Assembly: GCF_002211365.1 (NCBI RefSeq)
Contig: NZ_LOKZ01000014.1
Span: forward strand, 1 to 64,000
Direction: 5' to 3'
Length of the DNA: 64,000 bases
Source of the DNA: Rhizobium sp. R711
Lineage (GTDB): Bacteria; Pseudomonadota; Alphaproteobacteria; Rhizobiales; Rhizobiaceae
Part shown: positions 1 to 64,000 of the stretch, piece after piece
Numbering within the stretch: position 1 is the first letter of the stretch
Layout of the letters: each line of letters opens with the position of its first letter
Made by a program: the position numbers and the translations under genes
The notes under the pieces: model-generated
Databases searched by the model: none
The model's input: only the letters and a program-made list of their open reading frames with translations
Told to the model about the DNA's origin: nothing

Positions 1-311
1 AGGGCAACATTGTCGCCGACGCGCAGATCCTCGACAGGCTTTTCACCGCAATCCGTGAGGATCGCCGTCCCGCGCAGGAAGCACCGCGCGCCGCCGTCAC
101 CGCCACCAGAACCTCCCTGCCCACCGGAGCCGTTCCCGCCTCCACCGGAGTGACCCCGTCCCCAGCGCCGGCCCATCGCACTCGCCGGAGACTTGGAAAC
201 TGCCGCCGCCAAGACCGCGATGCTGGCAAGCCGAGCACCGGCAGCTGCGGCCACTCCCAGAAAATGTCGTCGTGCGGTATTCTGTGGCAGCTTCGGATCC
301 TTGAAAGACAT
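1..311 (-). CDS. Tat-exported Hint-domain protein, N-terminal part
   Basis: The gene runs off the left edge, so only the first 103 codons are visible. The start ATG (complement of 309-311) follows an AAGGGAG ribosome site. The N-terminus has a Tat-like signal (ARRHFLGVAAAAGA, about residues 13-26), ending near a possible cleavage site after SPASA. A Gly/Ser-rich low-complexity linker follows (about 52-74). After it begins CFLRGTAILTD...KPVEDLRVGD, the characteristic start of a Hedgehog/intein (Hint_2) domain with its nucleophilic cysteine. Proteins of this kind are exported and often carry an autoprocessing or structural Hint module. The substrate or partner cannot be inferred here because the C-terminus is missing. 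Confidence 0.75.
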   Translation of the reverse strand, partial: MSFKDPKLPQNTARRHFLGVAAAAGARLASIAVLAAAVSKSPASAMGRRWGRGHSGGGGNGSGGQGGSGGGDGGARCFLRGTAILTDCGEKPVEDLRVGDNVA

Positions 312-655
312 GGTGCGCTCCCTTGGTAACTGCAGTCCGACAAGCGTTTGGCGAGTTGACTCACAGCCGCCGGGTTTCCTGCAGCGTTTAACAAGTTGAG
401 CATGCGCCGGATAACAACTCTCGATAAGTTGTCTGAAAGACTTAGTACGGTAGCGTACCAATGCTGGGGGCTGGATGTCTGATGGAAACCTGCGGCACGC
501 TTTTCAAGGCGGCGTGCGTGATCAGGCTGCGCGATCTCAAAGGCGAAGCTGTCCGTCGGCGACGCCCGCATACCGCGCCCGTCCGTGCCTGACAAGCTTG
601 TCGAGGTCTCGCGACTGCCGAGCTGGCCAAGCCGCGCGTCATCCTCAGCTAGCCC
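312..655. other. intergenic stretch, no gene seen
   Basis: No convincing coding sequence, RNA or repeat was found. The first part would carry the promoter of the leftward Hint-domain gene. The right part grades into the decayed IS110 transposase, whose upstream limit is not clear. Confidence 0.5.
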
Positions 656-659
656 GATC

Positions 660-1310
660 TGTAGCGTGAAGATCTTGCGGTTCTCGATCGACAAATCGCC
701 GAAGGACGATGGATCATCCGGCGGTCAGGCGGCTGCTCACGATAACCGGCGTCAACCGTGGCGACCGGACTGATGGCGGCCATCGGCGATATCAGTCGCT
801 TCAAGAGCCCGCAGAAGCTGCTCAGCTACTTCGGCCTCAATCCGCGGGTTCGCCAGTCCGGACTTGGCGCTGCGCATCACGGACGCATCAGCAAGATGGG
901 CCGTAGCCACGCCCGCGCCATGCTGCTCGAGGCGGCATGGGCGGCGAAAGCGCCGGGGCCGATGCACGCCTTCTTCGTCCGGGTCAGGGCCAGACGCGGC
1001 CATCTGGTCGCCAAGGAAGCGGACGGTGTTATGCTGGCATATGCTGACGAAGGAGAAGGACTACTTTTGGGCGCGACCGAGCCTCGTCGCCCACAAGACG
1101 CGCAGTATGGAATTGCAAGCTGGCCGACCGCAGACAAAAGGTGACAAACGCGGCCCCGCCTACGCCTACCATGTCAAGAAACTTCGCGAGCAGGAGATGC
1201 GCGTCGCTGAGCAGGCCGAGAAGCAATACGACCGCTTCATTGACGGATGGCGCCCGCGCCGGCCGAAGGGAAAGGCGCGCGGGCGCCCCAATCCGGCAAG
1301 GCTCGAATAG
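660..1310 (+). pseudogene. decayed IS110-family transposase
   Basis: The C-terminal half of an IS110/IS116/IS902-type transposase (Transposase_20 region) can be pieced together from three frames. One holds DLAVLDRQIAE, the next VRRLLTITGVN, and then VATGLMAAIGDISRF, LLSYFGLNPRVRQSG and MGRSHARAMLLEAAW. After another shift near 1030 come WHMLTKEKDYFWARPSLVAHK and a basic C-terminus ending at 1310. At least three frameshifts are needed and the N-terminal DEDD catalytic half is absent, so it cannot be active. IS110 elements usually lack terminal inverted repeats, and the element ends could not be placed. Confidence 0.75.
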
Positions 1311-1631
1311 GCGGCCTGGCGGCACTTTCAGCCGATGCCCCGCGCTTCGCCACGAGGTCGCCCGTGCCAGTGCAGAAGACCATGGCCCGTGCGGCTGCCG
1401 CTCAAGGATCGCGAACTTGCCGCAAAGAGCCTCGATTCTGGTTTCTAGCTCTTTTCGCTGCTTCTTCAGCCCGTCTTCCACTGCATCGGCAACACTCTCC
1501 AAAAGCTACGCGATTATCTGGTCATTCATAGGATGAGAGTTCGGCGGTGGGGCCTACAAAATTGCGGAGAACAATGGTCCACGAGCTCATTCGACGATTT
1601 TCGCCAGAACCCTCTTTCGAGGCGACCAAAT

Positions 1632-2588
1632 TCATGTCTGCGGGCGCAAATGGCTTCCAATAACTTCACGCGAGAGCACGTCCCAAATCTGATTTCGCAG
1701 CCATGAACTGCCTGGGTCGCGATCAAAGCGGCGGGGCCAGTACATGGTCACGTCCATTGTTGGCGACTCCATCGGTGGCATGAACACATCGAGCTTCAGC
1801 CGGTCAGTCAGCATGTGAGCGAAATGAACCGGAATGCTTCCGAGCATTTCGCTCGCTTCAACCGCAAGAGCAACAGCCTGGAAGTGTGGTACGGTGACCA
1901 TCACGCGTCGGGACAGACCAAGGCGCGCGAGCGCAGGATCGATGGTGCCCATTTTGCTTCCGTCGGCTGAACGCAGGACGTGGGGTATGGTGCAGAAGAT
2001 GTCTGCGGGAATGGCTTGTCCCGGGCGGATACCCTTGCTGGCCAATAGCGGATGCCCTGGCCTTGCGATGCATACGAGCCACGATTGGAACAGTTTTCGG
2101 CTTTCGATCCAGTCAGGCGGCGTGAGCGCCCTGTCGATGACAATGTCTGCTCTGCCGTCGCTCAACACTTCGAAGCCATCGGATGAAGCGTGGTCGACCA
2201 TTTGCAGAGTGATCGAGGATGCGGATTTGGCCAAGCGCGACGCAAGGGGTGGCATCAACAGCGCCGAGAAATAGTCGGACCCGACCAGAACGAAGGTCCG
2301 CGAGGATGTGGCGGGATCGAAAACGGTCGCTAGCGCCAACGCCTCTTCCATGCCGGCGAGCGCCCCTCGGATCGGCCCGCGCAGTTCCAGTGCGCGCGCG
2401 GTCGGCATCATCCGATTGCCTTCCCGCACGAAAAGCGTGTCGTCGAGCATCGCGCGCAGCCTGCCAAGCGCCGAACTGACGGCTGGCTGGGACAAGCCGA
2501 CGCGTTCGCCCGCGCGCACCGTCGAAAGTTCCGTCATCATAGCGTCAAATACGCGCAACAGGTTCAGATCGAGGGCGGCGAAATTCAC
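1632..2588 (-). CDS. LysR-family transcriptional regulator
   Basis: About 318 residues, the normal LysR length. It opens with the winged-helix segment LDLNLLRVFDAMM...VGLSQPAVSSALGRLR and continues with a periplasmic-binding-like effector domain (TFVLVGSDYFSALLMPPL; DIVIDRALTPPDW). I place the start at a GTG (complement of 2586-2588), preceded by AAGGGA, because it gives the standard N-terminus. An upstream in-frame ATG at 2678 would add 30 residues and leave almost no promoter. It is transcribed divergently from a cupin gene with about 110 bases between them, the usual arrangement for a LysR regulator and its target. The effector is unknown. Confidence 0.85.
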   Translation of the reverse strand: MNFAALDLNLLRVFDAMMTELSTVRAGERVGLSQPAVSSALGRLRAMLDDTLFVREGNRMMPTARALELRGPIRGALAGMEEALALATVFDPATSSRTFVLVGSDYFSALLMPPLASRLAKSASSITLQMVDHASSDGFEVLSDGRADIVIDRALTPPDWIESRKLFQSWLVCIARPGHPLLASKGIRPGQAIPADIFCTIPHVLRSADGSKMGTIDPALARLGLSRRVMVTVPHFQAVALAVEASEMLGSIPVHFAHMLTDRLKLDVFMPPMESPTMDVTMYWPRRFDRDPGSSWLRNQIWDVLSREVIGSHLRPQT

Positions 2589-2698
2589 GGCGTCAATATC
2601 CCTTATACGATCATTCGATTTCCCCGCGGGCGTGTTCAGCGTTAGCGGTGGACCGTCGCAACCAAAACTAGCCCACACGACCTTGGAAGGGAACTGCG

Positions 2699-3154
2699 AT
2701 GACCATCAACGCACAACGAGCACGCACTGTAACTTGGATGGACACGACTTACACCATCACGGTTGGACGGTATGAAAGTGGCGGAATCGTCGGAGTTTTT
2801 GAAGGAATGGTCCCCGCTGGTGGCGGCCCGCCGGTCCATATCCACCACAACGAGGATGAGGTGATCCACGTGATCGAGGGAAATTACGAGTTCTGGCTGG
2901 ATGGCGCCGTTGTCGCGGTTCCTCCAGGCAGCTCGATTTTTCTGCCGCGGGGTGTGGCGCATACATTCCGTGTGGTCGGGGCATCGCCCGGCCGCAATCT
3001 GACCATCCTGACGCCCGGCGGCATGGAGGAATTTTTCATCGAAGCGGCCGCCCAGTCACTGCGGATGCCGGACCAGATGACCGAAATTCTACGACTCGCC
3101 GAGCGCCATGGCATCGAGTTTCGCGGGCCGGCGAATTGGGGGGCCAGTGATTGA
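2699..3154 (+). CDS. cupin-domain protein, quercetinase-like
   Basis: A 151-residue single-domain cupin. Motif 1 is PPVHIHHNEDEVIHVIEG, with the usual two His and one Glu metal ligands. Motif 2 is PPGSSIFLPRGVAHTFR with the last His. The C-terminal TILTPGGMEEFF pattern is shared with small quercetin 2,3-dioxygenase-like cupins. It is preceded by GGAAGGGAACTGCG, a good ribosome site. The divergent LysR gene probably controls it. A related cupin lies at 19687-20148 with the same PGGxExFF tail. Substrate unknown; an isomerase or oxygenase role is possible. Confidence 0.8.
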   Translation: MTINAQRARTVTWMDTTYTITVGRYESGGIVGVFEGMVPAGGGPPVHIHHNEDEVIHVIEGNYEFWLDGAVVAVPPGSSIFLPRGVAHTFRVVGASPGRNLTILTPGGMEEFFIEAAAQSLRMPDQMTEILRLAERHGIEFRGPANWGASD

Positions 3155-3852
3155 CCATTTAGCACGCGGAGGCCGCTCGTGCCCCAGCTAATCGGTTGCT
3201 GGCGCTTTTGAGAGGAACGAGTTCTATTGTCGGCTGCACGGCGGTCCGTGTCCGTCTTAGAGAATGGAAACAGACGGAAAGGACATCACTTTTAGGTCCT
3301 AATAACGAGGATGCTGGAGGCGTCCAAGCGCCGCTACGAGGGAAGTACGCTCGACCGTCCGATCGTCATGGTCGGTGCCGAAGTCTATGGCGATTGTCTG
3401 GCCCGGCTTGGTGCGACCAAACAGCCCGCCGCGGGCCTCAGACGCACCATGTCGACCAAGGGACCGTGGGATGAGGCCGGCCTAAAGCGTACCTGCTTTC
3501 CGGCAGCATGCCCGATCCGGCACCACGCGCGAGAGCGTCAGAGCTCGACGCTGGTGTTGGGATCAATGCCGCCGAGATACCTGGAATTCGTGGCGTTCCT
3601 GTGCATGCAAGGTCCAATCACGCTCGAGCCTTCTGCCGCCTCGGCACGGCGGCGGCCATTTCGAGCAACTCTCGTCCGGATCTCACAAGACGCTTGCAGA
3701 TCCAGAGCCGATACGTAATAACGTATCAGTTCACGGTTCAAAGGCGCCGGAGACGAATAACGACCCGAATTGATGGCGGTACGGCGATCCTTGGCTGCGC
3801 GCGCCTGTTTCTAAGACATGCCCCCTGATCGGCGCGCGAGAAAACCGTAGAA
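3155..3852. other. intergenic region without a recognisable gene
   Basis: About 700 bases between the cupin and the SPFH operon. Open frames exist (for example 3311-3718) but none has a recognisable motif or convincing ribosome site, and they may be remnants. The region holds an 18-base perfect palindrome near its right end (listed separately) and must contain the SPFH operon promoter. Confidence 0.45.
3710..3727. promoter_or_regulatory. palindromic operator candidate before the SPFH operon
   Basis: GATACGT and ACGTATC arms separated by AATA form an 18-base perfect dyad about 125 bases before the first SPFH gene. The size and symmetry suit a dimeric repressor of TetR, MarR or similar type. 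No regulator gene adjoins the operon, so the binding protein is unknown. Confidence 0.4.
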
Positions 3853-5865
3853 ATGCTAAAAACAATTCCCGACACGCCAATTCCCCACGTGAAGGATCAG
3901 CCAAATTTCCAGCTTGCCGCGGCTCAGGCACATGACCTTGCACGTCAGGGCGTGAGCATTGCCTTTCTTGCGGCATTGTTTCTGTTTGCCGCTCTGATTG
4001 CCAATGCGCTCAGTCTAAGCACTATTTGGGTGACTTTCTTTTGCAACAACGCCGCGGCCCTGATTTTGTTTGGTGCCGGCATCCGGTCTGCCTACGACAT
4101 TGCAGAATGGCGTCGAAAGACCGCCGGCATCGCCAGGCTGCCGCTCGGCGGCTTCGCGCAATGGTTAATCGCTTTCGTTACAGCTCCCTGGACGTCGCAG
4201 GAGGCAACGGAGCCGGATCGGATCGAACGTTGGTCCGGGAGCGTCCTGCGCGCGGCAGGATCGCTCCTGTCGCACATCGGCGCCCGCCCGCTCCTGGACG
4301 CCTCTTTCAGCCTGCTTGCATGTTTGATGGTTTATACCAACTGGGCTTTGACGGCCGATGACGTGACGATTGGGGCATTCGCCATCTTCATCATCTCCAT
4401 CTGTCTGGCTTTCGCATTCCTTTTCCTGGTGACGGAGAGACGGTTTGCTGCGATCGAGGCCGCAGAATGGCCCGAGGCGAAAGCGATTTCGCACATGGCG
4501 CGAGTGCCCATCGTCACGCTCGTTGTTTCCTGTTTTTGCCTTTTCCTGGCTGCGCGCGGATCGGCGCTGTCCACCAAGTTCATGGCGGCTGCCGGCGGCT
4601 TTGTTGTTCTTGTCGCATTGGAACTCCTCCTGCGGGCGACTGTTTCGATATTTCGTCCCCAAGGTGAGGCGCGCGAGCCAGCACTGATCGTCGACAGCCT
4701 TCTTGCCGGTTGTCTTCAATGGCCACCTCAACCTCGGGTCGACATCCAATCGGAGCTCCGCACCAAAACAGGTATTGACCTTCGGCAAGTCTGGGCTTTT
4801 TCGTTCATCCGAAAAACAGCGCCAGCCATCGTCCTTGCGACCGCGCTCATTGGTTGGGTTCTAAGCGGCATCCGCGAAATTCCGATGACTGGCCGCGGCG
4901 TTTACGAGCGCTTCGGCAGGGCCGAGCGTATCCTTGAGCCAGGCCTTCACATCGGTTTTCCATGGCCTTTCGGTCGCATCGTTCCAGTTGAAAATGGCAC
5001 TGTCCATGAACTGGCGACGTCCGTCAGTACAAACCCCAGCCAAGAACCGCGCACCGATGCCGAGGGCCCAGCGCCCGATAGTTCCAATCGATTGTGGGAC
5101 AGCTCACATGTCAGCGAGAAATCTCAGATCATCGCCAGCGATAGCGGTAGCAGGCAGAGCTTTGAGATCGTCGACATGGACGTGCGATTTGTCTACAGAA
5201 TCGGCCTTTCGGACGAGGCGGCGATGAAGGCCGCCTATCGCATCGGCGATTTACCTGCATTGATAGAGAGCGCCGCCAACCACATTCTTGTGCATGAATT
5301 TGCCGGACGCACCCTCAACGATGTTCTGAGCAAGGGACGGCTGTCTCTGGCACACGATATCGGCTCTGCCCTTCAAAAGGACATGGACAGCCTGGACAGC
5401 GGCGTCGAAATCCTCGCGGTCGTCGTCGAAGCAATTCATCCACCAGCCGGCGCCTCGAACGCCTTTCACGAAGTCCAGGCAGCGCAAATACGGGCGGAGG
5501 CACTGGTTGCACACGAACGGGGAACGGCCGCGGAGCGAAAGAATACAGCCCAACTCAATGCCAGCCTCGCCGAGGACAACGCAACAGTGGCAGCCAGACA
5601 AAACATTGCGGCATCGGATGTCGCCAGACTGCGTTTTCAGGCAGAGCAATCGGCCTATCGCGACGCGGGTAAAGCGTTCTTGACGGAGATGTATTTCGAT
5701 CAACTGACGAGCGGGCTCTCCCGTTCGAAGGCCCTCGTCCTCGATCACCGGATCGGCGGAAATACCGCTCCGACCCTCGACCTCAGGCGCCTGATGCTAC
5801 CCAGCGATCCTGATACGAGCACGCAGCCAAGTCCTTTGCCCCAACGGGAAGAAACCAGCCCATGA
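3853..5865 (+). CDS. SPFH (HflK-like) protein with polytopic N-terminal membrane domain
   Basis: 670 residues, much longer than HflK (about 400). Residues 30-340 carry about seven hydrophobic segments, for example VSIAFLAALFLFAALIANAL near 34 and APAIVLATALIGWVLSGI near 320. The SPFH/Band 7 start follows at once: MTGRGVYERFGRAERILEPGLH then FPWPFGRIVPVE. The middle has VDMDVRFVYRIG, the usual SPFH beta strand. A helical, Ala/Gln/Glu-rich stretch (about 545-620) resembles the coiled-coil stalk of HflK. HflK and HflC assemble into large cage-like membrane scaffolds and modulate the FtsH protease. The added membrane domain is unusual. It is first in a four-gene operon, and its TGA overlaps the next ATG. 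Confidence 0.8.
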   Translation: MLKTIPDTPIPHVKDQPNFQLAAAQAHDLARQGVSIAFLAALFLFAALIANALSLSTIWVTFFCNNAAALILFGAGIRSAYDIAEWRRKTAGIARLPLGGFAQWLIAFVTAPWTSQEATEPDRIERWSGSVLRAAGSLLSHIGARPLLDASFSLLACLMVYTNWALTADDVTIGAFAIFIISICLAFAFLFLVTERRFAAIEAAEWPEAKAISHMARVPIVTLVVSCFCLFLAARGSALSTKFMAAAGGFVVLVALELLLRATVSIFRPQGEAREPALIVDSLLAGCLQWPPQPRVDIQSELRTKTGIDLRQVWAFSFIRKTAPAIVLATALIGWVLSGIREIPMTGRGVYERFGRAERILEPGLHIGFPWPFGRIVPVENGTVHELATSVSTNPSQEPRTDAEGPAPDSSNRLWDSSHVSEKSQIIASDSGSRQSFEIVDMDVRFVYRIGLSDEAAMKAAYRIGDLPALIESAANHILVHEFAGRTLNDVLSKGRLSLAHDIGSALQKDMDSLDSGVEILAVVVEAIHPPAGASNAFHEVQAAQIRAEALVAHERGTAAERKNTAQLNASLAEDNATVAARQNIAASDVARLRFQAEQSAYRDAGKAFLTEMYFDQLTSGLSRSKALVLDHRIGGNTAPTLDLRRLMLPSDPDTSTQPSPLPQREETSP

Positions 5866-6869
5866 CCGGTTCACACGCACACCCGGGATCCGACCATGAC
5901 GGTCATGATCATCCCTCCCATGACGACATTCGCAACGAGACGATTTCATTTCGATGGTATCGCGTAATGATTGCGGTCGTGATCGTGTTGATCATTCTGA
6001 TCGCCGCATGCCTCGTGCAGGTGAGGTCTGGAGAAGCAACTATTGTCACAAGATTCGGCAATCCGAGCCGCGTCCTCGTCGATCCAGGCCTCGCCTTGCG
6101 GCTTCCGGTTCCATTCGAGACGACCATCAATGTCGATCTACGAGCCAAATCGACATCGAGCGGTCTACAAGATGTAGGCACAAAGGACGGCTTGCGAATT
6201 ATCGCACAGGCCTACGCAATCTGGCAGGTGCCCTCAGACCCGGATGCGATCAAGCGCTTCGTTCGCTCCGTGCAGAACGAGCCAGATCAGGCCGCCGAGC
6301 AAATCCGTACGTTTCTTGGATCATCGCTGGAAACGGCTGCAAGTGGATTTGATTTGGCATCGCTTATCAACGCCGATCCGGCAAAGCTCAGGATCGACGC
6401 CTTGGAAAATCAGGTCAAAGACCAAATTGCGCAGCAACTGCTCGACACCTATGGTCTGCAGGTGGTTGGTGTCGGTATCGAACGCTTGACGCTACCCTCC
6501 GTGACGCTAGACGCAACCGTCGACCGCATGCGGGCCGAGCGGGAGACCATAGCGACCGAGCGGGCGGCTGTTGGTAAACGCCAGGCCGCGGAGATCCGTT
6601 CGGCAGCCGAACGCGACGCAAGGGTCCTGGAGGCGGATGCGACGGTGAAGGCGGCAGACAGGCAAGCCCGGTCCCGCGTCGAAGCGGCACAAATTTACGG
6701 AGCAGCCTATAAGAGTGCACCGGAGCTCTATGAGCTTCTCCGCTCTCTCGACACCCTCGGCACGATCGTCAATTCCAATACACGCCTTGTGTTGCGAACC
6801 GATGCCGCACCCTTCCGCGCATTGGTCGACGGACCGCCGAGCACACTGCCGGCAAGCGGGGCGCATTAG
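5862..6869 (+). CDS. SPFH (HflC-like) membrane protein with His-rich N-terminus
   Basis: 335 residues, close to HflC size. The start overlaps the previous stop (ATGA), so translation is probably coupled. The N-terminus is rich in His and Asp (HAHPGSDHDGHDHPSHDD), a likely metal-binding tail on the cytosolic side. One transmembrane segment follows (about 35-55, VMIAVVIVLIILIAACLVQV). Then comes the SPFH domain (VRSGEATIVTRFGNPSRVL...PGLALRLPVPFE). A long helical region follows (MRAERETIATERAAVGKRQ to about 285), as in HflC. The His-rich tail echoes the one on the P-type ATPase three genes on, linking the scaffold to metal handling. Confidence 0.82.
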   Translation: MTGSHAHPGSDHDGHDHPSHDDIRNETISFRWYRVMIAVVIVLIILIAACLVQVRSGEATIVTRFGNPSRVLVDPGLALRLPVPFETTINVDLRAKSTSSGLQDVGTKDGLRIIAQAYAIWQVPSDPDAIKRFVRSVQNEPDQAAEQIRTFLGSSLETAASGFDLASLINADPAKLRIDALENQVKDQIAQQLLDTYGLQVVGVGIERLTLPSVTLDATVDRMRAERETIATERAAVGKRQAAEIRSAAERDARVLEADATVKAADRQARSRVEAAQIYGAAYKSAPELYELLRSLDTLGTIVNSNTRLVLRTDAAPFRALVDGPPSTLPASGAH

Positions 6870-6871
6870 AG

Positions 6872-7915
6872 ATGCCGACGGGAATGAGCAGGAATTCCGG
6901 GGCACAGCATCAGGCCGTTCATCTGGTGTCTTTGGCGCTGTCTGCAATCATGGTGCTTTCGGCAATCGCCTGGGCGACATCCAATATCCGCGAGGTCGCG
7001 CCGCATAATCGCGCCGTTGTCATTCGCACAGGTAGCCTGAACCGCATGGAAGATTCAGGTCTGCTATGGGCCTGGCCTGCGCCATTCGAGGAGGTTTTGC
7101 TAGTGCCCGCGGCAGCGACCGTTCTGGAGCGCAGGATCGACGGATTGCATCGTTGGCAAACTGGCGAGCCGCGAGCCGCGGATGCTTCAACCGAAAGTGA
7201 TGCCCTGGCCGGATCAGGCTATCTGCTCACCGCCGATGCGAGTGTGGTACACCTCGATATCGATGTCTTTTACAGAGTGACCGATCCGTTCGCTTACGTC
7301 TTACAGCAGCAGCATATCCTTCCGACACTGGACCGCCTGGCCACCCGCAGCGCCATCATGATCTCAGCGTCCAGAGACCTGGACAGCATTCTGGTCGCGC
7401 GCCCGGAACTGGTCGCTCCCGAAAGCGGTGCTGCCGAACGGCGTGAGCGCCTACGTGCCGATCTGGTCAAAAGCATCAATGCCAGTCTGAGAGGGCTTGC
7501 TTCAAAGGGCGTTAGCCTTGGCATTACAGTCGACCGCGCCGATATACAATCCGCGCTTCCGACTGCGGCTGTCAGTGCCTTCGATGCGGTCTTAACGGCA
7601 AGCCAGCAGGCAGAACAGGAGATTGCTGGCGCGCAGAACGACGCCGAACAGGACAAGCAGGCCGCCGATCAGGCCGCCGACCGGATCGTGCAGGTGGCGG
7701 ACGCCCAATCCCGCGAGCGGCTGGCGAAGGCTCGGGCCGACACGGCCACGATCACCGGCCTTGCGAGTGCGCAAAAGGGATCGGACAGTGATCCGGGTCT
7801 TCCGCTGCGTTTGTACAGAGATCGTATCGCAAGGATCCTGTCGCAGGCAGGTTCGGTCATCACGATCGATCCCAGGGACGATGCACGCCTGATGCTGCAA
7901 GGAGCGGACAAGTGA
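6872..7915 (+). CDS. third SPFH (HflK/HflC-like) membrane protein
   Basis: 347 residues, starting two bases after the previous stop. One transmembrane segment (about 17-38, LVSLALSAIMVLSAIAWATS) is followed by SPFH signature residues (IREVAPHNRAVVIRTGSLN; GLLWAWPAPFEEVLLVP). Next come VVHLDIDVFYRVTDPFAYVL and an Ala/Gln/Asp-rich coiled-coil stretch (about 235-290). The order membrane anchor, SPFH, helical stalk fits an HflK/C relative. Its stop overlaps the ATPase start (ATG at 7912 is really GTG-AGC context within GTGA), so all four genes appear to be one transcript. The function of a three-SPFH set is not known to me. Confidence 0.8.
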   Translation: MPTGMSRNSGAQHQAVHLVSLALSAIMVLSAIAWATSNIREVAPHNRAVVIRTGSLNRMEDSGLLWAWPAPFEEVLLVPAAATVLERRIDGLHRWQTGEPRAADASTESDALAGSGYLLTADASVVHLDIDVFYRVTDPFAYVLQQQHILPTLDRLATRSAIMISASRDLDSILVARPELVAPESGAAERRERLRADLVKSINASLRGLASKGVSLGITVDRADIQSALPTAAVSAFDAVLTASQQAEQEIAGAQNDAEQDKQAADQAADRIVQVADAQSRERLAKARADTATITGLASAQKGSDSDPGLPLRLYRDRIARILSQAGSVITIDPRDDARLMLQGADK

Positions 7916-9855
7916 GCATATCGACGCCCCACTTTCACGGCTCTCACGGCCATTCGCATCATCATGGCGACCTATTGAGGACCGGCCTGCTTACGGCCGC
8001 GGAAAAGCAAGCAGCCGCGGTCCAACTGACCTTTGCAATGGTCGCCTTGAGCCTGCTTGCTCTCGGGGTCGGCTGGCGATGGTTTGTTCCCCACGAGGAC
8101 GGAGTGAGCGAGCTTTTGCTCGCGGCAGCGTCGTTGATCGTCGCCGTTCCGGTCGTACGATCCGGCTGGCACAGTCTGCGCCATCCAAGCCTGCACGGCG
8201 TCACCGATCAGCTGATCGCTCTTGCGATGCTGGCTGCTTGGGCGACAGGAGACCTGCTGACCGCCGCCCTTCTTCCGATCATCATGATATTCGGACATGT
8301 GCTTGAGGAGCGGAGCGTCATCGGATCGAAAGAGGCGATGGACGCCTTGGCCCGTTTGACCCGTAGCCGCGCCCGATTGCTTACTGCGAGCGGTGAGACG
8401 CGCGAGGTCGAAAACCTCCTGCTCAATCCTGGCGATGTGGTGGAGGTCAGGGCCGGAGATCGCATCCCCGCCGACGGCCGCGTGATCCAAGGACAAGCGA
8501 GCCTGGACACCGCGCCGATCACCGGAGAATCGTTACCACGTGAGGCTTCAATCGGCGTGGACGTCTTCGGCGGCGCAATCAATCTGGATGGTCTTCTTCA
8601 CGTCGAGGTCACAAGGACTGGCGAGGATTCCACGCTTGGAAGGGTCATTGCCTTGATGCAGCGCGCGGAAAACTCAAAGCCGCCGATCACCCGGCTGCTC
8701 GAGCGTTATGCCCAGCAATATCTCGGGTTCGTGCTGACCGTCGCGGCCATTGCCTGGCTCCTGACCAACAATGACCAGATCATGCTTGCGATCCTGGTCG
8801 CAGCCTGTCCCTGCGCGTTGGTCTTGTCGGCACCGGCAACGGCGATTGCGGGCATAGCTGTCGCTGCGCGCCACGGCATTCTCATCCGCAGCTCGGCTTT
8901 TCTGGAAGAGCTCGCTGATCTGACGTCCGTCGTCATAGACAAGACCGGGACCCTGACCTACGGGAGGCTTCGCCTGCATGAGATCAGGCCAACACGGGAT
9001 CTCGATCAGGAGACCGTCCTGGCGTTGGCAGCATCTTTGGGAGCGGCCAGCAGCCACCCGGTCAGCAGAGCCCTTGCGTCGCTCACGGCGCATGAGCGCT
9101 TTTATTCCCTGATGAACGTCAGGGAGCTACAAGGGCTCGGCGTTGTCGCGGTCACGGAGCACGGAGAAGCCGCCCTCGGTCGCCCGGAGCTGTTTGCACG
9201 CCTGGGCGTGCCTTTGCCCCCTGTTCCGAGGCACGATGGTCCAATTGCGGGCTTGTCCGTCGCTCAACAGTTTGTCGCCTGGCTTCTCTTGACGGACACG
9301 ACCAAACCGGAGGCTAAAGCGGCGCTGTCGGAATTGCGGGACCTCGGTCTCAACCGGCAGCTTCTGCTCACCGGTGACCGTCAATCGGTCGCTGACGCCC
9401 TGGCACGCGAAATAGGAATAGCTGAGGTTGCCGCCCAGATGCTACCGGCCGACAAGCTGCAGCGCGTGATGAACGAGACCAAAAGCGGTTTCAGGCCGCT
9501 TGTCGTCGGAGACGGGATCAACGATTCCCTGGCACTCAAGGCTGGTGCCGTCGGCATCGCGATGGGCGCAGGTGGAGCTGATATTGCACTTGCATCCTCG
9601 GACATCATCTTGATTGGCAGCGATTTGCGGCGGCTCGGGACATGCATTCGTCTCAGCAGGCTATGTCGTCGCACCTTGAAAACCAATGTCATAATCGGTC
9701 TCGGCTGGACGGTCGCGATCGTCTCCCTGGCTGGATTTGGCGTTTTCGGGGCCGCCGGCGCCGTCATCGCAGCGCTTCTACACAATGTCAGTACATTGTT
9801 GGTGCTTGCAAATGCCGGTCGATTAATGAGATTTGACGAACCACTCGTGGCTTAG
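7912..9855 (+). CDS. heavy-metal P1B-type ATPase
   Basis: 647 residues with all P-type ATPase landmarks: TGES (actuator), AACPCALVLSAP (membrane CPC metal site), DKTGTLT (phosphorylated Asp), ASSHPVSRAL (the HP locus of P1B pumps) and VVGDGINDSLALKAG (hinge). There is no HMA domain. Instead the N-terminus has a His-rich tail (HFHGSHGHSHHHGD). The last helices read AALLHNVSTLLVLANAGRL. This differs from the Cu-type (N, Y, M, S) pattern and carries LLHN where Co/Mn-type pumps usually have an HE pair, so the transported metal is uncertain; Zn, Cd or Co are plausible. It is the last gene of the SPFH operon, and the starts and stops overlap, suggesting a pump held in an SPFH scaffold. Confidence 0.9.
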   Translation: MSISTPHFHGSHGHSHHHGDLLRTGLLTAAEKQAAAVQLTFAMVALSLLALGVGWRWFVPHEDGVSELLLAAASLIVAVPVVRSGWHSLRHPSLHGVTDQLIALAMLAAWATGDLLTAALLPIIMIFGHVLEERSVIGSKEAMDALARLTRSRARLLTASGETREVENLLLNPGDVVEVRAGDRIPADGRVIQGQASLDTAPITGESLPREASIGVDVFGGAINLDGLLHVEVTRTGEDSTLGRVIALMQRAENSKPPITRLLERYAQQYLGFVLTVAAIAWLLTNNDQIMLAILVAACPCALVLSAPATAIAGIAVAARHGILIRSSAFLEELADLTSVVIDKTGTLTYGRLRLHEIRPTRDLDQETVLALAASLGAASSHPVSRALASLTAHERFYSLMNVRELQGLGVVAVTEHGEAALGRPELFARLGVPLPPVPRHDGPIAGLSVAQQFVAWLLLTDTTKPEAKAALSELRDLGLNRQLLLTGDRQSVADALAREIGIAEVAAQMLPADKLQRVMNETKSGFRPLVVGDGINDSLALKAGAVGIAMGAGGADIALASSDIILIGSDLRRLGTCIRLSRLCRRTLKTNVIIGLGWTVAIVSLAGFGVFGAAGAVIAALLHNVSTLLVLANAGRLMRFDEPLVA

Positions 9856-9934
9856 GAGCAAGCGATGAAGTAGCAAAAGAGATCAGTGCTGGTTCGTCAT
9901 CGCAGGGCATAAGGTGGGGCGAGAGGCGGACGAG

Positions 9935-10165
9935 GGTGCTTCACACACAGGCAAGCCTTCGGTGACATTTGCGCCGAACTGGACGATGCTGGATGCCTTT
10001 AGGGCGAGTGCTTGAGCATCGGTATTTGCAGCAAGGAAGTCGGCCGAGTGAAGACCTCGGCGATCATGTTGCTGCAGCATTTCCACCGCCGCGCCCGACA
10101 TCGATCACGGTGATCCTTTGCTTGAGCTCGACGATGTCTCGGGCTGCAGTCAACGCCAATCCCCG
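9935..10165 (-). pseudogene. ftsZ 5'-fragment, frameshifted
   Basis: On the minus strand, three frames together spell the start of FtsZ. VELKQRITVIDVGRGGGNAA matches the glycine-rich GTP-binding start of FtsZ (LKPRITVxGVGGGGGNA). Then, after shifts, come MIAEV and ADFLAANTDAQALALKAS, matching the conserved NTDAQAL loop, and VQFGANVTEGL. At least two frameshifts and a stop interrupt it, and only about the first 70 codons remain. It lies directly downstream of the fabF paralogue. The true ftsZ is expected elsewhere in the genome. The likely origin is a recombination or duplication scar. Confidence 0.7.
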
Positions 10166-10207
10166 TTCACGTTGCTGTTTGAGCCTGTCCGTCGCGAGCG
10201 CCGCGGC

Positions 10208-11491
10208 TCAAGTGCCAGGCAGTTTGTCCGTCCAGCGCCGGAATATTGCGCTGGCATTGACGCCTCCGAAGCCGAAACCATTGGAAATCGCGTAATCGGT
10301 CTGCATTGGCCGGGCCTTGTTCGCCACGAAATCTATGCCATCCGCGGCCGGATCTGGGGTGTTAAGATTAAGGGTTGGCGGCGCCACCTGGTCCTTCAGA
10401 GCCAGGATCGTGAAGATCGCCTCAAGTCCGCCGGCGGCGCCAAGCAGGTGACCGGTCGCCGATTTCGTGCCGCTGACTGCTATCGAGGAATTGGCGCCAA
10501 AGACACTCTTTATGGCATTGATCTCGCCGAGGTCGCCGACCGGCGTGGATGTCGCATGCGCATTGAGATGGCGGATTTCACCGGGCGAAATACCCGCCTG
10601 GGCAATCGCGATCTCCATAGCTCGGCGTGCGCCGTCTCCGTCTTCGGGCCCGGAGGTGACGTGGTGAGCGTCCGCGGTCGTTCCGTAACCGACGAGTTCG
10701 GCGAGCGGCTTGGCGCCGCGGGCAAGCGCATGGCTCAGCGATTCGATGACCAGGATGCCGGCACCTTCGCCCATGACAAAGCCGTCACGCAACATGTCGA
10801 AGGGACGCGAGGCTTGGTCCGGCTTATCGTTGAAGCCGGTGGACAAGGACCGAGCGGCTGCGAAACCGCCGAGACTGACAACGTTCATGCATGCTTCCGT
10901 CCCACCGCACACGGCGATGTCTGCCTCATTTGCGCGGATGAGGCGCGCCGCATCGCCAATCGCCTGTATACCTGCCGCGCAGGCAGTAACCGGTGCGCCG
11001 AGAGGACCCTTGAAACCGTGACGGATCGAAATCTGGCCCGCCGCCAGGTTCACCAGGAACGACGGAATCGTGAATGGCGACAAGCGGCGGGGACCTCGCT
11101 GATCGACAGTCCGTACCGCCTCGGTTATGGCCGGAAATCCGCCGATCCCGGAGGCGATGATCGTCGCGGTGCGCACACGGTCCACCTCCGATACCGGTCT
11201 CCAGCCAGCTTGCGTGAGGGCCTCCTGGGCGGCCGCCAGTGCAAAGATTATAAAGCGGTCGACTTTGCGCTGATCCTTCGCAGCAAGCACGATATTCGGG
11301 TCGAAGCCGCCCTCAGGATCTTCTTCCAGGGACGGAACGGCGCCACCGATCTTTGCGGGCAGATCCCCAACGACGTCGTCTGCGAGAGCGCCAATCCCCG
11401 AGCGGCCGGCGAGCAGCCGAGCCCAGGATGTCGATACGTTGGCTCCGAGCGGGCTGACGGCACCCATGCCTGTGATAACGATCCGACGCAT
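10208..11491 (-). CDS. fabF: beta-ketoacyl-ACP synthase II (FabF family)
   Basis: 427 residues. It condenses malonyl-ACP with an acyl-ACP in fatty-acid elongation. The Cys-His-His catalytic triad is visible: Cys in VTACAAGIQAIGD, His in LNAHATSTPVGDLGE and His in KSATGHLLGAAGG. The glycine-rich end FGFGGVNAS is present. The start (ATG, complement of 11489-11491) gives MRRIVITGMGAVSPLG, the typical N-terminus, after a GGAGAA site. An upstream ATG at 11518 is less likely. No acp or other fatty-acid gene adjoins, so this is an orphan paralogue, possibly for an unusual acyl chain (compare NodE or the very-long-chain fabF genes of rhizobia). The TetR gene lies 118 bases upstream on the same strand. 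Confidence 0.88.
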   Translation of the reverse strand: MRRIVITGMGAVSPLGANVSTSWARLLAGRSGIGALADDVVGDLPAKIGGAVPSLEEDPEGGFDPNIVLAAKDQRKVDRFIIFALAAAQEALTQAGWRPVSEVDRVRTATIIASGIGGFPAITEAVRTVDQRGPRRLSPFTIPSFLVNLAAGQISIRHGFKGPLGAPVTACAAGIQAIGDAARLIRANEADIAVCGGTEACMNVVSLGGFAAARSLSTGFNDKPDQASRPFDMLRDGFVMGEGAGILVIESLSHALARGAKPLAELVGYGTTADAHHVTSGPEDGDGARRAMEIAIAQAGISPGEIRHLNAHATSTPVGDLGEINAIKSVFGANSSIAVSGTKSATGHLLGAAGGLEAIFTILALKDQVAPPTLNLNTPDPAADGIDFVANKARPMQTDYAISNGFGFGGVNASAIFRRWTDKLPGT

Positions 11492-11609
11492 GCGTTCTCC
11501 AATGATCAATCTTTTCATAGGCCGGGCGACCGGCCGAGGTTAGCGTAATGGTCGCTCTGGAAGGCAGTGGTTTGTGTGCAAAAGACACGATATTTCCAGG
11601 ACCGACGTC

Positions 11610-12197
11610 TCATTCTTCTTCGGCGCAGCTCGCAATTCGCTTGACCGCATCAGCGGCCGCTTCGAGGATGCGCTGCGACATTCCTTCGTCGGTCATGATG
11701 CGCGAGATCGTTACGGCGCCCACCATGAGAGAGAGGACAGCCATGGCCTTGTCGTAAGGCTTTGAGGCCTCCGACGCGGGGATCAATTCATCGAGAATCT
11801 GAAGATGAGCTTCAATGCCGTCCTGGAATGGAGTTCGCACTTCCTCGCTCTGGCGCGCCGCATCTGAGCCAAGCGCTGCAAGCGGACATCCATCGCCTGT
11901 TTCTCCCCGGTGACCAGTCGAAAGGTAGAGGTCGACAACCGCCTGGAAGGGGTCTCGTCCTTTCGCTGCAACCGTCGACCACCTGCGCGTTGCGCTTTCC
12001 ATGGCTCGCCTCGATGCCAGGGCGGCAAGGTCGTCCTTTGACTGGAACTGCTTGTAGAACCCGCCTTGAGTGAGGCCTGCACCTTTCATCAATTCCTTGA
12101 GCCCGATGCCGTCGAAGCCATGCTCCCGGAAGAGCCGGCTTGCGGCATTGATGACCGCTTCACGATTTGCCTCTGCCTGAGCTCGACTAACTCTCAT
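11610..12197 (-). CDS. TetR-family transcriptional regulator
   Basis: 195 residues. The N-terminal helix-turn-helix is clear: AVINAASRLFREHGFDGIG, LKELMKGAGLTQGGFYKQF and SKDDLAALA. The C-terminal half (CPLAALGSDAARQSEEVR) resembles the TetR_C_16-like group that senses small lipophilic molecules. The start is taken at the ATG after GGAGAGCGAT. A 22-base dyad sits 13 bases upstream, so it most likely represses itself. It may also act on the downstream fabF gene, which is on the same strand. Ligand unknown. Confidence 0.87.
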   Translation of the reverse strand: MRVSRAQAEANREAVINAASRLFREHGFDGIGLKELMKGAGLTQGGFYKQFQSKDDLAALASRRAMESATRRWSTVAAKGRDPFQAVVDLYLSTGHRGETGDGCPLAALGSDAARQSEEVRTPFQDGIEAHLQILDELIPASEASKPYDKAMAVLSLMVGAVTISRIMTDEGMSQRILEAAADAVKRIASCAEEE

Positions 12198-12209
12198 ATC
12201 GCTCTCCAA

Positions 12210-12231
12210 ATAGATTTCATATGACATCTAT
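12210..12231. promoter_or_regulatory. 22-base palindrome, likely TetR operator
   Basis: ATAGAT and ATCTAT outer arms with an inner TCATATGA form a dyad with a single mismatched pair (positions 7 and 16). It lies between the TetR start codon and the expected promoter. Size, symmetry and place are those of an autoregulatory TetR operator. Confidence 0.6.
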
Positions 12232-12409
12232 AGAGCATTTAGCTTTATATCGCAATCTAATAAAGTGGCTGCGCCCATCAAGAAGGGCTAATGACACATT
12301 CTATCCCATCAAATGATATGCGCCGGCAGCCGCAGACGGTCGATAGTAGGCCGCCGTAAACGTATGTAGTCGCGAAGATGAACTGTGGTGTTTCTGCAAA
12401 GGAGGGTTA

Positions 12410-12535
12410 ATGTCTCCCCCACGTTCGACGACCGTGGAGATTGCGGACGAGATTAGTATCGAGGAACGAGCGCGATCTGTTACCCGCATGCCACCGGCCG
12501 TCATTTTGAGTTCAGTGTGGCGGGCGCGTTATTGA
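12410..12535 (+). CDS. possible 41-residue small protein
   Basis: A short frame starts at an ATG preceded by AAAGGAGGGTTA, one of the strongest ribosome sites in the window, and ends 45 bases before the glycosyltransferase gene. The product (MSPPRSTTVEIADEISIEER then a basic tail ending VWRARY) has no recognised motif and no signal peptide. It could be a small protein or a leader peptide for the downstream gene. The rest of 12232-12579 shows nothing else. Confidence 0.35.
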   Translation: MSPPRSTTVEIADEISIEERARSVTRMPPAVILSSVWRARY

Positions 12536-12579
12536 CTTTTCACAACTGACAATGGCATCAGCTGCAAGCAGCCGACATT

Positions 12580-13431
12580 ATGGATAATCCTTTCGAGCAA
12601 TCAGCATTGCGTATCATATCCCTTTCAAGCATTCCGCCACGTTTCGACAAACTCGCGCCGACCCTTAACAGCCTGACGAAGCAGATCGGCCCGATCAACG
12701 AAATCCGTCTTTACATTCCGAAACACTATCGTCGGTTTCCCGACTATGACGGCTCGCTTCCGGCCGTTCCTGACGGTGTTACGATCGTGCGGCCCGAAGA
12801 GGACATCGGGCCGGCCTCCAAGGTGCTTTTTGCTGCCCGCGAGCTTCGTGGCAAGGGAGCCCAAATCCTATTTTGTGACGACGACAAGGTCTTCTCGCCC
12901 GATTGGGCGTCTCGGCTATTTGCCGCACAGAAGCAACGCCCCAGCGAATGCGTCGCTTTGATCGGCAAGGATGTCCCGAGCGAGTTTGCAAGATCGACGC
13001 CGTTCTTGCCAAAGGCAGTGCTCAAACGAAAGTTGACCCTGAAGCTTCGAGCCCGTCGGCTTCATTATAAGGTTGCAAGGAAGGTCTTTCGCGCCGATCG
13101 GCTGCGCCCGATGCCAAGCCTCGTGGCCAAGGGTGGTTACGTCGATATCCTGCAGGGGCTCGGCGGCGTTGTCGTCCGGCCCGAGTTCTTCGATGACATT
13201 GCCTATGACATCCCGAAAGTCCTTTGGGCGGTCGATGATTACTGGCTCTCCGGTATGCTTGCATTGAAGGGCATCCCGATTTACCTGCCCGACGGGCTTA
13301 CCGAGCCGTACTCGACGGACGCCCATGAGGTTTCGTCGCTTTACAAGGCGACGATCGAGGGTGCCGGTCGTGGCGAAGCAAATCGGCGATGCATCGAATA
13401 TATGCAGACCCACTTCAATGTCTGGCGGTGA
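12580..13431 (+). CDS. glycosyltransferase-like protein (GT-A fold)
   Basis: 283 residues. The N-terminal part reads IISLSSIPPRFDKLAPTLNS, then IRLYIPKHYRRFPDY. A DDD metal- and nucleotide-sugar-binding motif follows in QILFCDDDKVFSPDW (about residue 108). Later VDILQGLGGVVVRPEFFDD and WAVDDYWLSGMLALKGIP fit an acceptor-side loop with an Asp pair. This is the layout of small GT-A enzymes in surface polysaccharide clusters. The sugar and acceptor are not predictable. It is the first gene of the polysaccharide region. No membrane segment was seen, so it should act at the cytosolic face. Confidence 0.6.
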   Translation: MDNPFEQSALRIISLSSIPPRFDKLAPTLNSLTKQIGPINEIRLYIPKHYRRFPDYDGSLPAVPDGVTIVRPEEDIGPASKVLFAARELRGKGAQILFCDDDKVFSPDWASRLFAAQKQRPSECVALIGKDVPSEFARSTPFLPKAVLKRKLTLKLRARRLHYKVARKVFRADRLRPMPSLVAKGGYVDILQGLGGVVVRPEFFDDIAYDIPKVLWAVDDYWLSGMLALKGIPIYLPDGLTEPYSTDAHEVSSLYKATIEGAGRGEANRRCIEYMQTHFNVWR

Positions 13432-13726
13432 TCACCGTGCAGGCTTGAAATGAAAACGGCGCAGATCGCGTGATCGTCTTGCGATCGCGTGGCGATGTGA
13501 ATGCGCTGCTGGCTGTGGGCAGCCTGAGCCTGGGGAGTGCGTTTCCGGCGAAGACCGGTTGCTGCGCCTGCGTCAAATGAGGTACAGCACGCGGTAAAAG
13601 CCGAAGCTGTGCGCAACGCGTTTCTGCTGACGGCACCGGCTGTTGAGCCGCCGCCTCAGCCGTCGGTGCCTTGGTCCTCGCAGTGATCACGATCGAAGGG
13701 ACTTGGTCCTTGGCATGTCTCGACGG
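13432..13726. other. intergenic region, nothing recognised
   Basis: About 295 bases between two convergent genes. Repeated GATCGCG-type words occur near 13463-13490, but no stem with a T-tract and no supportable gene was found. Confidence 0.4.
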
Positions 13727-14008
13727 TCACGAGGACTGCTCTGCCTGCTTGCGATCGACGAATTTGTTGAACCTGCTTTCGTCACCGCTCGACGTCTTGT
13801 CCTGATAGAGAAACGCAAGCTTGTTGCGGTCGAAGATTTCGAAGAATTCATCCCAGGCGATTTCCTCGAGGTTGTCTTCCGGGGTCCCGAAATCAATGCG
13901 CAGCAGTCCACCGTCGGTTGTGCCTTTTACGCGGGCAGGATGGCCGTTGCGTGCCTCGGCCCATGCACGAATATGGTCGTGATCCGTCGTCGTTCTCGAT
14001 TTGGTCAC
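13727..14008 (-). CDS. small conserved protein, stress-linked
   Basis: 93 residues, soluble and acidic. The pattern TTDHDHIRAWAEARNGHP...EDNLEEIAWDEFFEIFDRNKL is one I recognise from small rhizobial proteins of unknown function, sometimes misnamed 1,4-alpha-glucan branching enzyme. A GGAGATCGACGTG ribosome site precedes the start. It is 33 bases downstream of another small gene on the same strand, and the pair shares a GGAAC-type promoter, so it is likely made under the general stress response. Function unknown. Confidence 0.7.
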   Translation of the reverse strand: MTKSRTTTDHDHIRAWAEARNGHPARVKGTTDGGLLRIDFGTPEDNLEEIAWDEFFEIFDRNKLAFLYQDKTSSGDESRFNKFVDRKQAEQSS

Positions 14009-14041
14009 GTCGATCTCCTTTTCGTCTGCAACACGGAACAG

Positions 14042-14278
14042 CTAGGAGCCGCGGTGTTTGCTGTGCCTGCTTTCCTGGTTGACACCCCTGAGCATGTTCC
14101 GCTCCTTGTCCTGGACCTCTGCATGCGACCTCAGTCCCTGGCTCTTTTTCTCTCTTTCGCGTTCTGCGTTTGATTTCTTGAGGTCGAGCTCCGTGTCGAA
14201 TTTTTTGCCGGCATTTGCCGTATCGACGCGCTTTTCAATGACGCGAAGCTGTTGCTCATGTGTTTTCTTTCCAGCCAT
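14042..14278 (-). CDS. small basic hydrophilic protein
   Basis: 78 residues, very rich in Lys, Arg, Glu and Gln (MAGKKTHEQQLRVIEKRVD; KKSNAEREREKKSQGLRSH), predicted mostly helical and without Cys or membrane segments. The start is the ATG after GGAGATGCCAG; an upstream ATG at 14416 has no support. It is first in a two-gene unit with the 93-residue protein and has its own GGAAC-N18-TT promoter. Small charged proteins of this type are common in alphaproteobacterial stress regulons. Function unknown. Confidence 0.7.
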   Translation of the reverse strand: MAGKKTHEQQLRVIEKRVDTANAGKKFDTELDLKKSNAEREREKKSQGLRSHAEVQDKERNMLRGVNQESRHSKHRGS

Positions 14279-14310
14279 CTGGCATCTCCTTCTTGTTGAA
14301 GTGCGCACTG

Positions 14311-14335
14311 AACCGTGGCCGGGAAGGAAAGTTCC
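14311..14335 (-). promoter_or_regulatory. EcfG/RpoE2-type promoter
   Basis: On the minus strand GGAAC, 18 bases, then TT (GGTT with a 16-base spacer), ending 33 bases before the 78-residue protein start. It fits the published alphaproteobacterial general-stress sigma consensus GGAAC-N18/19-TT. Confidence 0.6.
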
Positions 14336-14577
14336 ACCGGCACCGTCGTGGCTTGAAAAGAGATGATCGGATCCAAGCGCCGCTGCGAAGATCTCTTTTC
14401 GAGAACCCAAAATCAAAGTTACGAGCGACGGGACGACCCGGCCGCTAACAGCATGTGCTGCTCACGGAAATGAAGGCAAAACAGTCGTCCTTACATGCCC
14501 GCCGCGAAACGGAAGTCATGAACGCGGGATCGCGACTCTACGAAGGCCAACTGCCTTATTGACAAAGCGGCGAATGC

Positions 14578-15315
14578 TCAAGATGCGCGCAAGCTTGCCT
14601 TGAGGGAACTGGCAGCATGGGGATCGGCGAAGTGAAAGAGGGCCGTGGCGCGCACCTTGTCTGGAGCGCAGGGTTCGTTCGTGTGAATGCTTCTGTAACC
14701 CCAGAACAAGTACAGGTTTCCCGGAACCATCTGAACTCTGACGAAGGGTGTATTTCGCGACCGCGCGAGAACGCGCAGGATGGCCTGCGTTATGCGATTG
14801 TCGAGCAAGAGTTTGTCGAACAGGTTGGTCGCATAAAAAGCTCTCACTTTCCTCGTATTGGGAAAAAGCAGAAGATCACCTTTGTTGCCCGTCGCTGGTA
14901 TCGTCACCGGAATGAGGCCGGTAATCAGATAAGAATCATAGTGAAATATAAGCGAATTGCGGGCCGCACCCTTGCCTGTAAGGCAGCGCAAAATCTGGTA
15001 AAACGTCACTTGCGGGGCGTTATTGCCGAAGGCGAGCTCGTAAAGGCGCGAGAAAATGCTGGTAAACTGCGCCGACGTTGCCAGTTCATCCATGCCACTG
15101 CCAAGGACGGCGTCGCTTCCGCGCAAAACGACATATTCGTTTTGAGAACGAGCAACTGCCATGGCTACGAAGTCCTGCATTCGGCTCAGGTCCTCGGCAT
15201 GGATGTAGTTTGGGATACAAGAAAATCCGTTGGCGTCAATTTCATCGAAGACCTGCCGGATCGCGACGTCCGACAAAACAGGTAGTCGAGCGTCGATCAA
15301 AGCGTCATCAAACAT
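14578..15315 (-). CDS. phytanoyl-CoA dioxygenase-like Fe/2-oxoglutarate protein
   Basis: 245 residues. A possible HxD iron motif appears as FHYDSYLITGLIPV (about residue 124), and a distal His in YRSIHTNEP (about 212) is followed by a conserved Arg (VRATALFHF). This spacing is that of the double-stranded beta-helix Fe(II)/2OG oxygenases. The PATGNKGDLLLFPN segment fits the core strands. The start follows GGGAGCGAAC. It sits between a glycosyltransferase and the Wzy-like gene, so it may hydroxylate a sugar or lipid precursor. Family assignment is moderate; substrate unknown. Confidence 0.55.
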   Translation of the reverse strand: MFDDALIDARLPVLSDVAIRQVFDEIDANGFSCIPNYIHAEDLSRMQDFVAMAVARSQNEYVVLRGSDAVLGSGMDELATSAQFTSIFSRLYELAFGNNAPQVTFYQILRCLTGKGAARNSLIFHYDSYLITGLIPVTIPATGNKGDLLLFPNTRKVRAFYATNLFDKLLLDNRITQAILRVLARSRNTPFVRVQMVPGNLYLFWGYRSIHTNEPCAPDKVRATALFHFADPHAASSLKASLRAS

Positions 15316-15590
15316 GTTCGCTCCCGGGTGGACAGAACAGCGCTTGGCTCAGGCTATGACCGGATTGTTACCGAGGCAAGACGGTTGGCAAAAAGCTGGC
15401 ATAACAGCGATGGAAATTGGTATATCTGGGTACAACCAATGGCTCGGCCCCTCGGGTTTTGTTTGTCTCCGGTCTGAAGCTATGCGCCAAAGGCGAGCCT
15501 TGCCGATCCGTGAGGGTGCACAGAAGATGCTCTCCAAGCGATTATCGTCAACGAAGGGCATGAACGCGTTGTCATATCGGGTGAGAGAGG

Positions 15591-17072
15591 ATGAGCATTG
15601 AGCCAATAGGGATATTCACTCTGGCGTTAGGTCTTGTTGGCCTTGCACTCGGATACACGTCAACGGCCGCAATTTTCGTGGTATTGACGATATTCGGCTC
15701 GGCCGCCGCAGTGCTTGCCGGCTCGGCCAATGTTCAGCCTGCGCACCTGTTCTTGCTTTTTCTCGCTGTTGCAACGCTGGCCAAGCGGCGTCGCTGCGAG
15801 ATCGTGGTGAGAATGCTTGGCTTCGGCAAGGCGGGCTTTTGGCTCGCATGCCTTGTCGTTTACGGCGCAGCGACTGCCTATTTCCTTCCAAGACTGCTTG
15901 CGGGCCAAAGTCTGATCATTCCCCTTGGCGTGTCCGAGTATCCTTCCACACGCGGCGCTGTCCCACTGGGGCCTGTATCGAGCAATTTTACTCAGACGAT
16001 ATACCTGATCGCCGACCTTCTGTGCTTTTTGATGATTGCATCCGTTGGGTCGACGCAGACGGGTTTCAACGCACTCGTTAATGGGCTCATCGCCTATGCG
16101 GCCTTTAACGTGCTGTTTGCGTTGCTCGACTTGACAACCAGTGCGACAGGGACGCAGGCACTCCTCCAATTCATGCGCAACGCGCAATACACGTTCCATG
16201 AGAATGAAACGATCAATGGAATGAAGCGCATTGTGGGTTCCTTTCCCGAGGCATCGGCTTTTGCGGGCACGAGCTTGGGTGCACTCGGCTTTACGGGAAC
16301 ATTGTGGCTTTCGTCGAGAAAAGCGGCTTGGACCGGCCCGATTTCCCTAGCCACATTTTTGCTGATCGTTCTGTCGACCTCGACCACCGGGCTTGTCGCA
16401 ACACCGGTCTGCCTGGTGATCCTGTATTGGACAGCGGTCTTCCGGTGCGGTGTGACGCAGGCGAGCCGAAACGCCACCGCTTTCGTGCTGATTGCTCCAG
16501 CGATCATGGTCGTGATCACACTCTTCGTGATTCTTCACAAGGAGCTCTACCAGGACATTCGCGATTATGTCGATGTGCTCGTGGTGAACAAGGCGACGTC
16601 GACCTCGGCGGCGGAGAGAGGATCATGGAACACTTACGGGCTTCAGAATTTTTGGGACTCTTCTGGGCTTGGCGTCGGACTGGGCACAGCGCGCACTTCG
16701 AGCTTCCCAATTGCCGTGTTGTCCAATATTGGCGTTCCGGGTGCGCTGTTTTTCCTGTTGTTCATGGTATCGGTCCTGATACGGTTGCCAGGGAATGCGC
16801 GAACCTTTGCCTCCGACGTTCGTCTGGCCGCACGCAACGGGTGCCTGTGTCTCTTCGTTGGAGCATGCGTTGCCGGCCCCACGGTTGATCTTGGCTTGCA
16901 GTTTTTCATTCTCGCCGGCTTGGCAAGCTGCAATCCCGCGAAGGTCCGTTTGCCTGCGCCTGTTCTGTCTCTTCGGGGAGGATCCGCTAAGCGGGCTGGG
17001 CTTAAAAACATGCTTGGACCGCTACCACCGACGGCCAGTCCACAGACAGGCGCCCCAATCGACCATCCTTGA
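15591..17072 (+). CDS. O-antigen/exopolysaccharide polymerase-like (Wzy) membrane protein
   Basis: 493 residues with about ten or more hydrophobic segments spread from residue 5 to 440. A large loop around 200-220 (ENETINGMKRIVGSFPEASA) and the RGSWNTYGLQNFWDSSGLGV segment near 345 resemble the external loops of Wzy/WaaL-type proteins (a short Arg/Gly-rich polymerase loop, then LGVGLGTAR). Such proteins link lipid-carried repeat units into chains in the inner membrane. The C-terminal 40 residues are hydrophilic. It lies in the polysaccharide locus away from the main exoY-like group, followed by a strong hairpin. Confidence 0.65.
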   Translation: MSIEPIGIFTLALGLVGLALGYTSTAAIFVVLTIFGSAAAVLAGSANVQPAHLFLLFLAVATLAKRRRCEIVVRMLGFGKAGFWLACLVVYGAATAYFLPRLLAGQSLIIPLGVSEYPSTRGAVPLGPVSSNFTQTIYLIADLLCFLMIASVGSTQTGFNALVNGLIAYAAFNVLFALLDLTTSATGTQALLQFMRNAQYTFHENETINGMKRIVGSFPEASAFAGTSLGALGFTGTLWLSSRKAAWTGPISLATFLLIVLSTSTTGLVATPVCLVILYWTAVFRCGVTQASRNATAFVLIAPAIMVVITLFVILHKELYQDIRDYVDVLVVNKATSTSAAERGSWNTYGLQNFWDSSGLGVGLGTARTSSFPIAVLSNIGVPGALFFLLFMVSVLIRLPGNARTFASDVRLAARNGCLCLFVGACVAGPTVDLGLQFFILAGLASCNPAKVRLPAPVLSLRGGSAKRAGLKNMLGPLPPTASPQTGAPIDHP

Positions 17073-17085
17073 CCGCCGCTTGCGT

Positions 17086-17122
17086 CGAAGCCGCCCCCGC
17101 CCTGTCAGCGGGAGCGGCTTCG
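17086..17122 (+). terminator. strong stem-loop after the Wzy-like gene
   Basis: Arms of 15 bases (17086-17100 and 17108-17122) pair with a single mismatch around a 7-base loop, starting 14 bases after the stop. There is no T-tract, so it may be a weak or Rho-assisted terminator or an mRNA-stabilising stem. Confidence 0.5.
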
Positions 17123-17225
17123 AGGTCCTGATAATCGCCGCGGCCAGGAGACTGCGGCGGGTTCTGCCCAGACCATCAAGGGCATGACTTGACCCCACTT
17201 TATCCGTCCTGTTCTTTAAGTGGGC

Positions 17226-17837
17226 ATGTATAAAACCATCAACGCAGTTCAACTTCACGTTTCGCTGGAAGAAATCGAGCCAAGGATCTGGCGTCGGCTC
17301 GTTTTGCCGTCGCTATGGAACCTGGAACAACTGCATCTTGTCGTTCAGGCCGCCTTCAACTGGTGGAACTATCATCTCCACGAGTTCGGGATCGGTGGGC
17401 TGCGCTATGGCGACATCGATTTACTGACGGAAGATGCCTTTGACGATGAGCCGCGCGTATTCGACTTTCGAAAGGTTCGCCTTCGGGACTTCGAAGAGGG
17501 CTCTCTGTTCAACTAGGTCTATGATTTCGGCGATAACTGGCGCCACACGGTCCACGTCGAGGAATTCCAGGCTCTCGACACCATGCCTAAGCAGGGACAT
17601 TGCGTCGATGGAGAACGTGCCAGGCCGCCAGAAGATGTGGGTGGCGTCTTCGGCTATGAGCGCTTCCTGGCGATTATGTCAGACAATACCGATCCCGAGC
17701 ACGTCGATACCAAAAGATGGTGTGGCGGGCATTTCGATCCGGAATGGTTCGATCTCGCGGTCGTCAACAAGGACGTACGCAATGCCTTGCGTCGAAACGT
17801 AAGGCGCAGGCTTTATCAGCCAAAGCCGAAGCGGTGA
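17226..17837 (+). pseudogene. pRiA4b ORF-3-family protein with an in-frame stop
   Basis: A single frame from 17226 to 17837 encodes a plasmid pRiA4b ORF-3 domain protein. It reads LHVSLEEIEPRIWRRLVLP, WNLEQLHLVVQAAFNWWNYH and, after the stop, VYDFGDNWRHTVHVEEF. The frame then continues with GVFGYERFLAIMSDNTDPEH and FDPEWFDLAVVNKDVRNAL. The only lesion seen is a TAG at 17514-17516, just before the conserved YDFGDNW block. It is therefore a nonsense mutation rather than a frameshift. The domain is common in rhizobial and Agrobacterium plasmids and its function is unknown. No strong ribosome site is visible. A sequencing error is the main alternative. Confidence 0.75.
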
Positions 17838-18087
17838 AAGCCCGCGACTTTACGATACTCGCGCCGAGATGCCTGGATTTCTTCCCGCTGTCTGATGCCA
17901 ATCTCGACATGGGCTGCCCGACCTCGATGGCAACCATGGTCGCCGACACGATCAATGCGTGCGCCGATAGCCGCGCTCTTTCGTAAGGGCGAAGCAGTGG
18001 ATCCCATGCGGCCGCGGCATTCAGGCCCACAAGCAGGATGGTCCTCGGTTCGGATTCAAGGGCCAGAAGTGGCCTGACGCAAGGGTT

Positions 18088-18121
18088 TGAGATGCAGCCC
18101 TCTGGTCAAAGCTGCATCTCA
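18088..18121. terminator. perfect 11-bp stem-loop downstream of yceI
   Basis: TGAGATGCAGC and its exact complement flank a 12-base loop, ending 10 bases from the stop of the leftward YceI gene. No long T-tract is present on either side. It probably ends the cupin-NAT-YceI transcript. Confidence 0.5.
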
Positions 18122-18130
18122 GTTCGTGTC

Positions 18131-18748
18131 TCACTGGAATGAGTAATCAGCCGGCACCATCTGCGTTTCTATCGCGAAAGTGACGACGTCACCGAGTTCG
18201 GGGATTGCGAAATCCATCCCCCATTCGCTGCGGCGGATCCTGCCGGTCGCCGAAAAGCCGATCTTCGCGACCCCCATCATCGGGTGCTTTGCCATAGAGC
18301 CGTTGAAGGTGACGTCGAGCGTTGCCGGATGTGTCTCACCGCGCAGGGTGAGAAGGCCTTCGACGGTACCGGTCTTGTGGCCCGTTACGTGGATCGTCTT
18401 CGACACGAAGGTGATCGGCTTGGCGGCCAGGAAGGTCTCCTCGCCACCAATTTCCGCATCAAAGTCGACCTTTTGCGGCCAGGGATAGTCGGTGCGAACT
18501 GAGAGTGGATCGATCGTGACTGAGAGCGTGGAAGTCTCCGGCTTTTCCGGCTTCCAATCGAGGCGTGCATCGACCTTGGTGAAGCGTGCGGTGTAGCGCG
18601 ACAGGCCGGAATGGTTGAACGACCAGTTGAAACTCGAATGCGAAGGGTCGGTCTTATAAGCCCCGGCCGGGGCCGGATCGCTCACGGCAGCAAGGGCAAG
18701 CGTCGTGCTCACGCCAAGAGCAAGGGCAAATGCAGGTATGTGTAGCAT
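18131..18748 (-). CDS. YceI-family periplasmic lipid-binding protein
   Basis: 205 residues with a signal peptide (hydrophobic stretch ending ALAAVSDPAPAGA, cut near residue 29). The YceI lipocalin-like barrel follows: YKTDPSHSSFNWSFNHSG, YTARFTKVDARLDWKPE, SLSVTIDPLSVRTDYPW, FVSKTIHVTG and TVEGLLTLRGETHPATLDV. The pattern ends SEWGMDFAIPELGDVVTFAIE. Family members bind polyisoprenoid-like or other lipids in the periplasm. It is the last gene of a three-gene leftward unit with arylamine N-acetyltransferase and a cupin (gaps of about 36 and 56 bases). The export signal sets it apart from its cytosolic partners. Confidence 0.88.
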   Translation of the reverse strand: MLHIPAFALALGVSTTLALAAVSDPAPAGAYKTDPSHSSFNWSFNHSGLSRYTARFTKVDARLDWKPEKPETSTLSVTIDPLSVRTDYPWPQKVDFDAEIGGEETFLAAKPITFVSKTIHVTGHKTGTVEGLLTLRGETHPATLDVTFNGSMAKHPMMGVAKIGFSATGRIRRSEWGMDFAIPELGDVVTFAIETQMVPADYSFQ

Positions 18749-18784
18749 GGATGGTTCCTTGGATGTGGAATGAGGGGGCTCGGC

Positions 18785-19630
18785 TCAGGCGACCTTGTCG
18801 TGGCCGATGGCCTTGAGGCGCTCCCAGACGCGGCCGGGTTTTGGAATGTCGAGGTCGAACACGGTCTCGAACGTTTCGGCAAGCTGGTCGGCGCTTGTGA
18901 TGCGCTGCTCGCGGACGCTGTTCGCCGTCACGCGGCGCAGACTGTCGTTTTGAAGGGCAACATAGCCGTTCTCCGTATGCCGCAGGACCGCAAGCGCATT
19001 GGTGAACGGCGAGGCGGCGTCCTGCATCAGCCAGCCATGCGTTGCGAGCATCGCGGCTTCGTCACTGTGATCTGGTCGGAAATCGAAGCTTTTGGCGATG
19101 CCGCGCACATGGTTGTTGAAGCGCAGCCAGCCACCTGCCGCCGGCATGATCGAGAAGTCGAAGCCGCGCTGGCTGATCGGCCCGGTGGCAAGCGGCACCG
19201 GTTCGATGATGGCGTCCGCCACGCCGACCTCGGCGAGATAGGGGCGGTCGAGGTCGATACGCAGCGTCAAATGATTGCCGATCGCGATATCGCCCAGCCT
19301 TTCCCGGTCGACACCGCCGCAAAGACGGGTCACGCGGAAGCCGAGTGCTGCAAGTGCTGCGCCGAAGAGGCCATTCATCTCGTAGCACCAGCCGCCGCGC
19401 CGTTTCTCGACCATCTTGGCGAAGGCCGCAGCCGGGGTTATCGCCGATGGCCATCCCATGAAGGCGTCGAGCGCCTCCCATGTAAAACTCATGAGATGAG
19501 CGCGATGCAGTTGCGACAGGCTGCCAATGTCAAGGCGAGCCGGAGGCTTGACCCCAATCCGGGCGAGATAGGCGCCGAGTTGCGTGGTCGTCAGGGTCAT
19601 TCCGTTTTCGTTCGAAGGCACATGTGTCAT
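18785..19630 (-). CDS. arylamine N-acetyltransferase
   Basis: 281 residues, the normal NAT length. These cytosolic enzymes move acetyl from acetyl-CoA to aromatic amines or hydrazines via an active-site Cys. The N-terminus has LGAYLARIGVKPPARLDIGS and LHRAHLMSFTWEAL. The catalytic Cys lies in KRRGGWCYEMNGLFGAAL (about residue 81), and the His in IGNHLTLRIDL. The Asp of the triad normally lies in a VDVGFG motif. Here the matching position reads LAEVGVAD, so the acid would be Glu or a shifted Asp. Activity may thus be altered. A GGAGACCGAAGG site precedes the start. Middle gene of the cupin-NAT-YceI unit. Confidence 0.87.
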   Translation of the reverse strand: MTHVPSNENGMTLTTTQLGAYLARIGVKPPARLDIGSLSQLHRAHLMSFTWEALDAFMGWPSAITPAAAFAKMVEKRRGGWCYEMNGLFGAALAALGFRVTRLCGGVDRERLGDIAIGNHLTLRIDLDRPYLAEVGVADAIIEPVPLATGPISQRGFDFSIMPAAGGWLRFNNHVRGIAKSFDFRPDHSDEAAMLATHGWLMQDAASPFTNALAVLRHTENGYVALQNDSLRRVTANSVREQRITSADQLAETFETVFDLDIPKPGRVWERLKAIGHDKVA

Positions 19631-19686
19631 CCTTCGGTCTCCTTTCCATGGGTTGTTGTTCAGGTTCAGTGGGCGTGTTGGGGTGG

Positions 19687-20148
19687 TCAGGCGACCTTGC
19701 GGTCGTCGTCGGGTGGAAAGATCAGGCCGAAGTCCTTGGCGACCGAGGCGATCTGCTCCGGCGTTTCGGGCTTGCAGAGCTCAAAGATGGGAAAGAAGCT
19801 TTCGAAGCCGCCCGGGGTGACGATGACCATGAGGCGGCCTTCCGCGTTCCCGACATTGCTGAAGCGGTGCGCTACACCGCGTGGCAGGGCGATGCAGCCG
19901 CCTTCCGTGAGTTCGACGTAGTCATCGGCCCACCAGAAGCCAAAGCGGCCGGCAAGGACGCGGAAGAACTCATCCTCACGATGATGTAGATGCAGAGGCG
20001 GTCCGTCGCCGGGCGCCACGAAGGCTTCGTACATGCCGAGCGCACCGCCGGTATTGGCCGCCATCATGCGGATCACATGCCTGCCGAATGCCACCGCAGG
20101 CGTCCCATGTCCCGGCGGCGAGACCGCCGCGTCGCTAAACTCTTTCAT
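19687..20148 (-). CDS. cupin-domain protein
   Basis: 153 residues, one cupin barrel. Motif 1 is PPLHLHHREDEFFRVLAGRF with His, His and Glu ligands; motif 2 is EGGCIALPRGVAHRFSNVG with the fourth His. The tail VIVTPGGFESFF matches that of the cupin at 2699-3154, so the two are paralogues of one small family. The start is the ATG after GGAGAGAAAGAG; upstream in-frame ATGs lack a site. It is the first gene of the leftward unit and is divergent from the PNPOx gene. Probable metal-dependent enzyme, substrate unknown. Confidence 0.8.
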   Translation of the reverse strand: MKEFSDAAVSPPGHGTPAVAFGRHVIRMMAANTGGALGMYEAFVAPGDGPPLHLHHREDEFFRVLAGRFGFWWADDYVELTEGGCIALPRGVAHRFSNVGNAEGRLMVIVTPGGFESFFPIFELCKPETPEQIASVAKDFGLIFPPDDDRKVA

Positions 20149-20438
20149 CTCTTTCTCTCCAGGTTCGGACCGCAACGTTCGTGATGCTTCCACTCTTGCG
20201 ACAGGACGCAGAAGTCGTGCCACCGTCCCGGCATAGCGGGGCGTATGGTGTCGACGTCTTTCGTTTAGGCAGCGCAAGGCCGCCGAAGACGGGCAGATGA
20301 TGATTATCAGGCCGTCCAGCCGGTACGACGCTTCTCTAGCGCACAATGACAGCCGGCGTTCCTAAATGAATGTGCAAGCCATGCCGAATTTCCTAAAAGT
20401 TTGCTAAGAAGGCTAGAAACAAGCAATGGGGGACAGCA

Positions 20439-20924
20439 GTGAGGGTCGACGACGGGCTTCTTGACTTTTTCAATCGGCCGCTGATGTGCATTATCGCGGT
20501 GGCCGACGAGACGCGCCGGCCCTCCGCCGGACGCGGCGTCGGCTTCCAACTCCTGGAAGACCGTGAGACGATCGACGTCATCTTTTCCGCCTGGCAGTGG
20601 CCGCGGCTCGAGCCCTGCATCCGCCAGACCGGGCGTATCGCCGCGACCTTCGTCAGCCCGTCGGACTATGTGAGCTTCCAATTGAAGGGTACTGCCGCAA
20701 TCCGGGATACGGAAACGCCCGACCTTAATCGCGCCGACCGTTTCATGACCGCGGCCACCGACGAGCTCGAAGCTCTCGGTGTGGCCCGGCGCCTGATCGC
20801 CCCCTGGCTGACGGCGCGCGAGGCTCGCGTCGCCAGGCTCGCGATCAGCGAAATCTACGTCCAAACGCCCGGCCCGCTCGCTGGCATGCTGGCAGGCGAG
20901 AAATCTGATGCGAGCACGCGATGA
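20439..20924 (+). CDS. PNPOx-like FMN-binding split-barrel protein
   Basis: 161 residues, starting at GTG after GGGGGACA. NRPLMCIIAVADETRRPSAGR, DVIFSAWQWPRLEPCI and TGRIAATFVSPSDYVSFQLKG follow the strand order of the pyridoxamine 5'-phosphate oxidase-like split barrel, which binds FMN, F420 or haem. The TxRPSxGRGVGF block resembles the substrate-side loop. Its stop overlaps the next start (ATGA), so the two products are made together and may form a complex. Its natural cofactor is not predictable from motifs. Confidence 0.65.
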   Translation: MRVDDGLLDFFNRPLMCIIAVADETRRPSAGRGVGFQLLEDRETIDVIFSAWQWPRLEPCIRQTGRIAATFVSPSDYVSFQLKGTAAIRDTETPDLNRADRFMTAATDELEALGVARRLIAPWLTAREARVARLAISEIYVQTPGPLAGMLAGEKSDASTR

Positions 20925-22267
20925 ACCTGAGGCTTTCCGATCTTTCCACCTGCTTTGAAGGTGTCATCCCCTCCATCATCGCCACGGCCTCGGCCGATGG
21001 CATGCCGAACATATCCTATCTTTCCCATGTGGTGCGCCTCGATGAGGAGCATGTCGCGCTTTCCAACCAGTTCTTCGCCAAGACGGCAGCAAATGTGCGC
21101 GCCAATCCCAAGGTCACGCTAATCCTCGTCGACGGTTTGACCGGAGACCAGTTCCTGCTCGATATCAGCTTCGTGCGTTCCGTCGATACCGGCGCACTGT
21201 TTGACAAGATCGCCCGTCAGCTCAAGGCGAGCAGCGCCCAGGTCGGCATGTCGGACGTCATGCGACTGAGGAGCGCCGACATTTTCCGGGTGCATGGGAT
21301 CGAAAAGGTTCCTTCGCCAGTGGAAACGGCAGTGCAAATCACCGGCCGTGCAGCTGTCAATATTCCCGCGCTTGCCAGGGCGATCAAGGCCATCGATCAA
21401 CAGGCCGAGGCAGATGAGATCATCGACAGCCTGCTTGACGGCGTCCAACAGGTTCTTGGATGCGATAATGCCCTCGTCCTTATGCGCGACAGCCACCGCA
21501 ACTGCCTGATCACGACCGGCAGCATTGGCTACGAGCGCTCGGGCCTTGGATCTGAAATTGCCGACAGCGAGGGATTGATTGGCGCTGCGGCAACGAGTGG
21601 CCAGACGATCAAGGTCAGCGACATGAGCCGCGTGCGCCGGTTTGGCGAAGCGATCGGTCTGGAGACGGAAAACACCACGCGCACCATCGCTTTTCCGCAA
21701 TTGCCAACAGCCATGAGCCAGATTGCCGTTCCTATGACCGCCAGCGGCTCGGTGACGGGCGTGCTCTTCATCGAGAGCAAGCAGCGGCTCGCCTTCCTTG
21801 AAGAGGACGAGGCGGCTCTCGAAATCCTGGCGGGTCAGGCTGCCCGCGCACTCAGGGCGACCGAACGGGAAGCGGCCGCAGCGGAGATGAAACCAGCTGT
21901 CCGCATGCCCGAACCTGCCCCCGTCGGGCGACAAGTCCGCGTCGTTCATCACCGCTTCGACGACAGCGTCTTCGTCGATGGCGCCTATATCGTGAAAGGC
22001 GTTGCCGGCAGCCTGCTGCGCCTGATGCTCGATTGGCATCTGAGCGACGGCAGGAGCGAATTCACGAATCGGGAGATGCGGCTCGCGGCCGGTGCGCGCA
22101 TGCCGGAGATCAAGGACAATCTCGAAACCCGGCTCCTGCTGTTGCGTCGCCGTCTCGAAGAAAAGCAGGCGCCCATACGCCTCGTGCGCATCGGTAGGGG
22201 CCGTGTGCGGCTTGAAGTGCAAGGACCTCTGGTCCTTGACGCTGCCGCAGGCGACCACGTGAACTGA
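20921..22267 (+). CDS. PNPOx-GAF fusion protein, possible regulator
   Basis: 448 residues. Residues 1-115 form a PNPOx-like barrel (IIATASADGMPNISYLSHVV; ANPKVTLILVDG; ISFVRSVDTG). Residues about 165-310 are a GAF domain (LLDGVQQVLGCDNALVLMRD; SQIAVPMTASGSVTGVLFIES; LEILAGQAARAL). The C-terminal 110 residues (FVDGAYIVKGVAGSLLRLML; EFTNREMRLA; DNLETRLLLLRRRLEE) look like a compact helix-rich output domain, possibly winged-helix. A flavin- or haem-bearing barrel joined to GAF suggests redox or ligand sensing. It is translationally coupled to the smaller PNPOx gene. Confidence 0.7.
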   Translation: MNLRLSDLSTCFEGVIPSIIATASADGMPNISYLSHVVRLDEEHVALSNQFFAKTAANVRANPKVTLILVDGLTGDQFLLDISFVRSVDTGALFDKIARQLKASSAQVGMSDVMRLRSADIFRVHGIEKVPSPVETAVQITGRAAVNIPALARAIKAIDQQAEADEIIDSLLDGVQQVLGCDNALVLMRDSHRNCLITTGSIGYERSGLGSEIADSEGLIGAAATSGQTIKVSDMSRVRRFGEAIGLETENTTRTIAFPQLPTAMSQIAVPMTASGSVTGVLFIESKQRLAFLEEDEAALEILAGQAARALRATEREAAAAEMKPAVRMPEPAPVGRQVRVVHHRFDDSVFVDGAYIVKGVAGSLLRLMLDWHLSDGRSEFTNREMRLAAGARMPEIKDNLETRLLLLRRRLEEKQAPIRLVRIGRGRVRLEVQGPLVLDAAAGDHVN

Positions 22268-22384
22268 GAGATGTTCGCCAATTCGCCCTCGCGGTCTGGA
22301 GCGGATTTCAGGAAATGTGAAAATTTCTTGCCGAAAATTCAGCCGCCGCCCTCGCCATTTTCGCCTCGAACCAGTGCGGCCTTG

Positions 22385-23200
22385 CTGCTTGCACCAGCTC
22401 TGGAGCTACAATCGCTCAAACGAAACGCTGGAGGCGCTTTGTTCGTCTGGTCCGAAAGAATGCCGGATCGATTGACGATGCCTGCGCCGAACTGCGTGCC
22501 ACAGCCGACGATCTTTCGGGCGGTGCCAACGCACAGGCGGCTGCCCCTAAGGAAGCTGCGGCCGCCCTTGAAGAGGTCGCGACAACTGTAACGATGTCGG
22601 CTAAGGGAGCCTGGGAGGTAAAGAGATCGGTCGATACGGCCAAATCCGATACGTGTGCGGCGGCAGGGATTGTTTCCCGCACTATCGCCGCCATCAAGAC
22701 ATCGCCAGCTCTTCAGAGCAGATCGGACAGATCATCGGCGTCATCGGCGTCATCGACGACATCGCCTTTCAGACCAATCTCTGGAGGCCGGCAAGGGTTC
22801 GCGATGGTTGCTAAGGAAGTACGAAAACTGGCCAAGCGCTCGGCCGCTGCTGCGAGTGAGATCAAGACCCTGGCCGCGCGGGCTTTCGGCGATCTCTCGG
22901 GCGATATCGGCCTGGTCGGTCGGGTTGGTGGTTCACTCGACGCCATCGAGCGGCAATCAATCAACAGATCGGCACCATCGTCCAGTCGTCCGTCGAGCAA
23001 TCGACTGCACTTTTAGAGCTCGACGGTGGACTACCAGATCACGCAGCAGAACGCTTCCAGGCAGAGCAGACGAATGTGGCCATGCAGGCTCTCGCCGGTC
23101 AGGCGGAGGATCTAAGGATGCAGCAATGTTCCGCAGCGGTTTCTGAAGGCGGCACTGCTTGCGCGATGCCGGCGGCAGCGTGAAGTTTGAGCATGAACCG
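22385..23200 (+). pseudogene. methyl-accepting chemotaxis protein remnant
   Basis: Scattered over all three frames are pieces of an MCP cytoplasmic domain: NAGSIDDACAELRATADDLS, AAAALEEVATTVTMSAKGAW, SSEQIGQIIGV, VIDDIAFQTNL, FAMVAKEVRKLAKRSAAAAS, EIKTL and EQTNVAMQALAGQAEDL. The nine-base word ATCGGCGTC is tandemly doubled near 22735. The hairpin tip that binds CheA/CheW (normally just after FQTNL) is deleted. The N-terminal sensor and transmembrane half is missing. With several frameshifts it is certainly dead. No other chemotaxis gene is near. Confidence 0.8.
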
Positions 23201-23412
23201 CTTCGGTCGGGCGTTGCTCAATTGGAAAGACGTTGCCGAGATCGTGCAATCTTGCTGCCTGCGGCCATTGCCGGCGCTGCAGATTGGTTTGGAGTTTCGC
23301 GAAGCTGCCGAGCTGCAGGAGAACGCCTTCGCGGCAACTGTTGAGATGCAACGGGCTGTTCGTCGAGATGAAATGCCGCCGTTGGCCTTTTCCAATCGGC
23401 GCACTACCTGGA

Positions 23413-23664
23413 CTAAACCTTGCGGCGGGCGCCCCGCACATACAGGAAATAAAGGATACCGTGCGTAAAGAGGTAGCCCGCCTCGAGACTGCCGGCAAAG
23501 ACCAATCCCCATCCAAGCGAGCCCAGAAAAGTGCTTCCGCCGGAATAGCTGGCGATTGCGTGGGCGATCATCACGGCCAACAGAATGAGTGTAACGATGA
23601 GAATTGGCGCGCGCAGTGCGCATGCCGCGCCGATCGCAAACAGGATTAGAAGCGTCGATGCCAT
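23413..23664 (-). CDS. small membrane protein of the polysaccharide locus
   Basis: 83 residues with three likely transmembrane segments: LLILFAIGAACAL, ILIVTLILLAVMIAHAIAS and a longer one around GLVFAGSLEAGYLFTHGIL. A basic end (RGARRKV) suits a cytosolic C-terminus. The start follows GGAGCAACCAT. It lies 60 bases downstream of the exporter gene on the same strand, so it may be co-transcribed. Similar small proteins occur beside exo genes, but I cannot assign a role. Confidence 0.6.
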   Translation of the reverse strand: MASTLLILFAIGAACALRAPILIVTLILLAVMIAHAIASYSGGSTFLGSLGWGLVFAGSLEAGYLFTHGILYFLYVRGARRKV

Positions 23665-23724
23665 ATGGTTGCTCCGACGTCGTTTTTCTGGGCATTACAA
23701 CCGGCACGTACCGGACGCAAGCTT

Positions 23725-25032
23725 TCAGTTGCTGCTAACGCTTACAGCGGATCGAGGTCGCTCGCGCCGTTCAACGCGCAGGACGTCACCGGGCGATACC
23801 GGGTCGTTGTCGTTGGCAATAAGACTTTCCACGCTGCCATCAATGACGCGGTTGATCGTGGTTACAAAAGCATAGCTGTCCTTGTCTTCCTCTAAAGTAG
23901 CGATTGCGGACGGGGCCCGGATTTCCAGATTTCTCAAAAGATCACGCTCGGTCGAGATTTTCTCCGCATTGGACGCAAAACGGTCACGCAACTGGGCGGC
24001 TTCGGTCAGCGCGTCGATCCGATAACGGTTGCGGACATCACCGATGTCCTGGTCGACCTTGGTCATGTCCTGCTGCGTCTTCAAAATGGCCAAGGAGACA
24101 TCGAGGTTGCGGCTTTCGAGTTCGGCGAGGTTCTGACTGGATCCAAGCTGGCGAGCTGATACGGTAAGCCCTTGCTGTACCAGCTTGTTGACAGATCCAA
24201 CATCCTTGTTGGCGAGTTCAATCTGTTTTGCAAGCGAGGCGGACTTGGCTTTCAAGGCATCGATCTGGCTGACCGCAAGCAATTTCGCCCGATTGAGCGC
24301 ATCGATCTCCGCGTCCATAGAATGGGCGCGCATTTCAAAGAGCGCTCGCTCGTCCTTCATCATTCTGGCAATTCGCGGCTGCTCCTGTTGAGAGACGAGT
24401 TCTGAAGGAAAGGTGACCTCTGCGGCATTTGTGAGAGTGGCATCAATGCGTGCCTGTCGCGCAACGAGTTCAAGACGCTCGGCCTCCAGTGCCCTGAGAT
24501 CGCCGCGTCCAGACAAGGCCTCGCGTTGCAATTCAATGAGGTTCGCATCAACCCGTCCGATGCCGCCCGCCATGCTCAGCGCCTGCTCGACGGTCAATCC
24601 AGGGCTGAAGTTGTACTTGCCGGGAGTGGCGACCAAGCCTGTGACAAAAAACGGGCGATAGGAGGCGATCTCCACCGCCGCATTGGGACGCTTCTGTAAT
24701 CCAACCTGATTTTGCAGCCTCTCGCTAATCATCGCAGACAACTGCTCAAGGGTCTTGCCCGCCGCCGGAATGGTGCCGATGATCGGGAGGGAGAGATTCC
24801 CAGCCGCCGAAATGGAAAAATCACCCGTGAGCGGAACCCATTCGAACGCTGTTGCAGTGCTTGGCCGCCATTCGAATACCCGTATTTTCAATATGTCCTG
24901 AGGGCCGAGGATGTAGTCGGCGGCCATGGCCGCGTTTGCGCAAAATATCAGGCATGCTGCTGCCGCAGAACGGACACATGGTATGAGCACGTTCAAAAAT
25001 TCGTCAAGCCAGTTCGGGCATGGGTGTCGCAT
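23725..25032 (-). CDS. polysaccharide export protein (Wza/ExoF family)
   Basis: 435 residues. A signal sequence (VRSAAAACLIFCANAAMA, about 18-35) is followed by the Poly_export domain: ADYILGPQDILKIRVFEW, VPLTGDFSISAAGNLSLP and IIGTIPAAGKTLEQLSAMI. A SLBB-type repeat comes next (PFFVTGLVATPGKYNFSPG; EQALSMAGGIGR). A long coiled coil (about 190-380) follows, which is typical of rhizobial ExoF and absent from Wza. These proteins form the periplasmic/outer-membrane exit for the polymer. The start follows GGAGGAGC. The GT4 gene is 49 bases upstream on the same strand; the small membrane gene is downstream. Confidence 0.85.
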   Translation of the reverse strand: MRHPCPNWLDEFLNVLIPCVRSAAAACLIFCANAAMAADYILGPQDILKIRVFEWRPSTATAFEWVPLTGDFSISAAGNLSLPIIGTIPAAGKTLEQLSAMISERLQNQVGLQKRPNAAVEIASYRPFFVTGLVATPGKYNFSPGLTVEQALSMAGGIGRVDANLIELQREALSGRGDLRALEAERLELVARQARIDATLTNAAEVTFPSELVSQQEQPRIARMMKDERALFEMRAHSMDAEIDALNRAKLLAVSQIDALKAKSASLAKQIELANKDVGSVNKLVQQGLTVSARQLGSSQNLAELESRNLDVSLAILKTQQDMTKVDQDIGDVRNRYRIDALTEAAQLRDRFASNAEKISTERDLLRNLEIRAPSAIATLEEDKDSYAFVTTINRVIDGSVESLIANDNDPVSPGDVLRVERRERPRSAVSVSSN

Positions 25033-25081
25033 GCTCCTCCTCCGTACCGCTTCTATCAAGGTCCTCGTCCTGTTCCAGTTG

Positions 25082-26188
25082 TTAGGCGCGAAGTGCAAGC
25101 TCGGCGCCGGTCGCTCGCTCGACAAAGGCGCGGAAGCGCCCGATGAAGACATCACGGCGAAACTCTGCAGCGCGCGATAGTGCATCGGCGGGATTGAACT
25201 CCATTCGCTCGATCCGTTCCACCGCATCAATCAATTCTTCCACCGTCTGATTTGCGAAGAAGACGCCTGTCTTGTTGGCAATGACTGTTTCGGTTGCACC
25301 ACCGCGCCCAAAAGCAACAACCGGTCGCCCGCTCGCCATCGCTTCGACGGGGACGATCCCGAAATCTTCCTCGCCCGGAAACACAAGCGCCTTGCAGCGC
25401 GCGTAATGATGCTTGAGAACGTCGAAGGGTTGCGAACCCAGGATCGTCACGGTCGGACCTGCGATCCGCCGAAGCCGCTCCAGCATTTCGCCACCGCCAA
25501 TGACGACGAGCTTGGCTTTCAGTCGGTTGAAGGCCTCCACCGCGAGATCGGGTCTCTTGTAGCTGACGAGTTCGCCGACCATCAGGTGATAGTCGCCGAG
25601 CTCGCAGGGTGCAACGGGCGAAAAGGCAGCAGTATCGACTGGCGGATGAATGACCGAAGCGTCGCGTCGATAATAGCGCCTAATTCGCTGGGCAACGGTC
25701 AAGGAGTTGGCGACGAAATCATCGACGCGATTGGCGGTTGCGACATCCCAAGTCCGCAGATAGTGCGCCAGAGGCGGCATCATCAGGCGCGTCATGAGGC
25801 CGGAACTGTCGTAATATTTGTTGTACATGTTCCAGATGTAGCGCATCGGCGAATGGCAATAGCACACGTGTAGCGCCGGGCAGGTCGGGATAACACCTTT
25901 TGCCGGTCCCGCCTCACTGCTGATGACAAGGTCGTAGGAGCCAAGATCGATCTGCTCGAGTGCCATTGGCATCAGCGGCAGATACTTCTTGTACATCGTT
26001 CTGGCATAAGGCAGCGCGCCGATGAAGGTGGTCTGGATCTTGTGGGCTTTGAGCTTGTCCGAAATGGCAGAGACGTCGCACACATGTGTATATATGTCGG
26101 CACTGGGGAAGATCTCGCAAAGGGCTTCGAGAACCTTCTCGCCACCGCGCATCCGCACGAGCCAGTAGTGAATGATTGCAACCCTCAC
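25082..26188 (-). CDS. GT4-family glycosyltransferase
   Basis: About 368 residues of the GT-B fold. The N-terminal half has VAIIHYWLVRMRGGEKVLEA and the conserved HSPMRYIWNMYNKYY. The C-terminal half has YHLMVGELVSYKRPDLAVEA, LVVIGGGEMLERLRRI, then FPGEEDFGIVPVEAMASGRP, the EX7E donor-sugar site. I chose the GTG at 26188 (MRVAIIHYW), which has GGAG six bases upstream; a GTG at 26200 in frame is the alternative. Probably adds a sugar to the undecaprenyl-linked repeat. Divergent from the exoY-like gene across an AT-rich promoter region. Confidence 0.87.
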   Translation of the reverse strand: MRVAIIHYWLVRMRGGEKVLEALCEIFPSADIYTHVCDVSAISDKLKAHKIQTTFIGALPYARTMYKKYLPLMPMALEQIDLGSYDLVISSEAGPAKGVIPTCPALHVCYCHSPMRYIWNMYNKYYDSSGLMTRLMMPPLAHYLRTWDVATANRVDDFVANSLTVAQRIRRYYRRDASVIHPPVDTAAFSPVAPCELGDYHLMVGELVSYKRPDLAVEAFNRLKAKLVVIGGGEMLERLRRIAGPTVTILGSQPFDVLKHHYARCKALVFPGEEDFGIVPVEAMASGRPVVAFGRGGATETVIANKTGVFFANQTVEELIDAVERIERMEFNPADALSRAAEFRRDVFIGRFRAFVERATGAELALRA

Positions 26189-26449
26189 GCCACGCTCCAC
26201 AATTTCACATAATCGATATGCGGCGGGGGCGCAGTTTGTCTAAGTCTTTATATGTAAAATACAAATGGGCTGCATTGTGGAATAAGACAGTATTTTTCTG
26301 AAGTTCTTCCGTTTATCCCCGCTAGTAACGTTATATATTGCAATGCCTAAAATTATTGTCAATTCGTTTAATCCTTGTTAACTTCCGTATGCATGCCAGT
26401 TCGGCATTTCTGCATGTCCCAGACTTATTGTTACATGGGGAGTACGCAG

Positions 26450-27151
26450 ATGCGGCAAATTGATCTCAGTCGAAGTTTCGACAAGTTCAGCAAGACGAAC
26501 CGCGGCACAGGCTTGCGGAGGGATGCGGTGAAGAACTGGGTTTCAGCCGCATGCAAGTATGTCCTAGACGCCAGCTTTGCCGCGATTGGCCTGCTTGTGT
26601 TATCGCCAATGATCCTAATGGTCATGGCCATCTTGCTCGTGTTGCAGGGCCGGCCGATTTTCATCGCGCATCGGCGGATCGGCAAGAACGGCGTGGTGTT
26701 TCGCTGCTTGAAGTTCCGGACCATGGTCAAAGATGCCGATGCCGTTCTTGCGCGCCATCTCGCGAACAATCCGCATTTTGAGCAAGAGTGGAATGCCACT
26801 CGCAAGCTCAGAAACGATCCTCGCGTCACGCCCTTTGGCGCCTTGCTTCGCAAGAGTAGTATCGATGAAATCCCCCAGCTGCTCAACGTGGTCCAGGGTC
26901 GTATGAGCCTCGTCGGTCCTCGCCCGATCGTCGCGAGTGAAGTCGAGCTCTACGGCACCCATTTTGCCGACTACATCAGGGTTCGTCCGGGTCTTACCGG
27001 ACTGTGGCAGATCAGCGGTCGCAGCGACACCAGTTACCGAGAACGGGTGCAACTTGATGTCCGCTACGTCCGGGAAAACACTCTTGGTGGAGATCTGGCA
27101 ATCATGATCAAGACCATCCCGGCCATTTTGCGCTCGCGCGGCTGCTACTGA
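26450..27151 (+). CDS. ExoY-type undecaprenyl-phosphate sugar-1-phosphate transferase
   Basis: 233 residues from the ATG after GGGGAGTACGCAG. It starts polymer synthesis by moving a sugar-1-phosphate (galactose in ExoY) to undecaprenyl phosphate in the inner membrane. One membrane helix (FAAIGLLVLSPMILMVMAIL) is followed by the Bac_transf core: PIFIAHRRIGKNG, FRCLKFRTMVKDAD, FGALLRKSSIDEIPQLLNVV, GRMSLVGPRPIV and VRPGLTGLWQISGRS. All blocks are intact. An ATG at 26375 would add 25 residues but has no site. Upstream 26189-26449 is AT-rich for this genome and must hold two divergent promoters; ATGCC and GGCAT arms flank AGTTC near 26393-26407. Confidence 0.9.
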   Translation: MRQIDLSRSFDKFSKTNRGTGLRRDAVKNWVSAACKYVLDASFAAIGLLVLSPMILMVMAILLVLQGRPIFIAHRRIGKNGVVFRCLKFRTMVKDADAVLARHLANNPHFEQEWNATRKLRNDPRVTPFGALLRKSSIDEIPQLLNVVQGRMSLVGPRPIVASEVELYGTHFADYIRVRPGLTGLWQISGRSDTSYRERVQLDVRYVRENTLGGDLAIMIKTIPAILRSRGCY

Positions 27152-27300
27152 GGCCTTTGGCGCGGACGACCCGCGCCTTTCACGTGCTTCGACAGCCGAC
27201 GCGTTGCTGCGGCCGGCGTGCCATCGGCTGCTCGCCCGGATTAGGTTCAAATATTGGAGGTACTGGTGCGATATCCTCGTCAAGGTCATGCGTGGTATAC

Positions 27301-27540
27301 ATGATGCGTAAGGGCATGATCAGCATTGCCGATGTTGCAGTCGATATTTTGCGCAATGCTATCAGCGATATCGCGCGCATCGTCTGGCCCGAGCCGTTGA
27401 TCGATCTGAAGGGACGCGCCAAGGGCCATCTTTTGGCAGTCGCCGATCTCATGCGGGGACGACTGGAACCTGAACGAGCGGCAGCGATTTCACCAAGACA
27501 ACCAATCGGACTGCCCGCATGCCGGCATGAGGCCCTATGA
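27301..27540 (+). CDS. possible small protein coupled to the co-polymerase gene
   Basis: A frame of up to 79 residues (MISIADVAVDILRNAISDIA; GRAKGHLLAVADLMRG) ends with a stop overlapping the start of the next gene (ATGA), which suggests coupled translation. Codon choice looks coding-like after 27316. No ribosome site stands out and the family is not recognised. The remainder of 27152-27300 shows nothing. Confidence 0.35.
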   Translation: MMRKGMISIADVAVDILRNAISDIARIVWPEPLIDLKGRAKGHLLAVADLMRGRLEPERAAAISPRQPIGLPACRHEAL

Positions 27541-29207
27541 TGTTCAACAATCCGAGGCCACTTGATCCGACAGCGCGGCTCTTCCGCCTAAACGAGGTAC
27601 AATCCGAAGGTAGCGAAGATGGCCCAATTGCCCTGCTTCGCTATCTGATTGCTCTTGGCTATCGCTACAAGATGCCCCTGCTGGTGTGCACGCTGGCCGG
27701 CTTGTTGTTGGCCGGTCTTTATGCGCGTTCGCTACCGCCGACATATGATGCCATGGCAACACTGCTGTTTGAACCGCGCCAATCGGCCGCTTCGGGCCAG
27801 GAATGGGGCGCTCAGCAAACATTGGATAGCGCCCGTGTCGACAGTGAGTTGCAGACCATCAAATCGGAGCGGCTGCTTTCAGCGGTGTTCGACAGTCAAA
27901 ATTTGAAGGACACGCCGGAACTTGGACCGCGCCCGCCCGGTCCTCTCGACCCCATGCTTTCGTTTTTTCGAACCCTGTTTCCCCCCGCCGAGCGGCTGGA
28001 GCCAGTGACTGGCAAGATGTCGCAAGCCTCGGCTCAAGCTACAGATCTTGCAAATGATAGCGAGCGTGCCGCGTTCTTGAATTTCGTGCGACACCTTGAT
28101 GTACGCCGCGTTGGACAGTCATTTGTCATTGAAATCGCCTATTCCGCCTCTGACCCGGCCCTGCCGGCGCGGGTCGCCAATGGCATCATCGCCGGTTACT
28201 TGTTTCAGGTCGTCTCCTTCAAGGAGCAAACCGCTCGAGCGGGGACGGACGCACTGCAGGGGCGGCTGGATGCGCTTGGATTTCAGGTTGAGGCAGCGCG
28301 CGAGGGCATGCACAAGGGAGCATTGCCTGCAATCCCCATACCGGACGCGGATGCCCGGGTGATTGGTGCAGCTCTTCCGCCGGTAAGCCCTTCCGGTCCT
28401 CGCAAATCATTGATCTTGGCACTTGGGGGCATGCTGGGACTGTGTGGCGGCCTTGGTCTCATTGCGGTCAATCTCGCACTTGACCGGAAGGTGCGAGACG
28501 CCAAAGATCTCGCGCGAGATACAGGTATACTTTGCCTCGGATCGGTTCCGGATGTTCCAGGCGCAAATACGGTGCCGTGGCGCATCGACACCCCTCGCCA
28601 ACGACGTTTTGTCGGCGCAATTCACGACCTTCGCACGTCGATCGAGATCGCCAGTGCACGTCTTCGCAACGATCGAAGCATGACGGTGGCAGTTGTGTCC
28701 TGGTCTCCAAAGACCGGTGTTACGACAATCTCCACCGCCCTTGCCCAGTTGATGAGCCGCGGTGGCCGTGGTGTCACGCTATTCCAGGCAGCCCCAACGC
28801 GTGAGGGTCCACGGGGGCTCGACGGGTCGGTCCCGCCAACCACCTCGCTGGCCGGTGCCGCATTTGCGAACGTCTTGTTCAATCAGCTTTCCTTCGATCA
28901 CGTTGGACTGGTTTCGGTCCTCCCGATCCACTCGAAGGATGCCGACACAAACCTCTTTGCCGACTTCCGCGATGCGCGAGTTCAGCAGCTCATCGAGGCC
29001 TCGCAGCAAAGGGGTGACGTTGTCCTCGACCTGCCGCCGCTTGAGGGTTCGATGGATGCGCTGGCACTGGCAAGCTTTGCAGACGCCGTGATTGTGCTGG
29101 CGTTGGCCGGCGAGACAACCATCGATGAGGTCACAGAGTGCATTCGCCTTCTGCGCCGGGCAGGCGCCAACGTGGTGGGAACCGTCATCAACAGGGCGCA
29201 TTCATGA
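27537..29207 (+). CDS. polysaccharide co-polymerase, ExoP/Wzc-like with degenerate kinase domain
   Basis: 556 residues. The N-terminal Wzz part has two membrane helices (about 45-62, MPLLVCTLAGLLLAGLY, and about 283-303, LILALGGMLGLCGGLGLIAV) with a PxxP-like zone before the second (AALPPVSPSGPRK). The C-terminal BY-kinase-like domain keeps the fold but not the site. Walker A would be GxxxGEGKT/S, yet SWSPKTGVTTIS is seen. Walker A' is not evident, and the tail lacks a Tyr cluster. It probably sets chain length without autophosphorylation. The next gene's start overlaps its stop (ATGA). Confidence 0.82.
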   Translation: MMFNNPRPLDPTARLFRLNEVQSEGSEDGPIALLRYLIALGYRYKMPLLVCTLAGLLLAGLYARSLPPTYDAMATLLFEPRQSAASGQEWGAQQTLDSARVDSELQTIKSERLLSAVFDSQNLKDTPELGPRPPGPLDPMLSFFRTLFPPAERLEPVTGKMSQASAQATDLANDSERAAFLNFVRHLDVRRVGQSFVIEIAYSASDPALPARVANGIIAGYLFQVVSFKEQTARAGTDALQGRLDALGFQVEAAREGMHKGALPAIPIPDADARVIGAALPPVSPSGPRKSLILALGGMLGLCGGLGLIAVNLALDRKVRDAKDLARDTGILCLGSVPDVPGANTVPWRIDTPRQRRFVGAIHDLRTSIEIASARLRNDRSMTVAVVSWSPKTGVTTISTALAQLMSRGGRGVTLFQAAPTREGPRGLDGSVPPTTSLAGAAFANVLFNQLSFDHVGLVSVLPIHSKDADTNLFADFRDARVQQLIEASQQRGDVVLDLPPLEGSMDALALASFADAVIVLALAGETTIDEVTECIRLLRRAGANVVGTVINRAHS

Positions 29208-30229
29208 CAAAGCCTGCCATGCCCGTGGCCGAGCCGCGGCTTGCCGTCATAATTCCCTGCTGGAACTACGCAGACTATGTATCGCTTGCAATTAGGAGCG
29301 TGCTTGAACAGCGGTGCGACGAGTGTGAGCTGATTGTCGTAGACGATGGTTCGACCGACGCGTCCTGGAGTGTCATCCAGCAATATGACGCGCGCGCATA
29401 CAGGATCAAAAACGGTGGTCAACGAGCGGCCTGTCTTTATGGCCTGAGCAAGACGCGCGCGCCGTTTGTGCTCTTCCTGGATGCCGACGACGAGCTGCGG
29501 ACCGGTTCTCTCGCAATCATTCTCTCAAAACTGGACGATCGCGTCGCAAAGCTGCAGTTCCCTCTCACACGCATCGATCGCAATGGCGCTATCATCGGAG
29601 AGCCGGTTCCCAAACTGGGATCTTTTCGCGATCATTGCGCACTCGCATCGCGCGTATTGAAAACAGGCACCTACGCGTCCCCGCCGACGTCGGGCAACGT
29701 GTTTCGCCGCGACGCCTGCCGCTTTCTGAACGAGGCGGACTACGACGCCGCCGTTGATGGCATCATTTTGTTTGCCGCACCTTTTATGGGCGACGTTGTC
29801 AGCCTGTCCGAGCCACTCGGCTTCTACAGGGTCCACGACCGTAACGCATCGGGCCTCGGCCGGCCCGTTGACGCCGGGCTGCTGCGGCGCGAGCTATCCC
29901 GTTTTGTTGCCCGGATGAATCATTTGCGGCGCATCCTGGAGCCTTTGGCGCAGGCACAATACCTTGCCCCGGCCGAAGACACGCATTTCTATTTGGAGCG
30001 ATCATTCTACCTTGCTGTTGCAGAGGGCCTGCCAGTGCCGGTCAGGACCTTGGCTCGCCTCTTGCGCCGTGTATGGGAAAGCCAGGCCCCCGTCAAAAGG
30101 CGAGCCGCGCTCATCGCTTTTTTGATTTTGACGGCGGCTTTGCCGAACCGGCGTGCAAAGCAGGGACTTTCGTACCGGCTGAACACCAATCGGCATTCGA
30201 TGACCGGTCTGTTGCGGGCGCTGTTTTGA
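29204..30229 (+). CDS. GT2-family glycosyltransferase
   Basis: 341 residues starting in the ATGA overlap with the co-polymerase gene. GT-A motifs are plain: LAVIIPCWNYADYVSLAIRS, CELIVVDDGSTDAS, GQRAACLYGLSKTRAPFVLF then LDADDEL, the DXD metal site. No transmembrane segment apart from a weak hydrophobic patch near 300. It should add a sugar to the growing lipid-linked unit on the cytosolic side. It converges with the flippase gene, only 12 bases separating the stops. Confidence 0.9.
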   Translation: MTKPAMPVAEPRLAVIIPCWNYADYVSLAIRSVLEQRCDECELIVVDDGSTDASWSVIQQYDARAYRIKNGGQRAACLYGLSKTRAPFVLFLDADDELRTGSLAIILSKLDDRVAKLQFPLTRIDRNGAIIGEPVPKLGSFRDHCALASRVLKTGTYASPPTSGNVFRRDACRFLNEADYDAAVDGIILFAAPFMGDVVSLSEPLGFYRVHDRNASGLGRPVDAGLLRRELSRFVARMNHLRRILEPLAQAQYLAPAEDTHFYLERSFYLAVAEGLPVPVRTLARLLRRVWESQAPVKRRAALIAFLILTAALPNRRAKQGLSYRLNTNRHSMTGLLRALF

Positions 30230-30241
30230 AGGCCGGCGAAC

Positions 30242-31681
30242 TCAGCTCCTGTCGACGAGCTCAAGGTGTCCAGGTCCAGCAATCAACCTGACGCCGAGAA
30301 GAAGCAATATGCCGCCATAGGCTGCAGCGCCCACGCCTACTGCGGCCGCCAGTTCGATGACGGGATGCAACTGCTCAGCAGCAAGGGTCTCGCGCAGAAA
30401 AAGGACCGAAATCGCCATCACGACTGACGCAAGGGCGAGTTTCCAAAGATTGTGCAATTGTCGGCGAATTCCGATGGCAAGAAGGCTTCGGGTCTCGCCA
30501 AGATAAAACGCAAACATCAAAGACGATAGCAAAATCCTGGCGATGCCCACGCCCATTATCGAACCGAAATAAAATCCTGATGGCAGCAGCACCAGCCTGA
30601 AACCGAGGTCGACCGCGTTAAGGCGAAAGAAGATCTTTGGTCGGTCGAGCGCTAGACTGACGCAGTAGAGTGTCTGGAAATAGGCAATAGGTGCCACCGC
30701 AAGGGCAAGCAGGCTGAGGAGGGGAGCCGCCCCGCTCCATTTTTGGCCAAGCAGCAGTGTGGTCGCGAGATCGGCAGTCAAGGACATGCCGACGCAGAGC
30801 GGGAGAGAGATGAGCATGGCAAACTGCGCAGCCTTGAGAAAGGCGGACCTGGTTCGAACGCGATCATGACTGATCAGCGAAAACGCGGCCATGACCGGCT
30901 GCAGGGCAGGGCCTATGATGCTTTGCGTCGGGATCACGGAGACGTCGCTGGCAACGGCATATCGCCCAAGCGTCGACCGATCCGCCAGCGATCCAATCAG
31001 AAACCGATCGAATTGCCAGTTCAGTGCGGAGATCAGCTGCGCAGAACTGAACCAGCCGATGAAGCCGACAAAGTCGCCCAGCCGGGTCAAGGACAGAGCC
31101 GGCCGGTAGGGGGCGAGCATGTAGGAGACGATGCTGGCAGCACCCGACGCGATGACGAAATTGGCAACGATTGCCCAATAGCCACCGCCAGAAAGCACGA
31201 TGAGGGTGGCGATAATGCTGGCGCATAGCTTGCCGGAAAACTCCAGAATGAATGTCTGCCGGAAACCAAGTTCGCGAGCGAATTGGACCATCGAGGGGCT
31301 CAAAAGCCCTCTGGAGATCGGGCCAAGTGCTAGAACCGCAACGAGTGGCATGAGCATTGCCTCGTGATTGAAGAATGCAAAGGGCCAGGCGGCTGCGACA
31401 ACGATGACTGCAATGAGACCGCTTCTGATCAGTCCGATCGTGAACGCAGTATCAAGATGGCTCTTGTCGATTTCGGGCAGGCGGACGAGTGCCTGCGTTA
31501 CGGGTATTTCCAATACAGTGTGGATGATGACGACGAGAGAGGTTGCAAGAGCCGCCAGGCCGAAATCCGCCGGAGAGAGTATTCTCGCAAGGACGAGCAG
31601 CGTGAAGAAGTCGATGATACGCCCGACAAAGCGCGAGAAGACAAGCCACCCGGCTCCTTGCATCGCCTGAAATGCCAGCAT
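30242..31681 (-). CDS. Wzx-like polysaccharide flippase
   Basis: 479 residues with about 12-14 hydrophobic segments across its length, as expected for the MATE/MOP superfamily of lipid-linked oligosaccharide flippases. The start region GAGWLVFSRFVGRIIDFFTL and the ADFGLAALATSLVVIIHTVL block resemble the polysaccharide_synt (Wzx/ExoT) pattern. The RFLIGSLADRSTLGRYAVAS segment matches the conserved middle loop. Starts after GGAGCATGTC. It should move the undecaprenyl-linked repeat unit to the periplasm for the Wzy-like polymerase. Confidence 0.85.
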   Translation of the reverse strand: MLAFQAMQGAGWLVFSRFVGRIIDFFTLLVLARILSPADFGLAALATSLVVIIHTVLEIPVTQALVRLPEIDKSHLDTAFTIGLIRSGLIAVIVVAAAWPFAFFNHEAMLMPLVAVLALGPISRGLLSPSMVQFARELGFRQTFILEFSGKLCASIIATLIVLSGGGYWAIVANFVIASGAASIVSYMLAPYRPALSLTRLGDFVGFIGWFSSAQLISALNWQFDRFLIGSLADRSTLGRYAVASDVSVIPTQSIIGPALQPVMAAFSLISHDRVRTRSAFLKAAQFAMLISLPLCVGMSLTADLATTLLLGQKWSGAAPLLSLLALAVAPIAYFQTLYCVSLALDRPKIFFRLNAVDLGFRLVLLPSGFYFGSIMGVGIARILLSSLMFAFYLGETRSLLAIGIRRQLHNLWKLALASVVMAISVLFLRETLAAEQLHPVIELAAAVGVGAAAYGGILLLLGVRLIAGPGHLELVDRS

Positions 31682-31817
31682 GACATGCTCCTACACCCCG
31701 GCCGTGACGCGGCCAAGTGACAGTTCCCGCGTGAAAGTCCGATCAACATCTTTCCTTGGCGCCTGCCGTGCCGCAAATCTCGCGCTAAGACGAGCCAGGG
31801 GCGCGCCTTGGCGCCCA

Positions 31818-33833
31818 TCACCGATAAAGACGTGCCGATATGCCGCGTGCGATATGCAAAAGTTCCAATGCAGGAAGCAGGGCAAATTTCAGGCGCGGAA
31901 AATCGCGCGCAATTGCGCCTTCTCGCCAGAGCTGCGACTTGGTTCCTATCAGCCGATTTGCAAGCCCTGTTTGGCCCGTCGGCCCCAGGACGCGGATGCT
32001 TTCGCCGCGGCCAAAATCGATTGATCGCGGTCCGATATTCAGCGTCATCCTGTCAAAGGCGCTGGGATTGGTGATTGCGCGCTTCAGTCTTATCCAGGCG
32101 ACGTCGGCTTGCTGCATCACCTGCGCGCCGCTCTCGACCTGGTCGACATAATCCAGCACACCTTTGAGCAATTCGTTGCCTGCCGTAGCATCGATGGCAT
32201 CGTGGGCAATCATTCCTGAATTGCCCGAGACTGTTCCGTCGTCTTGCTCCGTCAGGTGGCGCACCGAAGGGATGGCGGGTTCGAAGAGGCTTTCGACAAC
32301 GTGCCAGTAGCGCAAGACCACCGTCTCAATCCTGAGAGGGTTATAAAGGTTCGCGTCAGCCATCAATCCCGTCACATCAGGAAAATGATCCTCGCTCAAC
32401 CTCTTGTAGTTGCAGCGGGCGAACTGAATGGTTTCGAAATGCCGGTCCTTGAGCCCTGCAGCCAGCAGCCGCTGTGTGCTCCCATAAAGGCCGGTGTCAC
32501 AAAGGATAATACGTCTTGCAGGGCCGCAGACCATATCGAGATGTCGCCTGAAAAGCTGATTTTGTCGAATGACGTCGTTAAGCACCGGCAGGCCGGAAGC
32601 GCTGCTCAACATCTCGAAGAAGCGCGCCGGCACAAATGGGGCGTTCCAGCTGGAGGGCAATTCGTATGTGGCACCGCCACCCAGTGCATGCGCCACCTGT
32701 GCAAAGCTGTCTTTTTCAAATTCCCGGCCGAGCTCGTCGAGAACGGCTGGGCTGCGTGTCTCCAGAGCCGTGCGTGCGGCAACCAGTCTCGAAACGAGGA
32801 TGTTCTCACGAGGAATGTCGAGAGGCAGCTGCAACCTTGCAAGCAGTGCTTCAAAGGCTTGCCGAATGCCAATACCGCCCCGCGCGCAGAACGCCAGAGT
32901 GTAGTCCCCCTGCGCCTGAGCCTGTATCGCGTAAAGCCAGATGAGCAGGCAAAATTGCGCGACGATTGGTCCGAAAACCTCGCAACCGAACGAATTCCTG
33001 TCCCTCAGGGCAGGGAATTTGGGGCGCGAAAGCGCAAGCCTGCGGCGAAGGATCCTCAATGCCTCGGTGCGTGCGCCATCGGCGCTTGCACCATAACGGC
33101 GGATATGGCTCTTTGGCACATGTAGTGTGCGGATGCCCAACTGACCGGGTACGGTGGAATCGGCGAGCCGGTCGTCGCCAATGTGCAGCATTTCCGAAGG
33201 AGCTATCTTTTCGCCGCGAAGGATGGCACAAAACAGCGCTCCGGAGCGTTTGCTCGCTTGAAGATCAGCACTGGAATAGACGGTGTCGATGAGGTCGGAG
33301 CCATGAAAGTGGACGATCAATTCGCGCAGCTTGTCGGCACAAAGGCCGGTGTCAGAGACGGCAATGACGCGGATGCCAGCCTTTCGCTGTTGTCGCAAAG
33401 CCATTGCCAGCCGATCGTTCGCCGACAACGACGTCTTCTCGACATCTATTTCGATAGCGATGCGGCGATCCGAGAGGTCTGACGGCAGGCCGAGGATTGC
33501 CAGCTGCCGCGCGACGATATCGGAAAGGCGAATGTCTCCCGCACCGCCTCCGACTTCCAGCGCTCGATATGCAAACTTCTCGGCAAGCAGCCTCACCCGT
33601 AACAGATCCTCGGGGCTGGCAGTGATCCCTTGTCGCTCCAAAAGACGTGCGAAGCGTCGCTCTGCTTCCACGAGCCGCGAGCGCTTAGATCTCGGGTGAC
33701 GCAACAGCAGCGTGTCGAACACGTCGGTGGAAATCAGGCCAATCCCGCTCAACGGGCTCAAAAGTAGATCGAGGCTTTGCCGAAACACCGCATACCTCTC
33801 GTCAATCTGGTCTCGTCCACAAGAGGAACGCAT
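31818..33833 (-). CDS. large HAD-superfamily protein of polysaccharide loci
   Basis: 671 residues. The N-terminal 230 form a HAD hydrolase: motif I STDVFDTLLLR with the nucleophile Asp, motif II VIAVSDTG, motif III Lys in QASKRSG and motif IV HIGDDRLADS. A C-terminal domain of about 420 residues follows (FGPIVAQFCLLIWLYAIQAQ; RIILCDTGLYGSTQRLLAAG; EDHFPDVTGLM). I know similar two-part proteins from rhizobial capsule and EPS clusters, but no reaction is established. The second part has short Rossmann-like pieces, so transferase or phosphatase activity on a sugar is a guess. The start is not well supported. Confidence 0.7.
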   Translation of the reverse strand: MRSSCGRDQIDERYAVFRQSLDLLLSPLSGIGLISTDVFDTLLLRHPRSKRSRLVEAERRFARLLERQGITASPEDLLRVRLLAEKFAYRALEVGGGAGDIRLSDIVARQLAILGLPSDLSDRRIAIEIDVEKTSLSANDRLAMALRQQRKAGIRVIAVSDTGLCADKLRELIVHFHGSDLIDTVYSSADLQASKRSGALFCAILRGEKIAPSEMLHIGDDRLADSTVPGQLGIRTLHVPKSHIRRYGASADGARTEALRILRRRLALSRPKFPALRDRNSFGCEVFGPIVAQFCLLIWLYAIQAQAQGDYTLAFCARGGIGIRQAFEALLARLQLPLDIPRENILVSRLVAARTALETRSPAVLDELGREFEKDSFAQVAHALGGGATYELPSSWNAPFVPARFFEMLSSASGLPVLNDVIRQNQLFRRHLDMVCGPARRIILCDTGLYGSTQRLLAAGLKDRHFETIQFARCNYKRLSEDHFPDVTGLMADANLYNPLRIETVVLRYWHVVESLFEPAIPSVRHLTEQDDGTVSGNSGMIAHDAIDATAGNELLKGVLDYVDQVESGAQVMQQADVAWIRLKRAITNPSAFDRMTLNIGPRSIDFGRGESIRVLGPTGQTGLANRLIGTKSQLWREGAIARDFPRLKFALLPALELLHIARGISARLYR

Positions 33834-34258
33834 ATAGCGTGACGATTCGTGAAAACAACATTGCTGCGCGCGACTGTATGGCCGAAGATATGTAACGACA
33901 TTGGTCGATCGATAGCAAGGTAAAATGGGATTATTCTTGGATTGCCGGTCTATTGTGCCGAGCTATTGCGTTGAAACCATTGAATAATAACAATATTAGA
34001 CCGAATTTGTGCTGCTCGGCGTCGACTGGAGAGAAAATAGATACTATGATCACATTGCAGCGAAGACGGCACATGGCGCGAAATCGATGGATGGCCGAGC
34101 CATTCGACGACAGAGCCGTCCATACTCCAGCGTGTCGATCTGATCGTTTCAGGCGCGGCAACCTCCGGGATCGTCGCAGCGTTCATTCTTGCAAGCGGGG
34201 GCGAGGAGGTCTTTTCGCCGACGAGGCTTGTCAGGCTGGCAAGGGATAAGGGTCATCG
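33834..34258. other. intergenic region without a supportable gene
   Basis: 425 bases between divergent genes. The left half is AT-richer and probably holds the promoters for the HAD gene and the GT4 gene. A frame across 34110-34230 encodes a hydrophobic segment (VDLIVSGAATSGIVAAFILA) but has no start or site, so it may be a remnant or chance. Confidence 0.4.
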
Positions 34259-35347
34259 ATGCGGATCCTGCATATCCTCAACCACACGCAACGCCAGAAC
34301 GGGCATGTTCATGCCGCGGTTGATCTCGCCTGCGCGCAGGCCGCGCTCGGGCATGCCGTCTGCATCGCCAATGGAGGAGGGGACTTTGACACACTCTTGC
34401 ACAGCAAGGCCGTTTCCACCGTGCGCGTCGATCATAGGAGAAGCGTCCCGAGCCTCGCCAAGGCCATCTTTAGCCTGCACGGTCACGTTCGCGAATTTAG
34501 ACCCGAGGTTGTCCATGCGCATATGATGACCAGCGCTGTCCTGGCATTTCCGATTTGCAGGGTTGCCGGGATACCCCTGATTACAACCGTTCATAACGAG
34601 TTCGAAAAGAGCGCGATATTAATGGGCCTCGGGACACGTGTGATTGCCGTTAGCGATGCTGTTTCAGCCGCAATGCAACGCAGAGGCATTTCCGTTTCGA
34701 AATTGCACGTCGTCCTAAACGGCACCATTGGTGCAGGCCGGCTGGAAGCACGAGCGCAGCAACCGGCGGCGCTGCAGTCGCCAAGCATTCTCTTTGTCGG
34801 TGGTCTCCACCCCCGCAAGGGCCTCGCGGATCTGTTTTGCGCGTTCGATATCGTCCATCAGAGCTTTCCTGGAGCGCATTTGTACGTCATCGGCGATGGC
34901 CCGTTTCGCGGCTCTTACGAGGAAACGGTTTCGTCTCTCGCTTGCGCACCGGCTGTCACCTTCCTTGGGTCAGTGACAGATCCCTATCCATATATGCTGG
35001 CTGCAGACATTTTCATCCTGCCGTCCCATGCCGATCCCGCGCCGCTCGTGGTGTCGGAGGCACGCGAGGCAGGCTGTGCGATTATCGGCACTGACGTCGA
35101 CGGCATCCCGCAACTGCTCGACTATGGGGAAGCCGGAATTCTTGTGCCGCCGCGCGACCCGTCATCGCTGGCAAATGCGGTCTTAGGCCTGTTGCGGGCG
35201 CCCGAACAGATCGCAGCGTGGAAGATCAAGAGCCAGCTGCGCATCGAGAACCTTTCGATCGAGCGGGTCGCTCGCGAGACGATGCAGGTGTATTTGGCGG
35301 CGACAGCTCCAAAGCGGGGGAAGATGCAGGCTTTGGAGGAGAGATAG
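34259..35347 (+). CDS. GT4-family glycosyltransferase
   Basis: 362 residues, GT-B fold. The N-terminus MRILHILNHTQRQNGHVHAA and VVHAHMMTSAVLAF give the acceptor-side half. SILFVGGLHPRKGLADLFCA, LYVIGDGPFRGSYEETVSS and FLGSVTDPYPYMLAADIFIL form the donor half. EAREAGCAIIGTDVDGIPQL replaces the common EX7E with ADPAPLVVSEARE, where the pair of acids is still recognisable. An AAGGGTCATCG site precedes the start. One of several transferases that would build the repeat unit. Confidence 0.88.
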   Translation: MRILHILNHTQRQNGHVHAAVDLACAQAALGHAVCIANGGGDFDTLLHSKAVSTVRVDHRRSVPSLAKAIFSLHGHVREFRPEVVHAHMMTSAVLAFPICRVAGIPLITTVHNEFEKSAILMGLGTRVIAVSDAVSAAMQRRGISVSKLHVVLNGTIGAGRLEARAQQPAALQSPSILFVGGLHPRKGLADLFCAFDIVHQSFPGAHLYVIGDGPFRGSYEETVSSLACAPAVTFLGSVTDPYPYMLAADIFILPSHADPAPLVVSEAREAGCAIIGTDVDGIPQLLDYGEAGILVPPRDPSSLANAVLGLLRAPEQIAAWKIKSQLRIENLSIERVARETMQVYLAATAPKRGKMQALEER

Positions 35348-35683
35348 CCATTGGTCGAGATCATGGCGCTCGCTTGGCTGCCATGCTTGTTTTCGACCAC
35401 CAGCGGAACGACCACGACGATCGAGGAAATCGCAAGGCGATGGTCAATATGGGAGAGTTCAGCCGGCGTATTGCATGCCTTTTGTCGGCCTCAGTGAAGC
35501 AGCCGCCAAATCGCGCCCGGCCTGAAGGTGGAGCGGTTCAAAGATCGCTCTCTTCCTGCGGCAATATGCTTTCGGTTGGCTGTCGCAATCACCTTGGTCG
35601 GCTTGAATGAACGTCAGTGTCCGCGCGTGAAGGCCGCTTTCGACTTGCGAGTTGCGGTTTGAATTCACGTTCGATCGGAAGGA
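35348..35683. other. intergenic region, no gene seen
   Basis: 336 bases between two polysaccharide genes on the same strand. Open frames are present but without ribosome sites or familiar motifs. The sequence GATCGGAAGGA right before 35684 is the ribosome site of the next gene. Confidence 0.4.
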
Positions 35684-36592
35684 ATGCAGATGCTGGAGAC
35701 CTCTTCTGCCCCAAGAGCCTTCGGAACGTTTTGGTACGGTGGACGCCTTGATGCGCTCGAGCGGGCGTGCGCTCATTCGTTTATCAGGCATGGCTACCGC
35801 CTTGTCCTCTTTTCCTATCAAACAATTGAAAACGCCCCCGACGGAGTGGAGTTGCGTGACGCGGCAGAGCTTCTTCCGGAAGGGCTGACGAAATGCTTCC
35901 CAGTGAATGGAAAGCCGCATCTGACACCCTTTTCCAATTTGTTTCGCTACAAGATGATCAGGGACTGCGATCTTGTGTGGACCGATCTCGACGTTCTTAT
36001 GATCAAGGAACTTCCGAGCGGACTGCCCGATAACATTGTGGTGCGAGAGGAGCAAGGCGGACTGAACAACGCCGTTCTCTACATCAGCTCGAAGCAGACG
36101 TTGGACAGGCTTATCGAACAAGCCATGGCTGTCGCTGACAGGAACCTTGTTTGGGGGCAGACCGGACCGATATTGCTGACCCAGGTAATAAACGAGCTTC
36201 GCGAGAAAATCGAAACGACGAGCCATCAGGTCTTCTATCCAATCGAACACTACGACCTGTTTAAGATCTTCCTTCGCGGATTTGTCGGCGAATGCCGGGA
36301 GAAGTGCCGGAACGCCACCACCATCCATCTGTTCAACAACATTCTCTCCAAGATGGGATACTGGAAGGAGATGGCTCCGCCCGCCGGCAGTTTTTTCTAT
36401 GAGAAGCTTGAGGAAGGTGGTGGCCTGTCATTCTTTCGTGATGTCTATCCGGAGCACGTCATGATGCATATGACAGAGAATTACCGCATGCGGCTGTCTG
36501 GACAGGCGCTCGGCATCAAAGCGGTCATGGGTCAGTTGATACCCAGCATCGGCAGGACCTGGCGTCACTATTATCCTGCGCAGAAAAGGTAA
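35684..36592 (+). CDS. DXD-type glycosyltransferase (GT32/alpha-1,4-transferase-like)
   Basis: 302 residues. FGTFWYGGRLDALERACAHS and RHGYRLVLFSYQ form the N-terminal Rossmann part. FSNLFRYKMIRDCDLVWTDL then DVLMIKEL places the DXD motif (D-L-D) after a short helix, as in GT32 enzymes. GGLNNAVLYI and WGQTGPILLTQVI follow the same family plan. No membrane span. A Met at 35690 could also be the start. It probably adds a hexose to the polymer repeat or to a side branch. Confidence 0.75.
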   Translation: MQMLETSSAPRAFGTFWYGGRLDALERACAHSFIRHGYRLVLFSYQTIENAPDGVELRDAAELLPEGLTKCFPVNGKPHLTPFSNLFRYKMIRDCDLVWTDLDVLMIKELPSGLPDNIVVREEQGGLNNAVLYISSKQTLDRLIEQAMAVADRNLVWGQTGPILLTQVINELREKIETTSHQVFYPIEHYDLFKIFLRGFVGECREKCRNATTIHLFNNILSKMGYWKEMAPPAGSFFYEKLEEGGGLSFFRDVYPEHVMMHMTENYRMRLSGQALGIKAVMGQLIPSIGRTWRHYYPAQKR

Positions 36593-36761
36593 TGGCGACG
36601 TGCATCGTCGTCCCTGACGCAGCGCCTGGTTCGAACGGCTTGCTCGACCCTGTTTGAGCAATAGCCTTCACGGAGACCTTACCCAACAGGCACCGGGAGG
36701 AAGCCGGATGGAAAAGGTCATTTGAAACAGCGCCATTAAGCGGCTCGCGACAGGTGCGATT

Positions 36762-37670
36762 GTGCCTCTGACAAATATTCGAGGTGCAAAGACCATACGA
36801 CGAAAGCCTCGCTCAACGCGAAAAACGGATGCCAAGATGCTGGACGCAAGAAAGCTTGCACTTACGACTGTGGCGATGATCTTCAATAGATTACGCCAGA
36901 ACAGAAAATTGCAGAAAGCCCTGTTCAACGCCATTCGCCTCAACAGGCCGGAGGTCGCGGGCGCCCTATCAGATGATGACCTGAGGTTCATCGCCTATTG
37001 CTTGTCACGGCGCGAGTGGTCGAGAGCGCAGATTTTACAGGACCTGTGGGTTTGCTACGCGCTGTGCGAAAGAAGAGATGGCTTCTTTGTCGAGTTCGGA
37101 GCGACGAATGGACTGAAGAATAGCAATACATGGTTGCTCGAGAAGACATTCGGCTGGTCCGGTATCCTGGCCGAACCAAATCCGATCTGGCATCAGGAGT
37201 TGGCCGCAAACAGAAATGCCTTTATCGACCATCGCTGCGTCACATCTCGATCCCACGACACCGTCGCCTTCATCGCCACGGATGACGTTGACCCGGAGCT
37301 GAGTTCGATCGCCGATTTTTCCCGAGGGGATCATTTCGCCGAGTTGCGTGCGAAAGGAAGGCAAATCCATGTAGAGACAATCTCGCTGGACGATTTGCTG
37401 GAAACTTACCGGGCGCCACCGGTGGTGGATTATCTGTCGATCGATACAGAAGGCAGTGAACTCGATATCTTGTCCGCCTATAGCTTCGATCGCGAGTTCG
37501 ACCTCATTTCAATCGAGAATAATTCAAAGACCGAAGCAGCGATACAGAGCCTGTTGGAAAGCAAGGGGTATCGCCGGGTCCTTGAGCAATTCTCGCAGTG
37601 GGATGGTTGGTACGCATCATTTAGAGTGTGTGACGGGCGCAAAAACCAAATCGTCGCGCCGGCGTCGTAA
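36762..37670 (+). CDS. FkbM-family methyltransferase
   Basis: Up to 302 residues from GTG at 36762; an ATG at 36837 (277 residues) is an equally possible start, since neither has a strong site. The core has FFVEFGATNGLKNSNTWLLE (SAM-binding motif I, E-F-G-A), FGWSGILAEPNPIW (acidic residue for the ribose), HVETISLDDLLE and VDYLSIDTEGSELDIL, the FkbM signature. Such enzymes O-methylate sugars. It lies at the end of the polysaccharide locus with a TylF-type gene, suggesting a methylated polymer. Confidence 0.85.
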   Translation: MPLTNIRGAKTIRRKPRSTRKTDAKMLDARKLALTTVAMIFNRLRQNRKLQKALFNAIRLNRPEVAGALSDDDLRFIAYCLSRREWSRAQILQDLWVCYALCERRDGFFVEFGATNGLKNSNTWLLEKTFGWSGILAEPNPIWHQELAANRNAFIDHRCVTSRSHDTVAFIATDDVDPELSSIADFSRGDHFAELRAKGRQIHVETISLDDLLETYRAPPVVDYLSIDTEGSELDILSAYSFDREFDLISIENNSKTEAAIQSLLESKGYRRVLEQFSQWDGWYASFRVCDGRKNQIVAPAS

Positions 37671-38030
37671 CGTTTGTGTCTTTCTGTTTTTCCCATTGCT
37701 GCCATCACGCCCGGCTTGCCCCGCTCGGATGCAAAAGACCGGAAGCTGTGTTGGCTGCAACGCGAAGGCCTCAGCGCAAGCCGTACTCAATTGCTTCGAT
37801 CCGGCAGCCGCCCGATCTTTCAAATCGGTGCGCTGCGAACCATAAGATCGCTCCACCTCGATTTGCCATGGAATTCAGCTCGCGCGAGACGTTTGTGGCA
37901 TGCCGCATCTGCAAGCGGGATGGCGACCAATTATTTTCTTACGGAACGTTTTTCGACACAATGCGTTCACCTTTAGTTCAGGTGAAAGGGAACATAATCC
38001 TCCACTTGGCAAGTAAAAGGAAGAACAGTC
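37671..38030. other. leader region of the BA14K gene
   Basis: 360 bases without a supportable gene. It ends in the GGAAC-N16-CGTT promoter and an AAGGAAGAACAGTC ribosome site. Small frames across it are not convincing. Confidence 0.4.
37943..37967 (+). promoter_or_regulatory. EcfG/RpoE2-type promoter, full match
   Basis: GGAAC, 16 bases, CGTT: a complete match to the general-stress sigma consensus, 64 bases upstream of the BA14K start. Confidence 0.7.
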
Positions 38031-38525
38031 ATGAAAAAGCTAGCGGTTGTCACGTTTGGCTTGATCATCGGTATTCCCGGTCTCACGCCGGCGCAGGCGT
38101 TCCCGGCAATCAACCCACCCAAGATCGAAGCACATCAGTCTATTGAGCAGGTGCAATGGCGTCACCATGGGGGCGGCAACTGGAATGGCGGCCACTGGAA
38201 TGGCGGCCATTATGGCGGCTATCACCACCACCATGGATCGAACTGGGGCCTGGCCTTGGGTGGCCTGGCTTTCGGCGCCATCCTTGGCAGTGCATTGTCA
38301 CAGCCTTACTACGGGTCGTACTACGATACGCATTATGGCTCCCCCTATGGCTATTATGGCGGACCCTACCGCTACTACAGGCCTTATCGCAACTACGCAT
38401 GGTCGGGTTACTACGGCGGCAGCCACGCACGTTGGTGCTATGCGCGCTACCGTTCGTACAGGGCGTTCGACAATACCTTCCAGCCCTATTACGGGCCACG
38501 TCGCCAATGCGTCGGTCCCTATTGA
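38031..38525 (+). CDS. BA14K-family exported protein
   Basis: 164 residues. A signal peptide (MKKLAVVTFGLIIGIPGLTP, cut after AQA near 23) leads into a Gly/His/Trp/Asn-rich repeat zone (GGGNWNGGHWNGGHYGG) and a hydrophobic GLALGGLAFGAILGSAL segment. A Tyr/Gly-rich stretch follows. The BA14K lectin-like motif closes the protein: ARWCYARYRSYRAFDNTFQP then YYGPRRQC, with the two conserved Cys. BA14K of Brucella is a surface-associated lectin-like immunogen. Its promoter is of the general-stress type, so an envelope role under stress is likely. Confidence 0.85.
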   Translation: MKKLAVVTFGLIIGIPGLTPAQAFPAINPPKIEAHQSIEQVQWRHHGGGNWNGGHWNGGHYGGYHHHHGSNWGLALGGLAFGAILGSALSQPYYGSYYDTHYGSPYGYYGGPYRYYRPYRNYAWSGYYGGSHARWCYARYRSYRAFDNTFQPYYGPRRQCVGPY

Positions 38526-38829
38526 TGACAAGCACGTCCTGCCCACGCTGGCTTCTCCCCGCCTCCCACCGAGGCTGCTTGAAGCCGCGTGGCTGTCGTT
38601 GAATTCGCGTACTAATCGGATGCGGATCCATTGTTGATGGACCGACTGGAAACAGCGGTGACGTCGGCTGTTTGATCAAGCAGCGTATGTCGGGGCATGA
38701 ATATTTCCTCTGCTCGTGATCTGCATTTTCCTCCCGGCAGGCCAAGCAAAGCTTGGGGAAGGCGAGGGAGGATCCTGGGCCCTGTTGATTTGTCCGATCG
38801 ATGCTTCGTGGTCCGGCATGACATCCTAT

Positions 38830-38855
38830 GGAACTGAGCGCAACGGCCAATCGTT
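38830..38855 (+). promoter_or_regulatory. EcfG/RpoE2-type promoter, 17-base spacer
   Basis: GGAAC, 17 bases, CGTT, ending 25 bases before the alpha/beta hydrolase start. The leader would be short, about 15-20 bases, and includes AGGAAGAACG. Confidence 0.65.
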
Positions 38856-38880
38856 TTCCTACCGACCTTTAGGAAGAACG

Positions 38881-39741
38881 ATGTTCGAAAATTTCCACTT
38901 GGAAATGGTCGAGGTGCCAGAGACGACCTTGCGGGTTCGTTACGGCGGTTGCGGGCCACCTCTTCTGCTACTTCATGGGCATCCGAGGACACACACGACG
39001 TGGTATCGGGTAGCGCCAATCCTTGCCGGCCAATTCACCGTTGTCTGTCCGGATCTCAGAGGATTTGGCCAATCGGGAAAACCTGCGGATCCTCACGACT
39101 ATGAAGCCTCGTCAAAACGCGCCAAGGCCCGAGATTGCGTTGCGCTGATGCAGTCTCTGGGTTTCGACGAATTTTCCTTGGCCGGGCACGACCGCGGAGC
39201 TTATACCGCCTTTCGCACCGCTATGGATCATCCTTCCAAGGTGAAAAAACTTGCAATGCTTGACGGCGTGCCGATCCTGGAGGCGCTGGAACGATGTGGC
39301 GTGCAGTTCGCAGCCCGGTGGTGGCATTGGTTCTTCTTCGCCCAGCCGGACAAACCTGAACGGGCAATTCTTGCTGATCCTTTAGGTTGGTACGGCGGCT
39401 CGGCTTCTTCAATGGGCAGCGAGAACTATGCTGACTTCCTAACCGCAATAACAGACCCTGACACGATCCAAGGAATGCTGGGCGACTATCGCGCTGGGAT
39501 CCATCTCGATCATCTTCATGATCGTGACGATCGGAATTCGCGACGGAAGCTGACCTGTCCCCTTCACGTCTTATGGTCCAGAAAAGATGATCTTGAGGAT
39601 CTTTACAAGGACGTAGTGGGGGTATGGCGGCCATGGGCAGAACTGCCAGTAACAGGCAGGGGAATTGACTGTGGACACCATATGGCGGAGGAGGCGCCCG
39701 GCGAGCTGGCGGATGAGCTGATCCGGTTTTTCGCTGCTTGA
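38881..39741 (+). CDS. alpha/beta hydrolase, haloacetate dehalogenase/epoxide hydrolase type
   Basis: 286 residues. The oxyanion motif LLLLHGHPRTHTTWYRV, the strand CPDLRGFGQSGKP, the nucleophile elbow SLAGHDRGAYTAFR with catalytic Asp (GHDRG) and the His in DCGHHMAEEAP make a Asp-His hydrolase of the fluoroacetate dehalogenase and epoxide hydrolase branch. The FFFAQPDKPERAILADPLGW segment is the lid of that branch. The start is the ATG after AGGAAGAACG; the longer frame from 38716 is unsupported. A general-stress promoter lies directly upstream. Natural substrate unknown. Confidence 0.85.
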   Translation: MFENFHLEMVEVPETTLRVRYGGCGPPLLLLHGHPRTHTTWYRVAPILAGQFTVVCPDLRGFGQSGKPADPHDYEASSKRAKARDCVALMQSLGFDEFSLAGHDRGAYTAFRTAMDHPSKVKKLAMLDGVPILEALERCGVQFAARWWHWFFFAQPDKPERAILADPLGWYGGSASSMGSENYADFLTAITDPDTIQGMLGDYRAGIHLDHLHDRDDRNSRRKLTCPLHVLWSRKDDLEDLYKDVVGVWRPWAELPVTGRGIDCGHHMAEEAPGELADELIRFFAA

Positions 39742-39810
39742 GCGGCTTCGAATGGCCGCTTACCGCAAATGACGCACACGCTGGTGGATAACGAAACGAG
39801 GTGACCCTGA

Positions 39811-40593
39811 ATGGACAACTTCTTCATCACCAGGGACTTTGATTGGCAGATACGACGTTCTTCCCATGTCGACAGGGCCTTAAACCTGTTTACGCGGCGG
39901 CTCGGATTAAACATGGATACGGCTGGCTTCATCGACCAGCTGATCCATAAATTCACAGGTCTCAGATTTTCGCCGTCGCACTCGGGCATTTCCACGAATG
40001 TGGAGCAGAGAATGAACATGTATCACCTGGTATCGCAGGTGATCGCCTATGGGATCGACGGGGATCTGGTGGAGGTCGGCTGCAACGAAGGCCAGTCGTC
40101 GGTACTGATTTCAAAAGTCATGAAAAGCTTCCACTCAAGCAAAAGACTGCATGTCTATGATAGTTTCGAAGGACTTCCGGCAGCGCGAAGCGAGGATGGA
40201 GGTGCGTATCGGAAAGGCGATCTCGCTACCTCGCGAGACGTGCTGATCGACAACTTCGCTATCCACGGCCTGGAACTGCCCGTTATTCACACGGGATGGT
40301 TCGAAGACACTCTCCCGCACGGGCTGCCAGACTGCATTTGCTTCGCTTATCTGGACGGGGATTTGTACGGTTCGATCTTGGTGAGCTTGGAGTACGTCTA
40401 TCCCCGCCTTTCCAAAGGCGCGGTTTGCCTCATCGACGATTATTGCGATCCGGCCGTCGATCCCGATGGATGGAACTATCTGCCCGGCGTAAAAAAGGCG
40501 TGTGATGAATTCATGGCGGACAAGCCGGAGCCGATTTGCTCCCTCTATTCCGGCTCGTTCTCGCACGCCTTCTTCCGAAAGGCTCTGACCTAA
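39811..40593 (+). CDS. TylF/MycF-family sugar O-methyltransferase
   Basis: 260 residues. DGDLVEVGCNEGQSSVLISK is SAM motif I (E-V-G-C-N-E-G) and LHVYDSFEGLP the acidic motif II. CFAYLDGDLYGSILVSLEYV and GAVCLIDDYCDP carry the D-x-D and DD metal ligands of the TylF/MycF (macrocin O-methyltransferase) family. Such enzymes are Mg-dependent and methylate deoxysugar hydroxyls. A GAGGTGACCCTGA site precedes the start. With the FkbM gene this points to a second methyl decoration of the polysaccharide. Confidence 0.87.
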   Translation: MDNFFITRDFDWQIRRSSHVDRALNLFTRRLGLNMDTAGFIDQLIHKFTGLRFSPSHSGISTNVEQRMNMYHLVSQVIAYGIDGDLVEVGCNEGQSSVLISKVMKSFHSSKRLHVYDSFEGLPAARSEDGGAYRKGDLATSRDVLIDNFAIHGLELPVIHTGWFEDTLPHGLPDCICFAYLDGDLYGSILVSLEYVYPRLSKGAVCLIDDYCDPAVDPDGWNYLPGVKKACDEFMADKPEPICSLYSGSFSHAFFRKALT

Positions 40594-40641
40594 ACCCTCG
40601 ACCTTCGATCTTCGGCCGGTGCGCTGGGCTTTTCCGAAGCT

Positions 40642-40920
40642 TTATCGCGGCCGGCGTCCCTGAATGGCAGCCCGCATCCGCTGGAAACTGGGCGGAGAAA
40701 TCGGCGACATGATGCTGCCAAAAGACCTTTCAAGCTCCATCGTCAGATCTTCTTCGGAGGTCACGCCTTGAAGAAAAAGTTCCAGAAGCAGTTTCGCTGC
40801 GGCATTGTAGTTTTTTGAATTGTCGACATTGCTCGTCGAACCGTAGCCTGCTGCATCCAAAACGTCTTGCAGCATGAGGAGGTCCTTGGATTTCAACACT
40901 GTGTGTAGCTCGGAAGACAT
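40642..40920 (-). CDS. small helical protein of a rhizobial family
   Basis: 92 residues, soluble, without Cys. The centre (NYNAAAKLLLELFLQGVTSE then EDLTMEL) follows a pattern A..L...lf..G.t.e.L...l. The same pattern recurs in the 80-residue protein at 61692 and at the N-terminus of the receiver protein at 56178. The start follows GGGAGGAGGACCGCG. It stands alone between convergent TylF and IS66 debris. Function unknown. Confidence 0.65.
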   Translation of the reverse strand: MSSELHTVLKSKDLLMLQDVLDAAGYGSTSNVDNSKNYNAAAKLLLELFLQGVTSEEDLTMELERSFGSIMSPISPPSFQRMRAAIQGRRPR

Positions 40921-41184
40921 CGCGGTCCTCCTCCCGTTTGGGGCGAGGGTTTTTCCCTGAGGCAGCAGCGCCCGTAACGTTGGCTGCTGATACTCAGACC
41001 ATGCTCCAGCCTCTCTGCGGCCGCAATGTATTTCATGCGAATTTGCGCAATTATGCGGAATTAGGGATCAACCGACCAGAGTCCCACTGAATGTAGGACG
41101 GTAACCGGTGTTCTGCTCCCACATTGCTCGCTGTCGCCTGATCTGTGATCGACATTCCATGGACGAGCGAGAAGGAGTTTCTCC

Positions 41185-41574
41185 ATGGACACTACTTTGG
41201 AGGTTCTCACGACGCGGCGGAGCCGACGTGAGGCTCATCGCCAATGGCCGGACTAGGTCACGGCGCGGATCGTTTCGGAGAGCTTGCGACCAGGCGTGAC
41301 GGTGAACGAAGTCGCGGAACGCTACGGTCTGAAGGCCAACCACCTGTCGTCCTGGCGGACACTGGCGCGGCAGGGCAAGCTGGTTTTGCCCCAGCCCGAG
41401 GATGCAGTCGAATTCGCGGCCATAGTGGTCGAGACCTCCGCGCCTCAGCCGCCGACGCTCAAGACAGTCTCCCGCGCCGAGATTGTCGTCGGTCCCGTAA
41501 CAGTCCGTCTTGAAGAAGGGGCGTCTGCTGCCCGGATCGCTGCCATTGCGCGTGCCTTGGCGGCGGCGACATGA
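41185..41574 (+). pseudogene. IS66-family tnpA with in-frame stop
   Basis: One frame reads MDTTLEVLTTRRSRREAHRQ, then TAG at 41254-41256, then ARIVSESLRPGVTVNEVAER, YGLKANHLSSWRTLARQGKL and a normal end ASAARIAAIARALAAAT. This is the full IS66 OrfA with a helix-turn-helix; an intact copy would have Glu at the stop (GAG to TAG). The stop overlaps the tnpB start (ATGA), as in intact IS66 elements. Confidence 0.8.
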
Positions 41575-41634
41575 TCTTTCCATCGAACCGCGTTCGGATC
41601 ATGGTGGCGACCAAGCCGGTCGACTTCCGCAACT
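41571..41634 (+). pseudogene. IS66-family tnpB, first 20 codons
   Basis: MIFPSNRVRIMVATKPVDFR, the typical IS66 OrfB start, follows the tnpA stop and is then cut off near 41630 where unrelated, rearranged sequence begins. Confidence 0.7.
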
Positions 41635-41639
41635 ATGCG

Positions 41640-42247
41640 GCGACGATAATTATGCGGAGCCGGAGTGCATCACCGACGTGCTGCGGTAATGGCAGCCGAA
41701 CTTGCCGGCGCCGCCTTTCGTCGTAGCCGCGGTATCTTGCAGCCGCCGACGTGCGCCAGTCGATCCCTTCGACAAGCATAGAAAGCTGAGCCTGCGTGAG
41801 ATGCGGCTGACAGACCATCAATGCCGCGCCGCATATCAGTCACCCCGCAGGCCAAATCGACCCGCACATTTCCTGAGGGCCCGATCATGCCGCCTCCAGC
41901 CGTATGATCGGCGAGGAGCTGACTCAGCATGGCAGCTCTCCCGGCCAGGGCTGGGCAACCGGCTCCAGCATCGCGACATCGACCTTGGCGCTTTCAGGAA
42001 CGACGTGCCACCACAAGTCGGACAATTGCAGGGGGCTGCATAGACCAACTCTTCAGTTGGAAGGCCATCCGGCAACGGTCTGCGCTTCGGCTTGTGCTCG
42101 AGATAGCGGAAGAAGGACTTCACGGCGGCCAGCCTGGCGTTGCAATCCAGGCGCGGATCGCGGCTGCGGTCTCCTGCCAGAGCGGTAACACAGCCCGAAC
42201 ATCGCCTAACTGGCTCGTTCAGCAAAATTCGCTCACCGGACGCTCAC
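41640..42247 (-). mobile_element. inserted mosaic of IS66 and recombinase fragments, opposite strand
   Basis: On the minus strand, from 42247 leftwards, the sequence starts GTGAGCGTCCGGTGAGCG, which resembles an IS66 terminal inverted repeat. Then come a tyrosine-recombinase-like snippet (RLAAVKSFFRYLEHK), an IS66 TnpC piece (KRRPLPDGLPTEELVYAAPC, NCPTCGG) and a TnpB start (MIGPSGNVRVDLACGVTDMR, RGIDGLSA). None is complete. It interrupts the plus-strand IS66 between its tnpB start and tnpC, so it landed later or was joined by recombination. Confidence 0.55.
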
Positions 42248-42261
42248 CCTCGATCCAGGAC

Positions 42262-42875
42262 CGTTGTCGTCATCATCGGCATGGCGTGCACCCGAAGGGC
42301 CTGATCCAGTACTGCGGCCTTCGGGCGCGAGTCCGAGAAGACCGATCCCGACCAATTCGATCTGGCACTGGAATACTTGGAAACGGCCATGGCCGCGATC
42401 CATGCCGAGGATGAGGCCGACGCTCGTGCTGGAAACAGGATTACCAAGCCACGCGCAATCAATCGCGGCTCGCTTCCAAAGCATCTTCCCCGTGTCGAAG
42501 AGGTGATCGAACCGGAAAGCCTGGTCTGCGTCTGCGGCGGTTGCTTTCATTGTATTGGCGAGGGATGTCTCCGAGCGGCTGGATGTCGTCCGGCGCAGTT
42601 TCGCGTCATGGTCACCCGCCGCCCCAAATATGCCTGCCGTGCCTGCACCACGGCGTCGTCCAGGCTCCGGCTCCAGCACGCCTGATCCAGGCAGGGCTGC
42701 CGACGGAAGCGACTGTCGCCCATGTTCTGGTCTGCAAATATGCAGATCACCCTCCGCTCTATCGTCAGGCCCAGATCATGAGCCGCCAAGGCATCGATCT
42801 GGACCGATCCAGCTCGCCGACTGGGTCGGGCGCGCAGCCTACGAACTGCGGCCTGTGTTCGATGCGCACTGAAAG
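42262..42875 (+). pseudogene. IS66-family tnpC remnant
   Basis: AAFGRESEKTDPDQFDLALE, YLETAMAAIHAEDEADARAG, GSLPKHLPRVEEVIEPESLV, CVCGGCFHCIGE (zinc-binding) and QFRVMVTRRPKYACRACT follow in one frame. After shifts the matches continue with APARLIQAGLPTEATVAHVL, YRQAQIMSRQGIDLDRS, DWVGRAAYELRPVFDAH. The catalytic DDE half is gone. It belongs with the tnpA/tnpB remnants upstream. Confidence 0.75.
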
Positions 42876-42890
42876 ACCGTCAAGAGAGCC

Positions 42891-43862
42891 TCATCGATGC
42901 ACATGTTCTGAGCGAACGACGCTAGGTGCACGTCCATGAAACGCCTTGAAGGCCCGACTGAAGCCCGCTTCTGACTCATAGCCCACAGCGCGTGCGATCT
43001 CGCCCACGGGCAGATCGCTTTGCGTCAGCAGGTCGGTGGCGATGGAGAAACGCCAGCGCATCAGGTACCTCAACGGCGGCTCTCCGAAGGCACGGGCGAA
43101 GCGCTCGGCAAAGACCGAGCGCGACATTCCCGCCAACCCCGCCAGTTCTTCCACGGACCAAGACCGCGTCGGCTGCTCGTGAATCGCCGATAAGGCCCGC
43201 CCCATGCGCTTTTCCCGCGCACCTCCCAGCCAGGCGAGATTGTCCGGTTGATCTTCCGTCCAACTTCGCAGCGTGCGGATGACCATGAGGTCGATGATGC
43301 GTGAAATCATCAGGGCGGTGCCCGGCGCGGGGTGATTGGCCTCTTCGATCAGAAACGAGGCCACGACACTCCGCCAATCCGGTACGGTGTGGTCAGACGG
43401 CCTTAGATGGATGACGGGTGGTAAAGCCTTCAGAACGGGGGGCAACGGCTGCCGCTCGTAGCGGAACAACCCTCCAACAATTCTAGTGACGCGTCCCTCG
43501 CCCCGATTCCAGAGGAGCAGGCGAGAGGCATCGAACATGTCCGGGGTAAACGCGTCGACAGGAGCCGCGCTGCCAGCCTCCTGGCTTGAAATCGCGTGCC
43601 CCGAACCGTGCGGAACAAGTGCCAAGTCACCGGCCTCCAGGCGGATCGTTGTGCCGTCCAGGAGTCGTAAATCGAATGCGCCCTCAATCACCAGATGGAC
43701 GTGGGACGCACCCGGTGGGAAGCGCAGCCGCCATGGATCGTGAAGTTCTGCCTGATAAACAGTTTCGCCCCTCAATTGCACCCACGCCAGCAAATGCGAG
43801 AGAGCGTCGTCCTGTATCGACGACCGATCGAATGAAGGCTCAAAATCAGGACAATCGGTCAA
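42891..43862 (-). CDS. AraC-family regulator with cupin sensor
   Basis: 323 residues from a TTG; no better start was found that keeps the N-terminus of the family. The first 180 residues form a Cupin_6 sensor (PWRLRFPPGASHVHLVIEGA; IRLEAGDLALVPHGSGH). The C-terminus has two helix-turn-helix units (WSVEELAGLAGMSRSVFAER; PVGEIARAVGYESEAGFSRA then FKAFHG). It is divergent from the MAPEG gene with about 120 bases between, so that gene is the likely target. The right end adjoins the IS66 debris, only 15 bases away. Confidence 0.85.
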   Translation of the reverse strand: MTDCPDFEPSFDRSSIQDDALSHLLAWVQLRGETVYQAELHDPWRLRFPPGASHVHLVIEGAFDLRLLDGTTIRLEAGDLALVPHGSGHAISSQEAGSAAPVDAFTPDMFDASRLLLWNRGEGRVTRIVGGLFRYERQPLPPVLKALPPVIHLRPSDHTVPDWRSVVASFLIEEANHPAPGTALMISRIIDLMVIRTLRSWTEDQPDNLAWLGGAREKRMGRALSAIHEQPTRSWSVEELAGLAGMSRSVFAERFARAFGEPPLRYLMRWRFSIATDLLTQSDLPVGEIARAVGYESEAGFSRAFKAFHGRAPSVVRSEHVHR

Positions 43863-43984
43863 GCAATACGGCTTTCATGTCATGGATATTGCGTCGGCAT
43901 ACACAATATTTTCAAAGACATGCATTCACAAGCCCTTGACTTCGGATCGTCCGAGTTCATTGGGATAACTCAAAGGTGTCATGT

Positions 43985-44374
43985 ATGTCAGTCGAACTCT
44001 TCAGTGTCGTTACCACGGCTCTACTGCTCCTCGTTCTCGCCGTTACCTCTGGGGCCCTCTACGGCAAGCAGGTCGGCAATTCTGCCCTGATGGGCAACAG
44101 GGAAGGTATCGCTCCCGCAACAGGTGCTGCGCGACGGGCGGTGCGGGCTCACCAGAACCTGGTGGAGAACGCCCTGCCATTCGCCACGGTGGTTTTGGCA
44201 GCGCAGGCCCTCCATCTGTCGACGCCACTCACCCAGGGCGCTGCAATCATCTTTGTCGTCGCTCGGGTTGTCCATGCACTCGTTTACATCGCGGGCATCC
44301 CGGGAATTCGTACGCTTGCCTGGCTTGCCGGCGTTGCGGCAACGGCAGTAATCGCCTCGGCGCTTGTGATCTAA
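43985..44374 (+). CDS. MAPEG-family membrane protein
   Basis: 129 residues with four hydrophobic helices: LFSVVTTALLLLVLAVTSGA, NALPFATVVLAAQAL, AAIIFVVARVVHALVYIAGI and ALAWLAGVAATAVIASALVI-like end. RRAVRAHQNLVENALPF carries the conserved R-A-H-x-N-x-x-E of the MAPEG domain. Members include microsomal glutathione transferases and small unknown proteins. ATG at 43985 has AGGTG upstream; a GTG at 43976 is possible. Probably controlled by the divergent AraC regulator. Confidence 0.82.
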   Translation: MSVELFSVVTTALLLLVLAVTSGALYGKQVGNSALMGNREGIAPATGAARRAVRAHQNLVENALPFATVVLAAQALHLSTPLTQGAAIIFVVARVVHALVYIAGIPGIRTLAWLAGVAATAVIASALVI

Positions 44375-45230
44375 GGCGCAGAGCAAATATGGCGGATTTC
44401 AACCCGCCACATCATTCGATTGCAGAGTCAATAATTCGCGCTTCCTGGAAGGGATGCTGGACGAGATTAACGAGATGTATCGTGTTCCCATCATCACGAC
44501 TTCCGAACTGGAGAGCCAGTGAGTCGAGGGATATTCACGTCCGGTATTGGCGCATTGTTGCCATCTCCGTCACAGCGGCAGTCTTCGAAACGGCACAACG
44601 CGTCGTGGTCAAGGTGCGAGCCAAACAGCGCTTACGTAGGACCGGTGGGCTTCTAAGGAGCAGTTGGCCCATGGCGTTATCACAGACGAATTGAAATGAA
44701 CGGGGACCGAAATCGGCGTTCATCGAGCAGGCTGTGTTCGACAGCGTGATTTGATCCTGCGAGCCAGAGTACTCGCGGAGGCTGTCAGCAGTACGGGCAA
44801 TCGCCGCCGAAGGCTGGCAGTCAGCAGATGGGGGCAAAAAGCCTAACTCGGCGCATGAGCAGGTGCTGTGAACTTCTCATTCCTATCGCTGATGGCGGCG
44901 CTGCCATTCAGCAATTTTGGCCCGCCACGAAGCTCTCGCGACAAATCAGTCTGAATCTGTGACCGTGGTAGAAGAGCCGAAGAAAATGCGGGAAGAACAA
45001 GCGCTGTAGGCGGCCCGACTGCAGCTCGAGCAGCGGAGCGCCGCCGTCGGCTATTGCCCCTGGGGCTGACGACGAGAGTCAAGAAACGCTAAACCGTCTC
45101 AATCTCGGTGCGCCGACAACAAGCGGGGGTCCGTTGCACGTTGGGCGTTCCACGACGCAAGAGCGCAACGATGATCAGATCAGTCGAAGCTCTCAGGTTC
45201 TGGGATGAACTGATGACTGTCCCAGCGCTT
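44375..45230. other. gene-poor, decayed-looking region
   Basis: About 850 bases between the MAPEG gene and the sigma factor. A short piece near 44442-44524 reads RFLEGMLDEINEMYRVPIIT then TSELESQ and a stop, like the tail of a lost gene, but I cannot name it. Other frames are not supportable. Confidence 0.4.
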
Positions 45231-45722
45231 TCAATATAGTGCGCTGATCAGCTGCTGACGGGCCCGATTGACGCGGCTTTTGATCGTCCCGATGGGACAG
45301 TGGAAATGAACGGCAGCCTCTTCGTAACTACGTCCATCGATGAAAATATACTCAAAAGCGGTTCGGTACTTCTCAGGCAGCTTCACGCATGCCGCCTCAA
45401 TCTCGTGACCCATCATTCTCCATTCCTGCTCTGGTTGCACACTTTCTTGAGACGAAATACAGTCTGCCGCTCCAACGGCCTCCCGCTTTGAGATCCGATA
45501 GCGCGTGCAAAACGTATTTCGCATGATCGTAAAGAGCCACGATTTCAATCTTGTGCCCTTTTGGAAATGATCGGCGTTTGAAAGCGCGCGTACAAGTGTT
45601 TCCTGGACCAGGTCGTCGGCGTCGTTTTGATGCTGGTAGAATGTGCGAGCAAAGGCTCGCAGTGCCGGAATGAGCTCGATTATCTCCTCGCTCATCGAAC
45701 CGGCGGATGTATGTGCGGTCAT
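45231..45722 (-). CDS. ECF sigma factor, EcfG-like
   Basis: 163 residues, region 2 and region 4 only. Region 2: LIPALRAFARTFYQHQNDAD, DLVQETLVRALSN and GTRLKSWLFTIMRNTF, the last typical of the alphaproteobacterial EcfG (ECF15-type) group. Region 4: LPEKYRTAFEYIFIDGRSYE, EAAVHFHCPIGTIKSRVNRA. It carries a GGAAC-N18-TT element about 31-55 bases upstream, so it is likely activated by itself or by another EcfG. No NepR anti-sigma or full PhyR gene adjoins. Two receiver proteins lie nearby. EcfG assignment over other ECF groups is an inference from these motifs and the promoters around. Confidence 0.85.
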   Translation of the reverse strand: MTAHTSAGSMSEEIIELIPALRAFARTFYQHQNDADDLVQETLVRALSNADHFQKGTRLKSWLFTIMRNTFCTRYRISKREAVGAADCISSQESVQPEQEWRMMGHEIEAACVKLPEKYRTAFEYIFIDGRSYEEAAVHFHCPIGTIKSRVNRARQQLISALY

Positions 45723-45752
45723 TGTCTGATCCCCGCGATCTCTGAGGAGGGT

Positions 45753-45777
45753 AAACCTTGCCGAGACTATTGGTTCC
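45753..45777 (-). promoter_or_regulatory. EcfG/RpoE2-type promoter of the sigma gene
   Basis: GGAAC, 18 bases, TT on the minus strand (TTT at the -10 side, so spacing may be 17). It ends 31 bases before the sigma factor start and so suggests autoregulation. Confidence 0.55.
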
Positions 45778-45809
45778 CCTCTGTACGGTATCGGACCCTG
45801 ACGCCGTCG

Positions 45810-46208
45810 TTATTGATCCCGAGGTTTTGAGGCAAATAGCGCGATGGCAATCTCTGCCAGAGCGGTTGGCTTTTCGCACAACAGATAACCCCCGAATTTT
45901 TCGGGTATATCGGCGTCGACATGGGCGGTCGCGAAGACGAAAGGAATGGCAAGGCCATGCAGCCTGTCGGCGATCGGAAAGACAGTTTCGCCCTCCAATC
46001 TGATGTCGAGAATAGCGGCGTCGGGTGTTTCGCGGTCGATCATCGACATGCCGATCTCAACCGAAGGGGCCGGCCCGATGACCTCCGCCCCTGCCGCCAC
46101 GAGCGCCTTTCGGGTTTCATCGGCCACGAAATACTCGTCTTCCACGATGAGGATCCGCTTGCCTGCGAGCAGTCGAAGAGAGGCCTCATGCTGATGGCGA
46201 CTGATCAT
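45810..46208 (-). CDS. single-domain response regulator
   Basis: 132 residues, a receiver alone. RILIVEDEYFVADETRKALV has the acidic pocket (ED), AAILDIRLEGETVFPIADRL the phospho-acceptor Asp, FVFATAH the conserved Thr-like switch position and CEKP the Lys-Pro. It resembles the receiver half of PhyR-like and other alphaproteobacterial proteins (LDIxLxGExVFPIADxL) without their sigma-like half. It is upstream of the ECF sigma gene on the same strand (about 87 bases), which itself has a promoter in the gap. Partner kinase not in the window unless the truncated GAF protein at the right edge is one. Confidence 0.85.
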   Translation of the reverse strand: MISRHQHEASLRLLAGKRILIVEDEYFVADETRKALVAAGAEVIGPAPSVEIGMSMIDRETPDAAILDIRLEGETVFPIADRLHGLAIPFVFATAHVDADIPEKFGGYLLCEKPTALAEIAIALFASKPRDQ

Positions 46209-46460
46209 AAGGACCCCAATGGTAGACAGAAACGGGTTTGCACCATATCGGCCTATCCTCGGTTTTGGCTAGACTGCAGCCCAAAAGGTCCGGCCTTTTC
46301 ATGCCTTCCATAGCCAGGCAAGCGTCGAGCCTGGTGTTGCCACCGCAGGAACACCTGTGGCCTCCTTCTTCATCCACACGCGCTGGTTTTGCCTCAGGGG
46401 GCAAGTGTAAGGATCGGCCCCGCATCCTAAGCGAATATAGATCAGGCCCTACGTCACGGT

Positions 46461-46485
46461 AACAAAGGGGGGGTCGAGATGTTCC
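46461..46485 (-). promoter_or_regulatory. EcfG/RpoE2-type promoter candidate, leftward
   Basis: GGAAC, 18 bases, TT on the minus strand, 253 bases before the receiver gene. The long leader weakens the case; a small leader frame (MKKEATGVPAVATPGS...) lies between. Paired with a rightward site 40 bases away. Confidence 0.4.
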
Positions 46486-46525
46486 AGAAAGAATTGGCCT
46501 TGCCGCCGATCCACTCTGCCTGCCG

Positions 46526-46550
46526 GGAACCTTGTCTTCGAACCAGAGTT
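46526..46550 (+). promoter_or_regulatory. EcfG/RpoE2-type promoter candidate, rightward
   Basis: GGAAC, 18 bases, TT, about 230 bases before the YihY start at 46781. The leader is long and holds no clear gene. The 46209-46780 gap otherwise shows nothing coding. Confidence 0.5.
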
Positions 46551-46780
46551 TGGTCATGCCGCTCAGCTGCAGCGCCCTGCAAAAACTCGAGCCACGGCCC
46601 TTTGTGCCCGAGTGCTGGGCGGCGCCCCACTCCTCAAAATCGGAACACGGCCTAAGGTTTTCGAAGAGCCGGTGGAAGGCCAAACGGATGGAGTGGTGGA
46701 AAGAAGAGCCGGCGCTAAAAAACCAATGCATCTTTTGGCGCGAAAGCACGTTTTATCAGGACCTCAATGGAGGCGAGCGG

Positions 46781-47866
46781 ATGCAACCAAACCCGTCGCT
46801 CATGAAGACGCCCAATCCAGCAGCGCTCTTCGTCTTGTCAATGGCCGTCGTCGGCTTCATCTGGATGGCTCGCAACGGACGGACGACATCGCTCTCGCGA
46901 GCCGAAGACGAGGGTGAGGAGGGCGGCAGGGGGAGAAACGCAGCCGTCCCCGAAGCCATTCCCCTGAAAGGTCTTCGCGATGTCTTTTGGCGGGTGGTAG
47001 AAGAAGTCTTGGACGATCGTGCAACGCTCATCGCTGCTGGCGTGACATTCTACCTTTTGCTGGCGCTCTTTCCGGCATTAGCCGCGATGGTTGCCATTTA
47101 TGGGCTGGTTGCCGATCCTGCGACGATGGCCGAGCACTTACGCGAGCTTTCGGGACTGCTTCCGCCAGGTGCCTTCGATTTCATCGCCGAGAGGATCAAA
47201 AGCCTGGTCGAAACGCGCAGCTCCACGCTCGGTCTTACTTTCTTTATCGGTTTGGCTTTTGCGCTTTGGAGCAGCCACAACGCCACACTTGCGGTCTTCG
47301 ATGCGATGAATGTTGCCTATGAGGAGAGGGAAAAGCGCGGGCTGATCCGGCTGAACGCTGTTGCTCTTTGCTTTACGCTTTGCGCCATGCTCGCGGCCGC
47401 GCTAATGATCGGACTGGTCGCTGTGATGCCAGTTGCGCTTTCATTTATCTGGATGGACCAGTTCAAGGAGCATATGGCACTTGTTCTGCGTTGGCCGCTC
47501 CTGCTCTCGATCGCTGCGCTGGCGACAACCGCTGTTTACCGTTTCGGACCGAGCCGCGAACCGGCTAAACTCCGATGGATGACCTGGGGCGCTGTCCTTG
47601 TCACGGTCTCGTGGTTTGTGATGTCCCTGGGCTTCTCCTTTTACTTGGACCACTTTGCCAACTACAGCGCAACCTACGGAACCTTGGGCGCGCTGATCGG
47701 CTTTCTTGTCTGGACATGGCTTTCGGTCGTCATTCTGATCATCGGCGGCGAATTGAACGCAGAACTCGAACATCAAACCGCCAGAGATACGACAACCGGC
47801 TTTCCCTTGCCGATGGGATCGCGCGGAGCCTATGTTGCCGACACGATTGGAAAAGCGGCCGACTAA
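46781..47866 (+). CDS. YihY/BrkB-family inner-membrane protein
   Basis: 361 residues from the ATG after GGAGGCGAGCGG; the longer frame from 46532 is unsupported. An N-terminal helix (ALFVLSMAVVGFIWMA) precedes the core of six helices. DDRATLIAAGVTFYLLLALF, the family start, and GLTFFIGLAFALWSSHNATL are clear. The loop FDAMNVAYEEREKRGLIRLN and GSLGALIGFLVWTWLSVVIL-like end (YGTLGALIGFLVWTWLSVVI) fit too. BrkB/YihY proteins are widespread and their transport function is unsettled. A stress-type promoter lies upstream; a small membrane gene follows 65 bases on. Confidence 0.87.
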   Translation: MQPNPSLMKTPNPAALFVLSMAVVGFIWMARNGRTTSLSRAEDEGEEGGRGRNAAVPEAIPLKGLRDVFWRVVEEVLDDRATLIAAGVTFYLLLALFPALAAMVAIYGLVADPATMAEHLRELSGLLPPGAFDFIAERIKSLVETRSSTLGLTFFIGLAFALWSSHNATLAVFDAMNVAYEEREKRGLIRLNAVALCFTLCAMLAAALMIGLVAVMPVALSFIWMDQFKEHMALVLRWPLLLSIAALATTAVYRFGPSREPAKLRWMTWGAVLVTVSWFVMSLGFSFYLDHFANYSATYGTLGALIGFLVWTWLSVVILIIGGELNAELEHQTARDTTTGFPLPMGSRGAYVADTIGKAAD

Positions 47867-47931
47867 CTCGGTTGTTCATGGAAACCTTTAAGCAACGCTG
47901 TTGTTCTGCTCCTGACAGAAAGGAGCCGTCC

Positions 47932-48090
47932 ATGACGACACTCATCTTGATCACATTGGTACTGATCCTCATCCCGAGCGTGAGATTCCTGCTTTATGCT
48001 GCGGTGGGCTATGCGGACTATTTCCTTGAAGAGCGAAAGAAGCTTGCGGTGCTGCGTGACGCCGTCAAGCGCCGCGCAGACCCGGATTAG
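47932..48090 (+). CDS. 52-residue membrane protein
   Basis: MTTLILITLVLILIPSVRFL forms one helix, followed by LYAAVGYADYFLEERKKLAV and a charged tail. The start has AAAGGAGCCGTCC upstream. It is on the same strand as the YihY gene and probably part of that transcript. No family recognised. Confidence 0.6.
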   Translation: MTTLILITLVLILIPSVRFLLYAAVGYADYFLEERKKLAVLRDAVKRRADPD

Positions 48091-48150
48091 GCGCTCTGGA
48101 AAAGCCAACGCTTAAATCGAAAACGCCGTCCATATCCCACAAAGGATCAT

Positions 48151-50604
48151 TCATCCAGGAGCGATGAGGGCGACCGGCAGTGAATGCAGGACGCTCGAGA
48201 GCGCCAATTGGCGCCCGTTCAGCGAACATCCCGAAAACACGCTTCGACGTGGACCGACAAGCGACGGAGGAAGGTCGATCGTTGTGTCTTCCCAGAATTC
48301 AGGTGCTGCGGCAAGTGATCCGTCTGCAAGGTGCCCGAACATGAACCTCGAGGCCACGGCCACCGCATAATCACCGCTTTCATCGTGCCGTACAAAAGCG
48401 ACGACATGGTTGCTTCGCCGGCCGCGCGCCAAGAGCGGCAGGTAAGCACCATGTGCAAACAGGTCAGGGTGCTCTTTGCGCTGTTTGAGGCTGGACTGAA
48501 TGATCCGCAGTTTCAGCGCACCGAAGGATAGCTCCGTCCTTTTGGTTTCTACCGCCATTGCTTCTGCAGACAAAAGGATGTCGAGCATGTGCCGGTTGTC
48601 GGGGTCGACAAGGCTGAGGTCCAGCCGTTCGGATCCCTGGTAGATATCGGGAACGCCAGGTGCTGCGAGCTTGATCAGCGTTTGCGCCAGGCTGTTAACA
48701 TGTCCGGCCGCGATGAACGGCTTCAGTATCTTGGAAAAATGCGTTCGAAAGGAAGAATTGGATCCTGAGGTCATTGCCGCCGCATATGACTTGACTGTCT
48801 GCTCGTAGGCAGCATCCGGGTCGTGCCAATTCGTCGCGAGCTTTGCTTCCCGAACGGCTTTTTCAGCGTAGGAAACGAAACGGTGACTAAGGTCATCTGC
48901 GTCATGATTGTCCTCGGGCCAACACCCCGCGAGGCTCTGATAGAGCATCCACTCGAGCTGCGGATCTGGCGTCAAGACACCCTGGTGCTTTGCACCATGG
49001 TGGCGGTTCATCTCACTCCACTCGTGGAATGCATGGCGCCAGAAAAGCGGCGCCTCGCTTAAGGCGTAGAGGCGCGCGCGCGCGTCCTCACCGCGCTTGG
49101 TGTCGTGTGTTGAGGTGGCCGAGAGCCCGTGCGGGCATTTACAAAGACGCTTTCGCATCTGACGGTGAAAGGCCTTAAGGCCTTGTGGTGCCTTGTCGGG
49201 CTCTCCTCCCACTTCGTTCAGGGCAAGCAGCGCGGTTTGTCGATAAAAGAGCGTATCCTCCATCGCCTTCGCCATGATCGCTCCGCTCAGTTGCTGAAAT
49301 CGGCAGCGCAATGCTGGCTCCGACCCATCCGCGAGAACGGACGCCAGCCACTCTAGAGGTTGGCTGCAGGAAACCCGTCCCAAGGCTTTCGTGACGGCGC
49401 GTCGAAGGACATCCTGATCCTGCTTGTTCAAGGCGCCACCGGCGCCATAAGTGCGGTAAACTGGAAAGGCAATCAGCAGCTCCCGGATCGCAGCGGCGAT
49501 ACCATTCTCACTGAGGTCCGGCCGCGCCCGCTGGGCAAGCTTTCTGATCCTTTCCATCTCGCCCTGGAAGTTGTGGTCGATCATCAGCGTCTTTGCCGCG
49601 CGAAGTCCGCTGTCGAGGCCTTCGGAATGTGTTCCAAGCATTGAATAGGCGCCATGAATGACCTTCAAGCCCCCGGGGTGTACAAGCAAGTCGGAAAGCG
49701 CTGTTATGAACTCGTAACCGGTCGTCCCTTCCACAGGCCAGTCGGCGGGGAGTTTTTCGCCATGAGCGAGGATCTTTTCCACCACGATAAACAGATCGGA
49801 TCCGACTGCACCACGCAACCTCTTTAGGTAGGTCCCGGGATCAGCCAATCCGTCGATGTGGTCGAGGCGCAAACCTTGAACCTGACCGGATTTGACAAGC
49901 TCGAAGATCAGACGATGGCTGTCGCTAAACACCTGCTCATCTTCGACGCGCAGCCCCACCAGGCCCGCGATCTCGAAGAACCGGCGGTAGCTCAAATGGC
50001 GGCTTGCGTCCTTCCAGCAGGTGAGCTGCCAATGCTGGGCTTGCAGCAGGGCTTCGATCTCGCCTTTCTTTCGAGGACAAGACAGAAAGTCCGCAGTGTG
50101 AGGGGCGAGCGGCAGGGAGGTATCAAAATAACGGAGGCAAGGCTCGCCGAGATCCGGGTCGCGACGTACATCAAGTTCGCCATCTTTGATCACCTCATCC
50201 AACGGCTTGTCGAGGATGGGCAAGGTAAGCCGTTCGCGCCAGTCGATGTCGAAGTAGCTGGCGAATGGGCTTGTGCTTCCGAATTCGAGCACGTCGGCAA
50301 ACCAGCGATTTTCAGCCGATACCGCCATGTGATTGGGAACAATGTCGACGATCAACCCCAGTCCTGCCACCTCTAGTGCCCGGGTCAGCCGATCGAAGCC
50401 CTGGCGTCCTCCAAGTGCAGCATCGATCTCGTTGCAGTCGGTCACGTCGTATCCGTGTGTCGATCCCCGCACAGCCGACATGATCGGCGACAGGTAAAGG
50501 TAATCGATCCCCAACGCCTGAAGGTGGGGAACGGTTCGTTCTACCCGCTCAAAGGTCATCCCGTTTCGCAATTGCAGGCGATAGGTGGAGGTCGGAACGT
50601 TCAC
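48151..50604 (-). CDS. treY: maltooligosyl trehalose synthase
   Basis: About 817 residues of GH13. It turns the reducing-end glucose of a malto-oligosaccharide into an alpha,alpha-1,1-linked (trehalosyl) end. Motifs: STYRLQLRNGMTFERVERTV, DIVPNHMAV, GLRLDHIDGLADP with the nucleophile Asp, FIVVEKILAHGEKLP with the acid Glu, ATSTHDTKRGEDARARL with the third acid, and PGVPDIYQGSE. The start is the GTG at 50604, inside the treZ stop (GTGA), with GGAGG eight bases upstream, so the two are coupled. Last gene of glgX-treZ-treY under a stress-type promoter. Confidence 0.93.
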   Translation of the reverse strand: MNVPTSTYRLQLRNGMTFERVERTVPHLQALGIDYLYLSPIMSAVRGSTHGYDVTDCNEIDAALGGRQGFDRLTRALEVAGLGLIVDIVPNHMAVSAENRWFADVLEFGSTSPFASYFDIDWRERLTLPILDKPLDEVIKDGELDVRRDPDLGEPCLRYFDTSLPLAPHTADFLSCPRKKGEIEALLQAQHWQLTCWKDASRHLSYRRFFEIAGLVGLRVEDEQVFSDSHRLIFELVKSGQVQGLRLDHIDGLADPGTYLKRLRGAVGSDLFIVVEKILAHGEKLPADWPVEGTTGYEFITALSDLLVHPGGLKVIHGAYSMLGTHSEGLDSGLRAAKTLMIDHNFQGEMERIRKLAQRARPDLSENGIAAAIRELLIAFPVYRTYGAGGALNKQDQDVLRRAVTKALGRVSCSQPLEWLASVLADGSEPALRCRFQQLSGAIMAKAMEDTLFYRQTALLALNEVGGEPDKAPQGLKAFHRQMRKRLCKCPHGLSATSTHDTKRGEDARARLYALSEAPLFWRHAFHEWSEMNRHHGAKHQGVLTPDPQLEWMLYQSLAGCWPEDNHDADDLSHRFVSYAEKAVREAKLATNWHDPDAAYEQTVKSYAAAMTSGSNSSFRTHFSKILKPFIAAGHVNSLAQTLIKLAAPGVPDIYQGSERLDLSLVDPDNRHMLDILLSAEAMAVETKRTELSFGALKLRIIQSSLKQRKEHPDLFAHGAYLPLLARGRRSNHVVAFVRHDESGDYAVAVASRFMFGHLADGSLAAAPEFWEDTTIDLPPSLVGPRRSVFSGCSLNGRQLALSSVLHSLPVALIAPG

Positions 50605-52376
50605 CCACCGATCCTCCAGAAGACGGACCATGGGGCAATGATGTCGTTCGCCACCCCTAACGAAAAGATTTCCTTGCCGAGGTGACCGTTGGCAGGTGTT
50701 GGCGCCGGCTCGTTTGCGAGATTGCCGAGCAAACGAAGCTTGCGATCGTCGGTGAGGCGCCATTCGACCAAGATGAGCCGGTCCTTGCGGCGTTCCCAGG
50801 CACCAGCGCAGCGATCAATCTTGTCCAGCAAAGGCACGATATTTTTGCGCCTTGTTTCAAGCAGACTGGCGTAGAATTCAAGGTGGCTGGCGCCGGCGTC
50901 TTCATCACGTTTTGACCAATCGAGTTTTGCCGCTTCAAACGTCGAAGCCTCGGTCGGATCCAATTGGTCGCCGGCGGCAAAGCCTGGCAGTCTGGCAAGC
51001 TCGCTGCGCCTGCCCCGTCTTACCGCCTCGCGCAGGCTCGCGTCGAAGTCGCAGAAGTAGGGAAAAGGCTCCTTGGCGTTCCATTCCTCGCCCATGAACA
51101 GCATCGGTATTTGTGGCGACAACAGATAGACCGCCGCAACAGCTCGGATCACCTCCTCAGGGAGAGAGCTGATCACGCGATCGCCAAGAGCGCGATTTCC
51201 GATCTGATCATGGTTCTGGATGAAAGCAACGAAGGCAGTTGCCGGCAAGTCCGCGCTCCGCTTGCCCCTCCTTCTGCCCCGATAAGGCATGTGCTCGCCC
51301 TGGAACACGAACCCTTCGGCCAATGCCTTGCCAATCGGGGGCGGGCTTGAGACGTAGTCTGCATAGTATCCGGACGTCTCGCCGGTCGCAGCGACATGAA
51401 GCGCGTGATGGAAATCATCGTTCCACTGGGCATTAAACAGGCGGACATCGCCGGCCTTCTTCAGGCTCAACAGCTCGCTGTCATTGGCCTCGTTTTCGAC
51501 GATGAGGTGAACCTTTCTGTCGCCGGCGGCGTCACGGATACGGTAGGCAATTTCGTGCAGGATATGTTCACTGCTATCGTCTTTGATAGCGTGCACGGCG
51601 TCCAGTCGCAGGCCGTCCAATCTGAATTCGCAAATCCAGTACACGGCATTCTCGACAATAAACCGGCGGACCGGTTCGCTGTCGGTCCCATCATAGTTGA
51701 TGCCGTTGCCCCAGGGCGTATCGTGGCCGTCGGACAAGACTGGCGCATAGGCTGGCATGTAATTGCCCTCGGGGCCGAAATGATTGTAAACGACGTCGAG
51801 GAAGACGCAGATGTCTCGCTCATGTGCAGCTTCAACCAACATCTTCAGGTGTTCGGGTCTTCCATAGGTACTGTCGGGCGCATAGGGCAACACGCCGTCA
51901 TATCCCCATCCCCACTGGCCGGGAAAATCGCTTATCGGCATGATTTGAACAGCGGTTATGCCGAGGTTTCTCAGGTGATCGAGACGATCGATGGCCGCAA
52001 GGAAAGTTCCTTCCTCAGTGAAGGTGCCGATATGTAGCTCGTAAAAGACCATTTCCTCCCAAGCTCTTCCGCGCCAACGACCGGGCTTCCAGGCGAAGGT
52101 GCTGAGGTCGACCACCTCAGTTGGACCGTGGACGTCGCTTGGCTGAAACCTCGAGGCCGGATCCGGCACAACCAGTCCGTTGTCCAGGATGAAGCTGTAT
52201 AGTGATCCGGCTTTGGCAGTGGCGACTTCGCAACGATGCCAGCCATCGGGCGATCGCGACATTTCGTAGGACCCGTCATCATCGAGCTTCAGCAAAACGC
52301 CCTGCTGATACGGAGCCCACAGGCGAAATTGGATACCCGTGTCCAAAATCAGCGGGCCGAATGACGAACTGCTCAA
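50601..52376 (-). CDS. treZ: maltooligosyl trehalose hydrolase
   Basis: About 591 residues of GH13. It releases trehalose from the maltooligosyl trehalose made by TreY. An N-terminal CBM48-type domain (IQFRLWAPYQQGVLLKLDDD) leads to VFYELHIGTFTEEGTFLAAI. DVVYNHFGPEGNYMPAY, GLRLDAVHAIKDD (nucleophile), LIVENEANDSE (acid) and FIQNHDQIGNRALGDR follow. I favour the TTG at 52376, which has AGGGAGG nine bases upstream. A GTG at 52424 that overlaps the glgX stop by one base is the alternative and adds 16 residues. Its stop overlaps the treY start. Confidence 0.92.
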   Translation of the reverse strand: MSSSSFGPLILDTGIQFRLWAPYQQGVLLKLDDDGSYEMSRSPDGWHRCEVATAKAGSLYSFILDNGLVVPDPASRFQPSDVHGPTEVVDLSTFAWKPGRWRGRAWEEMVFYELHIGTFTEEGTFLAAIDRLDHLRNLGITAVQIMPISDFPGQWGWGYDGVLPYAPDSTYGRPEHLKMLVEAAHERDICVFLDVVYNHFGPEGNYMPAYAPVLSDGHDTPWGNGINYDGTDSEPVRRFIVENAVYWICEFRLDGLRLDAVHAIKDDSSEHILHEIAYRIRDAAGDRKVHLIVENEANDSELLSLKKAGDVRLFNAQWNDDFHHALHVAATGETSGYYADYVSSPPPIGKALAEGFVFQGEHMPYRGRRRGKRSADLPATAFVAFIQNHDQIGNRALGDRVISSLPEEVIRAVAAVYLLSPQIPMLFMGEEWNAKEPFPYFCDFDASLREAVRRGRRSELARLPGFAAGDQLDPTEASTFEAAKLDWSKRDEDAGASHLEFYASLLETRRKNIVPLLDKIDRCAGAWERRKDRLILVEWRLTDDRKLRLLGNLANEPAPTPANGHLGKEIFSLGVANDIIAPWSVFWRIGG

Positions 52377-52423
52377 GGGCAACCTCCCTGTCCGTTGGAG
52401 GGATCGCTTTGCCAGGCGCAACA

Positions 52424-54493
52424 CTACCCAGCCCGGAGAAGAACCAGGCTTCGCGGTGAAAGGCAGTATTCACCGCCGGCAATCGGCTGGTCGACAAGGC
52501 ACGGATCGGCGGTCGTCAGCATCAAGACCCATCCATCGCGCGCTCGCGGCAGCTTGAAGTGCACAAGGCCGTCATGCGGATTGAACAAGACAAGCACGTC
52601 GTTGACGTCTTTGGCGGCGCCGCTTGCCTTTGACAAGCGAAGGCCAATGGTCGTGCTGCCGGGATCCGACCAGTGCTCTTGTGTCTGCACACCGCCAACG
52701 GGGTTTAACCAGGACACCTTCATGCCATCGCGCCAGTTTTCGCGTCTGAAGATTGGGTGCTTTTGGCGCAAGTCAATGAGGCGTTTGGTGAATTGCTTCA
52801 ATTGCCCGGGCCCCTCAGGCAGGTTGTCCCAATGCACGAAGCTTAAATCGCTGTCCTGGCAGTACCCGTTATTATTGCCCATCTGGCTACGACTGAACTC
52901 GTCGCCGGCAAGAAGCATCGGCGTTCCGTGCGAGAGGAAAAGTGTTGCGAGAAAGTTACGCTTTTGCCGCTCTCGCACCGCGTTGATCGCGTCATCGTCG
53001 GTTGGACCTTCCACCCCGTAGTTGAAGCTGCGGTTGTCGTTGTGGCCGTCCCGGTTATCGTCGCCATTGGCCTCATTGTGTTTTTCGTTATAGGAAACGA
53101 GATCGTTAAGGGTAAAGCCGTCATGGGCGGTTATGAAATTGACGCCAGCCCATGGCCGTCTGCCACGAAGATCGTAGATATCCCCGGAGCCGAGTACACG
53201 CGCGGCGAAGTCTTGCGTTGTCCCGTCCTCGTCTTTCCAGTAGTCGCGGATCGTATCGCGATATTTGTCATTCCATTCAGCCCAGCCAGGTGGAAAACCG
53301 CCGACCTGGTAACCGCCAGGGCCGATGTCCCAAGGCTCACCCACCAGTTTCAGCTTGGACAGAACCGGATCCTGGCCGATGGCGTCGAAGAAGCCGCTGC
53401 GCTGATCAAAGCCCTTTGGTTCGCGCCCGAGGATGGTACCAAGATCGAAGCGGAAGCCGTCGATATGCATGCTTTGCGCCCAGTAACGCAGCGAGTCTGT
53501 CACCATCTGGAGCACGCGGGGATGTGACGTGTTGACGGTATTTCCAGTGCCGGTGTCATTGATGTAATACCGCGCCTGACCAGGAAGCGTGCGGTAGTAT
53601 GAGAAATTGTCGATGCCCTTGAACGAGAGCGTCGGTCCCAGTTCGTTTCCTTCGGCGGTGTGATTGTAGACAACGTCAAGGATGACCTCGATGCCGCCCT
53701 CATGAAATGCCCTGACCATGTTGCAGAAACCCGCCATCTTTTTCGGACCAAAGTATCTGGCTGCGGGTGCGAAGAAAGCGAGGCTGTTATAGCCCCAGTA
53801 GTTCTTCAGTCCCTTCTCGAGAAGATGAGCATCATCAGGGAACCAATGAATGGGCAACAGCTCGATCGAGGTGATGCCGAGGGCTTTGATATAGGCAATA
53901 ACCTCGTGATGCCCGAGGCCTTCAAATGTGCCGCGCACGTCGCCCGGGACGTCCGGGTGCAGTTGGGTAAAGCCCTTGACATGCGTCTCATAGAATATCG
54001 TCTTTGACCAAGGGATCGACGGCTTGGTATCGGCTTGCCAATCGAAAGCGGCCGGGTCGACGATGCGCCCCTTGGGCATGTGTGGCGCGCTGTCGGTGTC
54101 ATCGAACGACAGGTCCTTTTCTACCTCGTTCAATCCATAGCCAAATTGTGCTTGCCCCCAATTGATATCGCCCACGAGTTCACGTGCATAGGGATCGACC
54201 AGGAGCTTGTTCGGATTGAAACGGTGCCCGTTCTCAGGATCGAAGCGTCCATGGACCCGGTAACCATATAGGCGACCAGCCTTCAGTCCGGGAACGTGGC
54301 CGTGCCAGATTTCATTCGTGTATTCGGGAAGCGTGATCCGTTCGAGTTCATGCATACCGTCTTCGGAAAACAGGCACAGTTCGACCCGTTCGGCGTTGGC
54401 GCTGAAGAGCGCAAAGTTGACGCCGTCACCCTGGGGGTTGGCGCCGAGGAGTGTATGGTCACCTGCCTTTATGCAGGTTCGAGATTGGCTCAT
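52424..54493 (-). CDS. glgX: glycogen debranching enzyme GlgX/TreX
   Basis: About 689 residues of GH13. It cuts alpha-1,6 branches of glycogen and so supplies linear chains to TreY and TreZ. GDGVNFALFSANAERVELCL is the CBM48-type start; VIYETHVKGFTQ-like FYETHVKGFTQLHPDVP, ILDVVYNHTAEGNELGP, DGFRFDLGTILGRE (nucleophile), LVGEPWDIGPGGY (acid) and FITAHDGFTLNDLVSYNEKH are all intact. ATG at 54493 after AAGGACCAACG is the start; ATG at 54529 is possible. First gene of the trehalose operon, with a GGAAC-type promoter 30-54 bases upstream. Confidence 0.93.
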   Translation of the reverse strand: MSQSRTCIKAGDHTLLGANPQGDGVNFALFSANAERVELCLFSEDGMHELERITLPEYTNEIWHGHVPGLKAGRLYGYRVHGRFDPENGHRFNPNKLLVDPYARELVGDINWGQAQFGYGLNEVEKDLSFDDTDSAPHMPKGRIVDPAAFDWQADTKPSIPWSKTIFYETHVKGFTQLHPDVPGDVRGTFEGLGHHEVIAYIKALGITSIELLPIHWFPDDAHLLEKGLKNYWGYNSLAFFAPAARYFGPKKMAGFCNMVRAFHEGGIEVILDVVYNHTAEGNELGPTLSFKGIDNFSYYRTLPGQARYYINDTGTGNTVNTSHPRVLQMVTDSLRYWAQSMHIDGFRFDLGTILGREPKGFDQRSGFFDAIGQDPVLSKLKLVGEPWDIGPGGYQVGGFPPGWAEWNDKYRDTIRDYWKDEDGTTQDFAARVLGSGDIYDLRGRRPWAGVNFITAHDGFTLNDLVSYNEKHNEANGDDNRDGHNDNRSFNYGVEGPTDDDAINAVRERQKRNFLATLFLSHGTPMLLAGDEFSRSQMGNNNGYCQDSDLSFVHWDNLPEGPGQLKQFTKRLIDLRQKHPIFRRENWRDGMKVSWLNPVGGVQTQEHWSDPGSTTIGLRLSKASGAAKDVNDVLVLFNPHDGLVHFKLPRARDGWVLMLTTADPCLVDQPIAGGEYCLSPRSLVLLRAG

Positions 54494-54522
54494 CGTTGGT
54501 CCTTGTGCAAACAGATGATGGT

Positions 54523-54547
54523 AACCCACGACCGCAACTTAGGTTCC
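54523..54547 (-). promoter_or_regulatory. EcfG/RpoE2-type promoter of the trehalose operon
   Basis: GGAAC, 18 bases, TT on the minus strand (GGTT with a 16-base spacer), ending 30 bases before the glgX start. It links trehalose synthesis to the general stress response. Confidence 0.65.
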
Positions 54548-54608
54548 GCGCGACCGCGCGTCCTGGCCAAGTGGGCCAATAAAATCGAGAGGCCGGTCGC
54601 CGATGCAG

Positions 54609-54634
54609 GGAACCATATGAAACGTTTTCTTGTT
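54609..54634 (+). promoter_or_regulatory. EcfG/RpoE2-type promoter, 19-base spacer
   Basis: GGAAC, 19 bases, TT, ending 25 bases before the start of the 114-residue membrane protein. It is divergent from the glgX promoter about 60 bases away. Weaker match than most of the set. Confidence 0.45.
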
Positions 54635-54658
54635 TGGGAGAAAAGGAGGATCCATCTG

Positions 54659-55003
54659 ATGAGCAGCGACGACGACAAGATCGAGACCTATGGAATAGAT
54701 CCGCCCTACGCCGAGGCGGCGGGCATCGAGCGCGCGGAAAAAAGACGGTGGCTTATATGGGGTGTGGCCATTGCTGGCCTTACCGTGTTCATGATTGCGC
54801 TTTTGAGTTACCTGGTCTGGCCACCGACGTTACGAACAGACGCGTCCACCACTGCCTCCACCCGCACGCAGCCTATCCCCCCATCTCCGGCGCTGCCGCC
54901 TGATGCCTCAGCAACTACGATCGATCGTAGTCCCTCGCCCAGCGGAAGCGGAGGCGGTCCAACGGGTGTCACCAGCCCGACAGGGACCGAAAAGGTAAAA
55001 TAA
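54659..55003 (+). CDS. small single-pass membrane protein
   Basis: 114 residues. An acidic start (MSSDDDKIETYGIDPPYAEA) precedes one transmembrane helix (WLIWGVAIAGLTVFMIALLS). A Pro/Ser/Thr/Gly-rich tail follows (PPSPALPPDASATTIDRSP; SGSGGGPTGVTSP), presumably periplasmic and disordered. The start has AAAGGAGGATCCATCTG upstream. It is divergent from glgX with its own stress-type promoter and convergent with the SDR gene. Family not recognised. Confidence 0.65.
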   Translation: MSSDDDKIETYGIDPPYAEAAGIERAEKRRWLIWGVAIAGLTVFMIALLSYLVWPPTLRTDASTTASTRTQPIPPSPALPPDASATTIDRSPSPSGSGGGPTGVTSPTGTEKVK

Positions 55004-55038
55004 CAAATGCCTGGACGTTTGCCCGGCGCAGCCAGGAT

Positions 55039-55905
55039 CTAGATCATGATTTCGCCGCCGGTCACCGGCACGACAGCGCCCGTCATAAAGCTGCCAAGAT
55101 CGGAGGCAAGCAGAACGTAAGCGCCGGCGAGCTCGGCCGGCTGTCCCGCCCGACCAACTAACGTCTTTTCACCGAACTTCGCCGCTTTGTCAGCCGACAT
55201 GGTCGAGGGAATGAGTGGGGTCCATATCGGCCCAGGGGCGACCGCGTTCACGCGGATGCCCTTTTCGGCAAGCATTTCTGCGAGCCCGGCCGTGAAGTTT
55301 GAAATGGCGCCTTTCGAGGAGGCATAAGCAAGCAGATATGGGGAAGGTTGACGCGACTGAATCGAAGTCGTGTTGATGATGGCGCTTCCGGGCTTCATGT
55401 GCGCCGCTGCCGCTTTTGCTAGAAAGAACGGCGCATAGACGTTCGTACGGAACGTGTCATCCCAGTCCTCGGTGGTAATGTCGGCAATGCTTGCGTATGT
55501 TCGCTGAAACGCAGCATTGTTAACAAGGACGTCTATCCTCCCAAACTCATCGACAATGCGTTGCACCATTGCAGTGCAGTGCTGTTCGGACTTGATATCG
55601 CCGGCAATTAGAATTGCCTTGCGCCCGGCCGCCTCGATCCACTTTGCCGTATCTTGTGCATCGTCCTCCTCGTTGAGGTAGGAAACGACCACATCGGCGC
55701 CTTCTCGTGCAAAGGCAATCGCGACAGCTTTGCCGATGCCTGAATCTCCTCCCGTGATCAGGGCAACTTTGCCGGTTAGCCGTCCATTTCCCTTGTAAGT
55801 TTGCTCGCCGTGATCAGGCAGAGGCTTCATGCTCTTGGTACGACCAGGCGGCTCCTGGTGCTGCGAAGGATAGGGAGGCTTGGGACGGCGTGCGTCGTTG
55901 TTCAT
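55039..55905 (-). CDS. SDR-family oxidoreductase, YdaD/YhdF type
   Basis: 288 residues. A 45-residue Pro-rich lead (PPYPSQHQEPPGRTKSMKP; PDHGEQTYKGNGRLTGKVAL) is typical of the stress-linked YdaD/YhdF/GsiB-neighbour group of short-chain dehydrogenases. TGGDSGIGKAVAIAFAREGA is the NAD(P)-binding loop, VLVNNAAFQ the NNAG-like motif, NTTSIQSRQPSPYLLAYASS then K carries the Ser-Tyr-Lys catalytic residues, and PVTGGEIMI the family tail. ATG at 55905 (after GGAGACCGAG) is preferred over 55917. A GGAAC-type promoter is 34-58 bases upstream. Natural substrate unknown. Confidence 0.9.
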   Translation of the reverse strand: MNNDARRPKPPYPSQHQEPPGRTKSMKPLPDHGEQTYKGNGRLTGKVALITGGDSGIGKAVAIAFAREGADVVVSYLNEEDDAQDTAKWIEAAGRKAILIAGDIKSEQHCTAMVQRIVDEFGRIDVLVNNAAFQRTYASIADITTEDWDDTFRTNVYAPFFLAKAAAAHMKPGSAIINTTSIQSRQPSPYLLAYASSKGAISNFTAGLAEMLAEKGIRVNAVAPGPIWTPLIPSTMSADKAAKFGEKTLVGRAGQPAELAGAYVLLASDLGSFMTGAVVPVTGGEIMI

Positions 55906-55938
55906 CTCGGTCTCCATGATTGACGGCCCAATGGACCT

Positions 55939-55963
55939 AACCGCGCGGGAAGGGAAGGGTTCC
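55939..55963 (-). promoter_or_regulatory. EcfG/RpoE2-type promoter of the SDR gene
   Basis: GGAAC, 18 bases, TT on the minus strand (GGTT with a 16-base spacer), 34 bases before the SDR start. A second GGAAC lies 16 bases further upstream but has no TT partner. The rest of 55964-56177 shows nothing. Confidence 0.6.
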
Positions 55964-56177
55964 CTTTACCCGACGATAGTTCCCGTCGTGCTGGAGGCGA
56001 GACGCAGCAGCTTTTGACGGCCCGTTAAACCCAAGAGCAACTGACGGCAATTATGCGACATTGGCTAACAGTCGACAGATAGACAGAAGCTCCATCGCTC
56101 ACGGACGATCTGGCATCGCGCTGTTGAGGCGCTGACGCGGTCAGTTCGATCCGTTCTGCTCAGGCCCTCCACATTTC

Positions 56178-56792
56178 TCATGAAGCATGACGCCGAAGAG
56201 GACGAATGCGTGAGCGATAAGCGATCCGCTCGCGTGCCAGATCGGATACGATTGTTTCCCAGCTGGCAGGTTTGGTGAACACTTTCGTTGATCTGAAAAA
56301 TGCAGGGAGAACCCTGTCCTCATAGGCGGTCACGAACGCGAACGGGACTTGCTTCATCTTAAGCATCGCTGCGACGGGATAGACCGTTTGCCCACCGAGG
56401 TTGATATCCAGAAGAGCACCGTCGAGCTCATGTCCGTGTTCGACAAGGTCTACCGCTTCCGCCACGCTGGGAACCGGTCCGGCTATCTCAGCCCCGAGCA
56501 CTGTCAATCTTTCTGTCGCTTCACGTGCCATGAGGTAGTCATCCTCAACGATGAGGAACCTGAAACCCTCGAAGATCGATTTGGTGGCGCGGAATTTTTT
56601 CCATGCCGCTATTTTGCAGAGCGCCTCAAGTTTTTCGGGGATCACCAGGCCACGGCGGTACATCCCAAGTACGTAGCGTGCGAATTCTTCTCGATAGCTG
56701 ACACCGTCGGAAAACCATGGCTCCGACGCCATGCGGTCATAGACCTCCTGAATTATCCGCAGATCGGTTGGTTCGAAGACGCCGTGCATCAC
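56178..56792 (-). CDS. response regulator with N-terminal helical domain
   Basis: About 204 residues. Residues 1-75 are a helical domain (TDLRIIQEVYDRMASEPWFS; REEFARYVLGMYRRGLVIPE; KLEALCKIAAWK) that resembles the small proteins at 40642 and 61692. Residues 78-195 are a receiver: RFLIVEDDYLMAREATERLT, GALLDINLGGQTVYPVAAML with the acceptor Asp, FAFVTAYEDR and FTKPAS with the Lys-Pro. No DNA-binding domain. The start is GTG at 56792 or ATG at 56789. It has no GGAAC-type promoter. The receiver is like that of the protein at 45810, so both may take phosphate from the same kinase. Confidence 0.83.
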   Translation of the reverse strand: MMHGVFEPTDLRIIQEVYDRMASEPWFSDGVSYREEFARYVLGMYRRGLVIPEKLEALCKIAAWKKFRATKSIFEGFRFLIVEDDYLMAREATERLTVLGAEIAGPVPSVAEAVDLVEHGHELDGALLDINLGGQTVYPVAAMLKMKQVPFAFVTAYEDRVLPAFFRSTKVFTKPASWETIVSDLARERIAYRSRIRPLRRHAS

Positions 56793-57027
56793 CGCTGGAC
56801 CTTCCCATCAAATCTTGGTGGTAACGAAGCATTTCACTTGACGGCCAGTGGTTCAAGCCGAACCTGTCGTCCGTCGGCAATCGTACAAACCCCGGCTCTC
56901 GATGACATGGCAAGCCCTACGTGTCGGAAGGTGAGGGGGCGCCGGCGGCTCCTTGGGAATGGAGAGCACATACAGCGGCGAAGACTGCCAGGGCGCGGGA
57001 CAATTGCCACCGAGAAAGATCAACGCC

Positions 57028-57411
57028 TCATGCCTTCACACTTTCAAACATCATCATCAGGATCGCAAATACGCAAACCATGCAAACCGCCCAGGTAAAC
57101 GCCGAGTTGAGAAACATGAACGCCAGCTTGCGCAAATGGCCATGAACGTAGTCTTCGATGATCGCCCGCATCCCAACATCCATGTGAATGGCACTGAGGA
57201 TGATGAACGCCAAGAGCGCCGGCCCGATCCAGAAGCTGCCAACGGATTCGACGACGAATGCGCGGTCGCGACCGAAAAGGTAAATGCCGATGCCGACGAT
57301 ATACGGCGTGAGAAGACCGAGCGCCAGACCCGACGCCTGTTTCAAGACATATGGCCCGGTCCCGCCTTTTGCCGAGCCCAATCCGCGAACCCGTCCCAGC
57401 GGCGTTGTCAT
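57028..57411 (-). CDS. sdhD: orphan succinate dehydrogenase membrane anchor (SdhD-like)
   Basis: 127 residues, three membrane helices. TPLGRVRGLGSAKGGTGPYV is the family lead. AIHMDVGMRAIIEDYVHG has the haem/quinone-site residues H..xGm...i.DYv known from SdhD. The helices are around GLLTPYIVGIGIYLFG, LLAFIILSAIHMDVG and FTWAVCMVCVFAILMMMF. The start has GGGAGGAAACC upstream. No sdhA, sdhB or sdhC is in the window, so it is an orphan, perhaps a second copy or relocated gene. The gap at 56793-57027 is empty. Confidence 0.7.
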   Translation of the reverse strand: MTTPLGRVRGLGSAKGGTGPYVLKQASGLALGLLTPYIVGIGIYLFGRDRAFVVESVGSFWIGPALLAFIILSAIHMDVGMRAIIEDYVHGHLRKLAFMFLNSAFTWAVCMVCVFAILMMMFESVKA

Positions 57412-57566
57412 GGTTTCCTCCCGCAAGGTTCCACTCTGGCGTTCTTGTCATCAGGCGCGCCTTGGGGCGATCAGTCAATCCCAGAACTGCCGGCATGGTA
57501 GGTCATGAGATCTCCGGGCGGGGTCTTTGCCGAGCCCTGTCTGTTCGGCGGCCGCGCGTTCCAGGT

Positions 57567-57598
57567 GAAAATCGGCCGCAGTAAAAAAAGCGGCCGAC
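57567..57598 (-). terminator. stem-loop terminator of the DUF892 gene
   Basis: On the minus strand, TCGGCCGC and GCGGCCGA arms (57590-57597 and 57572-57579) pair around a T-rich 10-base loop and are followed by TTTT. It begins 10 bases after the DUF892 stop. Confidence 0.6.
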
Positions 57599-57606
57599 CT
57601 TCTGCT

Positions 57607-58098
57607 TTACGCTGCCTTGGCGTTGGCGGCGGAGATAGCGAGTTGCGTCAACTTCTTGTCCGTCGCCTCTTCTTCGGCAAGGTTTTGCTTCAGGAGCGGT
57701 ACAGCCTCTTTCAGACCGAGCTGATTGGCCCAAGCGATGAGCGTGCCGTAGCGGGCGATTTCATAGTGCTCGACAGACTGGGCCGATGAAATCAGACCGG
57801 CATCCAAAGCTGGCGACCCCTTGAACTCTTCGATGATCTCCTCACCCTCGGAAATGATACCCTGTATCGCTTCGCAGGTCTTGCCGCGGGCGGGTTTGCC
57901 GAAGATCTCAAACACTTGTTCCAGGCGCTCTATCTGGCCTTGGGTTTCGTCGCGATGCTGAAGGAACCCAGCTTTTCCTTTCTCCGATTGTGCGGCACGC
58001 GCCATTTTCGGCAGCGTCTTCAAGATCTGCTTTTCCGCGTAGTAGATATCCTTGAGCGTATCGAGGAACAGGTCGTCGAGCGTCTTCTGAGTAGCCAT
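57607..58098 (-). CDS. DUF892 (YciE/YciF) ferritin-like protein
   Basis: 163 residues of the DUF892 four-helix ferritin-like family. TLDDLFLDTLKDIYYAEKQI is the conserved start with the D-x-Y-x-A-E metal-site motif. GFLQHRDETQGQIERLEQVF carries the second Glu/His pair, and IISSAQSVEHYEIARYGTLI, the H-Y-E-x-x-x-Y block, the third. LLKQNLAEEEATDKKLTQLA ends the bundle. E. coli YciE/YciF are stress-induced and thought to bind iron. A AAGGAGGACACAC site supports the start and a GGAAC-N18-TT promoter lies 39-63 bases upstream. Confidence 0.9.
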   Translation of the reverse strand: MATQKTLDDLFLDTLKDIYYAEKQILKTLPKMARAAQSEKGKAGFLQHRDETQGQIERLEQVFEIFGKPARGKTCEAIQGIISEGEEIIEEFKGSPALDAGLISSAQSVEHYEIARYGTLIAWANQLGLKEAVPLLKQNLAEEEATDKKLTQLAISAANAKAA

Positions 58099-58136
58099 GT
58101 GTGTCCTCCTTGACTGGCATTCTAGTGCAAGCTTTA

Positions 58137-58161
58137 AACTCAGAGATCTCCTGGATGTTCC
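58137..58161 (-). promoter_or_regulatory. EcfG/RpoE2-type promoter of the DUF892 gene
   Basis: GGAAC, 18 bases, TT on the minus strand (AGTT with a 16-base spacer), 39 bases before the DUF892 start. Confidence 0.65.
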
Positions 58162-58337
58162 CGGACGCCGGGGTTCATTCTCGGCCTTTTGCTGCAAAGA
58201 GCCAGATGCTGAGCCAGATGCTTTTCGGAAAGAGGCGCGGCGGTTGAGCAAGACAATTTGACGGGACCTTGCACCTCTCAGGCTGCGTAGAGCCGCAGCA
58301 GAATGTGACGTCGTAGCGCCGTCCGGTGTCAGGGGTT

Positions 58338-58565
58338 TCAAACGTAACCGCCGAGCGCCATTAAAACCGCGCCGACTGCGATAACGGCCAGGGCCGACCA
58401 GTTCTGTGATATACCGAAGAACCTGAGACCTTGTCGCCGCGGCTCGAGCGTAGCGCCCCCTTGCGGCAGCCGGTGCGGATCACTCGGTCTTTTGTTGAGC
58501 GCTGGCCGAAACAGGACAAGCGTCCCGCCGATCATGAGGGCGGCACCAATGAGGATTGCCCACAT
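58338..58565 (-). CDS. 75-residue membrane protein
   Basis: Two membrane helices (MWAILIGAALMIGGTLVLF and WSALAVIAVGAVLMALGGY) joined by a basic, Pro-rich loop (NKRPSDPHRLPQGG, EPRRQGLRFFG). The start has GGAGGCGACG upstream and the gene has its own GGAAC-type promoter. Small two-helix proteins of this type are common in alphaproteobacterial stress regulons. No family recognised. Confidence 0.7.
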   Translation of the reverse strand: MWAILIGAALMIGGTLVLFRPALNKRPSDPHRLPQGGATLEPRRQGLRFFGISQNWSALAVIAVGAVLMALGGYV

Positions 58566-58601
58566 CGTCGCCTCCTTTTTCGTAAGGAAAGATACTGACT
58601 A

Positions 58602-58626
58602 AACCAGATGCAGGCTGGATAGTTCC
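58602..58626 (-). promoter_or_regulatory. EcfG/RpoE2-type promoter
   Basis: GGAAC, 18 bases, TT (TTT) on the minus strand, 37 bases before the start of the 75-residue membrane protein. Confidence 0.65.
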
Positions 58627-58873
58627 GAAGCGGCAAGGGAAGAACGGATCGCCTCTGGCACAATTGCTCGTGAAAGAGCGTTCCCAAGCTTCTCCTTTTT
58701 TGCACCTCGGCAGCCTGGCGACCCGTCTCACACGATTGCTGGCTTTCGCTTTCGTTTTGGTAAGAAAGAATGGCATTCACCATCGAAACGTTGGACGACT
58801 GGCGGCCAATTGGCATCTTTATTGTTCGCACAAGTGCATTGACAGGACGTATTCAGATCGTCGGTCCGCCAAA

Positions 58874-59047
58874 ATGAAAATAAACCGCCTTTTGATTGCG
58901 TGTCGCTGCTTTGCAGCGCTCACCATTATGGTTGGCGTTTCGAAACCAGCGCGTGACGGCTCGGCTTATGCGTCAGCGAATTTGCGTGGTTTAGACGTCC
59001 TTGATGGGGGCAAGGTGACGGCAAGGTTATCGTCACAGGCAACCTGA
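58874..59047 (+). CDS. doubtful small exported protein
   Basis: A 57-residue frame starts MKINRLLIACRCFAALTIMV, like a signal peptide, then turns hydrophilic. No ribosome site and no family. It converges with the 314-residue membrane gene. The rest of 58627-59085 shows nothing coding. Confidence 0.25.
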   Translation: MKINRLLIACRCFAALTIMVGVSKPARDGSAYASANLRGLDVLDGGKVTARLSSQAT

Positions 59048-59085
59048 TCAAGCCACGTCTCGAGTTCGCAGTGGCAAGCCTCTTT

Positions 59086-60030
59086 CTATCGATGTCCAAC
59101 CAAAGAGGTCGGCGGTATCGCTTCAGAGCGACCAACGGCGCTCGCGACGACGAGATCTTCTTGCTCGTCACGCTGTCTGCCGCCCAATGCTGCCGCGGCC
59201 GACGAAATAAAGGCGCCAATCAGCAGCGAAAGAGAGCCGACGAGCGCGGTGGTGGCGGCAGCCTTTCTCGCCTTGTCGACCGCCGCTTGGGCCGCCGTCT
59301 TTGCGTCAGCGATTTGTTTGAGGATTGCATCGACCCTGTTGCTGGCGTCTGCCTCGGACAGGCCGGTGCGAGCCGAAACGATACCGGCAATATAGGTCCT
59401 GTCGGCTTCGGAAACCTGACCGTTCGCCGCGCTCTGAAGCAGGATCCTGGAGATTTCGGTGCTGGCGGCACCATCGTCTTCACGCGCTCTTCCGCTTGGT
59501 TGCTGGGGACGAAGTAGGGCATCGGTGAAATAGGCGGTGGAAACGTCAACGGGATTTCTTGTCGCCATGCTCGCGGCTCCCGCGACGCCTGCCGTGCTGA
59601 CTACGTTGCCCGCCGCAGTCGCGCCGGCACCTGCAAGCGACGTAAGCGAGGAGGCCAGAAAACCTGCTACAAACAGGGTCGCCAAGGCCCAGGCGATAAA
59701 GCCGTGCGCCGTATCACGGAAGAAAATCTCGTCGGTGTGGACCGCCGTCCATTTCGTGCGCATGCGCCCGGTCAGATAACCGCCCAAAGCTGAGGATAAC
59801 CACTGAACGACAATCAGCCAGATTGCCGCGGTTACCCCAACTGTCGCTGCTGAACTGCTTTCCCCTGACCAGGGCGACACCATTGTCAGTCCCATGCCGG
59901 AGCCCAGCAACAGGAGGATGAGCGTTATGCCAGTTGCTGCAACGGCACCGCCGATGATCGGAGCCCAAGCGAGGGCGGACTTTGAAGATTCGGTTGGCAT
60001 GATGCTGCCTTCGCCTTCGCTTAGCGACAT
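59086..60030 (-). CDS. conserved membrane protein of unknown function
   Basis: 314 residues. Four to five helices: ALAWAPIIGGAVAATGITLI, TAAIWLIVVQWLSSALGGYL, GFIAWALATLFVAGFLASSL and TTALVGSLSLLIGAFISSAA. Between the third and last lies a soluble stretch (about 160-250; GQVSEADRTYIAGIVSARTG, LSEADASNRVDAILKQIADA) whose repeat reads like a YdfJ/TIGR-type helical tail. A conserved YLTGRMRTKW sits after helix 2. Start after GGAGGCCGGC. It is nine bases downstream of the 25-residue gene, so both are one transcript with the GGAAC-CGTT promoter. I know relatives in rhizobia only as hypothetical proteins. Confidence 0.75.
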   Translation of the reverse strand: MSLSEGEGSIMPTESSKSALAWAPIIGGAVAATGITLILLLLGSGMGLTMVSPWSGESSSAATVGVTAAIWLIVVQWLSSALGGYLTGRMRTKWTAVHTDEIFFRDTAHGFIAWALATLFVAGFLASSLTSLAGAGATAAGNVVSTAGVAGAASMATRNPVDVSTAYFTDALLRPQQPSGRAREDDGAASTEISRILLQSAANGQVSEADRTYIAGIVSARTGLSEADASNRVDAILKQIADAKTAAQAAVDKARKAAATTALVGSLSLLIGAFISSAAAALGGRQRDEQEDLVVASAVGRSEAIPPTSLVGHR

Positions 60031-60039
60031 GCCGGCCTC

Positions 60040-60117
60040 CTATCGCATGAACAGGACGAGAAGAATGACGATCGGCAGGGGAACGCCGAGAAGCCAAAGA
60101 AGTAAGCCGCGACCCAT
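60040..60117 (-). CDS. 25-residue membrane microprotein
   Basis: MGRGLLLWLLGVPLPIVILL then VLFMR: a single hydrophobic helix with a Gly/Pro kink and positive ends. The ribosome site AGGAGGTTTTTCA is strong, the promoter upstream is a full GGAAC-N16-CGTT match and the gene sits nine bases from the next. These together make it a real gene although it is tiny. Role unknown; perhaps a partner of the 314-residue membrane protein. Confidence 0.7.
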   Translation of the reverse strand: MGRGLLLWLLGVPLPIVILLVLFMR

Positions 60118-60152
60118 TGAAAAACCTCCTATTAGGCCATTTCCGAGCTCCG

Positions 60153-60177
60153 AACGTCCGGCCAGGGACATTGTTCC
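60153..60177 (-). promoter_or_regulatory. EcfG/RpoE2-type promoter, full match
   Basis: GGAAC, 16 bases, CGTT on the minus strand, 36 bases before the 25-residue protein start. Confidence 0.7.
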
Positions 60178-60262
60178 AGCGTCGGCTCTGCTCTTTTCGA
60201 GGCCAAGCGGCGCTCCAAGGCTCGCGCCTTCCAGCAACCCACACCTTCATGACGACGCCCCG

Positions 60263-60287
60263 GGAACAATGGCGTTCGAAAAACATT
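60263..60287 (+). promoter_or_regulatory. EcfG/RpoE2-type promoter
   Basis: GGAAC, 18 bases, TT (CATT with a 16-base spacer), 28 bases before the 91-residue protein start. Divergent from the site at 60153. Confidence 0.65.
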
Positions 60288-60314
60288 TCTCCTCGCCAAC
60301 GAAGGAGGTACCAA

Positions 60315-60590
60315 ATGCAATTGATCGAAACCCATGTGGGCACGGTGACGGATGGAAAGCTCTCGGTGGAGTTCGTCGGGGAGGGCGGTGAACTTGTTTC
60401 TGTCCGAATGATCGCCGACGACGAAGGCCTCGACCATGACAACGCCGTGCGCCGCGCCAAGGAAATCCTTGTTCAACTCACAGCGTTTGGAAACGAGTTC
60501 GACGAAGCTACTCAGTCGCTACGAGCCGATCTGTTCGACGATCCCACACTGCAAGGTGAGGCATCGGGGGAGCGTGGGAAGATCGCGTGA
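60315..60590 (+). CDS. 91-residue acidic conserved protein
   Basis: MQLIETHVGTVTDGKLSVEF, then VGEGGELVSVRMIADD and NAVRRAKEILVQLTAFGNEF. A small alpha/beta protein with an acidic C-terminal part and no Cys or membrane helix. The start has AAGGAGGTACCAA upstream, a near-perfect site. It has its own stress-type promoter. Similar small proteins are known to me only as hypothetical in rhizobia. Confidence 0.65.
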   Translation: MQLIETHVGTVTDGKLSVEFVGEGGELVSVRMIADDEGLDHDNAVRRAKEILVQLTAFGNEFDEATQSLRADLFDDPTLQGEASGERGKIA

Positions 60591-60774
60591 CGATCAGACA
60601 ACATCTGCCCGCAAAGTAACGAATAAGACGTCAGGCGCGGGTTGGACTAACGCTTGAAAGGAGCGCAACGCGAAGCTCCGAGCGCGGGAAAACAGATCGT
60701 GTGGACCGCCGAAGAAAATGACGGGCTCGGCCGGGAAATACATCGAGACTGGGCAAGGCAAGACAATGATGTCT

Positions 60775-60799
60775 GGAACTCCCGGTTCTGCGCTCAGTT
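60775..60799 (+). promoter_or_regulatory. EcfG/RpoE2-type promoter
   Basis: GGAAC, 18 bases, TT (AGTT with a 16-base spacer), 25 bases before the isochorismatase-like gene. Confidence 0.6.
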
Positions 60800-60823
60800 G
60801 GATGGTGACGTGAAGGAGACCTG

Positions 60824-61396
60824 ATGGGAAGCTGGGTCCACCTATGCATCGACATGCAGCGAATGTTCGCAGAGCAGACGCCGTGGCATGTCCCATGGAT
60901 GGCAAGGGTTTCCCCCGAGATTGTCGAAGTCGCGGCCAGACATCCCGAACGCACTGTATTTACGCGGTTCATTCCTCCGACGACTGCCGAGGGGATGCCC
61001 GGCATGTGGAAAGCCTACTACACGAAGTGGGATATGATGACGCGAGCAAAACTGCCTGTGGAATTGCTCGATCTGGTAACCGATCTGCGGCGATTTGCAC
61101 CGCCTGCCAGGGTCTTTGACAAAAGCACATATTCGCCTTGGATCGGTGGTCATCTTCACCGGACGTTGGTGGCCGAGCACGTCGATACCCTTGTGATCAC
61201 CGGTGGCGAGACTGACGTGTGCGTGCTTGCCGCTGTGATCGGGGCAATCGATCTCGGCTACTGTGTCATCGTCCTGAAGGACGCGGTTTGCAGCGGAGCT
61301 GATTCCACCCACGACGCTTCTCTCGCATTGCTTGGCCATCGCTTCTCGGTACAGGTAGAAATCGCCACAACTGAAGCTTTCCTTTCAGAACATTGA
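60824..61396 (+). CDS. isochorismatase-like cysteine hydrolase
   Basis: 190 residues with the full catalytic triad of the family: Asp in LCIDMQRMFAEQTPW, Lys in FDKSTYSPW and Cys in TGGETDVCVLAAVIGAIDLG. A cis-peptide GGE precedes the Cys loop. Members hydrolyse nicotinamide, N-carbamoylsarcosine, peroxyureidoacrylate or isochorismate; nothing here fixes the substrate. GKWDMM and MPGMWKAYY near residue 65 could line the pocket. Starts after AAGGAGACCTG. Under a GGAAC-type promoter, so stress-linked. Confidence 0.87.
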   Translation: MGSWVHLCIDMQRMFAEQTPWHVPWMARVSPEIVEVAARHPERTVFTRFIPPTTAEGMPGMWKAYYTKWDMMTRAKLPVELLDLVTDLRRFAPPARVFDKSTYSPWIGGHLHRTLVAEHVDTLVITGGETDVCVLAAVIGAIDLGYCVIVLKDAVCSGADSTHDASLALLGHRFSVQVEIATTEAFLSEH

Positions 61397-61691
61397 CGCC
61401 CTTTTGTTGATCGATCCCCACAGGTGTGGAGCTGCTGAGAAGGAAGATGAGCAGAACTGCTGACATAACTGCGCCGTTTTGCGACCGCTTCGACCGAGAT
61501 CTTAGGCCCGTGGGCGCGCTGAATTTTGCACTGGCGGGGCCATCTGCAGGCAGGATTCACGTTTGTTGTTCTCACCGATCAGGAGCCCTGGCCGGAGCGT
61601 GAGCAGTACGATATCGTACCGGCGTTATTGATTGACCTCTAATTTAGAGCAATTAGGATCCAGATGCTCAATAGATTTCGGAGGTAAGGAA

Positions 61692-61934
61692 ATGCTTGTT
61701 CGACGTATCAGAGACACCGAAATGGCGATGCTCTCACGATCCGTGCAGACTTGGTACAAACACTATAAGGCGAAGCCTGATGCGCGAGCATCCGAAATGC
61801 TCTGCAGCGCTGTTATCGATCTCTTCAACAACGGCCATCATACCCAGGAAGAGCTGACGTCCATATTGATCACACGCTATCCGGGACCCACCGCGATGCT
61901 GACCAATTCTCCCACCTCTTCTTCGGTCCATTGA
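61692..61934 (+). CDS. small helical protein, relative of the 40642 protein
   Basis: 80 residues. The middle (ASEMLCSAVIDLFNNGHHTQ then EELTSILI) has the A..l....lf..G.t.eeL...L pattern of the proteins at 40642 and of the 56178 N-terminus. The start has GGAGGTAAGGAA upstream. No GGAAC-type promoter is seen. Its tail converges with a weak frame on the other strand. Confidence 0.6.
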   Translation: MLVRRIRDTEMAMLSRSVQTWYKHYKAKPDARASEMLCSAVIDLFNNGHHTQEELTSILITRYPGPTAMLTNSPTSSSVH

Positions 61935-62155
61935 GGGGGCATCTGCCGACCAGAAAAAGGCGAAAAGCCGGGCGACGAGCTTGGACGGCTTTGGCGACCC
62001 GGCTCTGAGATGCCGGGCCGCATCGCATGCGTGTCACAGATGTCATCGAAACAAAGTTCAACCGTCCAGACCGTTCCAAAATGCCACTCATCGGCGCACT
62101 CAGCGTCGAACTCCGCAGCGCCCCACTCAACCTGGAAGGCGAAGCGCGAAGACAC
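61877..62155 (-). CDS. doubtful hypothetical protein
   Basis: A 92-residue frame from GTG (SSRFAFQVEWGAAEFDAECA; FGTVWTVELCFDDICDTHAM) ends in an acidic PPQWTEEEVGELVSIAV stretch. It overlaps the 61692 gene tail by 58 bases and has no clear ribosome site. Family not recognised; it may be chance. Confidence 0.25.
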   Translation of the reverse strand: MSSRFAFQVEWGAAEFDAECADEWHFGTVWTVELCFDDICDTHAMRPGISEPGRQSRPSSSPGFSPFSGRQMPPQWTEEEVGELVSIAVGPG

Positions 62156-62165
62156 TCGCGCAACC

Positions 62166-63269
62166 TCATTTTTGACGAGGTTGCGTCAGAGCGGCACCGG
62201 CCGATACAGATCCACTGTGCGCGCGCGCCACGACCGCTTCATGAAGCGTGCGGGCTGCATTGCAAACTTCCTCCTGAAACGCCTGGTCGCTTTCGAAGGA
62301 CACGTGACTGGTCGCGTAGGGTTCATAATAGCCAATATAGCGGTCGATCTCAGCCAATGCGCCTGCGGGGATCAGCTCCATTGACGTCAACCAGTCCGCC
62401 AGGCTGCGCCGCACATTTTCGGCGCCTTCCGTGTCACCGTGGACGATGACGGAAAACAGCCGCCCTTGAAGATGACGGGGGTAGTCCCAGCCATTCATCT
62501 CGATCTCCTTGGCTTCCTTAGGGTGTTTCCCATGGGTGGTTGTCGGATCGGGATTTCCGCCATCCGCGCAGACGAGGCGATCAATCATGAGCTTCAGCGG
62601 CGAGGACGTCTGATACCAGTTGACCGGGGTAACGATCATAATGCCGTGCGCTTCCACCCATAGCGGATATATTTCGTTCATCCAGTCCTGCACCTGCCCG
62701 AGCGAATAGTTCGGATAACATGAGCACGGCCAGTGACAGAGCGCCGCCGACGTAGAGAAGCAGGCCTTGCAGGGATGAATGTGTCGCCCATATTCCGACG
62801 CAAGTCTGCTGAGATCGAGCACCTGCACTGTTACATTCGCTTCGCGCTCCAGCACCGACCTTGCGATCTCGACGATACGGAAGCTCTTCGACAACTCGCC
62901 CGGACAGGTGTGTTCGCTTCGTGATGACCCGTTGATCAGAAGAAATCGGCGTGGCCCCGTTCGATCCTCGTGGCGTGCCTGCGCCAGGGAAACAGCGTCG
63001 TGCGTGGCGATCCAGTCCAGCGAGAGATCGTAGTCCGGGTCTGCGAAACCCTTGCCCGCCTTTCGCGTCCTTGGACTCTTTCGGGAGTGTTCGTAAGCAT
63101 CCCACGCAGCCGAAGCAATCTTTGCAAGTTCCGCGCCAAGCGATTGATAGGCTGTGTCCTGGAACTGATTGAGAAACCGTCGCTTGAACTCGGTTTCGTC
63201 GAGCCGCGGGGTGGGACTGCCGGTTCGTGGCTCGAGGTTGGCTAACGATTGGACTGGGTGAGCGGACAT
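62166..63269 (-). CDS. flavodoxin-fold NADPH-dependent FMN reductase
   Basis: 367 residues. The first 120 form a helical lead (FKRRFLNQFQDTAYQSLGAE; DYDLSLDWIATHDAVSLAQA). The flavodoxin-like domain has RFLLINGSSRSEHTCPGELS (FMN phosphate loop), VTVQVLDLSRLASEYGRHIH with Cys-rich CKACFSTSAALCHWPCSCY, then GIMIVTPVNWYQTSSPLKLM and IDRLVCADGG (FMN ring site). An ATHG-PKEAKEI strand and VIVHGDTEGAENVRRSLADW complete it. The start follows CAAGGAGCTGCC. A full GGAAC-CGTT promoter lies upstream, so it is stress-linked. The Cys cluster could be a metal or redox site. Confidence 0.82.
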   Translation of the reverse strand: MSAHPVQSLANLEPRTGSPTPRLDETEFKRRFLNQFQDTAYQSLGAELAKIASAAWDAYEHSRKSPRTRKAGKGFADPDYDLSLDWIATHDAVSLAQARHEDRTGPRRFLLINGSSRSEHTCPGELSKSFRIVEIARSVLEREANVTVQVLDLSRLASEYGRHIHPCKACFSTSAALCHWPCSCYPNYSLGQVQDWMNEIYPLWVEAHGIMIVTPVNWYQTSSPLKLMIDRLVCADGGNPDPTTTHGKHPKEAKEIEMNGWDYPRHLQGRLFSVIVHGDTEGAENVRRSLADWLTSMELIPAGALAEIDRYIGYYEPYATSHVSFESDQAFQEEVCNAARTLHEAVVARAHSGSVSAGAALTQPRQK

Positions 63270-63292
63270 GGCAGCTCCTTGAAAACAACCAA

Positions 63293-63317
63293 AACGCTTT
63301 CGAGGCCCCGCCGTTCC
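63293..63317 (-). promoter_or_regulatory. EcfG/RpoE2-type promoter, full match
   Basis: GGAAC, 16 bases, CGTT on the minus strand, 24 bases before the flavodoxin-fold reductase start. The rest of 63318-63626 shows nothing coding. Confidence 0.7.
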
Positions 63318-63626
63318 CTTCTGTTACGGTGCGGAGCCATCGCGGCAAGCTAGATAGCCGGATTCCTGCCGTGTCGACAGCGCTAGCGGACCCTCGCGTC
63401 GCTATTCGCGGCCGTGTTTGCACGGTGCGCCGAGGCTTCATTCTTGAGACGACAATCTCGCCATGCAACCTGTTGGTTCGCAGACGCCGGGCGCGCGCCG
63501 AATGGTTGGCTTCATAAAGCGCTTGCCGGCGTCGTTCGAAGTTAAATCCGATCTTGCTGGTCGAAATTCGGCTCCTGGGCTCTAGATTGTTTTTGGTCGC
63601 TGCAACCAGCGCAAAGGCGCGCAAAC

Positions 63627-64000
63627 ATGAACGACATCTTAGCAGTCGCTGCGACGACATCGGACGCAAGTTTCCATCGCAGCAAGGACTGGCTCGAAGG
63701 TCAGAAGGAGGCTTTCGAGGCGGTCATGAATGGCGCGCCGCTCGCCCAATCACTTGATGTCCTCATCAAGGTTGCTCTATCGCAAGTCAAGTCCATCGTG
63801 CGTTGCGCGTTCTATATTGCGAATGCCGCAGGTAGCGAACTCACCCATGTGACCGGCATGCCAGCCTCTTACGCGCGTCTGGTCGAAGGTTTCGAAATTG
63901 GGCCAGAGTTTCTTGCGTGCGTTCTCGCCATGGGCATTGGCGAGCCGATGATAACGCCGGACGTGGAATGCGAACCTCGATGGCAATCGTGGCTATGGCT
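63627..64000 (+). CDS. GAF-domain sensor protein, N-terminal part
   Basis: Cut by the right edge after 124 codons. An N-terminal helix (WLEGQKEAFEAVMNGAPLAQ, SLDVLIKVALSQV) leads into a GAF domain (RCAFYIANAAGSELTHVTGM; FEIGPEFLACVLAMGIGEPM; ITPDVECEPRWQSW). This start is typical of rhizobial GAF sensor kinases (HWE/HisKA_2 type), but the output part is not visible. If it is a kinase, it would be a candidate partner for the receiver proteins at 45810 and 56178. No ribosome site is obvious. Confidence 0.6.
   Translation, partial: MNDILAVAATTSDASFHRSKDWLEGQKEAFEAVMNGAPLAQSLDVLIKVALSQVKSIVRCAFYIANAAGSELTHVTGMPASYARLVEGFEIGPEFLACVLAMGIGEPMITPDVECEPRWQSWLW

Follow-up and report, generated by a model that had tools for sequence, protein, structure and literature searches.

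A putative zinc-acquisition operon of three SPFH proteins and an HmtA-type P1B ATPase in Rhizobium sp. R711

Organization of the operon and its proteins

The window, i.e., the whole stretch of 64,000 nucleotides of Rhizobium sp. R711 DNA that was analyzed, contains four tightly packed genes on one strand, preceded by a palindrome and a candidate operator:

3710-3727, no strand assigned: 18-bp palindrome, GATACGTAATAACGTATC, conserved among Rhizobium loci
3714-3728, no strand assigned: Zur-like 7-1-7 site, CGTAATAACGTATCA, candidate Zur operator, overlapping the palindrome
3853..5865, + strand: gene 1 (670 aa), six-TM N-domain, HflK-like anchor, and SPFH domain; counterpart of PA2439/PaFlo5
5862..6869, + strand: gene 2 (335 aa), HflC-like SPFH protein with a His/Asp-rich N-terminus; counterpart of PA2438/PaFlo6
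5862..5927, + strand: His/Asp-rich N-terminal segment of gene 2 (residues 1-22), located before TM 35-53 and predicted to be cytoplasmic
6872..7915, + strand: gene 3 (347 aa), third SPFH protein, HflK-like; counterpart of PA2437/PaFlo7
7912..9855, + strand: gene 4 (647 aa, GTG start), P1B-type ATPase, assigned to the HmtA type

The description of the locus in the initial annotation, as overlapping genes for three SPFH proteins and a metal ATPase, agrees with coordinates, open reading frames, and Pfam domains: Band_7/SPFH in genes 1-3, and E1-E2_ATPase with HAD hydrolase in gene 4. By ORF coordinates, the junctions 1/2 and 3/4 overlap by 4 bases each, and 2 bases separate genes 2 and 3. The further claim that the overlap implies fixed stoichiometry is too strong. 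The 4-base overlap of genes 1 and 2 is found in just 49 of 85 loci; at the 3/4 junction, -4 nt was found in 81 of 82. For junction and N-terminus counts, the start codon closest to the stop before it was chosen, which favors overlaps. The overlaps suggest translational coupling and no more.

The membrane helices ascribed to gene 1 were confirmed, though not as one seven-helix domain: six lie in a separate N-domain (residues ~20-270), and an HflK-type anchor (~310-338) precedes the SPFH domain (342-558). The AlphaFold model of the N-domain reached a mean pLDDT of 73.9 (54 for full-length gene 1), and this model alone was used in the fold search. The top 13 VIA rows were all CDF proteins (best 8f6k, Z 15.7, rmsd 3.6 over 197 residues), at a score to be read knowing that helical bundles can reach Z 14; with Foldseek, the best match had an E of 0.26. 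Structure alignments covered 48 of 80 loci and the window. L015, which has a frame error, was left out of the gene 1 alignment. The predicted fold is like that of CDF transporters (YiiP, ZnT), with no CDF sequence signal. For 49 members, 31 families matched weakly (E<=10), and PF01545 was not one of the 25 listed; for the window's own N-domain it was not among the matches listed (E<=10). The hhalign comparison with the CDF profile scored 14.9, no better than reversed controls (13.6 and 12.1). The PF01545 and hhalign comparisons give no sequence support for CDF homology, and the predicted six-helix N-domain can be said to resemble zinc CDF transporters in its modeled fold.

Genes 1, 2, and 3 scored 72.9, 109.1, and 94.0 against the HflK/HflC equivalog cut-offs of 159.4, 134.4, and 159.4 (NCBIfam TIGR01933/TIGR01932), and on these scores a plain HflK/HflC duplication was rejected; HflK/HflC-like genes are also present elsewhere in the same genome. 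The three proteins share with the HflK/HflC complex the SPFH family, the N-terminal anchor, and the HflK-like and HflC-like subunit types. However, the operon encodes three subunits instead of two, and it differs also in the six-TM fusion of gene 1, the His-rich N-terminus of gene 2, and the linkage to a P-type ATPase.

Genes 2 and 4 had been described as carrying His-rich tails. The His-richness is real, and both segments, MTGSHAHPGSDHDGHDHPSHDD and VSISTPHFHGSHGHSHHHGD, are N-terminal. The first 40 residues of the HflC-like protein include at least six His in 84 of 85 loci, the exception being Klebsiella L019, whereas the pump has a His-rich N-terminus in just 27 of the 82 loci counted for it (for L090, L095, and L102, the stretch searched contained no start codon). 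The canonical HflC encoded in this genome lacks such a segment. The most constant putative metal-binding segment of the module lies on the SPFH partner, gene 2.

Conservation of the four-gene module

The initial annotation had staked its idea of a metal pump held within, or gated by, an SPFH compartment on linkage in other genomes, and such linkage is found among loci, sampled pumps, and plasmids alike. All four genes, in unchanged order and orientation, are present in 85 of 86 loci of alpha-, beta-, and gammaproteobacteria, 80 of the 86 being from Rhizobiales or Pseudomonas and collected with one query, so that kinship inflates the counts. The remaining locus, L070, has gene 1 alone at a contig end. 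Because the order recurs to this extent, the arrangement is far beyond chance.

Close relatives of the pump (E<=1e-150) occur in 11 of 398 Pseudomonadota genomes, its own included (at most three candidates scored per listed genome), and in 13 of 25 genomes of Pseudomonas genus g115, two of them shared with the larger sample. Gene 3 lies upstream on the same strand in 22/22 of these pumps, within 0.1 kb in 13 and at ~0.6 kb in nine. Seven of these loci (L166-L171 and the window) were viewed at greater length, and each contains all four genes. Among 24 plasmid records matching gene 1, the nine with a pump at E<=1e-140 are the nine best, H1-H9. In Paraburkholderia H10/L020, which ranks tenth, the pump falls short of this threshold; H11-H24 match the SPFH half alone, and none has a pump at E<=1e-140. 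The locus itself was viewed for H1, H5, H8, H9, and H10. As the linkage is so strongly conserved, functional coupling of the SPFH proteins and the pump is well supported by genomics.

The HmtA-type pump and its link to zinc

Gene 4 is a heavy-metal P-type ATPase (TIGR01525, 514.3 bits against a cut-off of 346.25, NCBIfam) with the motifs CPC, FGHVLEERS, LHNVST, and DKTGT; in the comparison of motifs across loci, LHNxST is conserved. Its score exceeds the cut-off of the cadmium-family P1B model (481.5 vs 313.5) but not that of the copper model (360.3 vs 397), and it reached 294.6 with the ZntA model NF033775, whose cut-off is 1240. The best-matching solved chains are 7qbz (cadmium translocating) and 4umv (zinc-transporting), which we take to be exporter-type ATPases. 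With ZntA-type (P1B-2) zinc exporters, the pump shares the CPC motif and the P1B architecture. However, no HMA domain was detected in it with Pfam, and the Lys and Asp of the last helices, which are metal ligands in ZntA, align with Trp and His/Asn. Genome G464 is presumed to be P. aeruginosa PA7, in part from 98% azurin identity. Its sole E<=1e-150 match to the pump shows 70.7% identity over 621 aa, and the gene order is alike. On sequence grounds, gene 4 is of the HmtA type.

The initial annotation knew of no characterized system of this make-up, but the P. aeruginosa hmtA cluster PA2439-PA2438-PA2437-PA2436-PA2435 (PaFlo5-6-7 and HmtA), described as regulated by zinc starvation and Zur, matches it. 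The gene order and the domain make-up are the same, with three SPFH genes of HflK/HflC/HflK-like type on the same strand upstream of the pump. The promoter has been linked to Zur in P. aeruginosa, and the window has a candidate site, although of another sequence; in the window, moreover, no PA2436-like ORF separates the pump from gene 3. In a znuA mutant, PA2435 and PA2437-PA2439 were reported to be upregulated 5.6-14.4-fold (PMC4542158), and zinc depletion raised the abundance of the cluster proteins, with PA2439 and PA2435 missing p<0.05 (PMC11761036). The data on Zur conflict. Zur with zinc was reported to shift the PA2439 promoter in EMSA (PMC8531726), whereas a review states that Zur binds every uptake promoter except that of hmtA (PMC10393844); hmtA mRNA was low and not zinc-repressed in one study (PMC8531726). 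Published accounts treat HmtA as an importer of Zn/Cu, with the import direction needing confirmation according to the review; the import phenotype, published for P. aeruginosa alone, comes from overexpression, which made cells sensitive to zinc and copper (PMC10393844).

Located 140 bp before gene 1, the candidate Zur site ranks first among 63,986 window positions scored with a PWM from Rhizobium znuA promoters. With the strict PWM (five boxes of the two-box arrangement), it scored 13.8, above other loci with the site (10.1-13.2) and below the training boxes (16.7-23.0). With the PWM built from all 12 boxes, some from the 3' side of znuA, it is still the top at 12.9 (next 9.4; other Rhizobium loci with the site 7.4-11.0). 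Of 18 Rhizobium loci, 16 carry the palindrome upstream, 14 of them as an exact copy, and L022 and L036 lack it. In the window's own genome, no second copy was found at <=3 mismatches, and none at znuA. A Zur-like core is present upstream in 64 of 65 Pseudomonas loci; a simple Zur scan gave nothing in L018 and L020 and, at best, a 3-mismatch site in L019. ZnuA is clear in 38 of 40 genomes of the genus; two closely related, operon-carrying Rhizobium genomes are without it, and L036, of a divergent group without the palindrome, has it. We regard the site at 3714-3728 as a candidate Zur operator, scoring below those used for training.

Proposed mechanism and alternatives

It is proposed, with the balance leaning modestly to this side, that the operon is an hmtA-type module for zinc acquisition, mobile by horizontal transfer and controlled by Zur, in which the SPFH trio scaffolds the HmtA pump, and not a metal-resistance system. 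When zinc is short, Zur would come off the operator preceding gene 1, and all four genes would be expressed jointly. The HmtA-type ATPase would then move zinc, and perhaps copper, from the periplasm to the cytoplasm, a direction extended here to Rhizobium from P. aeruginosa. The three HflK/HflC-like proteins may build a hetero-oligomeric inner-membrane scaffold or cage, gathering or stabilizing the pump. At the cytoplasmic mouth, the His/Asp-rich N-terminus of the HflC-like subunit might bind zinc as an acceptor, buffer, or brake, and in Rhizobium the pump's own His-rich N-terminus could act together with it. For a P1B ATPase, import would be an uncommon role, and the proposal bears on how such a pump, normally an exporter, could serve it. 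A stronger version, which we consider rather unlikely, assumes an SPFH assembly dedicated to the transporter: three HflK/HflC-like subunits, one bearing a CDF-like, zinc-transporter-derived membrane domain and another a His-rich cytoplasmic tail, would enclose HmtA in a zinc-import compartment needed for inward transport.

The initial annotation proposed sensitivity to metals as the assay, which follows from an efflux view. In such a metal-resistance platform, the pump would export Zn/Cd/Cu and be clustered by the SPFH trio as CtpC is by PacL1. The match to the cadmium-family but not the copper model and the exporter types of the closest solved chains, their direction being our assumption, are in line with this. 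In mycobacteria, PacL1 shows that a metal-binding scaffold can sustain a P-ATPase, and it resembles the present system in being a membrane scaffold that has a motif for metal binding and seems to share an operon with a P1B ATPase (PMC9374683). The scaffold genes of the operon, however, match Band_7 alone (Pfam, E<=0.01; PacL compared by description), and efflux under poisoning there stands against likely import under starvation here. The conserved candidate operator of Zur type points to need and not excess, and together with the published starvation induction of the P. aeruginosa cluster (PMC4542158, PMC11761036) it weakens efflux as the main reading; the sensitization of cells to zinc and copper by overexpressed HmtA (PMC10393844) also speaks against it. 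We hold the platform to be improbable. Metal sensitivity was probably the wrong first angle on the operon, and zinc starvation fits better.

A similarly low probability is given to the idea that the trio are zinc-starvation paralogues of HflK/HflC retuning the zinc protease FtsH, with the pump merely co-regulated. All three proteins are HflK/HflC-like, HflK/HflC modulate FtsH (PMC13086221), and a preprint that mentions the HflC/HflK neighbors ties PA2438/PA2439 to the Zn-metalloprotease HflB, i.e., FtsH; its comment on the SPFH neighbors concerns FtsH, not the pump (PMC11761036). Against this stand the scores below the equivalog cut-offs, the other HflK/HflC-like genes of the genome, an SPFH gene beside every one of the sampled pumps, and the position of the His-rich segment on the HflC-like protein. 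The least probable alternative is an outward pump loading extracytoplasmic proteins within an SPFH compartment for periplasmic zinc supply or sensing. The periplasm-facing SPFH domains of the HflK/C type (PMC2636767) and the usual efflux role of such P1B ATPases (PMC10393844) would accommodate it, but zinc export during starvation is hard to square with Zur control, and the conserved His segment is placed in the cytoplasm by prediction and HflC topology.

The function of SPFH cages is a standing question, as many bacterial cages have a broad or unclear client. Here, genome linkage proposes a specific client, the HmtA-type pump. PA14 lacking PaFlo5-7 was reported to show little change in rich medium (PMC13086221), and zinc starvation would be the relevant condition for these apparently dispensable proteins. 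Among the papers searched by title and abstract, none dealt with a role of SPFH proteins in HmtA function, and the P. aeruginosa zinc papers that turned up include the genes in their lists; the available text of a B. cenocepacia zinc-starvation paper does not contain HflK, HflC, SPFH, or "P-type ATPase" (PMC10563805).

The pairwise distances of the four proteins were also observed to correlate (r 0.93-0.98, 80 loci, excluding L070, L037, L086, L093, L097, and L099), a relation confounded by the species tree. In the flanks, at least 11 ORF clusters are common to two or more groups, those recognizable by eye belonging to large families (LysR-like, solute-binding, IS66-like, RND-like); their varying distance, side, and strand rule them out as parts of the module. 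A COG0523-like GTPase ORF flanks eight loci, 4.6-5.6 kb downstream in seven Pseudomonas loci and upstream in L020; it fits zinc, yet is outside the module. L020 also carries znuABC-like genes.

The four-gene unit and its conservation

The observation of a four-gene operon made in the initial annotation was upheld, with ORFs and domains as follows:

3853-5865, + strand: gene 1, ORF containing an SPFH domain (HflK-like)
5862-6869, + strand: gene 2, ORF containing an SPFH domain (HflC-like)
6872-7915, + strand: gene 3, ORF containing an SPFH domain (HflK-like)
7912-9855, + strand: gene 4, ORF for a P1B heavy-metal ATPase (HmtA-type pump)

About 340 residues precede the SPFH domain of gene 1, with six predicted membrane helices and then an HflK-type anchor. 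The His-rich stretches open genes 2 and 4, and are thus N-terminal, not C-terminal. Three of the seven Band_7 matches in the R711 genome lie at the operon, and the pair on contig C4 includes an HflC-like protein devoid of a His-rich start. Transposase-like fragments upstream of the operon (window 758-1310), judged by eye, fit a mobile location.

A genome scan with gene 1 gave 427 relatives, of which 80 were kept (15 from Rhizobium or Rhizobiales and 65 from Pseudomonas); the window and five plasmid loci bring the set to 86. The order and strand of all four genes are the same in 85/86 loci, the remaining one (L070) being a contig end, and the pump is truncated by a contig end in L086, L093, L097, and L099. 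The plasmid loci include those of Burkholderia ubonensis, Paraburkholderia sprentiae, and a conjugative Klebsiella aerogenes plasmid. Within the genus, full-length gene 1 is patchy (9 of 60 genomes, R711 included). One genus member without it carries an isolated 57-residue remnant of the gene 1 C-terminus (L017, G018:C4:462744-462914; 60% identity), which is consistent with operon loss in that genome. In R. lusitanum P1-7 (L037:8383-9581), gene 3 is interrupted and falls in two frames, and the remaining three genes are open.

Since this sampling began at gene 1, a second one started from the pump. A close relative (E ≤ 1e-150) was found in 11 of 398 Pseudomonadota genomes, R711 included, scoring being limited to three candidates in each listed genome, and in 13 of the 25 genomes of Pseudomonas genus g115; the two sets share two genomes, giving 22 pump loci. 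Gene 3 lies upstream on the same strand in 22/22, at a distance of up to 0.1 kb in 13 and of about 0.6 kb in 9, and a small ORF fills the gap in L171 and L166. The Pseudomonas ORF in L171 (7481-7966, 162 aa) is PA2436-like by position, has an apparent signal peptide (judged by eye), and gave no match in a Pfam search. For 10 of the 11 phylum matches, the short flank also takes in gene 2, and every one of the six loci read over a longer stretch (L166-L171) carries all four genes. Among plasmids, the nine records with the pump (E ≤ 1e-140) are the nine with the best gene 1 matches; in a tenth (Paraburkholderia) the pump is more distant. Further flank ORFs recur only within one clade or at shifting positions, so the unit consists of these four genes. 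The proposed coupling of SPFH proteins and pump is strengthened by the conserved order and by the constant placing of gene 3 beside the pump. A COG0523-like GTPase ORF, recognized by eye, follows the pump at a distance of about 4.6-5.6 kb in L039, L043, L057, L059, L079, L096, and L098, and in the upstream flank in L020. The COG0523 family is often tied to zinc starvation.

The Pseudomonas aeruginosa counterpart

The claim that no system of such make-up had been characterized does not hold, as the P. aeruginosa hmtA cluster has the same gene order. In a genome taken to be P. aeruginosa PA7 or a near relative (azurin 98%), the four genes stand in module order, both gene 2 and the pump have His-rich N-termini, and the pump is 70.7% identical to that of Rhizobium. 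There, a PA2436-like ORF separates gene 3 from the pump, which is followed by a DUF4946 ORF; the likeness to PA2436 and PA2434 is one of position. PA14_33070/33080/33110 are three SPFH genes in one predicted operon (PMC13086221) and correspond to PA2439/PA2438/PA2437 (PMC9431628), with PA2435 (HmtA) nearby (table in PMC4542158). HmtA is described in one review as a Zn/Cu importer (PMC8456098); according to another, import needs confirmation (PMC10393844). Deletion of PaFlo5-7 (PA2439-PA2437) in PA14 in rich medium had little effect except that biofilm fell by ~20% and virulence in larvae was attenuated, and the text of that study contains no mention of Zur, EDTA, or chelat (PMC13086221). Zinc papers on P. 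aeruginosa name the SPFH and hmtA genes side by side, and our literature search found no paper treating an SPFH role for HmtA. One preprint links PA2438/PA2439 to FtsH (PMC11761036).

Zinc and probable Zur regulation

In a P. aeruginosa znuA mutant, PA2435 and PA2437-PA2439 were up 5.6-14.4x, and the Zur site at the cluster is weak (E 0.11; PMC4542158). The published statements on Zur at hmtA disagree: Zur with zinc shifts the PA2439 promoter, whereas the same study found hmtA mRNA low and unrepressed (PMC8531726), and a later review has all uptake promoters bound by Zur except hmtA (PMC10393844). The core GTTATA...TAAC is found upstream in 64/65 Pseudomonas loci, the remaining locus having a three-mismatch match. 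Upstream of 16 of the 18 Rhizobium loci (all but L022 and L036) there is an 18-bp palindrome, exact in 14, located ~94 to 219 bp away amid otherwise poorly aligned DNA. A simple Zur scan gave no site in L018 and L020. A Zur PWM was built from five distinct znuA promoter boxes of Rhizobium; with it, the window site ranked best of 63,986 positions (13.8; next 10.2), although the training boxes scored higher (16.7-23.0). Zur control of the operon in Rhizobium is therefore likely, and the site is a candidate operator. Two Zur-like boxes, CGTTATAGCATAACG and TGTAATAACATAACA, precede znuA in the R711 znuA/znuC intergenic region (L108); the gene on the divergent side belongs to the Fur family and is presumably zur.

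Of 40 genus genomes, 38 have a clear R711-type ZnuA, whereas G003 has a fragment and G037 has none; it is also absent from G057, and the other six operon carriers examined have it. G037 and G057 (presumed R. rhododendri / R. tumorigenes) both carry the operon, a hint that it might replace ZnuA there. The two are close relatives, so the loss may be one event, and another transporter could be present. The counter-case is L036, with the palindrome absent and ZnuA present. L022, which has no Zur-like palindrome, comes from a further R. tumorigenes strain that carries the operon.

His-rich segment, proposed role, and the fused domain

The HflC-like protein has at least six His among its first 40 residues in 84/85 loci, the exception being Klebsiella with one. 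The first 40 residues of the pump hold at least five in 27/82 loci (Rhizobium 18/18 vs Pseudomonas 7/61) and none in 38. By these counts, the most constant metal-binding element of the module is on the SPFH protein. As the segment precedes the single membrane helix, it is predicted to be cytoplasmic, and among the sequence arguments for metal handling by the SPFH part it is the strongest. The module is best read as serving zinc import under starvation, with an SPFH scaffold that would gather or stabilize the HmtA-type pump and offer a cytoplasmic His-rich zinc site. The relevant condition would then be zinc starvation rather than the metal sensitivity named in the initial annotation. Among working systems, the closest parallel is PacL1-CtpC: its scaffold binds metal, forms clusters with a P-ATPase, and is required for that ATPase to be kept (PMC9374683); however, that pair serves efflux, and the module here is read as import.

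For the gene 1 N-domain, no Pfam family stands out, and profile comparison gave no sequence support for CDF likeness. Its AlphaFold model (pLDDT 73.9) had no Foldseek match under E 0.001, YiiP ranking first (E 0.26). In VIA-align, CDF metal transporters take all of the first 13 rows (highest Z 15.7; first unrelated row 9.2), on a scale where helical bundles can reach 14. A CDF-derived scaffold domain is therefore suggested by the model as a lead.
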